A stretch of DNA of 41,562 nucleotides from Frankiaceae bacterium (GTDB lineage: Bacteria > Actinomycetota > Actinomycetes > JAFAQI01), in the NCBI GenBank assembly GCA_030840585.1, contig JAVEEG010000028.1, positions 1 to 41,562 of the forward strand, read 5' to 3'. Both the position numbers and the translations under genes were made by a program. The first letter of the stretch is position 1. Each line of letters starts with the position of its first letter. Below are positions 1 to 41,562 of the stretch, in pieces. The notes under the pieces were generated by a model that saw only the letters and a list, made by a program, of their open reading frames with translations, searched no databases and was not told where the DNA came from.

Positions 1-2
1 TG

Positions 3-188
3 CGCCGCGCGATCGACGAGGTGCAGCGGTTCGCCCCGGACGAGCGGCTCGTTTTCGTCAACGCGTGGAACGAATGGGCCGAGGGTGCGGTGCTCGAACC
101 CAGCGATCTCGACGGCCGCGCCTTCCTCGATGTGACCGCCCGGGTGACGTCAGGGCAGCAGGTGCCGGTGCCGGATGCTGCCGGCTAG
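3..188 (+). CDS. WbsX-like glycan protein, C-terminal end (5' truncated by window)
   Basis: Only the last 61 codons are present, reading open from the window edge to TAG at 186-188. The motif [14 protein letters not shown] (codons from 60) is the hallmark near the C-terminus of WbsX-like / GH99-like proteins found in O-antigen and exopolysaccharide loci. A role in glycan synthesis or modification fits the glycosyltransferase and ABC exporter next to it. The last 39 nt overlap the 3' end of the convergent GT2 gene. The family call rests on this one motif; the catalytic part lies outside the window. Confidence 0.75.
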
Positions 189-1019
189 CCGGCCGCTGCG
201 ATAGCTCGCCTCCCGCAGCCACACTCCGCGCTCGGGTTGCCGCCGCAGCTGCGCCGGCGCGGACCGCAGCAACGCGAGCCAGCGCGCGGCGAGATCCCGT
301 AATCGGTAGCGCGGCAGCCCCCAGTCCTGGTGCCGGCGGTGCAACGGCACCTCGGTGACGCCGTACCGGTAGAACTGCTTGACCAGAGATCGCAGCCCGC
401 TGCGGTAGCGATACGCGAGCACCGCATCGGGCGCGAACCCGAGCGCGTGCCCGGCCTGCACCAGCCGCCAGGAGAAGTCGACGTCGTCCGCGCCACCGGC
501 GAACGTCTCGTCCCAGCCGCCGATCGACCGCGCCACATCCACCCGGACCGCGCAGTTGCCGCCGGGCACGAACGGGTGCGCGTCGAGTGCGACCGGCAGT
601 CGGTCGGCCGGCAGCTCGCCGCGCCAGGCAACCGCGAGTGGATCGCTGACCAGGCCCGCGACGCAGCGACCGCCGACCATCGCGTACGACGCTGACGCAC
701 GCACCATCGCGGCCAACCAGCCGGGCTGCACGATGTCGTCGGCGTCGCAGATCAGCAGGATCTCACCGGCCGCTTCGCGCAGCGCGCGATTGCGCGCCGG
801 GCCGATGCCGGCGCGCGGTTCGGTGACGATGCGCAGTGACGGCACCCGGTCCCGGAACGCTTCGACCACCGAACGGGTCGCGTCAGTCGAGCCGTTGTCG
901 ACGACCAGCAGTTCCCAGGCACCGTTGTAGTCCTGTGCGGCGAGGGCGCTGAGCTGCTCGCCGATCACCGCCGCGCCGTTGCGCACCGGGATCGCGACGG
1001 TGACGAGGGCGGGCAACAC
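150..1019 (-). CDS. GT2 family glycosyltransferase
   Basis: A 289-aa GT-A fold glycosyltransferase, expected to transfer a sugar from a nucleotide donor to a growing glycan at the cytoplasmic face of the membrane. Visible family marks are the N-terminal strand VTVAIPVRN (6-14), the nucleotide-binding DNGSTD (41-46), the metal-binding CDADD (91-95) and the acceptor-side [12 protein letters not shown] (175-186). There is no obvious membrane segment. It is divergent from the ABC permease (58 bp between starts) and convergent with the WbsX-like gene, whose end it overlaps by 39 nt. Donor and acceptor cannot be read from the sequence. Confidence 0.88.
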
Positions 1020-1077
1020 CCGACGATCTTCCCGGATCCGTACCGGACCACCTCAGTGCCGCGCTTATCCTCTCGAT

Positions 1078-1932
1078 GTGGCGATCGAGCACCCGGGGGC
1101 ACCGGCCCGCTCGATCTTCGAAAACCGGCCGGACAGCAAGGCTGAGGCGCTGCGCGACCTCGCCGAGCTGTGGGCCTATCGCGAGGTCGTCTTCGCCTTC
1201 GCCGCCCGCACCGTGCGGGTGCGGTACAAGGAATCGTTCCTCGGCGTGCTGTGGGTCGTGCTGCAGCCGCTCGCGCTGTTCATCCCGTTCGTGATCGTGC
1301 TCGGCAGGGTCGCGCACATCAAGGGCGGCGGGGTGCCCTACGCCGCGTTCGCCGCGGCGGTTGTCGTGCCGTGGCAGTTCGTCGCGAACGCGCTGTCGAC
1401 CGGCAGCCTCGCTCTGGTCGGCGAAGGCCCGCTGGTGCGCAAGGTGTACTTCCCGCGCAGCGCTCCGGTGGCCGGCGCCGTACTCGCCGCCGGGTTCGAC
1501 CTCGCCGTGGGATCGGTGCTGTCGGTGATTCTCGTCGCGGTCCTCGGTGGTCACGTGCGGGCGACAGTTCTGTTGCTTCCGGTGATGATCGTGCCGTTGG
1601 TCGTCGTCGCGTTCGCGATGAGCCTCGTCCTTGCCGGGCTGTACGTGCACTACCGCGACATCAGGTTCGTTCTGCCGCTCGTCACCCAAGTGCTGCTGTA
1701 CGCGAGCCCGATCGCCTATCCGATCACCGTGATCCCGCACCGCTGGCAACTCGCGTACTGCTTCCTGAACCCGCTCGCCGGGCCGCTCGATGCAATCCGC
1801 CGTTGCGTCGCGCTCGGGCAGGCGCCGCACTGGAGTTACGTCGGTGCGAGCGTGGCGACGACTGCCGTCGTAGCGGTGGTTGCGCTCGCGGCGTTCGGCC
1901 GGTTGCAGTCCGACGTCGCGGATCTCGTATGA
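1078..1932 (+). CDS. ABC-2 type polysaccharide export permease (Wzm/TagG-like)
   Basis: A 284-aa inner-membrane permease of the ABC-2 polysaccharide/teichoic acid exporter family, which moves a lipid-linked glycan across the membrane. The amphipathic entry motif RYKESFLGVLWVVLQPL (49-65) and the KVYFPR loop (122-127) are typical of Wzm/TagG, and about six hydrophobic segments follow. I take GTG 1078 as the start: the frame is open further upstream, but that part overlaps the opposite gene and encodes an uncharacteristic Arg-rich sequence. The stop TGA lies inside ATGA, overlapping the ATPase start by 4 nt, so the two subunits are translationally coupled. Confidence 0.9.
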   Translation: MAIEHPGAPARSIFENRPDSKAEALRDLAELWAYREVVFAFAARTVRVRYKESFLGVLWVVLQPLALFIPFVIVLGRVAHIKGGGVPYAAFAAAVVVPWQFVANALSTGSLALVGEGPLVRKVYFPRSAPVAGAVLAAGFDLAVGSVLSVILVAVLGGHVRATVLLLPVMIVPLVVVAFAMSLVLAGLYVHYRDIRFVLPLVTQVLLYASPIAYPITVIPHRWQLAYCFLNPLAGPLDAIRRCVALGQAPHWSYVGASVATTAVVAVVALAAFGRLQSDVADLV

Positions 1933-3155
1933 GCGAGTGGGCGGTCAAGTTCGACCACGTCTCGAAGCTCTACCGGCGGGCGAGTGCGGACTACCGGACA
2001 TTGCGCGACGTGCTCATGCGCCGTACCCGGCGACCGGCCGACGAGCGCGCCCGCCGTCCCGCACTGAGCGACGTGTCGCTGACCGTCGACCCGGGGGAGT
2101 GCTACGCGTTCGTCGGACCGAATGGCGCCGGCAAGACCAGTGCGTTGCGACTGGTCGCGCGGATCGGCCGGCCGACCAGCGGCGTCGTCTCGGTCGCCGG
2201 CCGGGTCGGCGCGCTGATGGAGGTCGGCTCCGGCATCCATCCGGAGTTGACCGCGCGCGAGAACATCTGGCTCTACGGCTCGATCCTCGGCATGTCCCGC
2301 GCCGACATCGCCAAGCGGTTCGACCAGATCCTCGACTTCGCCGAACTCGACGCGTTCGTCGATCGGCAGGTGCGGTTCTTCTCCAGCGGTATGCAGTTGC
2401 GGCTCGGCTTCTCGATCGCGGCACATCTCGAACCCGACGTGTTCGTCGTCGACGAAGCCCTCGCCGTGGGTGACGCGGCGTTCCAGTCGAAGTGCCTCGA
2501 CCGGATGAGCGAACTTGTCCGCGGCGGCAGCACCGTGCTGTTCGTCAGCCACAATCTCGCCGCGATCGAAGCGCTCTGCCAGCGCGGCGTGCTGTTGATC
2601 GGTGGCGAGACCCACGACGAAGGCCCGATCGCCGACGTGCTCAAGACCTACCTCGGTTACGTCGAGCAGGGCCGCGCGAAAACTGGCGGCGGCCACGGCA
2701 GCGACCACGACGGTCCGCTGCAACTGCTCGACGTCACCCTCACCGGCAAGGGCGGCGAAGCCGCGAGCGTGCTCCGTCCGGGGCAGCCGTGCGCGCTCGA
2801 CTTCCACTTCCGCTCGACGGTGCCGGTGAAACAACCGCATCTCAACGTCGGTATCACCGACGGTCGGCCGGGCCTGTTGTTGCAATGCTCGATGCTCGTC
2901 GATGGCGGCGCGCCCGATGTCGTCGACGGCGACTGGCGGGTGCGGCTCGAGATCGACGAGCTCCCGTTGCGGCCACGGCTTTACCACGTGTACGCCGACG
3001 TGTTCCAAGCCGATGCGCAGAGCTCGTTCTTCCCGTGGACCGAAGTGCTGTCGTTTCGGGTCGAGTCGGACGGTCAGTCCAAGGGCAGCGGTGCGCTGAC
3101 GACCCTGGGCGAACACCTGGCCGCGCCGGTGCTCACCCGGCACCGGTGGACCTGA
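1929..3155 (+). CDS. ABC polysaccharide exporter ATPase with C-terminal glycan-binding-type domain (Wzt-like)
   Basis: A 408-aa ATPase partner of the upstream permease. The nucleotide-binding domain (about 1-240) has Walker A GPNGAGKT (63-70), the signature SSGMQ (152-156), Walker B DVFVVDE (170-176) and the H-loop SHN (207-209). Export ATPases of the short TagH/KpsT type end near residue 250. Here about 150 more residues form a beta-rich domain (about 262-385) placed as in Wzt proteins, where it reads the terminal modification of the finished glycan before export. It starts at ATG 1929, overlapping the permease stop by 4 nt. Confidence 0.9.
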   Translation: MSEWAVKFDHVSKLYRRASADYRTLRDVLMRRTRRPADERARRPALSDVSLTVDPGECYAFVGPNGAGKTSALRLVARIGRPTSGVVSVAGRVGALMEVGSGIHPELTARENIWLYGSILGMSRADIAKRFDQILDFAELDAFVDRQVRFFSSGMQLRLGFSIAAHLEPDVFVVDEALAVGDAAFQSKCLDRMSELVRGGSTVLFVSHNLAAIEALCQRGVLLIGGETHDEGPIADVLKTYLGYVEQGRAKTGGGHGSDHDGPLQLLDVTLTGKGGEAASVLRPGQPCALDFHFRSTVPVKQPHLNVGITDGRPGLLLQCSMLVDGGAPDVVDGDWRVRLEIDELPLRPRLYHVYADVFQADAQSSFFPWTEVLSFRVESDGQSKGSGALTTLGEHLAAPVLTRHRWT

Positions 3156-3853
3156 CCGTGCGCAACTTCGCCCGGCACACGCTGCACCGGATCATCTGGT
3201 TCTGCGTACGGATCGCGCGGGCGTACCGGCGCCAGCGGTTCCGGATCGCCGTACGGACGCTCTGCATCCGCGACCACGGCCGGATCAGTGTTCAGGTAGC
3301 GCCGACCGTCGTGTTCGAGGGTCGGGTCCGGCTGCGGATGCGGCACACGCACGCGAGCGGATCGATCCGGATCGACGATCGCGCGGTAATCGGCGACGGC
3401 GTCGAGATCTGGCTCGGCAACGGCGCGATCCACCTCGGCCCGGACACGTTGTTGCGGTCCGGCTGCGTGCTGATGGCCGACGGCGACCTCACCTTGTCGG
3501 CCGGTGCCGTCGTTTCCTGGAACGTCTATCTAATGGCCACGGAGCGGGTCGTGATCGGTGAACGAGTCGCGATCGCGCAAGCCTGCACGGTCGTCGACAG
3601 CCGACATCTCTGGAGCCCCGGCGCGACGTCGTACACCGATGCCACCGAGACCGCGCCGGTGACGATTCACGACGAGGTGTTCGTCGCGACCGGCGCGGCG
3701 ATCCTCGCCGGCGCCGACATCGGCCGGCGCTGCCTCGTTGGCGCGAACGCCGTCGTCTCCGGGCAGCATGATCCCGGCGGGCTGCTGCTCGGAGCACCGG
3801 CGCGCTGGCAGCCGCTACCCGATCGACTCGGCGGCAATACCGTTTTGGAATAG
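3146..3853 (+). CDS. Left-handed beta-helix (hexapeptide) acyltransferase
   Basis: A 235-aa protein with hexapeptide-repeat turns throughout (for example IRIDDRAVIGDGVEI and VFVATGAAILAGADIG), ending in LVGANAVVSG...LLLGAPARW, the usual C-terminus of WbbJ/maa/NodL-like O-acetyltransferases. It probably transfers an acetyl group from acetyl-CoA to a sugar of the neighbouring glycan. His154 in DSRH is a candidate catalytic base. The N-terminal 45 residues are basic and amphipathic. The start is either GTG 3146 (10-nt overlap with the ATPase) or GTG 3158 (2-nt gap); neither has a clear Shine-Dalgarno. It is evidently part of the same transcript as the exporter. Confidence 0.8.
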   Translation: MDLTVRNFARHTLHRIIWFCVRIARAYRRQRFRIAVRTLCIRDHGRISVQVAPTVVFEGRVRLRMRHTHASGSIRIDDRAVIGDGVEIWLGNGAIHLGPDTLLRSGCVLMADGDLTLSAGAVVSWNVYLMATERVVIGERVAIAQACTVVDSRHLWSPGATSYTDATETAPVTIHDEVFVATGAAILAGADIGRRCLVGANAVVSGQHDPGGLLLGAPARWQPLPDRLGGNTVLE

Positions 3854-3874
3854 ATCGGCCCGTACGATGCTCGC

Positions 3875-5248
3875 GTGGATCTGACTCCTGCGCTGGCCCT
3901 GCTCCGCCGGCGATGGGTATCGATCGTGGCGTGCTTGCTGCTCGGCATCCTCGGCGGCGTGCTTGCTTACGAGGAGACGCCCGCGACCTACCAGTCGACC
4001 TCGCGGATCTTCTTCAACCTGCCGAGCACCGGTGACGTCGCTGCGCAGGCGCAGAGCTTCCAGTTGACCACCGAGTTGTTGCAGAGCTATGCGCGGATCG
4101 CAACGTCGCGCAACGCGGCCGACGCGATCTCGCGTTCATTGCAAGGGACGCTGACGCCGTCGGAGGTGCAGGACCGGGTCTCCGCGACCCCCGAGCAACA
4201 GACGCTGCTGCTCGACGTCGCCGCCACCGGCTCGTCGCCCGCCGCCGCGCAACAGCTCGCGGCCGCCGCGACGAACAACCTCGTCTCGCAGATCGGTGAA
4301 CTCGAAAGTGTGAAGGCGGTGCAGATCCGGCCGCAGGTCGTCGACGCCGCAGACATCTCGAACACGCCGATCAGCCCGCGCAAGAAGGTCGACTTCGGTC
4401 TGGGCATCGCGCTCGGCATCGTCGGCGGTCTGCTCGCGGCGCTGCTCGCCGACTCGCTCGACCGGCGGGTCCGCGGTACGGCGCAGGTCGCCGCGGCCAC
4501 CGGACTGCCGGAGATCGGTCGCACCCCGAAGTCGCGGGTGCTGGCCAAGGCGCCGCTGCATGCGTGGGGGCCCGAGGGTGGTGACCTGCGCGAGGCGTTC
4601 CGGACGGTGCGGACCGCCGTACAGTTCCTCCGCCCGGACGCGCCGCCGCGCGCCATCCTCGTGACCTCCGCGGTGATCGGCGAGGGCAAGACGACGACGG
4701 CGCTCAACCTCGCGATCGCGCTCGCCGCTTCCGGCGAGTCGGTCATCTTGGTTGACGCGGATCTGCGCCGGGCCGGGTTGTCGTCGGTGCTCGGCCACGA
4801 CCGCGCCGGCGGGCTGTCCGCCGCGATTCGCGAGCCGGGTGCGGTCGGTGACTTCCTGCTCCCCGGGCCGCAAGAACGGCTGCGGGTGCTCTCGGCCGGC
4901 GCGCTGCCGCCCGACCCCTCGGAGATGCTCGGCTCGCAGAACATGAACGCGCTCGTGCAACGGCTCACCGACATGGCCGACGTCGTGGTGTTCGACTGCG
5001 CGCCGGTCCTTCCCGTCACCGACGCGGTGACGTTCGCAACCCAAGTCGACGCCGTACTGCTCGTCGTGCGCGAGCGGGTCACCGTCCGGCACGACATCGC
5101 GGAGACCGTGCGGCGGCTCGAGACCGTCGGCGCGCGCCCGGCCGGATTCATCCTGAACGGCGTCTCGGCCCGGGCCAGCAGCGGTTACGTCTACGGTCCG
5201 ACCAGCCGACCGCGGCGGTTGCTGTCGTTCGGAAGCCGCAATGGCTGA
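3875..5248 (+). CDS. Wzz chain-length regulator fused to bacterial tyrosine kinase (CpsD/CapB-like)
   Basis: 457 aa. The N-terminal Wzz part has TM1 (about 13-31), an external loop (32-170) and TM2 (about 173-193). The cytoplasmic P-loop kinase carries Walker A GEGKTTT (269-275), Walker A' VILVDADLRR (290-299) and Walker B VVVFDCAPV (370-378). BY-kinases cycle autophosphorylation on a C-terminal Tyr cluster to control polymer length and export. Here the tail is short, with only two tyrosines (GYVYG, 437-441). Starts at GTG 3875, 21 nt after the acyltransferase. The presence of a Wzz/BYK beside an ABC exporter is unusual. Confidence 0.88.
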   Translation: MDLTPALALLRRRWVSIVACLLLGILGGVLAYEETPATYQSTSRIFFNLPSTGDVAAQAQSFQLTTELLQSYARIATSRNAADAISRSLQGTLTPSEVQDRVSATPEQQTLLLDVAATGSSPAAAQQLAAAATNNLVSQIGELESVKAVQIRPQVVDAADISNTPISPRKKVDFGLGIALGIVGGLLAALLADSLDRRVRGTAQVAAATGLPEIGRTPKSRVLAKAPLHAWGPEGGDLREAFRTVRTAVQFLRPDAPPRAILVTSAVIGEGKTTTALNLAIALAASGESVILVDADLRRAGLSSVLGHDRAGGLSAAIREPGAVGDFLLPGPQERLRVLSAGALPPDPSEMLGSQNMNALVQRLTDMADVVVFDCAPVLPVTDAVTFATQVDAVLLVVRERVTVRHDIAETVRRLETVGARPAGFILNGVSARASSGYVYGPTSRPRRLLSFGSRNG

Positions 5249-5756
5249 CAGCGGGCCGGTGCACGCGGCGCAGTTGGCCCGCAGCTGCGCGCGGTTCCTC
5301 GGCCGGGTGCCACTGGTGTCCCGCGACCGCTTGTCCCGCGTGTCGATCGACGCGCTGTCGCAGTGCGAGCGCGCCGTCGCCGACCTGCTGCGGCAGACCG
5401 CGGACGTGCTGGTCGACTACGCGAACGGCGCGCAGGGCGCCGGCACCAACCTCGCTACGGCGTGCGAACGGTTCGGCAGAGATTCGGCCGAGTTGCAGCA
5501 GGGCCTCGACGCCGATCCGGCTCTCGGGCTGCTCCCCGACGTGTTCGCCGATGTCGTCGGGGACGCGGCGAAGCTCGCTGAACCGGGCGGCGGGTCCGAG
5601 GACGAGGGTGGCGTCGCGGTGGCACCACCGCAGCGACCGGCCCGGCGATCCCGCGCCGCTTCTGCTGCCGCTACGGCTGCGACTACGGCGACAGGGCGCC
5701 GCCGCCGGCCGGCCTGGCAGCCCCCGTCGGATGTAGGCCAGTCAGATCCCGGCTAG
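5241..5756 (+). CDS. Unknown protein translationally coupled to the BY-kinase
   Basis: 171 aa, not recognised. ATG 5241 lies 8 nt inside the 3' end of the kinase gene, so translation is probably coupled. Residues 1-115 look helical and soluble. Residues 116-171 are low-complexity: an acidic stretch, then Pro/Arg/Ala/Thr-rich sequence with RRSR and GRRRR. No membrane segment or catalytic motif is visible. The position suggests an accessory of the kinase/export complex, but that is inference only. The stop TAG shares the four bases CTAG (5753-5756) with the stop of the convergent GH5 gene. Confidence 0.65.
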   Translation: MADSGPVHAAQLARSCARFLGRVPLVSRDRLSRVSIDALSQCERAVADLLRQTADVLVDYANGAQGAGTNLATACERFGRDSAELQQGLDADPALGLLPDVFADVVGDAAKLAEPGGGSEDEGGVAVAPPQRPARRSRAASAAATAATTATGRRRRPAWQPPSDVGQSDPG

Positions 5757-6838
5757 GTGCCCAACAGGTGCTGCCGGAAGACCGCACCCGTCGTCGTCGG
5801 CGTGCCGGCGTAGTCAGCGATCAGGTGGAAGCCGGTGGTCGTCGCGCCCGGCGCCATCGAGTTCCAGGTGAAGGCGAGGTAGCCGACGCCGAGCGGATCC
5901 GCCCATGACGGCAGCGCACTGAGCAGCCACCCGTCCGGCTGGTCGTCGCCGAACTCGGTGATGGTCAGCGGCACCTGCATCGCGACCGGCGCCATCCGCG
6001 CGTTGAGGCAGCTCACCAGCACGCAACCGCTGTCGCGGTAGACGTGCGCGGCCGCGACCACTTGGTGCAACGCGTCGGTCGGCCGGTTGAGCAGCCAGCC
6101 GCTCAGGTCGTTGCCCCAACTCGCGCCGCTCACGACCACCGGCTGGCGCGCCCCGGTCGATCGCACCGCCGCGATCAGCGTGTTCATCCCGGCGTACTTC
6201 GTGCCGTTGGTCGCGTCGACGCAACCGTTCTTCCAGCAAGACCAGCTGACGTGCGGCTCGTTGTAGAGGTCGAAGAACACGTCCGGATCGTTCTTGAACG
6301 TGGTCGCGATCGACTTCCACACGACCGGTCCGTACGCGCTGTCGGCCATCGGCGCGAACGTCTTGGACGCCGCGCCGTTGACCTCCGCGAAGTGCAGGTC
6401 GAGTGTCACGTAGAGCCCGTTGCGGATCAGCGTGCGCGCGTACCGCGCGATCTGGTTGCGGTAGTCGATGGCGGTCAACGAGGCGGGCAGGCCGTTGCGG
6501 CCGAGCCAGCAGTCCTCGTTGATCGGGATGCGCACCATGTTGGCCCGCCACGACCGGATGGCCTGCGCGCTGGCGTCATCGGTCGGGCCGTAGAAGAAAC
6601 TGCTCCGGCCGGTGCCGAGGCAGGACGTCTCCGGGCCGGAGCGGTTCACCCCACGGAGTACGACGACCGTGTTGGCGCTGGTGACGAGGTGCTTGCCGCT
6701 GACATGCAACGCGGGCGGCGCCATCGAGATCGACGTCGTCGCGCCGGCGAGGTTGGTGCCGACCAGGCCGCCAGCCATCGCCAGGACAGCGGCGACCGCT
6801 AGCGCGCACCGGCGCAGGCGGGAACTGGGCAGCGACAT
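5753..6838 (-). CDS. Secreted glycoside hydrolase family 5 (cellulase-like)
   Basis: 361 aa from ATG 6838. A signal peptide is clear: basic MSLPSSRLRR, a hydrophobic core (11-31), and a likely cleavage after AGA. The GH5 TIM barrel follows, with LRGVNRSGPE (62-71), the acid/base Glu194 in DLYNEPH and the nucleophile Glu295 in TITEFGD. It hydrolyses beta-linked glycans outside the membrane. In an exopolysaccharide locus it may trim or release the exported polymer; substrate is unknown. The frame stays open a further 28 codons upstream, but the chosen ATG fits the signal peptide and has GGAG upstream. It lies downstream of the OCH1-like gene on the same strand. Confidence 0.88.
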   Translation of the reverse strand: MSLPSSRLRRCALAVAAVLAMAGGLVGTNLAGATTSISMAPPALHVSGKHLVTSANTVVVLRGVNRSGPETSCLGTGRSSFFYGPTDDASAQAIRSWRANMVRIPINEDCWLGRNGLPASLTAIDYRNQIARYARTLIRNGLYVTLDLHFAEVNGAASKTFAPMADSAYGPVVWKSIATTFKNDPDVFFDLYNEPHVSWSCWKNGCVDATNGTKYAGMNTLIAAVRSTGARQPVVVSGASWGNDLSGWLLNRPTDALHQVVAAAHVYRDSGCVLVSCLNARMAPVAMQVPLTITEFGDDQPDGWLLSALPSWADPLGVGYLAFTWNSMAPGATTTGFHLIADYAGTPTTTGAVFRQHLLGT

Positions 6839-6918
6839 GATGGTGGGATTCTCCGCCTTACAGGTCGGTCCAAAGACGGAAATTGCGACAAACTGTACGA
6901 AGTGATCAGAGCCGGTAG

Positions 6919-7557
6919 TCATCCGGGGTGGCCGGGCTCCCGCCAGGAGTGGGCCCAGCGGTGGATCACGTAGGTTCCGGGCCCGGACAGACGCCGGCGG
7001 CTTCGGCGGAACCGCTTCGTCGAGTCCGCGAACGGCTCGGGGTAGAACGCCTCCGGCGGTAGCAGCGCGACGTCCGCCCTCCCGGCCAGCACCTGGGTCG
7101 CGAACATCGGCCCGGTCGCTTCGTTGGGCGGTAGGGCCGTGGCGACGCGGTCACCGTCGAGCACCGCGTCGAGATATGCCCGGATGGCGGGGTGGCCGGC
7201 CGCGGCGCCGATCACCGAAGTCGAATAGTGCTCGCCGTCCTCGGTGCCGAAAAAGCAGCCGTGCTCACGCAGCGGTTCCATGCTGCGCACCGGTTCGCAA
7301 TCGGTGTCGACGTAGATGCCGCCGTACCGCCAGAGGATCTCCAACCGCATCAGGTCGGCCTGTTGCGCGGGTGACCCGCACCGCGACAGTGCGCCGAATG
7401 TCTCCGGAAAGGACTGTTGCCCCGTCTCGCTCCAGGTGCGCAGTTCCCAGCCGGGATGAATCCGGGCAAACCGGCGCCAATTGCGCCGAACGGCTCCCTG
7501 ATCCGCCAGCGGAGGGAGCAACACCCGGTGCAGCACCGGCGGGATTTTCGTTGTCAT
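6919..7557 (-). CDS. OCH1-like glycosyltransferase (GT32, DXD family)
   Basis: 212 aa from ATG 7557. The N-terminus KIPPVLHRVLLP and the block ADLMRLEILWRYGGIYVDTD are the signature of Gly_transf_sug/OCH1 enzymes; Asp84-Thr85-Asp86 is the metal/nucleotide-sugar DXD motif. It probably adds a hexose to the same glycan as its neighbours. No signal or membrane segment is seen. The frame is open to 7650, but the extra 31 residues are Pro-rich and overlap the opposite gene's leader, so the internal ATG is preferred. It sits 80 nt upstream of GH5, probably co-transcribed. Confidence 0.85.
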   Translation of the reverse strand: MTTKIPPVLHRVLLPPLADQGAVRRNWRRFARIHPGWELRTWSETGQQSFPETFGALSRCGSPAQQADLMRLEILWRYGGIYVDTDCEPVRSMEPLREHGCFFGTEDGEHYSTSVIGAAAGHPAIRAYLDAVLDGDRVATALPPNEATGPMFATQVLAGRADVALLPPEAFYPEPFADSTKRFRRSRRRLSGPGTYVIHRWAHSWREPGHPG

Positions 7558-7651
7558 TTCAGTGAATCGTAGGGGTGGCCGCGACGTATCGGGCGCTTCG
7601 TCGTTGTCCGATGCAAAGGGGGGAATTGATGGTGGGGTACGGGGGGTCACG

Positions 7652-9040
7652 ATGAGCCTGCTGCTCGATGCACTGCCGGTCGCGGGGGTCGATCGTCGTC
7701 CGGCCGGGCCGCGGCCCTGGCAGCGGCGTTACGTGCGGGCATTGGTCTTCGGTGACGCGTTGGTCCTGTCGACGGTTGTCGGCGTCGTCGCCGCGTCCGA
7801 GGGCAGGTCCCGACTCGGCGTGCTCGTCACGTTCGCGTGGCTGCTCTCGCTGGCCGCGTCGCGCGCGTACGACGCGCGCTTCTTGGGCTGCGGCTCGGAG
7901 GAGTACAAGCGCGTCGTCACTGCTTCGGTCCACTTGCTGGCCGCGCTCGGTGTGCTCGCGCTCGCGATGCGCCTGTCGTTGGCCCGTTCCTTCGTCGTTC
8001 CCGCGTTGATGGTCGGCGCGAGTGCCTTGCTGGTCTACCGGTTCGCCGCCCGCCGGGTGCTCTACCGGGCCCGTGAGCGCGGCCTCGCGTCGCACCGGGT
8101 GCTCGTCGTCGGTGACGACGCCGGCGTCGCCGCGCTGACCAAGACCGTTGCCCGCGAGCCGCGGGCCGGGTTCGGTGTCGTCGGCCACTGCTTGACCGAC
8201 CACGGCCTCGACGTCGTACCCGATGCTGTACGACGGCTGCGCGCCGACGTCGTCGCCGTGACCGCGTCGCCGAGCATCACCCCGGATCGGTTGCGGCAGT
8301 TGGCGTGGGCGCTCGAAGGCCACGACGTCGACCTGATCGTCGCGCCGGCTCTGACCGATGTCGCCGGCCCGCGGGTGTCGGTGCGACCGGTGGCCGGATT
8401 GCCGTTGCTGCACGTCGACCAGCCGGACATCACCGGCGTGCGCTACCTGCTCAAGGAGTGCGTGGAGCGGGCAATCGCGGCGATCGTGCTGATCGTCGCG
8501 CTGCCGGTCATGGCTGCGCTTGCGCTGGCGGTCAAGATGACGTCGCCGGGGCCGGTGTTGTTCTCGCAGACCCGGGTCAGCCGGCTCGGCCGCGAGTTCC
8601 AGATCTACAAGTTCCGCACGATGCGCTGCGATGCCGAGGCGCTGCTGGAAACGTTGCGCGAGCAGAACGAGCACCGCGACGGCCCGCTGTTCAAGATGCG
8701 CCAGGACCCGCGGGTGACTCGGGTCGGCCGGTTCCTGCGGCGGTACTCGCTGGACGAGTTGCCGCAGCTGCTCAACGTGCTGCGTGGTGACATGGCGCTG
8801 ATCGGCCCGCGCCCGCCGCTGCCGGTCGAGGTCGCGAGCTACGGCGACGCCGCCAACCGCCGGCTCTTGGTGAAGCCGGGCATGACCGGGCTCTGGCAGG
8901 TCAGCGGTCGCAGCGATTTGTCGTGGGAAGAGAGCGTGCGACTCGACCTGTACTACGTCGAGAACTGGTCGCTCGCCCTCGACGCGCAGATCCTGGTGCG
9001 CACCGCGCGCGCCGTCCTCCGCGGCGCCGGCGCCTACTAG
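7652..9040 (+). CDS. Polyprenyl-phosphate sugar-1-phosphate transferase (WbaP/WcaJ-like initiating enzyme)
   Basis: 462 aa. The N-terminal half has about four membrane segments (28-135), then a nucleotide-fold domain (VLVVGDDAGVAALT, 150-163). A further membrane helix (272-295) leads into the catalytic bacterial sugar transferase domain: YKFRTM (319-324), DELPQLLNVLRGDMALIGPRPP (368-389) and KPGMTGLWQVSGRS (408-421). It starts glycan assembly by moving a sugar-1-phosphate from a UDP-sugar to undecaprenyl phosphate. ATG 7652 follows a G-rich stretch; the open frame from 7562 adds a low-complexity leader. Divergent from the OCH1-like gene. Confidence 0.92.
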   Translation: MSLLLDALPVAGVDRRPAGPRPWQRRYVRALVFGDALVLSTVVGVVAASEGRSRLGVLVTFAWLLSLAASRAYDARFLGCGSEEYKRVVTASVHLLAALGVLALAMRLSLARSFVVPALMVGASALLVYRFAARRVLYRARERGLASHRVLVVGDDAGVAALTKTVAREPRAGFGVVGHCLTDHGLDVVPDAVRRLRADVVAVTASPSITPDRLRQLAWALEGHDVDLIVAPALTDVAGPRVSVRPVAGLPLLHVDQPDITGVRYLLKECVERAIAAIVLIVALPVMAALALAVKMTSPGPVLFSQTRVSRLGREFQIYKFRTMRCDAEALLETLREQNEHRDGPLFKMRQDPRVTRVGRFLRRYSLDELPQLLNVLRGDMALIGPRPPLPVEVASYGDAANRRLLVKPGMTGLWQVSGRSDLSWEESVRLDLYYVENWSLALDAQILVRTARAVLRGAGAY

Positions 9041-9058
9041 CGCGGCTACGCTCGCGGC

Positions 9059-9538
9059 GTGCATCCGCTGGTCGAGCCGTACGCGGCCTACCTCGGCACG
9101 TGGCGCGGCGAAGGCGTCGGCGGCTACCCCACCCTCGACACCGACTTCCGTTACGGCGAAGAGATCGTGATCGCCGAGTACGGCAAGCCCGTGCTCGCCT
9201 TCAGCAGCAGGTCGTGGTCGCTCGACGACGACCGACCGCTGTCCCGCCAGGAAGGCTTCTGGCGGCCGATGTCCGCGACCGACCTCGAGGTCGTGCTCGT
9301 CATCGCCTCCGGCTTCGCCGAGGTCCTCTACGGCCAGCTCGTCAGCGGCCCGGCCGGCGCGCACGTCGAGATGGTCACCGACCTCGTCGCCCGCACCGCG
9401 TCGGCGAAGGAAGTCACCGCGGAAAAGCGGATGTACGCCGTCCGCGCCGACAAGCTGATGTACGCGATCGACATGGCCGCGCTCGGCAACGAGATGGCAC
9501 CGCACCTGTCCGCCGCGCTGGATCGGGTCAGCGACTGA
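9059..9538 (+). CDS. Nitrobindin-like heme-binding beta-barrel protein
   Basis: 159 aa, the size of bacterial nitrobindins (THAP4 heme-binding-like fold). LGTWRGEGVGGYPT (12-25) is the family signature, followed by alternating strands and the TAKEVT-like segment ASAKEVTAEKRMYAV. His149 in APHLSAAL sits where the axial heme ligand lies in mycobacterial nitrobindin. Such proteins bind ferric heme and react with NO or peroxynitrite; the role here is unproven. GTG start 18 nt after the sugar transferase, so possibly co-transcribed. Its last 11 nt overlap the convergent GGDEF-EAL gene. Confidence 0.85.
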   Translation: MHPLVEPYAAYLGTWRGEGVGGYPTLDTDFRYGEEIVIAEYGKPVLAFSSRSWSLDDDRPLSRQEGFWRPMSATDLEVVLVIASGFAEVLYGQLVSGPAGAHVEMVTDLVARTASAKEVTAEKRMYAVRADKLMYAIDMAALGNEMAPHLSAALDRVSD

Positions 9539-12515
9539 CCACCGGCAGCTGCGACACCAGGTGCCATGACCGCGGCCCGCGCGCGGCGTCCAGCGCGTCG
9601 GCCCACAGGCCCGGCCGGGCCAGGTAGAAACCCTGCACCAGATCGGTGCCGAGTGCGCGCAACGCGAGGTACTGCGCGGCCGTCTCGACACCTTCTGCGA
9701 CGACCCGCAAGCCGAGGCTGCGGGCGAGTTGCAGGATCGTCTGTACGACGGCGAGCGCGTCGTCGTCCTGCGGGATCGCGGCGATGAAACTCTTGTCAAT
9801 CTTGAGCTCATCGACCGGAAACGCGCGCAAATATGCGAGCGACGAGTAGCCGATGCCGAAGTCGTCGATCGCCAGCCGGACGCCCAGCTCGCGCAGCCGG
9901 ACCAGCCGGCGCATGTTCGCCTCCGAGTCGTGCATCAACACGCTCTCGGTGATCTCCAACGTCAACCGCTGCGGCGCCAAGCCGGAGGCCGCCAGCGCGT
10001 CGCGCACCTGCTCGACGATGTTCGGATCCGCGAGCTGCCGGCCGGACAGGTTGACGTTGAGCGAGCCGCCGGGATTCCAGTGACCCACCGTCGTGCACGC
10101 CTCACGCAACACCCATGCGCCGATCGCGACGATCAGGCCGGAGTCTTCGGCCACCGGGATGAACTCCGCCGGATCAAGCAACCCGAGCTCCGGATGCGAC
10201 CACCGCAACAGCGCCTCTACGCCGACGACATCGCCGTCTCCCAGTGACACGATCGGTTGGTAATGCAGGATGAACTGGTCGCCGTCGAGAGCGTGTCGAA
10301 GCGCGGCCGAGAGTTCCATCTGCCGTAACGCGGCGGCGTACATCGCCGGCTGGAAGACCTCGTACCGCCCGCCGCCGACGGCCTTCGCGCGGTACATCGC
10401 AACGTCGGCGTTGCGCAGCAGGTCACCGGCGGTGATCCCGTGCGTCGCCACCGCGATGCCGATGCTCGCGGTCCCGGTCACCTGCTGGCCGCCGATCACC
10501 ATCGGCGTGCTGAGCGCCGGCAGCAATCGCGCTGCCTGCTGCTCCGCCCGACCCTCCGGACAGTCCTCCAGCAGGATCGCGAACTCGTCGCCGCCTAGCC
10601 GGGCGACCGTGTCGCCGAGCCGTACCGCGTCTTCGAGCCGGCGGGCCACCTCGACCAGCATCTCGTCACCGACCGCGTGCCCGAGCGAGTCGTTGACCAG
10701 CTTGAACCGGTCGAGATCGAGCAGCAGTACGACGGACGAGCCGGCGCCGAGCCGGCGGCCGAGCGCATGCTCGACCCGATCGTGGAACAACGCGCGGTTC
10801 GACAACCCGGTGAGGCTGTCGTGAAAGGCCTGGTGTCGCAGCTGCGCGTCGAGTGCATTGCGATCGGTGACGTCTTTGATCGCGACCAGAACCGCGTCGT
10901 GGCCGGCGAACTCCAGCCGGTGCGAGGTGATCTCGACGTCGATGATCCGGCCGTCCGCGAGCAGGTGCCGCCAAGAGTCGGTCTCTGATCGCCCGGCGCT
11001 CCCACCCGCCAACCCGTCGAGCAGCGGCGCGACGTCCTCGCCCGGCCGGATGTCCGTGATCAACAACCCGAGGAACTGCTCGCGGCTGTACCCGTAATGA
11101 CGCACCGCGGCTTCGTTGACTTCGAGGAACTCCAACGTGCTCAGGTCGTAGACCCACATCGGTTGCGGGTTCGCCGCGAACAGCAACCGGAAGCTCGCTT
11201 CGCTGTCGGCGAGTGCCTGCCGGGCGCGCGTCTGCTCGGTCACGTCGCGGGCGATCGCCGCGAACGCCGCGACCTTGCCGTTGCCGTCGAGGATCGGTGA
11301 CAACGACAGCGACACGTCGACGAGCGTCCCGTCTCGTCGCTTGCGCTGTGTCTCGATGGGCGGCAGCCGTTCGCCTTCGCGCGCGCGCCGCATGAGTTCG
11401 TCGCGCTCGTCGAGGCGTTCGTCCGGCACCAACCGGCGGATGTCGCTGCCCACCATCTCCGCGGCGGTGTAGCCGTACATGCGCTCGGCCGCACCGTTCC
11501 ACGAAAGCACGGTCCCGTCGAGGTCTTCACCGAGGATCGCGTCCGACGACGACGCGACGATGGCAGCGAGCTGGCGCCGTACCCCTTCGGCATGGTGGCG
11601 TTCGGTGACGTCGGTGTAGTTCACGACGAGGCCGTTGACCGCGGGATCGTGCATCAAGTTGCGGACCCGCGCCTCGCACCAACGCCAGGCTCCGTTCGCA
11701 TGTCGCACCCGGACCTCGACGGTCGCGATCGCGTCCGGCGCGTGCAACGACGCGAGCGTTTGCCGCGCCGTCGCGAGGTCGTCCGGGTGGACGTAACCGA
11801 GACCGTCGGTCCCAATCCGTTCGGTGGTGTCGTAGCCGAACACGTCGCGGATCGATGGGCTGTCCCAACGGATTATCGCGTCGGCGTCGAGGACCGAGAT
11901 GACGTCGGACGACTTCTCCACCAGCGCGCGCAGCCGGCGCTCGCTGCCGCGGACCGCAGCCTCGGTCGCGAGCAGTCGCGACGCGACCAAAGACGCGCAT
12001 TCACCGACGAGGAGGCAGACCGGCAGCGCGTACGAAAGACCACCGGCGAGGGTGCCGAGATCATGTACGACGAACCCCGGCCCGAGGTAGGCAATTACCA
12101 GCAACGGCGCCGATTTCAGCGCGGTGCCGCTCGGGTGCATGAGCCCGATCCACACGTAGACGACGAAGAAGAACACGTCGTAACGCAGGCCGTTGTCGCC
12201 GGCGAACAAGTTGTGCAGGCTGATCAACGCGAGCGCGAGCGGGATGAGCCACAACGACGAGCTGCGTTCCCAGCGCTCCCACGGCAGCGCGCCGATCACG
12301 ATGCCGGACAACGCCGCGATCAGGCCGACGGCGACGAGCCCGAGCGGGTGGACGTGCGGTCCGGCGGGGATCAGCGGCGCGAGTCCGGTGACCAGCAGGC
12401 CGCAGAGGCAGAACAGCACGCTGGACAGCAGGCCGGCCATTTTTGCGGTGCCGAACTCGGGGAGTTGCAAGCGGCCGGAAGCGAACAGCGTGGCACCCCG
12501 CTGCGGCAACCGCAT
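9528..12515 (-). CDS. Membrane PAS-PAS-PAS-GGDEF-EAL c-di-GMP protein
   Basis: 995 aa. About six to seven N-terminal membrane segments (26-185) lead into three PAS domains (about 190-310, 312-430, 438-556). The cyclase domain keeps DLDRFKLVND (600-609) and an intact GGDEF (641-645). The phosphodiesterase domain keeps EAL (767-769), LEITES (853-858), DDFGIGYSS (884-892), KIDKSF and AEGVET. Both activities look possible: synthesis of c-di-GMP from two GTP and its hydrolysis to pGpG, set by membrane or PAS signals. Start ATG 12515; ATG 12440 (MAGLLSS) is an alternative. The end overlaps the nitrobindin gene by 11 nt. Confidence 0.93.
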   Translation of the reverse strand: MRLPQRGATLFASGRLQLPEFGTAKMAGLLSSVLFCLCGLLVTGLAPLIPAGPHVHPLGLVAVGLIAALSGIVIGALPWERWERSSSLWLIPLALALISLHNLFAGDNGLRYDVFFFVVYVWIGLMHPSGTALKSAPLLVIAYLGPGFVVHDLGTLAGGLSYALPVCLLVGECASLVASRLLATEAAVRGSERRLRALVEKSSDVISVLDADAIIRWDSPSIRDVFGYDTTERIGTDGLGYVHPDDLATARQTLASLHAPDAIATVEVRVRHANGAWRWCEARVRNLMHDPAVNGLVVNYTDVTERHHAEGVRRQLAAIVASSSDAILGEDLDGTVLSWNGAAERMYGYTAAEMVGSDIRRLVPDERLDERDELMRRAREGERLPPIETQRKRRDGTLVDVSLSLSPILDGNGKVAAFAAIARDVTEQTRARQALADSEASFRLLFAANPQPMWVYDLSTLEFLEVNEAAVRHYGYSREQFLGLLITDIRPGEDVAPLLDGLAGGSAGRSETDSWRHLLADGRIIDVEITSHRLEFAGHDAVLVAIKDVTDRNALDAQLRHQAFHDSLTGLSNRALFHDRVEHALGRRLGAGSSVVLLLDLDRFKLVNDSLGHAVGDEMLVEVARRLEDAVRLGDTVARLGGDEFAILLEDCPEGRAEQQAARLLPALSTPMVIGGQQVTGTASIGIAVATHGITAGDLLRNADVAMYRAKAVGGGRYEVFQPAMYAAALRQMELSAALRHALDGDQFILHYQPIVSLGDGDVVGVEALLRWSHPELGLLDPAEFIPVAEDSGLIVAIGAWVLREACTTVGHWNPGGSLNVNLSGRQLADPNIVEQVRDALAASGLAPQRLTLEITESVLMHDSEANMRRLVRLRELGVRLAIDDFGIGYSSLAYLRAFPVDELKIDKSFIAAIPQDDDALAVVQTILQLARSLGLRVVAEGVETAAQYLALRALGTDLVQGFYLARPGLWADALDAARGPRSWHLVSQLPVVSR

Positions 12516-12582
12516 CCGTCTTTATCGGCTATCCGCGACCCGCATGCCAGGGTTCCGGGAACTAACTGCCGCAACGGATGGG

Positions 12583-12600
12583 CCGACCTAGTCCGGTCGG
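12583..12600. terminator. Possible hairpin between the two minus-strand GGDEF-EAL genes
   Basis: A perfect inverted repeat of CCGACC and GGTCGG with a 6-nt loop lies in the 137-nt gap (12516-12652). It is downstream of the 12653-14866 gene and upstream of the 9528-12515 gene. There is no T-tract, so it could be a weak terminator or an operator. Nothing else in the gap is recognisable. Confidence 0.35.
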
Positions 12601-12652
12601 TGACCGGCGTAGGCGAATGGCCTAGCCCGATGTCGTCAGCCGACGCGCTGAG

Positions 12653-14866
12653 TCATCCGACCCGCTGCGGCGGCACGCCCTCGTCGCCGTAACTGAACAG
12701 CGGCGCGCCGCGGTCGCTTTCCAGCAGCCGGGAGATGTGCGACGGCGGTTGGGGCGTGGTGAAGAAGTATCCCTGGGCGAGGTCGCAGCCGAGCCGGCGC
12801 AACGCGCGCAGCTGGTCGAGGTTCTCGACGCCTTCGGCGATCGTGGTCAGCCGCAGCGCACGGGCCATGCCGGCGACCGCCGCAACGATCGCGGAATCGT
12901 CGCCGTCGACCGCGAGACCGTCGACGAATGACCGGTCGATCTTCACCGCGTCGACCGGCAGCCGCTTGAGATACGACAGCGACGAGTAGCCGGTACCGAA
13001 GTCGTCGACGGCGAGCCGGACCCCGAGTTCGCGCAACGACGACAGCGCGGTGACGGCGCCTTCGGCGTCTTCGAGCAGCGCGCTTTCGGTGATCTCGAGG
13101 CCGAGCTGCGACGCCTCGACGTCGTGGCGGGCCAATGACGAGGCGACCAGCTCGACGAGTCCGGGATCGCCGAGTTGGCGGGCGGACAGGTTGACCCATA
13201 CGGCGAGCGCGGCGCCGTCGAAGCGCGACGCCGACCATGCCGCCGCTTGAGCCAGCGCGGTGTCGAGCACCCACGCGCCGATGCCGGCGATGAGGCCGGT
13301 CTGCTCGGCGAGCGGGATGAACTCCGCCGGCGGCACCAGCCCGCGTTCGGGGTGATGCCAGCGCACCAGCGCCTCGACGCCGGTGACGTGACCGGTGCGC
13401 AGGTCGACCTCGGGCTGGTAGACGACCCGGAATTCTTGTTCGGTCAACGCGCGATGCAGGTCGTTCGCGGTCCGCAGCCGGTGCACCGCGGTCGCGCGGT
13501 AGTCCTCGACGAACAGCTCGCTGCGCGCGCGGCCGCGGTCCTTCGCCCGGTGCAGCGCTGCGTCCGCGTCGCGCAACAACGTCTCCGCGGTGGCCAGCGC
13601 GCCGCTGCCACCGGACAGCGCGATGCCGACCGAGATGCTGACGAACACTTCGTCGCCGTCGAGCTGGAACGGCGTCGACATCGTCGAGTTGATGTGGTCG
13701 GCGATGGCGAGCGCGTCGGCCTCGCCGGTGACGCCCGGCACCAGCAGGCAGAACACGTCGCCGCCGAATCGCGCGAGCAGATCGGTCGGACCGGTGATGC
13801 TCTTCAACCGGTCGGTGACAAGGCGGAGCATGAGGTCGCCGGAGGCATGACCGAACGAGTCGTTGACCAGCTTGAAATGGTCGAGACCAAGCAGCAGTAC
13901 GGCGACCTGCTGCGACTGATCCGCGGCCGCGTCTATCGACGTACCGAGGGCGTCGATCAGCACGACCCGACCGGGCAGCCCGGTGAGGGCGTCGTACAGA
14001 TTTGCTTGCGCGAGTTGCTCTTCGAACGCGCGCTGCTCGGACAGGTCGCGGGTGATCGAGGAGTAGTAGTCGATCGACCCGTCCGGCCGGCGGTGCGCGA
14101 CGACGACTTGGGACACCGGTACTTCGGAGCCGTCCGCCAGCAACAGGTCGACTTCGCCGGTCCACACTCCGATCCGGTTCGCGGTCGGCAGCGCCTCGCC
14201 GATGAACCGGGCCCGCGACGACGGCGCGTAGACGTCGATCGCCCGCAGCGCGAGTACTTCCTCGTCGGTCGCGACCACGAACCGGGCCCGGGCCGCGGCG
14301 TTGGCGTAGGTGAACCCGCCCTGCGTGTCGACCATGGCGACGAGGTCCGGGGTGGCTTCGAGGATCTCGCCGAACCGGCGCAGGTCGGCGATCGCAGTCG
14401 TCTCTTCGGTGACGTCGACCGTGGAGCCGACCCAGCTCGCGACGTCGCCGTCGGCGTCGAGCAGCGGCCGCGCGTCGACGTGAATCCAGCGCACCGATCC
14501 GTCGTCCATCCGCCGGATCCGGAACGTCAGGTGCACGTCGCGCTTGGTCTCCCCGGCCTTGCGCCACTCGGTCTGGACCAGTGGCAGGTCGGCTTCGTAG
14601 ACCAGCCAGGCGCGCGCGTCACCGGGAGCGGTAGACGGATCGCCGGTGATTTCGCTCAGCTTCGGGTTGACATACAGCCGCCGGCCGTCGGGATCGACGT
14701 GGAAGATGCCGGCGGGGACGGTCTCGGCCATCATTCGCAGCCGGGACTCGCTCGCGGCCAGCATCGCGGTGGTCGCGGCGAGCCGCCGGCGGTCGCGCCG
14801 GCTGACGCCGAGGACGGCGGCGAGCACGATGACCGCGGCGAATGCCACCACGGTGATCGTGACCAT
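12653..14866 (-). CDS. PAS-PAS-degenerate GGDEF-EAL protein (probable c-di-GMP phosphodiesterase)
   Basis: 737 aa from ATG 14866, beginning with one membrane helix (4-21). Two PAS domains follow (about 41-157 and 165-283). The GGDEF domain is damaged at both metal positions: GLDHFK (327-332) replaces the usual D-x-D-x-F-K, and GGDVF (368-372) replaces GGDEF. The EAL domain looks intact: EAL (498-500), LEITES (593-598), VDDFGTGYSS (620-629), KIDRSF and AEGVEN. It is therefore probably a phosphodiesterase whose GGDEF domain serves as a GTP sensor or dimer module. The open frame reaches 15064, but the first 66 residues are Arg/Pro-rich and run through a promoter-like region. Confidence 0.9.
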   Translation of the reverse strand: MVTITVVAFAAVIVLAAVLGVSRRDRRRLAATTAMLAASESRLRMMAETVPAGIFHVDPDGRRLYVNPKLSEITGDPSTAPGDARAWLVYEADLPLVQTEWRKAGETKRDVHLTFRIRRMDDGSVRWIHVDARPLLDADGDVASWVGSTVDVTEETTAIADLRRFGEILEATPDLVAMVDTQGGFTYANAAARARFVVATDEEVLALRAIDVYAPSSRARFIGEALPTANRIGVWTGEVDLLLADGSEVPVSQVVVAHRRPDGSIDYYSSITRDLSEQRAFEEQLAQANLYDALTGLPGRVVLIDALGTSIDAAADQSQQVAVLLLGLDHFKLVNDSFGHASGDLMLRLVTDRLKSITGPTDLLARFGGDVFCLLVPGVTGEADALAIADHINSTMSTPFQLDGDEVFVSISVGIALSGGSGALATAETLLRDADAALHRAKDRGRARSELFVEDYRATAVHRLRTANDLHRALTEQEFRVVYQPEVDLRTGHVTGVEALVRWHHPERGLVPPAEFIPLAEQTGLIAGIGAWVLDTALAQAAAWSASRFDGAALAVWVNLSARQLGDPGLVELVASSLARHDVEASQLGLEITESALLEDAEGAVTALSSLRELGVRLAVDDFGTGYSSLSYLKRLPVDAVKIDRSFVDGLAVDGDDSAIVAAVAGMARALRLTTIAEGVENLDQLRALRRLGCDLAQGYFFTTPQPPSHISRLLESDRGAPLFSYGDEGVPPQRVG

Positions 14867-14966
14867 GTGCTCTACATCGCCTTCGCGCTGGGGAAAGTTC
14901 ACGAAGGACCGTCGGATGGCCCCCCGGCACGGTGCCGTGCTCAGCGTACGGCGGCGAGCGGCGCCG

Positions 14967-14995
14967 ACGGCCCCGAAGCCCGGAGTAGGGGCCGT
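14967..14995. promoter_or_regulatory. 8-bp inverted repeat in divergent promoter region
   Basis: ACGGCCCC and GGGGCCGT form a perfect inverted repeat around a 13-nt spacer. It lies about 100 nt upstream of the PAS-GGDEF-EAL gene and 150 nt upstream of the NlpC/P60 gene. It may be a regulator site or an RNA hairpin; no known operator is recognised. Confidence 0.35.
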
Positions 14996-15078
14996 TGTCC
15001 GGTATCGGTAAGGTCTTTGCCGGAATGCCGGAATTGCGCCGACTCCGGTCAAGATCACGCCCACATTCGCCGAGACAT

Positions 15079-15117
15079 CACCAGCCAGCTGGTGTCACAG
15101 CAGTCACACCGGTCACA
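15079..15117 (+). promoter_or_regulatory. Palindrome plus three GTCACA boxes (MtrA-like) upstream of NlpC/P60 gene
   Basis: CACCAGC-CA-GCTGGTG is a perfect 7-bp inverted repeat (15079-15094). It runs directly into three GTCACA hexamers starting at 15094, 15103 and 15112, exactly 9 bp apart. GTCACA direct repeats are the reported type of binding site for the actinobacterial response regulator MtrA, which controls cell-wall hydrolase genes. The last box ends 26 bp before the ATG of a wall hydrolase. MtrA itself is not in the window, so the assignment is inference. Confidence 0.55.
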
Positions 15118-15143
15118 GGGCCACGATCGAAGGGAAAGCCCAG

Positions 15144-16409
15144 ATGCTCGACCTGCGCCGGTTCGCCGCCGCGAGCCTCGTCGGCATCCTCGGGTTCGGA
15201 TCGTTCGCCGCGGCCGGCCCGAGCAAGCCGGCGGCCCCGACCGCGGATTGCGCCGCGATCGGCGTCGGCAGCGTCGGGCCCGCGGTCCAGACGCTGCAGC
15301 GCGCCGTCGGCGCGACCCCCGACGGCGACTTCGGCCCGCTGACCAAGCGCGCGGTGACCAGCTGGCAGACCGCGCACAAGCTCACCGCCACCGGTGTCGT
15401 CGACGCGGCGACCTGGAAGGCACTGCCGGTGCCGGTGGCCGTCGCCGCCTGCCGCCAGCAGGTCAAGGGCACCGGCGTCACCCCGACCTGCACCACCCTC
15501 GCCCGCAACGCGACCGGCCCCGCTGTCGCGGTCCTGCAGAACGCCGTCCGGGCGACCGGGCCGCGGATCGCGGTCGATGCGGAGTACGGCGACCAGACCC
15601 GCGCCGCGGTGCTGGCGCTACAGAGCGCCCGCAAGCTGCCGGCGACCGGCGTCGTCGATGCGGCGACCTGGGCCGCGCTCGGCCTGACCGGCACCCCCGC
15701 CTGCATCCTGACCTCCGCTCCGGTCGCCGCGGTGGCGCCGGCGCCGCCGCCGGACGCGGCCGCGCAGGCGGCGATCCGGGCCCAGGTGACGAAGCTCGCC
15801 GCGGCGCTGCCGTCCACCGCCGGTACCACGACGAACGCCGTCGCCAAGCAGGCGATCGCCTTCGCGAAGGCGCAGACCGGCAAGCCGTACAAGTGGGGCG
15901 GCACCGGGCCGGCGTCGTACGACTGTTCCGGGCTGGTGCTCGCGGCGTACCGAGCGGCGGGGATCACCACGCCGCGGGTGGCCGCGGACCAGTACGGCTC
16001 CGGCGCGTCGGTCCCGCTCGACCACGCGCAGGCCGGTGACCTGCTGTTTTACGCCAGCGACGTCGCGAAGCCGGCCACGATCTACCACGTCGCGATCTAC
16101 CTCGGCGCCGGTCAGGTGATCGACGCCCCCTACACCGGCGCGTACGTCGGCACCCGCAAGCTGTGGACGCAGAACCTGCTCCCGGTGGTCTGGCGGCCGG
16201 TGGCACCGCTGGCGCTGCCGACCAAGCCCGGCGCGACCGGGTGGACCGTCGCGCAGCTGCAGCAGGCGCTCGATCGGCACGGCGCCAAGCTGGCGGTCGA
16301 CGGCGGCTACGGCCCGTCGACGCTGAGCGCGGTCAAGGCCTGGCAGCAGGCGCACAAGCAGGCCGCGACCGGCGTCGTTGACGTCGCGACCTGGCTCACG
16401 CTGGGCTGA
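15144..16409 (+). CDS. Secreted NlpC/P60 peptidoglycan hydrolase with three peptidoglycan-binding domains
   Basis: 421 aa. A signal peptide (1-24, ending FAAAG) precedes two PG_binding_1 domains (about 41-93 and 122-180), an Ala/Pro linker (188-225), an NlpC/P60 domain (about 232-352) and a third PG_binding_1 domain (365-420). Catalytic Cys261 lies in YDCSGLV and His315 in YHVAIYLG. NlpC/P60 enzymes cut peptide stems (usually D-Glu to diamino acid) and act in cell separation. AGGGAA at 15131-15136 is a good ribosome-binding site for ATG 15144. Having binding domains on both sides of the catalytic domain is less common than one end only. Confidence 0.92.
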   Translation: MLDLRRFAAASLVGILGFGSFAAAGPSKPAAPTADCAAIGVGSVGPAVQTLQRAVGATPDGDFGPLTKRAVTSWQTAHKLTATGVVDAATWKALPVPVAVAACRQQVKGTGVTPTCTTLARNATGPAVAVLQNAVRATGPRIAVDAEYGDQTRAAVLALQSARKLPATGVVDAATWAALGLTGTPACILTSAPVAAVAPAPPPDAAAQAAIRAQVTKLAAALPSTAGTTTNAVAKQAIAFAKAQTGKPYKWGGTGPASYDCSGLVLAAYRAAGITTPRVAADQYGSGASVPLDHAQAGDLLFYASDVAKPATIYHVAIYLGAGQVIDAPYTGAYVGTRKLWTQNLLPVVWRPVAPLALPTKPGATGWTVAQLQQALDRHGAKLAVDGGYGPSTLSAVKAWQQAHKQAATGVVDVATWLTLG

Positions 16410-16430
16410 GCCCAGTGGGCGCTTTGCGCC
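16401..16430 (+). terminator. Weak tandem hairpins at the end of the NlpC/P60 gene
   Basis: CTGGGCT-G-AGCCCAG (16401-16415) spans the stop codon. It is followed by GGCGC-TTT-GCGCC (16418-16430) and a short TTTT at 16441-16444. This resembles a modest factor-independent terminator. The rest of the 162-nt gap to the next gene holds its ribosome-binding site and no promoter I can call firmly. Confidence 0.4.
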
Positions 16431-16571
16431 ATTTGGGTGACTTTTCGCTGGCGTGCGGACGTTTCAGCCGGCGGGATCCGTCGGTAAACCAGGAATGACC
16501 GGCCGGTGTGCCCGGCTGTCCCTGCCTGGAAACCCGGGTGACGGAACGAGCTCTGCGGAGGAAGACCAACC

Positions 16572-17804
16572 GTGTACGCGGGCGGCACGCAGCGCCTGGT
16601 GACATTGCCACCGGCGCCCGACAGCGCGCGCCAGGCGCGGCGCTTTGTCGGTGACGTGCTCACGGCGGCCGGCGTCGATGCCGACCGGCGGGACACTGCT
16701 GTGCTGCTGACTTCCGAGCTCGTCACCAACGGCATCGTGCACGCCCTCACCGAGCTGCAGCTGATCGTCGAGGCGACCTCCTCGTGGGTCCGGGTCGAGG
16801 TCATCGACGGAAACCCCAACCTGCCGCAGCGGCGTGACTTCGACGACGAGGCCATGACCGGCCGCGGCCTGGAGATGCTCGAACTGCTCGCGGATGAGCT
16901 CGGCATGCAGCCGCTCGCCGACGAGGGCAAGCGGGTGTGGTTCCGGATCGGCGCGGCCCCGGCCGAGCACGAGGCGGCACCGGTCCCGGCGCCGGCCGCC
17001 TCGGTCACGACCGTCGTCCTGCGCAACCTCCCGGTCGCGCTCTACTGCGCCTGGCAGCAGCACGCGTCCGCGATCCTGCGCGAGGCGTTCATCGCCGCGC
17101 TCGACGACCGGACCGAGGGCGTCCCCGACGACCTTGCGATGGCCAACGACGCGATGTCGGCGCTGTCCGGCGGCACGTCCGAGGCGTTCGCGCTTCGCGA
17201 AGGTGGCGTGCACAACGCCGACCTGACGCTGAGCTTGCCGCCGTCGTCGGTGCCGCACTTCCCGGTCATGCGCGACGTGCTCCGGCGCTGCTCGGCGATG
17301 TCACTGGTCGGCCAGCTGCTGGTGCCGCCCGCACTCCCTGAGATCCAGGCGGTGCGCAACTGGGTGGCCGGTGAAGTCATGCGGCAGGCGACCGGTCTCC
17401 CGCCGATGGCGTACGTCGAAGACCCGGACGACCACTTCGTCCTCGACGAGATCGCGCCGGCGACTCTCGACGCGGTGCGCAACGCGAAGGTCGGCATGAT
17501 GGCGGCCGACCGCAGCAACCGGATCGTCGCGGTCAGCCGCGCCGCCGCGGATCTCGTCGGTTGGGATCCCGATGAGCTCGAAGGTCACCGGATCGTCTCG
17601 CTGATCCCGCCCCGGCTGCGCGACGCGCACGTCGCCGGCTTCACCCAGTACCTGCTCGACGGCACCTCGTCGCACTTCGACCGCTGGCTCGAGATGCCGG
17701 CACTGCATCGCGACGGCAGCGAGATCCCGATGCGGTTGTTGATCGGCCGAGCGCAGGACGACAGTGCCGGTGAGTTCTTCGTCGCCACCATCGAACGCGC
17801 CTAG
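16572..17804 (+). CDS. RsbW-like ATPase domain fused to a PAS domain
   Basis: 410 aa. Residues 15-127 are an HATPase_c_2 (anti-sigma kinase type) domain: N-box TSELVTNGIVHA (47-58), IDG (78-80) and GRGLEML (97-103). A Pro/Ala linker (129-147) leads to an unrecognised helical domain (about 150-290), and the C-terminus is a PAS domain (about 300-408). No SpoIIE phosphatase or histidine-kinase dimerisation domain is visible. It may be a sensory anti-sigma or partner-switching protein; no partner STAS protein is in the window. GTG 16572 is preceded by GGAGGAAG at 16557-16564. Convergent with the AI-2E gene, 2 nt apart. Confidence 0.78.
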   Translation: MYAGGTQRLVTLPPAPDSARQARRFVGDVLTAAGVDADRRDTAVLLTSELVTNGIVHALTELQLIVEATSSWVRVEVIDGNPNLPQRRDFDDEAMTGRGLEMLELLADELGMQPLADEGKRVWFRIGAAPAEHEAAPVPAPAASVTTVVLRNLPVALYCAWQQHASAILREAFIAALDDRTEGVPDDLAMANDAMSALSGGTSEAFALREGGVHNADLTLSLPPSSVPHFPVMRDVLRRCSAMSLVGQLLVPPALPEIQAVRNWVAGEVMRQATGLPPMAYVEDPDDHFVLDEIAPATLDAVRNAKVGMMAADRSNRIVAVSRAAADLVGWDPDELEGHRIVSLIPPRLRDAHVAGFTQYLLDGTSSHFDRWLEMPALHRDGSEIPMRLLIGRAQDDSAGEFFVATIERA

Positions 17805-17806
17805 CG

Positions 17807-19003
17807 CTACCCCTGATCCACCGACGGCTGGAACACCTCGCGGCGGATCAGATCCAGCGCGGCGGCGACCGGTACGGCGATGAGCGCGCCGACGATGCCG
17901 AGCAGCGCACCGCCGATGAGCACGCTGACGACCGTCAGGATCGGTGCAACCTCAACGGTTTTCTTCATCACCCGCGGCGAGAGCAGGTAGTCCTCCAGCA
18001 GCCGGAACACGATCGTGAACGCCACCGTCGCGATCGCGATCGGCACTGACACCGTCAGTGCGATCAATGCCACGATCACACCGGCGATCGGCGCGCCGAT
18101 CATCGGGATGAGGTCGAACACCGCGACGAGCAAGCCGAGGAAGACCGCGTCTGGCACGCCGACCGACAGCAGGAAGATGGCCATCGCCGCACCCGCGATC
18201 CCGGACGTGATGACGTTGCCCAGCAGGTAGCCGCCGACCAGTCGCAGGATCTCGTCGCTGAGCAAACCGACTCGCGCCCGGCGGGATCGCGGCACCAATC
18301 GGTACGCGGTTCGCTTGATCTCGGGCAGGTTCGCCAGGAAGTAACAAGTCAGTACGACGATCGTCAACGTCGTCACGACAGTCGACACGATTGTTTTGCT
18401 AAGGCTGACCACTCCTTTGTACGACAAGAGATTCGAGATCTGCTTGGAGCTGATGTGCACCTTTCGGGCGAGGTCACCGATCGAGTCGTGCCGGCGCTGC
18501 AACCGGTGCAGGTACTCGGGGACGTTCTTGTGCAGGCTGTTGTACTCAGTGGTGACCGCCGGCACGGCGGTCGCGATGAACAACGCGAGCACGCCCAGCG
18601 CGGCCAGCAGTACGGTCGCAACCGCAAGCCCGCGCCGCCAGCCCCGGTCGGTCAGCCACCCCACTACTGGATCCAGGCCGACGGCGAAGAACGCCGCGAC
18701 CAGGATGAGGATCAGCACCCCGGACGCTTTGAGCGCCGCCTCGCAGATCACGGCCGCGGCGGCGACGCCGAACGTGGCGACGAAGGCGATGTAGAACGGC
18801 GAGCGCTGCGACACTGGCCGGCCGGGCATCCCGAACGGCCGATCCGGGCTCACTCCCGCCGCGGCTTCGCGGACGATGTCGTCGCGCAGAAACGTCTGGG
18901 TGTCGGCGTGCTCGTGCACGAGCTCGGCGAGTTCGTGCGCTTCTTCCTCGGTCGGATCGAGGCCTTCGCCGGCCGGCTCGACCCCCTCGTTGTCCTCGGT
19001 CAC
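17807..19003 (-). CDS. AI-2E family transporter (TqsA/PerM-like membrane protein)
   Basis: 398 aa. An acidic N-terminal tail (1-65) precedes paired membrane helices (about 72-115), a helix at 123-150, a long non-membrane segment (150-205) and a cluster of helices to 390. The GLLVAVFDLIPMIGAPIAGVIVALIAL block and the C-terminal LEDYLLSPRVMKKTVEVAPILTV are characteristic of the family. Members act as exporters or ion-coupled permeases; few have known substrates, and the autoinducer-2 name is not evidence of quorum sensing here. It shares its upstream region with the divergent subtilase. Confidence 0.88.
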   Translation of the reverse strand: MTEDNEGVEPAGEGLDPTEEEAHELAELVHEHADTQTFLRDDIVREAAAGVSPDRPFGMPGRPVSQRSPFYIAFVATFGVAAAAVICEAALKASGVLILILVAAFFAVGLDPVVGWLTDRGWRRGLAVATVLLAALGVLALFIATAVPAVTTEYNSLHKNVPEYLHRLQRRHDSIGDLARKVHISSKQISNLLSYKGVVSLSKTIVSTVVTTLTIVVLTCYFLANLPEIKRTAYRLVPRSRRARVGLLSDEILRLVGGYLLGNVITSGIAGAAMAIFLLSVGVPDAVFLGLLVAVFDLIPMIGAPIAGVIVALIALTVSVPIAIATVAFTIVFRLLEDYLLSPRVMKKTVEVAPILTVVSVLIGGALLGIVGALIAVPVAAALDLIRREVFQPSVDQG

Positions 19004-19021
19004 GCCATCACTCTGCCCGGC

Positions 19022-19036
19022 GTAACGGGCGTGACG
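19022..19036. promoter_or_regulatory. Two 9-bp-spaced GTAACG/GTGACG boxes upstream of AI-2E gene
   Basis: GTAACG (19022) and GTGACG (19031) start 9 bp apart, 19-33 bp upstream of the AI-2E start. Together they form an imperfect palindrome (8 of 10 pairs across 19020-19039). The spacing matches the GTCACA boxes at 15094. This could be a related regulator site or chance. Confidence 0.25.
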
Positions 19037-19212
19037 CCACTCGGGCTAGTCCCTGGTCGAAATGCCGGACATCGACGCCGAAAATGCCAAACCCTATTGC
19101 CGTCAATAGTCCCTCTGGGCGGTCCCAAACCGGACGCACATTGACGACAACGTGCCATGCGCTTGCAGCGGAAGAGGGCCGAGAGAGAACGAGAGCCACT
19201 GAACCCGGCGAT

Positions 19213-19216
19213 GAGG
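19213..19216 (+). promoter_or_regulatory. Ribosome-binding site that decides the subtilase start
   Basis: GAGG lies 6 nt before ATG 19223. It favours that ATG over the earlier in-frame ATGs at 19157, 19211, 19217 and 19220. The codons between 19157 and 19211 use AGA, CGA, GAA and CCA, unlike the rest of the gene. Confidence 0.5.
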
Positions 19217-19222
19217 ATGATG

Positions 19223-21043
19223 ATGAACTCTGCAACCCAGGCACTTCCCCGTAAGTCCGCCACGCTCGCTGCGGCGGCGATCACGCTCGCTCTCGCGGGC
19301 ACCACGACGAACTCGCCGGCGCAAGCCGGTACGACGTGGGAACGATCGCTGACCGCAGTCGTCGACAGCGGCCTGGCACACGCGACTGGCGCCGTGCATG
19401 TCGTCGTTACCGCATCAGCGGGCGGCGTCGGCGCGGCCACGCGTGCTGTCACCGCATCGCACGGCACCGTGCGCGCGCCGCTGCCCATTGTCGACGGCGT
19501 AGCCGCGACAGTGCCGGCATCGCAGCTCGGCGTGCTGTCCCGGCAGCCTGGCCTGCGCGCGATCACTCTGGATCGCGTCGGCCAGTTCAACAGCTACTCG
19601 TTTGACGACACGCAGACGGCGTCGAACTTCGTCGCGTCTACTGGTGCCGGCCAAGCCTGGCAGCAGGGTTACACCGGCCAAGGCGTCGGTGTTGCCGTCA
19701 TCGACACCGGTATCTCGCCGATGAACGACCTCAGCGGCCGGATCGTCTACGGCCCCGACCTTTCCGGTGAAGGGTCCACCGTCGACAGCTACGGTCACGG
19801 CACCGTGATGGCGGGAGTCATCGCCGGCAACGGCGCCGACTCGGCGAACAACTCCAAGGGCGCCTACACGGGTGTCGCGCCGAAGGCGACGGTGGTCGCG
19901 GTCAAGACCGCGGGTGCCAACGGCGCCGTCGACGTCTCGACCGTGCTTCAGGCGATGACCTGGGTGAGCGCGTACGCGAGCCAGTTCAACATCCGCGTGG
20001 TCAACCTCTCGTGGGGCACGCCGAGCACGCAGAACCCGAGCGTCGACCCGCTGGACTACGCGGTGGAGCGCCTGTGGAAGCAGGGCATCGTCGTCGTGGT
20101 CGCGGCTGGCAACAACGGCCCGAACGCCGGCACGATCACCAAGCCCGGCGACGACCCGACGATCCTGACCGTGGGCGCGTACGACGACAAGCAGAACAGC
20201 GACCTGTCCGACGACTCCGTCGCCTCGTGGTCGTCGCGTGGTCCGACGGCGCAGGGCGTGACCAAGCCCGACATCGTCGCGCCTGGCCGCTACATCATCG
20301 CCACGCGTTCGTTCGGATCGACGATCGAGCAGGAGAACCCCAAGGCGCTGTACCCGCCGTCGTACATCCGCGGCTCCGGTACGAGTGAGGCCACCGCGGT
20401 GACCTCCGGCTTGGTCGCGCTGCTGCTGCAGGCTCACCCGACGTGGACGCCCGACCAGGTGAAGGCGGCGCTGAAGTCGACCGCCAACCCGATGTCGTCG
20501 TACTCGGCGAACAACCAGGGCAGCGGCCGGGTCAGCCTGGTCGGCGCGATGAACGCCACTCCGACCAGCGCGGTGCAGTCGCCGTCGAGCTCCGGCCTCG
20601 GCTCCATCGAGGGCAGCCGCGGTAACCAGCACGTCACCGCGATCTGCAACGGCGCCCCGACCACCATCCAGGGTGAGATCGACGTCCGGTGCGAGCCGTG
20701 GAACGGCTCGGCATGGACCGGGTCTGCCTGGACCGGCAGTGCCTGGACGGGCAGTGCCTGGACCGGGTCTGCTTGGACCGGTAGCGCGTGGACCGGCTCG
20801 GCCTGGACCGACGCCCACTGGACCGGCAGTGCCTGGACCGGTAGCGCCTGGACCGGTGGCTCGTGGCAGGGCAGTGCATGGACCGGCTCCGCTTGGACCG
20901 GCAGTGCATGGACCGGCAGTGCGTGGACCGGTGCGGTGTACGACGACTTCCTGACGGCGTTCTGGGGCAACCGGGCACCGTGGTGGAAGCACATCGCGGG
21001 CGAGGTCAGTGAGCCCCGCCCGGGCCTTGCCCAAACGCCGTAA
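19223..21043 (+). CDS. Secreted S8 subtilisin-like serine protease with WTGSA-repeat tail
   Basis: 606 aa from ATG 19223. A signal peptide (1-35, NSPAQA end) precedes a propeptide-like region (36-120). The S8 catalytic domain has Asp161 (AVIDTGIS), His192 (YGHGTVMAGVIAG), oxyanion Asn297 (AAGNNG) and Ser388 (GSGTSEAT). Two cysteines follow (ICNGAP, VRCEP). The tail is 16 pentapeptides, mostly W-T-G-S-A, and a final AFWGNRAPWWKH segment. The enzyme cleaves proteins outside the cell; the Trp-rich tail may bind the wall or a glycan, or form a repetitive beta structure (inference). The AI-2E gene is divergent. Confidence 0.9.
   Translation: MNSATQALPRKSATLAAAAITLALAGTTTNSPAQAGTTWERSLTAVVDSGLAHATGAVHVVVTASAGGVGAATRAVTASHGTVRAPLPIVDGVAATVPASQLGVLSRQPGLRAITLDRVGQFNSYSFDDTQTASNFVASTGAGQAWQQGYTGQGVGVAVIDTGISPMNDLSGRIVYGPDLSGEGSTVDSYGHGTVMAGVIAGNGADSANNSKGAYTGVAPKATVVAVKTAGANGAVDVSTVLQAMTWVSAYASQFNIRVVNLSWGTPSTQNPSVDPLDYAVERLWKQGIVVVVAAGNNGPNAGTITKPGDDPTILTVGAYDDKQNSDLSDDSVASWSSRGPTAQGVTKPDIVAPGRYIIATRSFGSTIEQENPKALYPPSYIRGSGTSEATAVTSGLVALLLQAHPTWTPDQVKAALKSTANPMSSYSANNQGSGRVSLVGAMNATPTSAVQSPSSSGLGSIEGSRGNQHVTAICNGAPTTIQGEIDVRCEPWNGSAWTGSAWTGSAWTGSAWTGSAWTGSAWTGSAWTDAHWTGSAWTGSAWTGGSWQGSAWTGSAWTGSAWTGSAWTGAVYDDFLTAFWGNRAPWWKHIAGEVSEPRPGLAQTP
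20699..20938 (+). repeat. 16 x 15-bp tandem repeat encoding Trp-rich pentapeptides
   Basis: The block is exactly 240 bp. Each unit begins TGG and encodes W-x-x-x-x: WNGSA, six WTGSA, WTDAH, two WTGSA, WTGGS, WQGSA, three WTGSA and WTGAV. Third-codon positions vary (GGC/GGT/GGG, TCG/TCC/AGT/AGC/TCT), so the peptide rather than the DNA seems to be under selection. Confidence 0.95.
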
Positions 21044-21086
21044 CGACTAGCTGCAGTACTGACCGGTTTGGTCTGAGGAGACAGAA

Positions 21087-23630
21087 GTGTTCGCTTCGCT
21101 GAGCGGTAGCCCACGCCGCCTGCGGAACCTTGTCCTCACGGTGTACGTGCTCGGTTTCGCCTGCATGGCGGTCGCGGGTGTCTACGCCCGTGAGGGGAAC
21201 GCGAAGGTCAGCGGGACACATGTCCTGCTGGCCGCGTTCCTCGTTGCGGCCAGCGAACTCGCGGTGATGCACCTGCGATTCGGTGGCGAGCGGTACACGT
21301 ACACCTGGAGCGAGGCCGCGGTCGTCCTCGGCATCGTGCTCATTCCGTATCCGCATCTCGTGCTCGTCGCGCCGCTGGCGGTTGCGCTAACGCACAGCCT
21401 CAGCGGCCGGCAGCCGATGAAGGTCTACTACAACGCCGCGTCCGCGGCGATCGCGGTCACCGTCGCCCGCTTGACGATGGTGGTCGTGAGTGGGCACGGC
21501 ATGGTGACCTCCAGTGCCGGCTGGCGGTACTGGGTCGGGTTGGCCTGCGCCGCAGGTGTCTACTCCATCGCCAACTCGGCGACGACGACCGCCGCGGTCA
21601 GCGCGTCGCAAGGCGTGCCGATGGGTTCCGTCCTCCGGCGGCACCTGCCGGCAACCCTCGGCGTGCTGGCCGGCAACACTCTCGTCGCCGCGCTGCTGTT
21701 GCAGATCCGTTGGAACGCCGCCACGGTCGCGATGCTGCCGGTGCTGCTGGGTCTGCTCTACACGACGTACCGCGGCAACCTCTCGGCCCGCGAAGACCGG
21801 GACACCTGGCGTGAACTGGAGGCCGCGAGCAAGGACCTCGCCAGCCTCGACGTCGACCAGGTGGCAAGGGTCGCGGTCGAACGTTCGTTGCGGCTCGCCC
21901 GCGCGGACGAGGTCGAGATCCTGTTGCGCGCCGATGATTTTGGCGGCCTGCAGCGCTACCACCTCGGCCCGGCGGGCGAGGTGTCGGTGACCCAGACCGA
22001 CGCCGGCGTGCTCGACCTGCTCGACCTGCAGAGCGGCGCGCTCGTCAGCTCGGTGTCCGAGTCGATCACCTCCGGTACGGCGACGTCGTCGCACGCGCTG
22101 GTGCTGCGACTCGACAGTCCGGAGAACGACCAGGCGCTCGGTGCGCTGCGACTGCAGTTCCGGTCGGGCGTACGGCTCACCGACCGCGAGCGCCAGGTGC
22201 TCGTGACGTTCGGTCGTTCGGTGGCCGCGAGCGTCTACAACGCACAGCTGTACGAGCAGACGCGCGAGGCTTCGCGCCGGCATGAGCACGAGGCGACGCA
22301 CGACTCGCTGACCGGCCTGCCGAACCGGGCACTGCTGGTCCGCCGGGCCGCCGAGTACCTGGCCGTCCCCGACGCAGCGGTCAGCCTGCTGCTGGTCGAC
22401 CTCGACCACTTCAAGAGCATCAACGACACGCTCGGCCACCCGACCGGCGACCGCTTGCTGCAGGCCGCCGCGCAACGACTCCAAGCCGTGCTTCGGACCA
22501 CCGACACGATCGCGCGGCTCGGTGGCGACGAGTTCGCGATCCTGCTGCCGGACACGCAGTCGGCCGAAGATTCCGAGCGAGTCGCGAAGGCCGTGCTCGC
22601 CGCGCTCGCGACCCCGGTTCTCGTGGACGGGCTGCGGCTGTCGGTCGAGGGCAGTGTCGGCATCGCGCACTACCCGGCCGACTCGCTGAACGTCGACGAA
22701 CTGCTCGCGCACGCCGATATCGCGCTGTACCAGGCGAAGACCGCGCGTGGCTCGTCCCGGACGTACAGCCGCGACCACGACGACAGCTCGGTGTCCCGGC
22801 TCACCCTCGCGGCCGAGCTGCGGTCGGCGTTGGCGCGCGACGAACTGGTGCTGCACTTCCAGTCCCAGCACTCGGTGGCCGACGGCCGGCTGGTCGCGGC
22901 CGAGGCGCTCGTTCGCTGGCACCACCCGCAGCGTGGTCTGTTGCCGCCGTCGGAGTTCATCAGCCTCGCCGAGGACTCCGGCCTCGCGCACGACTTCACC
23001 AACTACGTGCTGAGCAAGGCGATCCGCGAAGCGGCGACGTGGCGCGACCTCGGCGCTGACCTGCACGTGTCGGTCAACCTGTCCGCCCGTAACCTGCTCG
23101 ACCCCGCGTTGCCACAGGCGGTCGAGACGGCGTTGCAGCGGCACAACCTGCCGCCCAGCGTGCTTGTCCTCGAGATCACCGAACGCACGATGATGAGCGA
23201 GCTGGAGGTCGTCGAGCGCGTTCTCGGCGAGCTGCGGCAGCTCGGCGTACAGCTGTCGGTCGACGACTTCGGCACCGGCTACTCGTCGATGACGTTCCTC
23301 ACCCGCGCCGCCGTCAACGAGCTCAAGGTCGACCGCGACTTCGTCTCACGGATGACGGTGTCCGAGAGCGACGCGGCGATCGTCCGGGCGACGATCGAGC
23401 TGGCACACGGTCTCGGCCTGCGCGTGGTCGCCGAAGGTGTCGAGGACGCGGAGACGTTCGCCGCGTTGCACGCGCTCGGTTGTGACATCGCGCAGGGCTT
23501 CCACCTCGGCCGCCCGATGCCGGCGGACGTCTTCCGGTCGCGGATTCTCGCGAGCGAACCGCCGGTCGCGCGGGTCGCCGCGCAGCGCGGGCCGTACGAC
23601 GCGCGGGTCGTGGCGTTGCGCCAGCGCTAG
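21087..23630 (+). CDS. Membrane GAF-GGDEF-EAL c-di-GMP protein
   Basis: 847 aa. Six to seven N-terminal membrane segments (15-230) resemble a MASE-type sensor. A GAF-like domain (about 245-385) follows, then GGDEF with DLDHFKSIND (438-447) and intact GGDEF (479-483), and EAL with EAL (606-608), LEITERTMM, VDDFGTGYSS (725-734), KVDRDF and AEGVED. Both cyclase and phosphodiesterase sites look complete. GTG 21087 has GAGGAG at 21075-21080, 6 nt away. It begins 43 nt after the subtilase with no terminator seen between, so the two may be co-transcribed. Confidence 0.93.
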   Translation: MFASLSGSPRRLRNLVLTVYVLGFACMAVAGVYAREGNAKVSGTHVLLAAFLVAASELAVMHLRFGGERYTYTWSEAAVVLGIVLIPYPHLVLVAPLAVALTHSLSGRQPMKVYYNAASAAIAVTVARLTMVVVSGHGMVTSSAGWRYWVGLACAAGVYSIANSATTTAAVSASQGVPMGSVLRRHLPATLGVLAGNTLVAALLLQIRWNAATVAMLPVLLGLLYTTYRGNLSAREDRDTWRELEAASKDLASLDVDQVARVAVERSLRLARADEVEILLRADDFGGLQRYHLGPAGEVSVTQTDAGVLDLLDLQSGALVSSVSESITSGTATSSHALVLRLDSPENDQALGALRLQFRSGVRLTDRERQVLVTFGRSVAASVYNAQLYEQTREASRRHEHEATHDSLTGLPNRALLVRRAAEYLAVPDAAVSLLLVDLDHFKSINDTLGHPTGDRLLQAAAQRLQAVLRTTDTIARLGGDEFAILLPDTQSAEDSERVAKAVLAALATPVLVDGLRLSVEGSVGIAHYPADSLNVDELLAHADIALYQAKTARGSSRTYSRDHDDSSVSRLTLAAELRSALARDELVLHFQSQHSVADGRLVAAEALVRWHHPQRGLLPPSEFISLAEDSGLAHDFTNYVLSKAIREAATWRDLGADLHVSVNLSARNLLDPALPQAVETALQRHNLPPSVLVLEITERTMMSELEVVERVLGELRQLGVQLSVDDFGTGYSSMTFLTRAAVNELKVDRDFVSRMTVSESDAAIVRATIELAHGLGLRVVAEGVEDAETFAALHALGCDIAQGFHLGRPMPADVFRSRILASEPPVARVAAQRGPYDARVVALRQR

Positions 23631-23678
23631 TTTCGCGAACTCTGGGTCGCGCTAGCGGCCCGGAACGGGCACAGTGGC

Positions 23679-24263
23679 ATGGTGGACGACTTCCCGGACG
23701 TGCTGGTGCGGGCCCAGCACGGTGACGAGGTCGCGTTCACGGACCTTTACCGGACGATGCAGCCGATGTTGCTGCGCTACCTCACCGTCCTGGCCGGGCC
23801 GGCGGCGGCGGAGGATCTCGCCGCCGAGACATGGGTGGCCGCGTTGCGCGGACTGGTGAAATTCCGTGGAAACGAAAGCGATTTGCGCGGCTGGCTGATC
23901 ACGATCGCGCGGGCCCGCTGGGTCGACATGGTCCGCGCACTGACCCGCCGGCCGGAGGAGCTCACCGACGCGCCGCCGGAACAGCGGGCACCGGACGACG
24001 TGGCCAGTCTCGTCGTCGAGCGGGCCGCGTCCGACGAGGCGATCGCGATGATTGCGCAGTTGCCCGAGGAGCAGGCGGAGATCGTGACCCTGCGCGTGGT
24101 CGCGCAGTTGGAGGTGGCCGAGGTGGCCGAGATCACCGGCAAGACCGCGAACCACGTTCGGGTGCTCTGCCACCGCGGATTACGGCGTCTCGCCCAGCTG
24201 ATGCCGACTGCCCCGGTAACTCCAGTAATGCCAGCGCTGGTTACGACGATGGACGAGATGTGA
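23679..24263 (+). CDS. RNA polymerase sigma factor, ECF/sigma-70-like
   Basis: 194 aa. Region 2 spans about 8-90: EDLAAETWVAAL (45-56) and LRGWLITIARARWVDMVR (69-86) match the core- and -10-binding helices. Region 4 (about 115-173) has LPEEQAEIVTLRVVAQLEVAEVAEITGKTANHVRVLCHRGLRRL, the -35 recognition HTH. A 20-residue Pro/Val/Met-rich tail follows. It directs RNA polymerase to a specific promoter set. The next gene starts at GTG 24260, overlapping the stop by 4 nt, the usual arrangement for a sigma factor and its membrane regulator. Confidence 0.9.
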   Translation: MVDDFPDVLVRAQHGDEVAFTDLYRTMQPMLLRYLTVLAGPAAAEDLAAETWVAALRGLVKFRGNESDLRGWLITIARARWVDMVRALTRRPEELTDAPPEQRAPDDVASLVVERAASDEAIAMIAQLPEEQAEIVTLRVVAQLEVAEVAEITGKTANHVRVLCHRGLRRLAQLMPTAPVTPVMPALVTTMDEM

Positions 24264-24928
24264 AGCTCCCAGAGCAGCCCGACGGCCTCGGCGGCATGTC
24301 CGCTGATGCCCTCGAGCGCCTGCTCGCGGCGGTTTCCACCGGCGACGAGCCGGCCCCCGAGTTCGCGTCGCTCTACGCCGTACTCCGGTCCGCATCCGCG
24401 CCGGCCGAGCCGGGCGCGCAGCCCGGTGAGTCGGCGGCGCTGGCGGCGTTCGCGGAGATGGTCCCGGTTCGCCGGGTCCGCCGGTCGCCGGCGCAATGGG
24501 TCACCGAGACCCGCACCCGGATCGCCGTAGCGGCTGGTGCCAGCCTGCTGGTTCTCAGCGGCGGTGTCGCCGCGGCCGCCACCGGAACGCTGCCCGGGCC
24601 GGCCCAGGGCGCGGCACACGACGTGCTCGGCGTCATCGGCGTACATGTCCCGAAGAGCGACGACGGAGCGAGCGGGTCGAACGGCAACGGCACGTCGGAC
24701 ACCGCGCCCGGTCAGACCGGCGCGCACCCGACGCCGCGGCCGTCGGGGTCCACCGGCAAGCCGGCGCACCCGGTGCACCCGAGCAAGCCGGCGCACCCCG
24801 CCCACCCGGCCCACCCGGTGCACCCGTCACCGACCCCGCACTCCACGCACGCGGCAGCGCACCCGGCGTCGACGCGGCCCGCTCCGCTGCCGACGTTGCA
24901 CCTGCACGCGCACACTCGCGGAAACTGA
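24260..24928 (+). CDS. Sigma-coupled single-pass membrane protein with His/Pro-rich tail (candidate anti-sigma)
   Basis: 222 aa from GTG 24260. A cytoplasmic N-terminal region (1-85) is followed by a membrane helix (88-108), an AAHDVLGVIGVHVP segment (118-131) and a long exterior tail. The tail contains a run of HP dipeptides (PAHP, PVHP, PSKP; 167-202). No zinc-binding HxxxCxxC anti-sigma motif is present. The 4-nt overlap with the sigma gene argues for linked function, probably sequestration or sensing; the family is known to me only as an unnamed actinobacterial neighbour of sigma genes. The His-rich tail could bind metal. Confidence 0.7.
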   Translation: MKLPEQPDGLGGMSADALERLLAAVSTGDEPAPEFASLYAVLRSASAPAEPGAQPGESAALAAFAEMVPVRRVRRSPAQWVTETRTRIAVAAGASLLVLSGGVAAAATGTLPGPAQGAAHDVLGVIGVHVPKSDDGASGSNGNGTSDTAPGQTGAHPTPRPSGSTGKPAHPVHPSKPAHPAHPAHPVHPSPTPHSTHAAAHPASTRPAPLPTLHLHAHTRGN

Positions 24929-24974
24929 ACTAGTCCGTTTGTAATGGCCCGGTGATTCCGGTCGATGTACTGGC

Positions 24975-25487
24975 ATGAGCTTGTCGACACTTGCCACTAT
25001 CGCCGCTGCCCACGCCAAGACCGCGGCGGCCGTTCTTGCCGTCAGCGCGGCCACCGGCGGCGGCCTTGCGGTCGCGGCCACGGTCGCCAACTCGCACGCG
25101 GCTCCTGGCCTGGCCACCGCGACGGCCGCGTCGCAAGCGTCGGCGAGCACGAGCACGGACGCCACCGACTCGGTGACCACCGCGCCGGACGCGACGCCGA
25201 CCTCCACTGCGTCCCCGGTGACCTGCGACAACGCCAAGAACCATGGCGCCTATGTCTCTTCGGTCGCGAAGGGCACGCCCCCCGGTCCGGGCCACGGCAA
25301 GGCAGTGAGCGCCGCCGCGAAGTCGTCCTGCGGCAAGTCGGCCACCGACTCCTCGACGGGCACGGATTCGACCGACGCGGACACCGACACCGACACCGAC
25401 AACGAGCCCGCTGAGGGTGGCAAGCCGACGGCGCTGCCGTCGCACCCGGCGCACCCGAAGCACAGTACGCACCCGACGGGTCACTGA
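24975..25487 (+). CDS. Secreted or membrane-anchored protein with Pro/His tail and two-Cys domain
   Basis: 170 aa. One hydrophobic segment (14-38) could be a signal or anchor. A Ser/Thr-rich linker follows, then a compact domain (84-119) bounded by Cys84 and Cys119 and containing KNHGAYVSSVAKGTPPGPGHGKAVSAAAKS. A Thr/Asp run and a terminal PSHPAHPKHSTHPTGH complete it. The HP tail resembles that of the preceding protein. Function is unknown; the position after the sigma pair suggests it is in the same surface-sensing unit. The two cysteines probably form a disulfide outside the cell. Confidence 0.7.
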   Translation: MSLSTLATIAAAHAKTAAAVLAVSAATGGGLAVAATVANSHAAPGLATATAASQASASTSTDATDSVTTAPDATPTSTASPVTCDNAKNHGAYVSSVAKGTPPGPGHGKAVSAAAKSSCGKSATDSSTGTDSTDADTDTDTDNEPAEGGKPTALPSHPAHPKHSTHPTGH

Positions 25488-25499
25488 GCTTCCAGTCTC

Positions 25500-25539
25500 G
25501 TCCGGCGGCGGCCCCCTGCGCATCGTGCCGCCGCCGGAC
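25500..25539. terminator. 12-bp GC-rich hairpin (first of two)
   Basis: GTCCGGCGGCGG pairs perfectly with CCGCCGCCGGAC across a 16-nt loop, starting 13 nt after the stop of the gene at 24975. With the next hairpin it fills the gap between two convergent genes. Confidence 0.7.
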
Positions 25540-25542
25540 CTG

Positions 25543-25599
25543 GCAGACGTGGCCCTGGCAGCAAACCCCCGCCGCTGCCGGGGCCACGTCTGCGCTTTT
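25543..25599 (+). terminator. 20-bp stem intrinsic terminator
   Basis: The arms 25543-25562 and 25574-25593 pair over 20 bp with a single G-U wobble (T25556 with G25580) and an 11-nt loop. GCTTTT follows at 25594-25599. This is a very strong factor-independent terminator for the sigma-associated transcript; it may also block antisense reading from the convergent small gene. Confidence 0.85.
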
Positions 25600-25604
25600 G
25601 CGGC

Positions 25605-25835
25605 TTAGTGGAAGAACGGGCTCGGGTGGAAACCCAGCTTGAAGAAGATGTACGCGCTCGGCGCGATCGCGAGTGCGAGGCCGACCGCGAGCAGGTTGTG
25701 CTTGGTCAGGACCCGTAGCGCGCCCTCGGCCGGGATCACTGCGGCACCAAGGAAAGCCAGGCACGCGAACGCGTAGAAGAAGAACTGGATCTTCGGATCC
25801 AACTGCTGGCCTGCTCCGGTCACGACAGCTCCCAT
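25605..25835 (-). CDS. Small membrane protein with two helices, unknown function
   Basis: 76 aa from ATG 25835. A short N-terminal tail precedes helix 1 (about 17-36) and helix 2 (about 48-69), separated by a loop with AEGALRVLTKHN; the end is GFHPSPFFH. No family is recognised. The start is uncertain: GTG 25823 has GGGAG 5 nt upstream and would give 72 aa, while an upstream open frame extends to 25892. Convergent with the sigma-associated gene across the terminator pair. Repeated CTCAAC elements lie 57-111 nt upstream. Confidence 0.6.
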   Translation of the reverse strand: MGAVVTGAGQQLDPKIQFFFYAFACLAFLGAAVIPAEGALRVLTKHNLLAVGLALAIAPSAYIFFKLGFHPSPFFH

Positions 25836-25891
25836 GCGTCCGCTGGTGGTGATGCGTCGATGCAGTCTGCCGTGACAGTCACTATCCGTCA

Positions 25892-25946
25892 CTCAACACC
25901 TCTCAACGCGCCCGTCGTATCCGCCGATGTTGAGACCGATCTCAAC
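25892..25946. promoter_or_regulatory. Four CTCAAC elements (possible operator)
   Basis: CTCAAC occurs at 25892, 25902 (10 bp apart) and 25941, and its complement GTTGAG at 25929. The last two form a perfect inverted repeat with a 6-bp spacer. Spacing close to helical turns suggests cooperative binding by an unknown regulator upstream of the small membrane gene. Confidence 0.45.
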
Positions 25947-26199
25947 GCCCATATCGGGGCATAGCCGGGCATCGGACTACGCCGACATAGTCACGACTGG
26001 TCATGGGCGTTCGGCGTACGGCTGACCGCTCATCGTCCGGATGCGCGCGCAGAGTGACGAGTCGTCCGATGTTGCCGGGCCCCGCGCACCGGCAAGGTGA
26101 CTGATGTCAGGCCGAACCGCAGGGGGTCGGCCAGAGCGAGCGATGATCCGCCGGGCGAACTGGTCGCCTGAACGGCCCGGCGGGGAGCAGAGGCGAAAC

Positions 26200-26237
26200 C
26201 GGCGCTCTTCCAGATAAGTCTCCTGGAAGGGGAGCCG
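26200..26237 (+). promoter_or_regulatory. 5' UTR hairpin that covers the ribosome-binding site
   Basis: CTTCCAG (26207-26213) pairs with CTGGAAG (26223-26229) over a 9-nt loop, extended by U-G and C-G pairs. After a small internal loop, CGGC (26200-26203) pairs with GCCG (26234-26237). The 3' arm is the Shine-Dalgarno stretch GGAAGGGGAG just before ATG 26241. Translation could be gated by unfolding, for example by a protein, a ligand or temperature. It does not match the GEMM, cobalamin or ydaO patterns I know. Confidence 0.5.
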
Positions 26238-26240
26238 AAC

Positions 26241-26732
26241 ATGAAGCTCAACAAGAAGGTCGCAGCGGGTTTGGCCGCAGGCGCGGTCGTGGTCGCGGGT
26301 AGCGGGGTCGCCTACGCGTACTGGACCACCACGGGCAGTGGTAGCGGCAACAGCACGAGCAGCGCCACGCCGGCCTCGGTGACCTACCACGCGTCGTTTG
26401 ACGCGGCCACCCTCGCGCCGGGCACGTCGGTGAGCGTCGCCTACAGCGCCAGCAACGCCAGCCCCACCATCCTTCAGGTCGCGGCGCCGACTGCCACGTT
26501 CAGCTCGAACAAGACCGTCGATGGTCTCGCGATGGCGGCGAACAAGTCGAACAGCTGCGCCCAGTACCTGTCGTTGAGCGCGCAGCCCACTGGCGGCCAG
26601 GTGCCGGCTCACACCGCCGCCGGTGACGGCAGCGTCTCGCTCGGCAGCGCGACGCTCTCGTTCGACGACTCGACGACTGACAACCAGAACCTTTGCCAGG
26701 GCCAGACCGTAACCATCTCGCTCAGCAACTGA
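26241..26732 (+). CDS. Small secreted protein, TasA/camelysin-like N-terminus, two-Cys C-terminal module
   Basis: 163 aa. The signal peptide MKLNKK + hydrophobic 8-24 ends in AYAYWTTTGSGSG, the A-x-A-Y/F-W-T style seen in SipW-dependent TasA/camelysin-type proteins. The mature part is a Ser/Thr-rich beta domain with Cys106 (NSCAQYL) and Cys152 (NLCQGQTVTI). The last part is related to the C-termini of the next two proteins. Likely an exported matrix or fibre subunit, but that is inference. A strong hairpin follows the gene at 26752-26788. No signal peptidase gene is in the window. Confidence 0.75.
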   Translation: MKLNKKVAAGLAAGAVVVAGSGVAYAYWTTTGSGSGNSTSSATPASVTYHASFDAATLAPGTSVSVAYSASNASPTILQVAAPTATFSSNKTVDGLAMAANKSNSCAQYLSLSAQPTGGQVPAHTAAGDGSVSLGSATLSFDDSTTDNQNLCQGQTVTISLSN

Positions 26733-26751
26733 GGTTCAGCAAGTAGTACGC

Positions 26752-26788
26752 CGGTGGGGCGAGGCGTGACGGACGCCACGCCCCACCG
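26752..26788 (+). terminator. 15-bp hairpin between first and second secreted genes (terminator or attenuator)
   Basis: A 10-bp outer stem (26752-26761 with 26779-26788), one A-A mismatch, a 5-bp inner stem (GGCGT with ACGCC) and a 5-nt loop. There is no T-run, so it may attenuate rather than end transcription. That would let the small first protein be made in excess of the larger proteins downstream. Confidence 0.65.
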
Positions 26789-26823
26789 CACTCGATTCCC
26801 GAACCAACGTTGAGGAGCAAATC

Positions 26824-27945
26824 GTGAGCCTGTCGAAAGGTCTAGGGGCTTGGGCCCTGACGCCGGTCGGCGGGCTCATCGTCGTAACGGTGGCCGCGAT
26901 CACCGCGACCGGCGGGCTGTTCCTCACCGGCGCGGCGAAGGCCGACTTCAGTGTCGCCGCCTCGCCCGCCAGCCAGAGCGCCGCGCAGGGTCAGTCGGCG
27001 CTGTTCACCGTGACGTTGAGCGCAAACAACGGCTTCGCGTCGCCCGTACAACTCACCGCTTCCGGGCTCCCGACCGGCGCGACCGCGTCGTTCAGCCCGG
27101 TGCAGTTGACCAAGGGTTCCGGCACGTCGTCGATGTCAGTGACGACGGCGAACGACACGCCCACCGGCACCTCGACGATCACGGTGACGGGAACCAGCGG
27201 CTCGCTGGTTCACGGTACGACGGTTTCGCTGACCGTGACGCCGCACGTCGCCCCGGCCTTCTCGCTTTCCGCGACACCCGGGTCGAGCACGATGCTCCCC
27301 GGTGACACCGCGACGTACCAGGTCAGTGTTGCCGGCACCAACGGCTTCTCCGGCTCGGTGGCACTGTCGACCGTCGGCGCGCTGCCGGCGGGCATGGTGG
27401 CATCGTTCTCGCCCGCGGCCGTGACCTCGGGCCACACGTCCACATTGACCGTGACGACGAAGAACAACACGACCAGTGGCAACTACACGTTGACGGTCGC
27501 GGGCAACTCGGCCGGTCAGCAGCAGCAGACAACGACGGTGGGCCTCAACCTCAACGCGACCGGCCGGTCGTTCACGATCACCGGGCCGTCCTTCTCGAAC
27601 ATCGCGCCGGGCGTGAACATCCCGCTCGACCTCGCGATCAGCAACCCGAACACCCAGGCGCTGAACGTCACCAACCTCACGGTGACCGTGCAGTCGGTGA
27701 CCAAGGCGGCGGGCATCGACCCGAGCCTGAAGTGCACGACCGCGGACTACGTCGTGACGCAGTACGGCGGGACGTACCCGCTGACGGTCGGGCCGGGCGC
27801 GAACTCGGTGAAGCTGTCCGCGCTGGACAACATCGCGGCGCACCTGCCGACGATCGGAATGCTGAACAGCAGCACGGCCAACCAGGACGGCTGCCGCGGT
27901 GCCAACGTCGTACTCGCCTTCACCGGCGCCGGGCAGGGTGGCTGA
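26824..27945 (+). CDS. Secreted protein with two Ig-like domains and two-Cys C-terminal module
   Basis: 373 aa from GTG 26824 (GAGGAG at 26812-26817). A hydrophobic N-terminal segment (10-36) is a signal or anchor. Two homologous Ig-like beta domains follow (about 41-138 and 146-236): each has a F-S/L-S/V-A-x-P opening, NGFxSxV, LPxGxxASFSP and STLTVTT/TSSMSVTT. The C-terminal part (245-373) carries Cys304 and Cys357 in NQDGCRGANVVLAFTG, matching the module in both neighbours. No enzymatic motif. It is followed after 1 nt by the next gene. Confidence 0.78.
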   Translation: MSLSKGLGAWALTPVGGLIVVTVAAITATGGLFLTGAAKADFSVAASPASQSAAQGQSALFTVTLSANNGFASPVQLTASGLPTGATASFSPVQLTKGSGTSSMSVTTANDTPTGTSTITVTGTSGSLVHGTTVSLTVTPHVAPAFSLSATPGSSTMLPGDTATYQVSVAGTNGFSGSVALSTVGALPAGMVASFSPAAVTSGHTSTLTVTTKNNTTSGNYTLTVAGNSAGQQQQTTTVGLNLNATGRSFTITGPSFSNIAPGVNIPLDLAISNPNTQALNVTNLTVTVQSVTKAAGIDPSLKCTTADYVVTQYGGTYPLTVGPGANSVKLSALDNIAAHLPTIGMLNSSTANQDGCRGANVVLAFTGAGQGG

Positions 27946-27946
27946 C

Positions 27947-28528
27947 ATGGCCGCGCTGGGTTGGAACACGACGGTGCGGCCGTGGGTCGTCGCCACCAAG
28001 ACGCTGCTGCCGCATCGCTCGATCAACTTCGACGGCGCACCGGCGAGTCGCCGACCGGCGGCTGCCCTTGTCGCGCTCGGTCTCGCGGCTGTGGCCGTTG
28101 CCGGCGCCGGTACGGCGTACGCCTATCAGCAAACGACGGGGACTGGCTCGAACAGCAGTACCGGGGCGACCGCGTCCGCCGTGACCCTCCACGCGACCGC
28201 GACCATCACGGCCGGCACGCCGCTCTACCCGGGAGCGCCGGCAGCGACGCTCAACGTGACGGTGGACAACAGCGCGGGCACGCAGGCCATCAAGATCGCG
28301 GGCGTCGCTCTGGACAGCAACCGCACCATCACGGCGAGCAACGCCCTCGGCACATGCACGAGCTTCTCGTTCACGGTCGCCCCGCCGAGTAACTGGGCGG
28401 GCTTCACGGTTGCAGCTGGTGCTACGTCGACCCAGCCGGTCACCGGCGCAGTCACGATGGTCAGCGCCGACAACGGCTGCCAGGGTGCGACGTTCACGAT
28501 CCCCGTCACGTTGACAGGACAGGTCTGA
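27947..28528 (+). CDS. Secreted protein with two-Cys C-terminal module
   Basis: 193 aa from ATG 27947, 1 nt after the preceding stop. A 36-residue N-terminal extension precedes the hydrophobic signal (38-58) that ends TAYAYQQTTGTGS. The mature domain is beta-rich with Cys137 (GTCTSFSF) and Cys178 (NGCQGATFTIPVTLTG). It is the same general plan as the 163-aa protein but with the aromatic Trp after the cleavage site replaced by Gln. The last base is shared with the next start (TGATG). Unknown function; probable partner of its neighbours. Confidence 0.75.
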   Translation: MAALGWNTTVRPWVVATKTLLPHRSINFDGAPASRRPAAALVALGLAAVAVAGAGTAYAYQQTTGTGSNSSTGATASAVTLHATATITAGTPLYPGAPAATLNVTVDNSAGTQAIKIAGVALDSNRTITASNALGTCTSFSFTVAPPSNWAGFTVAAGATSTQPVTGAVTMVSADNGCQGATFTIPVTLTGQV

Positions 28529-31323
28529 TGCTTCGCTCTCGGCACCTCGTCGCCTCGCTCGCCGCGTTCCTCGCGGTAGCGCTCAGCGCTGGTATCGCGA
28601 TGGCGTTCTGGTCGACGTCGTCGTCCGGCGTTTCGGTGACTGCGGCCGCGAGCACGCTCGGCGCGCCGACGCTGGGGACTCCGTCCGCGATCTCGCCGGC
28701 CAACGTGACCATCACCGTGACTGCGGCGGGCACCGGTCCGACGCCTAGCGGCTACCGCGTCGCGCGCACCGGTCCGGCGGGCAACGTCGCCTCCGCGGTC
28801 TGCAACATCATCGGCTCGACCGGCAGTTGCAACGACCCGTCGCCCACACCCGGACAGGTGAACAGCTACTCGGTGTACCCGAAGCTGGCGGGTGCCGGTT
28901 GGGAGGGCTTGACGCCCGCGACTACGACGGCGAGCGTGCCGGCGTCAGTGTCCGTGACGACCACGGCGCTGTCGGACGCCACGGTGAACGGCGCCTACTC
29001 GCAGCAGCTCGCCGCGAGCGGCGGCACTACGCCGTACACCTGGACCAAGACAAGCGGGTCCCTGCCGACCGGCGTGAGCCTCAGCCCGGGAGGGCTGCTC
29101 TCCGCCACGAGCGTGACGGGCGCGCCGGCGACGTACTCGTTCACCGTTCAGGTGCAGGAGAACGGTGGGAGCACGGCGACCGCGAACCTGTCGATCAAGT
29201 TGAATGCGGCTCCCTCGATCACCACTACGACGCTGCCCGCGGGAACGCAGACCGCGGCGTACAACCAGCAGATCACCTCCACCGGCGGTACCTCGCCGTT
29301 CACGTGGTCGGTCGTCGCGGGTCAGGGCTCGCTCCCGACCGGCCTCAGCCTCGGCTCCTCCACCGGCGTCATCTCGGGGACGCTGGCCGCGAACGCGACG
29401 AGCACGAGCTTCCAGGTGAGGCTGTCGGACGCCAACGGCGTGACGTCGACGCAGTCCCTTTCGACCACGGTCAATACGCCGCCGGCGATAACGCAGACGT
29501 CCCTGCCGGGCGGTGTGGTGAACACGGCGTACAGCCAGACGCTCTCGGTGACGGGTGGCACGACGCCGATCACTTGGGCGCTGCAGTCGGGCACGCTGCC
29601 GACCGGGGTTTCGTTCAGCAACGGCTCGTTCTCGGGCACCGCGACTGCCATCGGCTCCTACAGCTTCACGATCAAGGCAACCGACGCCAACGCTGTCGCT
29701 GTCAGCCAGGCATACACCGTGGTCATCGAGGCAAGTGCGCCGTCCATCTCCACGACGTCGCTAGCGAACGGCACCGCGAACTCGGCGTACAACCAGTCAG
29801 TGTCGGCCACTGGCGGCAGCGGCACTTACACCTTCTCGATCACTTCCGGCTCGTTGCCAGCCGGCCTGAGCATCAATCCCAACAACGGTGCGATCTCGGG
29901 TACGCCGACGGCTGCGGGCTCCTCGACGTTCACCGTGACCGCAACGGACACCAACAGCGTGACGGGCAGCAAGCAGCTGACCATCACGGTGGTTCCGGCC
30001 ACGCCGGGTACACCGGCTCTGCTCGCCTCGGACGACAGCGGCACGAGCAACAGCGACAACATCACCAAGGTCACGACGCCGCACTTCACCGGCACGGTAA
30101 CTGCCAACGCGACGGTGGCGGTGTTCTCCGATGGCGCCCAGGTGGGCACGGGCAGCGCGAACGGCTCCGGGGCGTACTCGATCCAGGTCAGCACACTCAC
30201 GTCCGGCCAGCACACGATCACGGTGAAGCAGACGGTCAGTTCGCTGACGTCCGCCGTGTCGAACGGCTTGGTTGTCCAGATCGACACCAGCGCGCCGACG
30301 GTGACGGTCAACCAGGCGTCCGGTCAGTCCGACCCGGCCAACACCTTGCCGGTCCACTTCACTGCGGTCTTCAGTGAGAACGTGGGCGCTCCGTCGGCAA
30401 ACTCGGTGACGGTCGGCGGAACTGCAGGGCACGCGAACGCCACGGTCACGATCAGCTCGACGAACTCGACGACGTACGACATCGCAGTCGGCGGTCTCAC
30501 GACTGATGGCACGGTGACCGCAATCCTTGCCGCTGGTGCAACGACCGACACGGCCGGCAACAACAGCGCCGCGTCTTCGTCGACGGACAACACCGTGACC
30601 CGTGACACGACGGCCCCGACAGTCCCGACCTCAGTCGGCCTGAAGAACGGTGGCGGCTCGGGTTCCAGCTACATCAACATCAGCAATCAATCCGCTACGC
30701 AATTCAACGTCGCGTGGGGCGCTTCGTCCGCCAACAGCGCAAGCGACGTCATCAAGGTCACGCTAACGACGTCCGGGGGCGGCACGGTGTCGGGCACCGC
30801 GGTTCGTGGTGCATCGTCGCCGACGGTTGTCACGGTTGACACGACTGCCGGCACTCTCGGTGAGGGTGTCGTGACGGCGACCGCGACTGCCACGGATGCG
30901 GCGTTGAACAGTTCGGCCGGTGTCTCGAACGCCGCCACGATCAACCGCGACATCACTGCTCCGACCGTGGCCATCGCGTTCCCGACCGGCAACGTGAGTG
31001 GCTCTACGAACTGGAATGCCGGGTGCAGCACAAGCAGCACCGGTGACATCTGCGGAACCAACAGCGACGCGCTGAGCGGAATTGACACGACGAAGACGAC
31101 CACGAACATCCAGAAGGACGGCGGCGCCACCGCTTGCCAGCAAGCCGGCCAACCGAGTCACTTCAACCAGGCCTGCCCGAGCACCATCGCTGTCGACACC
31201 GCGAGTGCTACGGCGTGGAACAAGTTGTTCACCTACACGACCGGGTCGTTCGCGATTACCGTTTCCGTTTCTGACCTTGCCGGCAACACGGCTACCGCGA
31301 GTACGACGATCACGATTTCTTGA
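28528..31323 (+). CDS. Large secreted protein of tandem Ig-like (He_PIG-type) repeats
   Basis: 931 aa. The signal MLRSRH + hydrophobic 8-25 ends IAMAFWSTSSSG, again the A-F-W-S/T style. An FN3-like region with two Cys follows (about 50-135). Next come four He_PIG domains (about 140-225, 230-315, 317-400, 402-487), each with AYxQ, GGTxP(Y/F)TW, LPTGxSL and F-T-V/I-x-A/V-x-D/E marks. Two larger bacterial Ig-like domains (about 497-690) and a C-terminal region with four Cys (about 830-931) complete it. No LPXTG or membrane anchor is seen, so it may be released or wall-associated. Probable adhesin or matrix scaffold. Confidence 0.82.
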   Translation: MLRSRHLVASLAAFLAVALSAGIAMAFWSTSSSGVSVTAAASTLGAPTLGTPSAISPANVTITVTAAGTGPTPSGYRVARTGPAGNVASAVCNIIGSTGSCNDPSPTPGQVNSYSVYPKLAGAGWEGLTPATTTASVPASVSVTTTALSDATVNGAYSQQLAASGGTTPYTWTKTSGSLPTGVSLSPGGLLSATSVTGAPATYSFTVQVQENGGSTATANLSIKLNAAPSITTTTLPAGTQTAAYNQQITSTGGTSPFTWSVVAGQGSLPTGLSLGSSTGVISGTLAANATSTSFQVRLSDANGVTSTQSLSTTVNTPPAITQTSLPGGVVNTAYSQTLSVTGGTTPITWALQSGTLPTGVSFSNGSFSGTATAIGSYSFTIKATDANAVAVSQAYTVVIEASAPSISTTSLANGTANSAYNQSVSATGGSGTYTFSITSGSLPAGLSINPNNGAISGTPTAAGSSTFTVTATDTNSVTGSKQLTITVVPATPGTPALLASDDSGTSNSDNITKVTTPHFTGTVTANATVAVFSDGAQVGTGSANGSGAYSIQVSTLTSGQHTITVKQTVSSLTSAVSNGLVVQIDTSAPTVTVNQASGQSDPANTLPVHFTAVFSENVGAPSANSVTVGGTAGHANATVTISSTNSTTYDIAVGGLTTDGTVTAILAAGATTDTAGNNSAASSSTDNTVTRDTTAPTVPTSVGLKNGGGSGSSYINISNQSATQFNVAWGASSANSASDVIKVTLTTSGGGTVSGTAVRGASSPTVVTVDTTAGTLGEGVVTATATATDAALNSSAGVSNAATINRDITAPTVAIAFPTGNVSGSTNWNAGCSTSSTGDICGTNSDALSGIDTTKTTTNIQKDGGATACQQAGQPSHFNQACPSTIAVDTASATAWNKLFTYTTGSFAITVSVSDLAGNTATASTTITIS

Positions 31324-31407
31324 TCTAGCAGATCGATCCATGGCTCCCTGTGGATAGTGGTGACGGCCGTCGCTCACCGGGAGCAGTGCTGCCTCGCGCA
31401 CCTCGAT

Positions 31408-31435
31408 GAGCCGTGTCGCTCGCCCGACACGGCTC
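31408..31435 (+). terminator. 11-bp perfect hairpin after the Ig-repeat gene
   Basis: GAGCCGTGTCG and CGACACGGCTC pair perfectly around a 6-nt loop, 85 nt downstream of the Ig-repeat stop. No T-tract follows. It probably ends the secreted-protein transcript; its 3' arm overlaps the beginning of the gene relic. Confidence 0.6.
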
Positions 31436-31686
31436 TGGCGCCAGCCGCTCCTACCTGCAGGACAGCACCGGCAACGGCACGCTGGTCTTCACGAACTCGA
31501 GCATCGTTTGGTCAGGCTCGGCGAAGACGGTCACGATCACACTCGGCACGTTGTCGGGCCGGCGGCTCGACCACGCAGGTCACCAGCAGCGCCATCACCT
31601 GGACGCCGCCGGCGACGGTGCAGGACGGCAACACGACGTCATTCGACTACGCGGTTACCCCCTCTACATCGGCCCGGCAGTTCTGA
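31431..31686 (+). pseudogene. Frameshifted relic of the C-terminus of an Ig-like surface protein
   Basis: One frame reads GSGASRSYLQDSTGNGTLVFTN then SSIVWSGSAKTVTITLGTLSG; near 31556-31561 sense continues in the next frame as AGGSTTQVTSSAITWTP to a stop at 31686. Both halves look like the end of a bacterial Ig-like repeat protein. A 2-nt deletion in a GC run would explain the shift. No start or ribosome-binding site precedes it. A sequencing error cannot be excluded, but the missing N-terminal part argues for a true remnant, perhaps of a paralogue of the preceding gene. Confidence 0.6.
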
Positions 31687-31692
31687 GCGCTG

Positions 31693-32067
31693 TCACTGCT
31701 CCTGTGTCGAAGGGTGCAAGAACACGCATGCGCCTTGACGTGCGAGCTCTAGGACTTCCGGGTTGCCAAGCAACGCCGCGACGAGCGCCCCGACGAACGA
31801 CCGGTTCTGCGGGAATGCCCGCAGGGTGACCATGACCAACCCGTGATGGCGCCGGCCCTGCGTGTGCCACTCTGCGTGCAGGCGGGCGAAGTCGGCGACG
31901 TTGCAGGTCACGAGTGTCCGATTGTCGGCGGCGGCTTGCTCCAGGAGGGCATCATCCGGACTCGCTCTAAGCGCAGGATCCTCAGCCACCGCAACGACAT
32001 CGTGGCCCGCCGTACGCAATGCCTCGGCGACGCGAGGGCTGATCATCTCGTCGAGCAGGAGCCTCAC
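31693..32067 (-). CDS. DUF5615 PIN-like toxin
   Basis: 124 aa. MRLLLDEMISPRVAEALRTAGHDVVAVAED, the LRASPDDALLEQAAADNRTLVT block and a NVADFARL motif are the DUF5615 pattern, a PIN-like nuclease fold of VapC-type toxin-antitoxin modules. Acidic residues Asp6 and Glu7 and Asp58 are candidate metal ligands. It would cleave RNA if active. GTG 32067 overlaps the antitoxin stop as GTGA. Its end is 6 nt from the end of the gene relic. Confidence 0.8.
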   Translation of the reverse strand: MRLLLDEMISPRVAEALRTAGHDVVAVAEDPALRASPDDALLEQAAADNRTLVTCNVADFARLHAEWHTQGRRHHGLVMVTLRAFPQNRSFVGALVAALLGNPEVLELARQGACVFLHPSTQEQ

Positions 32068-32504
32068 CGGTTGAGCAAGTCGTCCATCCGGCGGTCGGCG
32101 GCCGAGAGCGCACGCTCGATCTCGTCCGCGTGCGTGATCATCGCGTCGATCTCGTCTGGGTAGGCGGCCCAGTAGGCGAGGGCCGCGTCGATGTGCGCGC
32201 GACTGACGCCTGTGTTTTCCACGACCAACGCCAGCAAGTGATTCTCCTTTAGCTTCGGTTCGGCGAGCCGAGTTGCGCCGACGGCGCGAACGACCTCCCA
32301 GACGTCGGGACCGCCGAGGAGTACCGCTCTGCGACCTGTCGGCCCGGAGCGGAACACGATGCCCGGATGCTCTTCCATCCGCAAACCTTCATCCACATAC
32401 CGCGCCGCCACCGAGGATCGGGTGGTGCCCGGGTGTCGCGCCACGTACGAGGACAGCCGAGCAGACACGGCGTCGTCGAAGCGGATGGAGGTTGGTGAGG
32501 TCAC
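32064..32504 (-). CDS. Antitoxin, ribbon-helix-helix-like N-terminus with DUF433-like region
   Basis: 146 aa from GTG 32504. The N-terminus TSPTSIRFDDAVSARLSSYVARHPGTTRSSVAARYVDEGLRMEE resembles RHH DNA-binding antitoxins. The middle PDVWEVVRAVGA and the end AALAYWAAYPDEIDAMI resemble DUF433-type partners of DUF5615 toxins. It should neutralise the toxin and repress its own promoter. TACATT lies 6 nt before GTG 32504, fitting a leaderless start; an in-frame GTG at 32531 would add nine residues with AT-rich, non-genomic codons and is less likely. Confidence 0.72.
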   Translation of the reverse strand: MTSPTSIRFDDAVSARLSSYVARHPGTTRSSVAARYVDEGLRMEEHPGIVFRSGPTGRRAVLLGGPDVWEVVRAVGATRLAEPKLKENHLLALVVENTGVSRAHIDAALAYWAAYPDEIDAMITHADEIERALSAADRRMDDLLNR

Positions 32505-32507
32505 CAA

Positions 32508-32525
32508 TACAATGTACTCGATGTA
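32508..32525 (-). promoter_or_regulatory. Antitoxin promoter/operator candidate
   Basis: TACA-A-TGTA (32508-32516) is a small palindrome, and ATGTA recurs at 32521. Read on the minus strand it gives TACATT as a -10-like hexamer ending 6 nt before GTG 32504. The AT-richness stands out from the surroundings. Confidence 0.4.
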
Positions 32526-32569
32526 GTTCACCCGCCGAGAACGTAGCTTGCCACCCCGTATGGGGAAAG

Positions 32570-33853
32570 ATGTCCGTTGTGGAGGACCACCAGCCGGCGC
32601 CCAGGGTCACCGTTTTCACCCCGAGCCACCGCGGCGCGCACCTCGACGAGTGCCTCGAATCCCTGCTCCGCCAGACCTATGCCGACTGGGAATGGATCGT
32701 CCTGCTCAACGGCGGCAACCGCTGGCGGCCGGTCAAGGACGACCCGCGCCTACGCCTGATTGTCGCCGACGAGCTGACCGGTGTCGGCGCGGTCAAGCGG
32801 CGCGCCTGCCTGCTCGCTCGCGGAGACATTCTCGTCGAGCTCGACCACGACGACATCCTCGCCAGCACCGCCATCGAGAAGATCGTCGACGCCTTCGACG
32901 CCAACCCCGACGCAAGCCTCGTCTACAGCCACTGTGCCCAGATTCTCGAAGACGGCTCGCGCGACGACAGCAAGTTCGACGAGCGATACGGCTGGACGTT
33001 CCGCGACGCCGAGGTCGACGGCAAGAGTGTCATGCAGATCGACTCGCTCGTCCCCTCGCCGCACAACGTCAGCTACATCTGGTACGCCCCCAATCACGTC
33101 CGCGCCTTCCGGCGCGAAACGTACGACGCCGTCGGCGGCTACGACGAGAACCGCGTCGTCTGCGACGACCAGGATCTGATGTGCCGGCTCTACCAGCAGG
33201 GCGAGTTCGTCCTCATCGACGAATGCCTTTACCTGCAACGCGTTCACAGCGCGAACACCCAGCGCCAGCCGGAGCTCAACAACCGCATCCAGGTCGAGAC
33301 GGTGCAGCTCTACGACCAGTACGCGCAGGCCAACGCGCTCGCCTGGGCCAAGCGCCGCGGCCTGCTCGCGCTCGACCTCGGCGCCGCCCACAACAGCCCG
33401 CCTGGCTACCTCGGGGTCGATCAGTACCCCGGCGAGTCCGTCGACATCGTCGGTGACGTCACCAAGGGCATCGACCTGCCCGACAGTTCCGTGGGCGTCA
33501 TCCGCGCGGTCGACTTCCTCGAACACATCCCGGACAAGATCGCAATCTTCAACGAGCTCTACCGGCTACTGGCGCACGGCGGGATGTTGCTCTCGCTCAC
33601 CCCAAGCACCGACGGCCGGGGCGCCTACCAGGACCCCACTCACGTCGCCTTCTACAACGAGAACAGTTTCTGGTACTTCACCGACGCCAACTACTCGACC
33701 TTCGTGCCGCAGATCCAATGCCGGTTCCAGGTCAGCCGGATGCAGACGTACTTCCCCAGCGAGTGGCACGAGCAGTACAACATCAGTTACGTCAACGCCA
33801 ATCTCATCGCCATCAAGGACGGCCCCCGCCAAGGTGGATTCCTCAATATCTGA
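32570..33853 (+). CDS. GT2 glycosyltransferase fused to a SAM-dependent methyltransferase
   Basis: 427 aa. The GT2 domain (12-235) has VTVFTPSHRG (13-22), the metal site ELDHDD (90-95) and CDDQDLMCRLYQ (198-209). A linker leads to a class I methyltransferase (about 264-420): LALDLGAAHNSPPGYLGVD (motif I, 266-284), GDVTKGIDLPDSSVGVIRAVDFLEHI (295-320) and a downstream PSTDGRGAYQDPTHVAFYNENSFWYF block. It would add a sugar and O-methylate the glycan, a known way to cap chain growth. ATG 32570 directly follows GGGGAAAG; GTG 32579 is an alternative with better spacing. A paralogue lies at 35447. Confidence 0.88.
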   Translation: MSVVEDHQPAPRVTVFTPSHRGAHLDECLESLLRQTYADWEWIVLLNGGNRWRPVKDDPRLRLIVADELTGVGAVKRRACLLARGDILVELDHDDILASTAIEKIVDAFDANPDASLVYSHCAQILEDGSRDDSKFDERYGWTFRDAEVDGKSVMQIDSLVPSPHNVSYIWYAPNHVRAFRRETYDAVGGYDENRVVCDDQDLMCRLYQQGEFVLIDECLYLQRVHSANTQRQPELNNRIQVETVQLYDQYAQANALAWAKRRGLLALDLGAAHNSPPGYLGVDQYPGESVDIVGDVTKGIDLPDSSVGVIRAVDFLEHIPDKIAIFNELYRLLAHGGMLLSLTPSTDGRGAYQDPTHVAFYNENSFWYFTDANYSTFVPQIQCRFQVSRMQTYFPSEWHEQYNISYVNANLIAIKDGPRQGGFLNI

Positions 33854-33872
33854 GCCGAAATTCGCGCCCATC

Positions 33873-35450
33873 GTGGACCGCCTGCGCAATCTCTCGACCT
33901 GGCATCTGACCACGTTCGCGGCGTTGCTCGCGCTTGCCATCGGCGCGTTCCAGCTCGCCCACCCGCACGTGTTCGACGGCGAGCTGGGCTACAACCTCGG
34001 TTACGACGACGGCGTGTACTTCGGCGCCGCGATGCGCTTCGTCCATGGCGCCGCGGCGTACCGCGACTTCACGATCGTGCACCCGCCCGGCATCGTCTAC
34101 CTGCTCAGCCCGTTCGCTCTGTTGGCCGAGCTGATCGGCAGCCGGCACGCCCTCGAACTCGCCCGCATCTTCACCGTGCTCGTGACCGCAACGAACGTCT
34201 TGCTCGTCGGTCATCTGGTCCGCAGCCGCGGCCGGGTCGCGGCGGGGATCGCGTCGCTAGCCCTCGCTGCCTGGCCGCTCACCGTCGCGATCGACCGCAC
34301 CGTCGAGCTCGAGCCCTACCTCGTGCTGTTCACCCTGATCGGCGCGAACCTGCTGATCGATGACGCGGGCCGGCTGAGTGCCGGGCGCCGGCTCGTCTGG
34401 GCCGGCATCTGGTTCGGGGTCGCGTTCGACCTCAAGGTGTGGGCCGTGCTGCCGATCGTCGCGGCCGTTCTCGTGCTGCACCGGCCGCGCGCGGTCGCGC
34501 GATTCCTCGCCGGAGTCACCGGAGCGGTCGTGGTCGTCTGCGGGCCGTTCTTCGCGCTCGCGCCGCGGGCGTTCTGGCACGACGTCATCGCCGATCAACT
34601 CGGCCGGCACGACACCGGTGTGACCACCACCCTCGGCGAGCGGCTCCGCTTGCTGACCGGCATCAGCGGGCTGCCTGGCGCCGGCACCAGCACGGCGCTC
34701 GCCGTCGCCGTACTCGTGTTGATCGTCGCCGCTGTCGTGTCCGTCTTCGTGCTCGGCTCGCAGCGGCCGGCGACGGTCGACGTACTCGCGCTCGTGCTCT
34801 GGGTCGTCGTCGCCGGCGGCATGTTCGTCTCCGCCGGCTTCTTCGACCACTACGCCTACTTCCCGGCCGTCTTCATGGCCGCGTTGATCGGCGTCCTCGT
34901 CGCCGGCGTCCGCCGGGCCCGGCCGACCCCGCGACGGCACCTGACACCTGCCGTCGTGGCCGTAACTGCCGTCGTCGCCGCGGTGCTGTTCGTCGAGCAG
35001 GTGCGGTTCGCGCACCGCTATCTCAACGAGACCTCGGATCCCGGCGCCCAGATCGCGGCGATCGTGCCCAAGGGCGCATGTGTATTCGACGACTTCCCGA
35101 CCGACCTGCTCCTCGCCGACCGCTATCCGGCCGGCAACCTCGGCTGCCCGCAGATCGTCGATCCGTTCGGCCTCTTCCTCGCGAAGGACGACGGGCGGAC
35201 GCCGCATCTCGAGCCGCCGCCGTTCAACCTCGAGTTCGTCGCGCAGTGGCGGGTCTGGCTGGAGCGGACCGACTATGTGATCCTGCGAATTCCATACAGC
35301 GATTTCGTCCCGTTCAACCAAGACCTGCTCAACTGGTTCGCGAAGAACTACCACCTCGTCCAGCACCTGCAGTCGTCGTACCCGGACGGCTACCTGGACA
35401 AGGCGAAGGACGAGTTCATCTACCAGCGCAACACCCAAGTACAGCCCTAG
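33873..35450 (+). CDS. GT-C fold membrane glycosyltransferase (mannosyl/arabinosyl-transferase-like)
   Basis: 525 aa with about ten membrane segments and a soluble C-terminal part (about 375-525). The first exterior loop contains GYDDGVYFG (Asp45-Asp46, the expected GT-C catalytic/metal position) and YRDFTIVHPPG (63-73), typical of enzymes using polyprenyl-phosphate sugars outside the membrane. Start GTG 33873 is 19 nt after the fusion gene; GTG 33834 would overlap it by 20 nt. The stop TAG shares CTAG with the convergent gene. Donor sugar is not predictable. Confidence 0.85.
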   Translation: MDRLRNLSTWHLTTFAALLALAIGAFQLAHPHVFDGELGYNLGYDDGVYFGAAMRFVHGAAAYRDFTIVHPPGIVYLLSPFALLAELIGSRHALELARIFTVLVTATNVLLVGHLVRSRGRVAAGIASLALAAWPLTVAIDRTVELEPYLVLFTLIGANLLIDDAGRLSAGRRLVWAGIWFGVAFDLKVWAVLPIVAAVLVLHRPRAVARFLAGVTGAVVVVCGPFFALAPRAFWHDVIADQLGRHDTGVTTTLGERLRLLTGISGLPGAGTSTALAVAVLVLIVAAVVSVFVLGSQRPATVDVLALVLWVVVAGGMFVSAGFFDHYAYFPAVFMAALIGVLVAGVRRARPTPRRHLTPAVVAVTAVVAAVLFVEQVRFAHRYLNETSDPGAQIAAIVPKGACVFDDFPTDLLLADRYPAGNLGCPQIVDPFGLFLAKDDGRTPHLEPPPFNLEFVAQWRVWLERTDYVILRIPYSDFVPFNQDLLNWFAKNYHLVQHLQSSYPDGYLDKAKDEFIYQRNTQVQP

Positions 35451-36688
35451 ACGTGCAGCGGACCGCCTTGGCGCGGGCCGTCCTTGACCGCGATCAGATT
35501 GCCCTTCACGTACGGGATGTGCATCTGCTCGTGCACGTCTGACGGCCAGTACGTCAGCACGTGGCTCAACTGCAGCCGCGCGGTCAACGCCGGGATGGTG
35601 GGCCGCAGCCCCAGCTGAGTCAAATAGATGAACGAGTTCTCGTTGTAGAAGGCGACGTGGCTCGGATCCTGGAAGGCGCCGCGGCCGTCGGTGCTCGGGG
35701 TGTCGGTCAGCAACATGCCGCCGTGCGCGAGCACGCGGTAACACTCGTTGAAGAACGCGGCCCGATCCGCCGCGCGCTGCAACACGTCGAGTGCCTTGAT
35801 CACGCCGACCGAGCTGTCGAAGTACGGCAATGACGGCGCGCTCGGATCGATCCGCACGCGAGCGAACCGCGCGTCGATGTCAGGGGAGCCGACCGACGTC
35901 GGGGTGTCGAGTGAGATCGCTGCCAGCCCGGCGCGACTGGCCCACGCGAGCGACAGCGCCTCGATGTTGTCCCGGTAGAACTCAACCGTGCGTTCCTGGA
36001 TCTCCGCATTGATCTTGGGATCGACCTGCGTGTTGCCGGGGTACCAGCGCTGCAGGTAGAGCAGCTTGTCGACGTGCACGAACTCGCCGTGCTGGTACAG
36101 GCGTGTCATCAAGTCCTGGTCGTCGAGGATCGCGTGCGACGCGTCGTAACCGCCGACCGCTTCGTACGCGGTACGGCGGAAGGCGCGCACGTGATTCGGC
36201 GCGTACCAGATGTAGCCGACGTTGTGCGGGCTCGGCGCCATTGCATGGCAGCGCAGTTGCTCGACTCCGTCGACGACGCACGGCGTGTAGACCCAGCCGT
36301 TTTCGAGGTTGAACGTGGTCGAGTTGGGTGAGCCGTCCTCGTTGATCTGGGCGAAGTCGCTGTAGATCAACGATGCGTCCGGGTTGGCGTCGGCTGCGAC
36401 GACGAGCGATTCGAGGCAGTCGGAGACGAGTACGTCGTCGTGGTCGAGTTCGACCAGCAGGTCACCGGTCGCGATCTCGCAGGCGGCCCGCTTCGCCGCG
36501 CCGACACCTTTTACTCCGGCCCGCTGCACGCGGACCCGCGGATCCGGTTGCGGCGGCGCCCACGTGGTGGCCTTGCCGTTGAGCAGCACCACCCATTCCC
36601 AGTCCGGCATGGTCTGGGCGACGAGCGAGCGGTAGCAGTCGTCCAGCCAGCGGGGATTGTGGGTCGGGGTGAAGACCGAGACCCGCAT
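35447..36688 (-). CDS. GT2 glycosyltransferase fused to a degenerate methyltransferase-like domain
   Basis: 413 aa from ATG 36688, a paralogue of the fusion at 32570. The GT2 part keeps VSVFTPTHN (3-11), ELDHDD (80-85) and LDDQDLMTRLYQ (188-199). In the second half the SAM-binding motif is gone: where the paralogue has LDLGAAHNSPPGYLGVD, this protein has ISLDTPTSVGSPDIDARFA. The downstream DSSVGVIKALDVLQ and PSTDGRGAFQDPSHVAFYNENSF are conserved. It is probably an active glycosyltransferase with a structural or inactive methyltransferase half. It begins 1 nt after the TPR lipoprotein stop, implying coupling. Confidence 0.85.
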   Translation of the reverse strand: MRVSVFTPTHNPRWLDDCYRSLVAQTMPDWEWVVLLNGKATTWAPPQPDPRVRVQRAGVKGVGAAKRAACEIATGDLLVELDHDDVLVSDCLESLVVAADANPDASLIYSDFAQINEDGSPNSTTFNLENGWVYTPCVVDGVEQLRCHAMAPSPHNVGYIWYAPNHVRAFRRTAYEAVGGYDASHAILDDQDLMTRLYQHGEFVHVDKLLYLQRWYPGNTQVDPKINAEIQERTVEFYRDNIEALSLAWASRAGLAAISLDTPTSVGSPDIDARFARVRIDPSAPSLPYFDSSVGVIKALDVLQRAADRAAFFNECYRVLAHGGMLLTDTPSTDGRGAFQDPSHVAFYNENSFIYLTQLGLRPTIPALTARLQLSHVLTYWPSDVHEQMHIPYVKGNLIAVKDGPRQGGPLHV

Positions 36689-36689
36689 G

Positions 36690-37307
36690 TCAGGTGTGCG
36701 AGGGGCTGGGGCTCGGGGTGGCGTTCGCGTACGCGCCGACCTTCTTGAGCAGGCCCGGCGGAACCTGATTGCCAAGCGTGGGGTCCTGGTGCAGTGCGAT
36801 GTTCAGGTCCTTGATGCCCTGCGCCAACTCACCGTGCGCGGCCTCGAGCAGGCCGAGGTTCAAGTAGGCGGTGGGCGCCTTCGGCTGCAGCGCCACTACC
36901 CGCCGGTACGTCGTGATCGCGAGGTTCGGGTCGGTGGTCGCGAAGATCGTGGCCTCGTTGAACATCGCCGGGACGTACCTCGGGTTGATGGTGAGCGCGG
37001 CGCCGTACTCCCGCAGCGCGGCGGCGTCGTCCTTGGCCTGCTGGTCGAGCACGCCGAGGTTGTAGTGCGCGTAGAAGTTGTTCGGCTGCTTGGCCAACAC
37101 CTGCTCGAACAGTTGCCGCGCCGCGTTCGCGTTGCCCTGCTGCTGGGCCTTGATCCCGGCCGCCAGCAGCGTGTTCGCGTCGGCCGGCTTGCTGGCGTCA
37201 CTGCTCCCGCCACAGGCGGTCAGCAGGGCGAGAAGCGCGACTACGCCAGCGCCCACGGTAAGCCGTAGCTGGTGAAACGGACAGGTGGGCACGATCGAGC
37301 ACTTCAA
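36690..37307 (-). CDS. TPR-repeat lipoprotein
   Basis: 205 aa from TTG 37307. The N-terminus has a hydrophobic core (17-29) and lipobox LTAC (Cys32), so it is anchored on the outer face of the membrane. About four TPR units follow (43-178): [33 protein letters not shown], then [26 protein letters not shown] and [21 protein letters not shown] tail ends it. TPRs mediate protein contacts, perhaps within the glycan assembly machinery whose gene follows after 1 nt. GTG 37292 is an alternative start, but TTG has the far better ribosome-binding site. Confidence 0.82.
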
Positions 37308-37314
37308 GGGTTTT

Positions 37315-37320
37315 CCTTCC
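37315..37320 (-). promoter_or_regulatory. Ribosome-binding site supporting TTG start of the TPR lipoprotein
   Basis: On the minus strand GGAAGG lies 7 nt before TTG 37307. The alternative GTG 37292 would be 22 nt away, so the site decides the start. Confidence 0.6.
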
Positions 37321-37398
37321 CTTCCGGGCACCGGTGTGGTTAGAGTACGGCCTTGCCGCCACGGGGGCAGGCCCCGGTGCGGCACGAGGAGACCCTGC

Positions 37399-39018
37399 AT
37401 GTCACGTTCGCGTAAGCGCCAAGTTGCGATCAAGGCCGGCACCATCGGAGCGGCCGCAGTCGCTGTTTCCGGTGCTGCCGCAGGTTGGATCGGCGTCGCA
37501 AGCGCCTCGATCCCGAACGCGGACGGCAAGATCTACGCCTGTTACAACACCAACGGCGTGCTTCGGGTCATCGACTACCCGACACAGAACTGTGTTCGCG
37601 GCGAGCGCCACCTCAACTGGTTCGCCCACGGCCCGCAGGGTGCTCAGGGCGCCCGCGGCGCTCAGGGTGCGCAGGGCTCGACCGGGCCGCAGGGCTCGAC
37701 CGGGCCGCAGGGCAGCCAGGGTGCGACCGGCGCCCAGGGCCCGCAGGGCGCGAACGGCGCGCAGGGGACGCAGGGCGCGACCGGTGCCCAGGGTGCGACC
37801 GGTTCTCAGGGTCCGCAGGGCGTGAACGGTCTCCAGGGCTCGCAGGGCGCCACCGGTGCTCAGGGCTCGCAGGGCGCCACCGGTGTCCAGGGCTCGCAGG
37901 GCGCGAACGGTGTTCAGGGCTCGCAGGGCGCGACCGGCGCTCAGGGCTCGCAGGGCGCGACCGGCAGCCAGGGTTCGCAAGGTGCCGACGGTACCCAGGG
38001 TGCGCAGGGTGCCCAAGGTGCCAGCGGCGCGGCGACGTTCCAGGGTGCGCAGGGTGCTCAGGGCGCCGACGGCGCTCAGGGCAGCCAGGGCTCGCAGGGC
38101 GCCGACGGTGCACAGGGCAGCCAGGGTGCGACCGGCGCTCAGGGTGCCACCGGCACGCAGGGTTCGCAGGGCGCCGATGGCGCTCAGGGTGCGACCGGCA
38201 CGCAGGGTTCCCAGGGTGCGACCGGCAGCCAGGGTTCCCAGGGCGCCACTGGTCCGCAGGGCGCCGCTGGTCCGCAGGGCGCGACCGGTTCGCAGGGTGC
38301 GCAAGGTGCCCAGGGCGCGAGCGGTGCGGCCACGTTCCAGGGCTTCCAGGGCGCGAACGGTGCCCAGGGCGCCCAGGGTGCCACCGGTGCTCAGGGTTCG
38401 CAGGGCGCCACGGGTACCACTGGTACCCAGGGTTCGCAGGGTGCCACCGGCACGCAGGGTCCGCAGGGCACCCAGGGCTCGCAAGGTGCCCAGGGTGTCG
38501 CCGGCCCGCAGGGCTCGCAGGGCGCCACCGGCGCGCAGGGTGCCAACGGCGCCCAGGGCGCGACCGGAGCGCAGGGCCCGCAGGGCTCAGCCGGCCCGCA
38601 GGGCACTCAGGGCGCGCAGGGCGCCAACGGGACCCAGGGCGCGACTGGCGCTGGCACGCAGGGCTCCCAGGGTGCGCAGGGCGCGACCGGCACCCAGGGT
38701 CCGCAGGGCGCGGTTGGTCCGCAGGGCAGCCAGGGTCCGCAGGGCGCCAACGGCACCCAGGGTCCGCAGGGCACCCAGGGTCCGCAGGGCAACGCCGCCG
38801 CTACCTCGACGCGGGTCGCTTTCCAGGCGGGCGTCGGGACGGCAACGGCGTCCTGCCCGGCTGGCAGTGTGGCGACCGGCGGCGGCTTCTCCAACCCGAA
38901 CAGCCAGACGGTGACGCTCTCCGCGCCCGCGGGCGGCATCACCAACCCAACGGGCTGGCAGGTCACCGTGGCAAGCCCGACCGGTGCGATCACCGCATTC
39001 GTGGTCTGCTCGCCGTAA
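37399..39018 (+). CDS. Secreted collagen-like Gly-X-Y repeat protein
   Basis: 539 aa from ATG 37399 (GAGGAG at 37386-37391, 7-nt gap). The signal-like N-terminus (basic 1-12, hydrophobic 13-33) is followed by a short domain with Cys48 and Cys65 ([16 protein letters not shown]). Gly-X-Y triplets run from residue 78 to about 461, with X = Ala, Ser or Pro and Y mostly Gln, Thr, Asn or Asp and never Pro. Three breaks are visible (GAATFQG twice, GAGTQG once). The C-terminal domain (about 465-539) has [15 protein letters not shown] and FVVCSP. It probably forms a surface or matrix triple helix. A strong terminator follows. Confidence 0.9.
37630..38785 (+). repeat. 9-bp-period DNA tandem repeat encoding Gly-X-Y triplets
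   Basis: About 380 triplet units, dominated by GGC-GCG/GCC/TCG/CCG-CAG and GGC-GCG/GCC-ACC. Near-identical 18- and 27-bp blocks recur, as expected for expansion and contraction by slippage or recombination. Period 9 and coding phase are kept throughout, so it is not a CRISPR array. Confidence 0.9.
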
Positions 39019-39036
39019 CGCTCGAACGTTCTCAGT

Positions 39037-39079
39037 CAGGGCCGTCGTACCAACTGGTACGGCGGCCCTGCTGGTTTTA
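39037..39079 (+). terminator. Intrinsic terminator of the collagen-like gene
   Basis: A 15-bp stem (39037-39051 with 39056-39070, one T-G wobble) closes a 4-nt AACT loop. CTGGTTTTA follows, giving a canonical factor-independent terminator 19 nt after the stop codon. Confidence 0.9.
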
Positions 39080-39122
39080 AGTGACTACGGGTAGGAGGTC
39101 TGCTCGGGTCATTTAGAACGGC

Positions 39123-39143
39123 CATGTCGGGTCCGACGACATG
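39123..39143. promoter_or_regulatory. Palindrome just upstream of the GGDEF-EAL-HTH gene
   Basis: CATGTCG (39123-39129) and CGACATG (39137-39143) form a 7-bp inverted repeat; a nested GTCGG-GT-CCGAC shares the same region. It ends 7 nt before the ATG at 39151. It may be an operator, possibly for the HTH protein itself (inference). Confidence 0.45.
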
Positions 39144-39150
39144 AGTAACG

Positions 39151-40731
39151 ATGAGCATCGCCGACGCCGTACCTACCGCCGGCCGGGCCGAGTTGCCCCG
39201 CCAGTTGACCGAATCGCGCCCCCGTAACCGTGACCGGGACTCACTGACCGGCTTGCCCGGCCGATCGGCCCTGCTGAGCCGGTTGCGCGCGGCCATCGCC
39301 GACGTCGCCGTCGGCGGCCGTGGCTTCGCTGTCTTCACCGTCGACCTGGACCGGTTCGCCGACGTGAACACCGCGTACGGCGGAGACGTTGCCGATCGCC
39401 TGCTGGTGGCGGTCGCCGCCCGGCTGGCCGCGTGGGCCGGGGATGCCGACTACGTCGCGCGAGTCTGCGGCGACGAGTTCGTCGTGGTGCGGTTCGGGGT
39501 CGAGCCGGGGCGGGTCGCCGAGGCCGCCCGGGCACTGCTCGCGGTCGTCGCGACACCGGTCGACGTGGGCACGCACCGCATCCACGTAACCGCGACCGTC
39601 GGCGCGCTCGCCGCGGCCGTGCCGTGCAACGCCGACCAACTGCTCGCGTCCGCCGCGGCGGCTCGGGTGCACGGCAAGCGGGCCGGCGGCGCCCGGGTGG
39701 TGTTGTTCGACCCCGTCATGACCCAGACCGCGCGCACCCGCGTCGAGTTCGCCAACGACCTCGGTCGCGCGCTAGACGACGACGAGATTTCCCTGCATTA
39801 CCAACCGATTGTCGACCTCGCATCCGGTGCGTTGGTCGGGCTCGAAGCGTTGCTGCGCTGGGATCACCCCGAGCGCGGCCCGATCGCGCCGGGCCAATTC
39901 GTCGAACTCGCCGAACAGACCGGCTTGGCCGTCGACCTCGACGCGTGGGTGTTGCGGCGGGCCTGTACCGACGCAGCTCGGCTCCGCGATCGCGGCATCC
40001 TCGGCGGCGAAGGCTATGTCTCGGTCAACCTGTCCCCACACACGTTGGCCGCTGGTGAGGTCAGGCAGCTGCTGACCTCCGCGCTGGCGACGTCCGCGCT
40101 GGCTGCGCGCAACCTGCTTGTCGAAGTCAAGGAAGCCGGGCTGCTCTCGACCGATGGCGTGTTCGAGGCGGTCGAGGTCCTGCAACGGCTCGGCGTGGGT
40201 GTCTCGCTCGACGCGTTCGGTGCCGGCGGTGCAACGCTCGCCGATCTGCGCTCGTTCGCGTTCGCGACATTGAAGATCGACCGGTCGTTCGTACAGGCGA
40301 TGAGCGAGAGCGCGGACGCGTTGACGGTCGTCGCCTCCGGCATCGAACTCGCCCGCGGCCTCGGTGCCGGCGCGGTCGCGATGGGCGTCGAGACCGAGCG
40401 CCAAGCGACCATGTTGCGCCACCTCGGCTGCGACTCCGGACAGGGTTATCTGTGGAGCGAGCCCATCCCGTTGCCGCAGGTCGCTCGCGGGCTGCAGGGT
40501 TCGCGCTTCGGCGGGCCGACGTGGGTCGGCGGCGCCACTGATGTCGACGAGATCACCGCGGAGCACGGCCTGTTGCGGATCGTCGCGCTGCATCAGAGCG
40601 GCGCGTCACCGGCGAGCATCGCGGCCGCGCTCAACCGGGAGGACTACCGCAGTCCGCAGGGCCAGCGCTGGCACGCCCGCACCGTCGAGGTGGCGCTGCG
40701 CCGGCTCGACAGTTACATCGTCACGTCCTGA
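39151..40731 (+). CDS. Degenerate GGDEF-EAL protein with C-terminal recombinase-type HTH (candidate c-di-GMP-responsive regulator)
   Basis: 526 aa, soluble, no sensor domain. GGDEF half: DSLTGLPGR (29-37), VDLDRFADVNTAYGG (64-78), and CGDEF (106-110) in place of GGDEF. EAL half: LEALLRW is kept (231-237), but the double Asp is DAF (354-356), the AEGVE glutamate is Met411 (AMGVET) and LEITES reads VEVKEA. Both catalytic activities are therefore probably lost. Residues 475-520 (LHQSGASPASIAAALNREDYRSPQGQRWHARTVEVALRRL) match the DNA-reading segment of large serine recombinases. It may bind c-di-GMP and DNA. The end overlaps the next gene by 11 nt. Confidence 0.82.
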   Translation: MSIADAVPTAGRAELPRQLTESRPRNRDRDSLTGLPGRSALLSRLRAAIADVAVGGRGFAVFTVDLDRFADVNTAYGGDVADRLLVAVAARLAAWAGDADYVARVCGDEFVVVRFGVEPGRVAEAARALLAVVATPVDVGTHRIHVTATVGALAAAVPCNADQLLASAAAARVHGKRAGGARVVLFDPVMTQTARTRVEFANDLGRALDDDEISLHYQPIVDLASGALVGLEALLRWDHPERGPIAPGQFVELAEQTGLAVDLDAWVLRRACTDAARLRDRGILGGEGYVSVNLSPHTLAAGEVRQLLTSALATSALAARNLLVEVKEAGLLSTDGVFEAVEVLQRLGVGVSLDAFGAGGATLADLRSFAFATLKIDRSFVQAMSESADALTVVASGIELARGLGAGAVAMGVETERQATMLRHLGCDSGQGYLWSEPIPLPQVARGLQGSRFGGPTWVGGATDVDEITAEHGLLRIVALHQSGASPASIAAALNREDYRSPQGQRWHARTVEVALRRLDSYIVTS

Positions 40732-41562
40732 ACTGACTCACCGCCGGCAGGGGCTGCGGCGCGCTCGACGTCGAGCTCGTCTCTTCGGTCAACGGCTGGG
40801 CGAGCAGCCACAGGCTGAGCATCGTGTAGCCGACCATCGCGACGAGCCAGGGATATTCGCTGCGCTTGGCCGCTCGCTCGTCCGCACCCGCGGCCCGCAG
40901 GTGCCGGTGCGCGATCACGACCGCGATGACATGCACGGCGACGATCACGACGAGTGCGATGTACCAGAACACGGAGTTCGGCAGCACCGTCGTATTCGGA
41001 TCGAAGTCGTCGTTGAACGGATACGGCAAGTGGATCGGCCAGCTCTCGGTGCCGGGCGGGTTGCCGATCAGCGGGAACATCAGCTGGCCGTTGACGAGGA
41101 TGTACTGCAGGTTGTGCGCGAGCAGGTAGCCGAACGCGATCGGCAGCAGGCTCGGCAGCAGCTCGGCGAACGCCGGGCGCACGCCGCCGGGATGCCGGCC
41201 GGCCCGCGCGGCCGCGACCGCGAACGCGCCGAACACGACCGCCAACGTCAGCGCCAGTACGACGAAACTGCCGACCCGGAACAGGTGCTGTGAGCCCGGG
41301 TGGAACGTGATGTCACCGCCGGGCAGGCCACGCTCGACGTCGGCCCACTGCGGCGTCGACAGCAGGCCGTCGAAGTTGACACTGAACAGCAGCAACAGCA
41401 CGAACGCGATTCGCGACACCGTCGGCGCGAACGGCACCTCGAGCCCGCCGGCGAAACCACGCCGTCCGGGTGCGCCGAACCGGAAGTAGCCGAGCCGGCC
41501 CCAGGTGTCGAACAGCACCGTGAAGACTTCGCCGCGGTTGAACCATTCGGCGCCGAACAGCA
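40721..41562 (-). CDS. Multi-pass membrane protein, unknown function (5' end outside window)
   Basis: At least 280 residues; the frame is open to the window edge, and the first visible residues are LFGAEWFNRGEVFTVLFDTWGRLG. About five membrane segments follow, with SVNFDGLLSTPQW, AHNLQYILVNGQLMFPLIGNPPG and a C-terminal pair. The GAEWF...GEVFTVLF...FDGL pattern resembles an actinobacterial integral membrane family of unknown function. No transporter or enzyme motif can be named with confidence. Convergent with, and 11 nt into, the GGDEF-EAL-HTH gene. Confidence 0.7.
   Translation of the reverse strand, partial: LFGAEWFNRGEVFTVLFDTWGRLGYFRFGAPGRRGFAGGLEVPFAPTVSRIAFVLLLLFSVNFDGLLSTPQWADVERGLPGGDITFHPGSQHLFRVGSFVVLALTLAVVFGAFAVAAARAGRHPGGVRPAFAELLPSLLPIAFGYLLAHNLQYILVNGQLMFPLIGNPPGTESWPIHLPYPFNDDFDPNTTVLPNSVFWYIALVVIVAVHVIAVVIAHRHLRAAGADERAAKRSEYPWLVAMVGYTMLSLWLLAQPLTEETSSTSSAPQPLPAVSQFRT

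Follow-up and report, generated by a model that had tools for sequence, protein, structure and literature searches.

A conserved GGDEF-EAL protein with a degenerate EAL active site and a recombinase-type helix-turn-helix tail in the Frankiaceae: a candidate c-di-GMP-controlled regulator

In Actinomycetota, the c-di-GMP receptor that is usually named is BldD. In the literature searched, a single worked example exists of an EAL protein that binds DNA. This is PdeL (YahA) of E. coli, in which a helix-turn-helix (HTH) is joined to the EAL domain and which binds its own promoter, its DNA-binding output being controlled by c-di-GMP (PMC5052742). FimX and LapD are degenerate GGDEF-EAL effectors with ExLxR as their stated binding motif and with protein contacts as their outputs (PMC12564702). 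RmdA and CdgA of Streptomyces, from the same phylum as the protein described here, combine PAS input with domains in GGDEF-EAL order, and have complete active sites and no described HTH tail (PMC7911125). Serine recombinases, both small and large, couple a catalytic domain (PF00239) to an HTH region (PF07508).

The locus described here has something in common with each of these. The window, the whole stretch of 41,562 nucleotides that was analysed (Frankiaceae bacterium, contig JAVEEG010000028.1), encodes a protein with the following layout:

39151..40731, plus strand: open reading frame, 526 aa, GGDEF-EAL-HTH, with orthologs in genomes G001 and G002
39232..39690, plus strand: GGDEF domain, residues 28-180 (Pfam PF00990, 8.4e-26, match 29-180)
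39466-39480, plus strand: CGDEF motif, residues 106-110, within the GGDEF domain
39754..40464, plus strand: EAL domain, residues 202-438 (Pfam PF00563, 2.5e-62)
40210..40218, plus strand: D354-A355-F356 in place of DDF, an M2 metal ligand being lost (ligand roles from PMC5301497)
40381..40383, plus strand: Met411 in place of the AEGVE glutamate, equivalent to RocR E352 (role from PMC7911125 and PMC12900916)
40540..40728, plus strand: C-terminal recombinase-type HTH, residues 464-526, with helices at 465-482, 487-496 and 509-525

About 27 residues precede the GGDEF domain, and Pfam finds no sensor domain. Like PdeL, the protein combines EAL with an HTH, and control of DNA binding by c-di-GMP is predicted for it; unlike PdeL, whose HTH is N-terminal and of the LuxR type and whose EAL domain is active, it has a C-terminal recombinase-type HTH, a GGDEF domain and a degenerate EAL domain. 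It resembles FimX and LapD in its degenerate GGDEF-EAL pair with ExLxR retained, and c-di-GMP binding without cleavage would be expected, but neither of those proteins has an HTH tail.

The initial annotation, made from the sequence alone, had described both active sites as dead. For the GGDEF domain this is less certain than for the EAL domain, because the change in its motif is limited to the first glycine; CGDEF does lie at 106-110, as had been noted, and it is the same in both orthologs from the genus, while the other listed PleD-type residues appear to be kept. Alignments further show ADVN where FKxIN is usual and GKRAGGAR where AKxxGR is usual. These two changes may point to lost GTP contacts.

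The EAL domain matches EAL structures in fold (TM, normalised to the target, about 0.9) and belongs by fold and sequence with the EAL phosphodiesterases. The motifs of the protein start at CGDEF 106, EALLR 232, VNLS 292, VEVKE 324, DAFGAG 354, LKIDR 374 and AMGVE 410. At twelve aligned positions checked, E232, R236, N293, E325, E328, D354, K375, D377, E414 and Q431 are retained and two are altered, the second aspartate of DD and the EGVE glutamate; the substitutions first read as DAF and Met411 were thus verified. In PA3825, E39, N98, D130 and D160 hold M1, whereas M2 is bound by D161 and D183 and has E217 close by (PMC5301497). The residues listed for RocR are E175, Q161, R179, N233, E265, D295, D296 and E352 (PMC7911125); A355 and M411 correspond to D296 and E352, while the equivalents of E175, R179, N233, E265 and D295 and the KID lysine are retained. 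The metal and catalytic set (E, N, E, DD, K and the glutamate of EGVE) is therefore incomplete, and a published rule predicts that an EAL domain lacking the EGVE catalytic residue is inactive (PMC12900916). With EALLR (232-236) kept as an ExLxR motif beside the changes at 355 and 411, the pattern is that of a degenerate receptor. The GTGYSSL loop, in addition, reads GAGGATL.

These changes are not confined to one genome. Two orthologs from the same genus (G002:C8 and G001:C151), 76-81% identical to the window protein and 79-80% identical within the region matched in the search, both retain CGDEF, VEVKEAG, DAFGAGGATL and AMGVE in the alignment. Pairwise dN/dS (NG86) among the three species of the genus is 0.17-0.27 overall, 0.11-0.22 for the EAL domain and 0.19-0.32 for the tail. 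Since the orthologs share the same changes and dN/dS is low, the protein is maintained in its altered form. Sequencing error as the cause of the degenerate motifs is ruled out by the same observations, the changes being shared by orthologs under purifying selection.

The tail had been proposed to be the HTH with which large serine recombinases read DNA, without any catalytic recombinase domain. The absence of PF00239 in the Pfam scan bears out the latter point, and the protein is not a serine recombinase. The Recombinase model PF07508 matches residues 477-517 at 0.012 in the full protein and 3e-4 in the tail alone, which is about at its cut-off; all of 20 aligned family tails match it, the best at 1.3e-7, with G-A-S, A-A, L-N and W invariant. 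A profile of the tail retrieves recombinases with PF00239 and PF07508 at about 1e-15, and pairwise comparison with ten recombinase HTHs gives z = 8-15 over shuffled sequences. An AlphaFold model of the tail, from an alignment that included four viral recombinase sequences, has three helices (pLDDT 87), and the full-length model, with no recombinase sequences in its input, has the same three. Recombinases are the top fold matches: in the PDB a serine integrase on attL comes first (prob 0.95, TM 0.64, Foldseek E not significant), and in the viral library BFVD resolvases and invertases (prob 1.00, TM 0.77-0.80, E not significant). For a domain as short as this, at 63 residues, the E-values (0.1-0.9) do not reach significance. 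Searching the sequences of solved structures with the profile of the tail gave nothing above chance.

Taken on profile and model similarity, the tail shares its ancestry with the DNA-binding domain (the PF07508 region) at the C-terminus of serine recombinases, small and large. The restriction to large recombinases was too narrow, as small ones match as well: since the profile retrieves proteins such as L079 (258 aa), L080 and L086, which combine a PF00239 resolvase domain with the same C-terminal module, small serine recombinases are among the closest relatives of the tail. The HTH is C-terminal in the window protein as in these small resolvases, from which it differs in having no catalytic PF00239. 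The tail also led to four large recombinases in viral contigs, while no GGDEF-EAL relative was found in the viral contigs searched.

The layout was initially thought to be singular, and this view has to be abandoned. Sampling of relatives, which came from about seven families in the class, yielded 34 EAL proteins with a recombinase-type tail. The window's own genome encodes three such proteins besides the window protein. Among the 31 members with a complete EAL domain, all twelve active-site positions are intact in 25. The six degenerate members are the window protein, its two orthologs, and one each in G045, G022 and G062; in all six the EGVE glutamate is replaced, by M, M, M, V, V and G. Many members are extended at the N-terminus (683-1187 aa), with PAS domains in the one that was scanned. 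Most members have the look of active phosphodiesterases, so the tail did not originate with the dead window protein; like PdeL, these other members probably bind DNA and are active as phosphodiesterases. The window protein itself, its active site being incomplete, does not qualify as a PdeL-like trigger phosphodiesterase, a role for which canonical paralogs such as L002 and L012 are candidates.

All genomes with a degenerate member (G000, G001, G002, G045, G022 and G062) also carry canonical tail-bearing paralogs, and in G045 and G022 the degenerate gene (L050 and L052, respectively) adjoins a canonical one. The loss of catalysis in L050 and L052 was apparently independent of the window clade. 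In the EAL tree, this clade sits on a long stem branch (0.76) and its position is uncertain. The unconstrained tree requires 6 changes for the presence of the tail on EAL domains, and the AU test does not reject a single origin of the tail, with its bearers in one clade (p = 0.19). In the phylum sample, no strong tail matches were seen outside the seven or so families of the class; the wider phylum search outside the window's own genome gave only short frames (141-248 aa), which are too short to encode an EAL domain plus the tail.

The preferred reading, to which we assign a probability of roughly 0.55, is that the window protein is a DNA-binding regulator that binds c-di-GMP but is catalytically dead, and that it descends from a family of probable PdeL-like DNA-binding phosphodiesterases. 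We infer that the protein binds c-di-GMP and DNA and regulates targets. The EAL domain, having lost the second metal site and the catalytic glutamate, would bind c-di-GMP without cleaving it. Binding of the ligand, probably accompanied by EAL dimerisation, would alter the presentation of the two C-terminal HTHs, and the dimer would then bind or release DNA half-sites, such that transcription is regulated according to the level of the signal. Two features of the EAL domain might modify this scheme: the loss of M2 could also weaken c-di-GMP binding, and the retained M1 site may leave the protein some residual activity.

It is unlikely that the protein regulates through DNA but has ceased to respond to c-di-GMP, with the EAL domain serving as a structural scaffold or dimeriser, and that it competes or forms mixed dimers with active tail-bearing paralogs. 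The co-occurrence of degenerate and canonical members in six genomes, their adjacency in two of them, the long stem of the window clade and the altered GAGGATL loop would all fit such a role. Yet most residues with a known role in holding the ligand or M1 in EAL domains are retained, and the recognition helices of the window protein and its paralogs differ, which argues against shared sites. Somewhat more doubtful is the proposal that the tail uses an HTH fold for protein-protein contact or oligomerisation rather than for DNA; the tail has no more than a mild positive charge (net +2) and searches gave no operator, but its invariant G-A-S, A-A, L-N and W residues recur in recombinases, and recombinases of the same class carry this domain at their C-terminal end.

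It is improbable that the protein has genuine, if weak, phosphodiesterase activity, or is a variant dependent on metal, and binds DNA as PdeL does. It retains the M1 ligands and the KID aspartate, and metal occupancy differs among solved EAL domains (PMC5301497), but the EGVE glutamate has been lost together with the second aspartate of DD, and the published rule classes such a domain as inactive (PMC12900916). There is very little chance that the gene is decaying and the tail a fortuitous fusion: against several motif losses stand an intact frame, identical changes in three species, purifying selection and the presence of the tail on 34 EAL proteins. Pseudogene decay as such is ruled out by the overall dN/dS of 0.17-0.27 together with the conserved architecture.

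The following features were noted around the gene and elsewhere in the window:

37285-39018, plus strand: collagen-like Gly-X-Y repeat gene (PF01391, 1.2e-60), directly upstream of the open reading frame
39037..39070, plus strand: terminator-like hairpin of 15 pairs, between the collagen-like gene and the open reading frame
39123..39143, plus strand: inverted repeat CATGTCG-N7-CGACATG, kept in G002; the left arm is CAGCCCG in G001
39128..39146, plus strand: 19-bp block CGGGTCCGACGACATGAGT adjoining the start codon, a candidate cis element or translation start region
40721-41560, minus strand: convergent gene that shares 11 bp with the 3' end of the open reading frame and whose product looks multi-pass
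9531-12521 (minus strand), 12656-15094 (minus strand) and 21063-23627 (plus strand): three further GGDEF-EAL genes without the HTH tail

The hairpin suggests that the gene probably has its own promoter. The inverted repeat, put forward earlier as an operator, is rejected as one: the window holds 9 perfect 7-bp repeats with a 7-bp spacer, against 2-11 in simulated sequence, and the left arm is lost at the G001 ortholog. Besides the site at the G002 ortholog, no further perfect copy was found in the three genomes of the genus. The block CGGGTCCGACGACATGAGT is present once per genome in all three, each time at this gene, and no regulon site emerged from these genomes. It may be an operator of the gene or simply the translation start region, and autoregulation through it is possible. 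The collagen-like gene, a possible target or a mere neighbour, is also found near the G001 ortholog, and what reads as its C-terminal part lies near the G002 ortholog. The full-length G001 relative of the convergent gene has no Pfam match.

In the open-licence literature, whose coverage is incomplete, no EAL protein with a recombinase-type HTH was found described, in line with the initial annotation, and no NCBIfam model was found for this combination; the wider actinobacterial family is apparently undescribed. The family as a whole is of greater interest than the one dead protein. It would be a second, independent solution beside PdeL, with a different DNA-binding domain and with members in about seven families of a single class, and would add a candidate class of c-di-GMP receptors in Actinomycetota. 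A tentative generalisation, which we rate below even odds, is a c-di-GMP-controlled DNA-binding family whose HTH was taken from serine recombinases; its active members would both read and erase the signal at promoters, while its dead members, having arisen more than once beside active siblings, would be pure receptors. Because active and dead versions occur naturally side by side, the role of catalysis in such switches is directly testable.

Tail-like HTHs were also seen in other frames. Two frames in the same family, L081:1372-1884 (171 aa; no NCBIfam match) and L084:1189-2001 (271 aa), contain two of them in tandem. In three small proteins (L085, L087 and L089), which come from large-genome members of the class, an RRRGRPP stretch is followed by the same type of HTH with no other evident domain.
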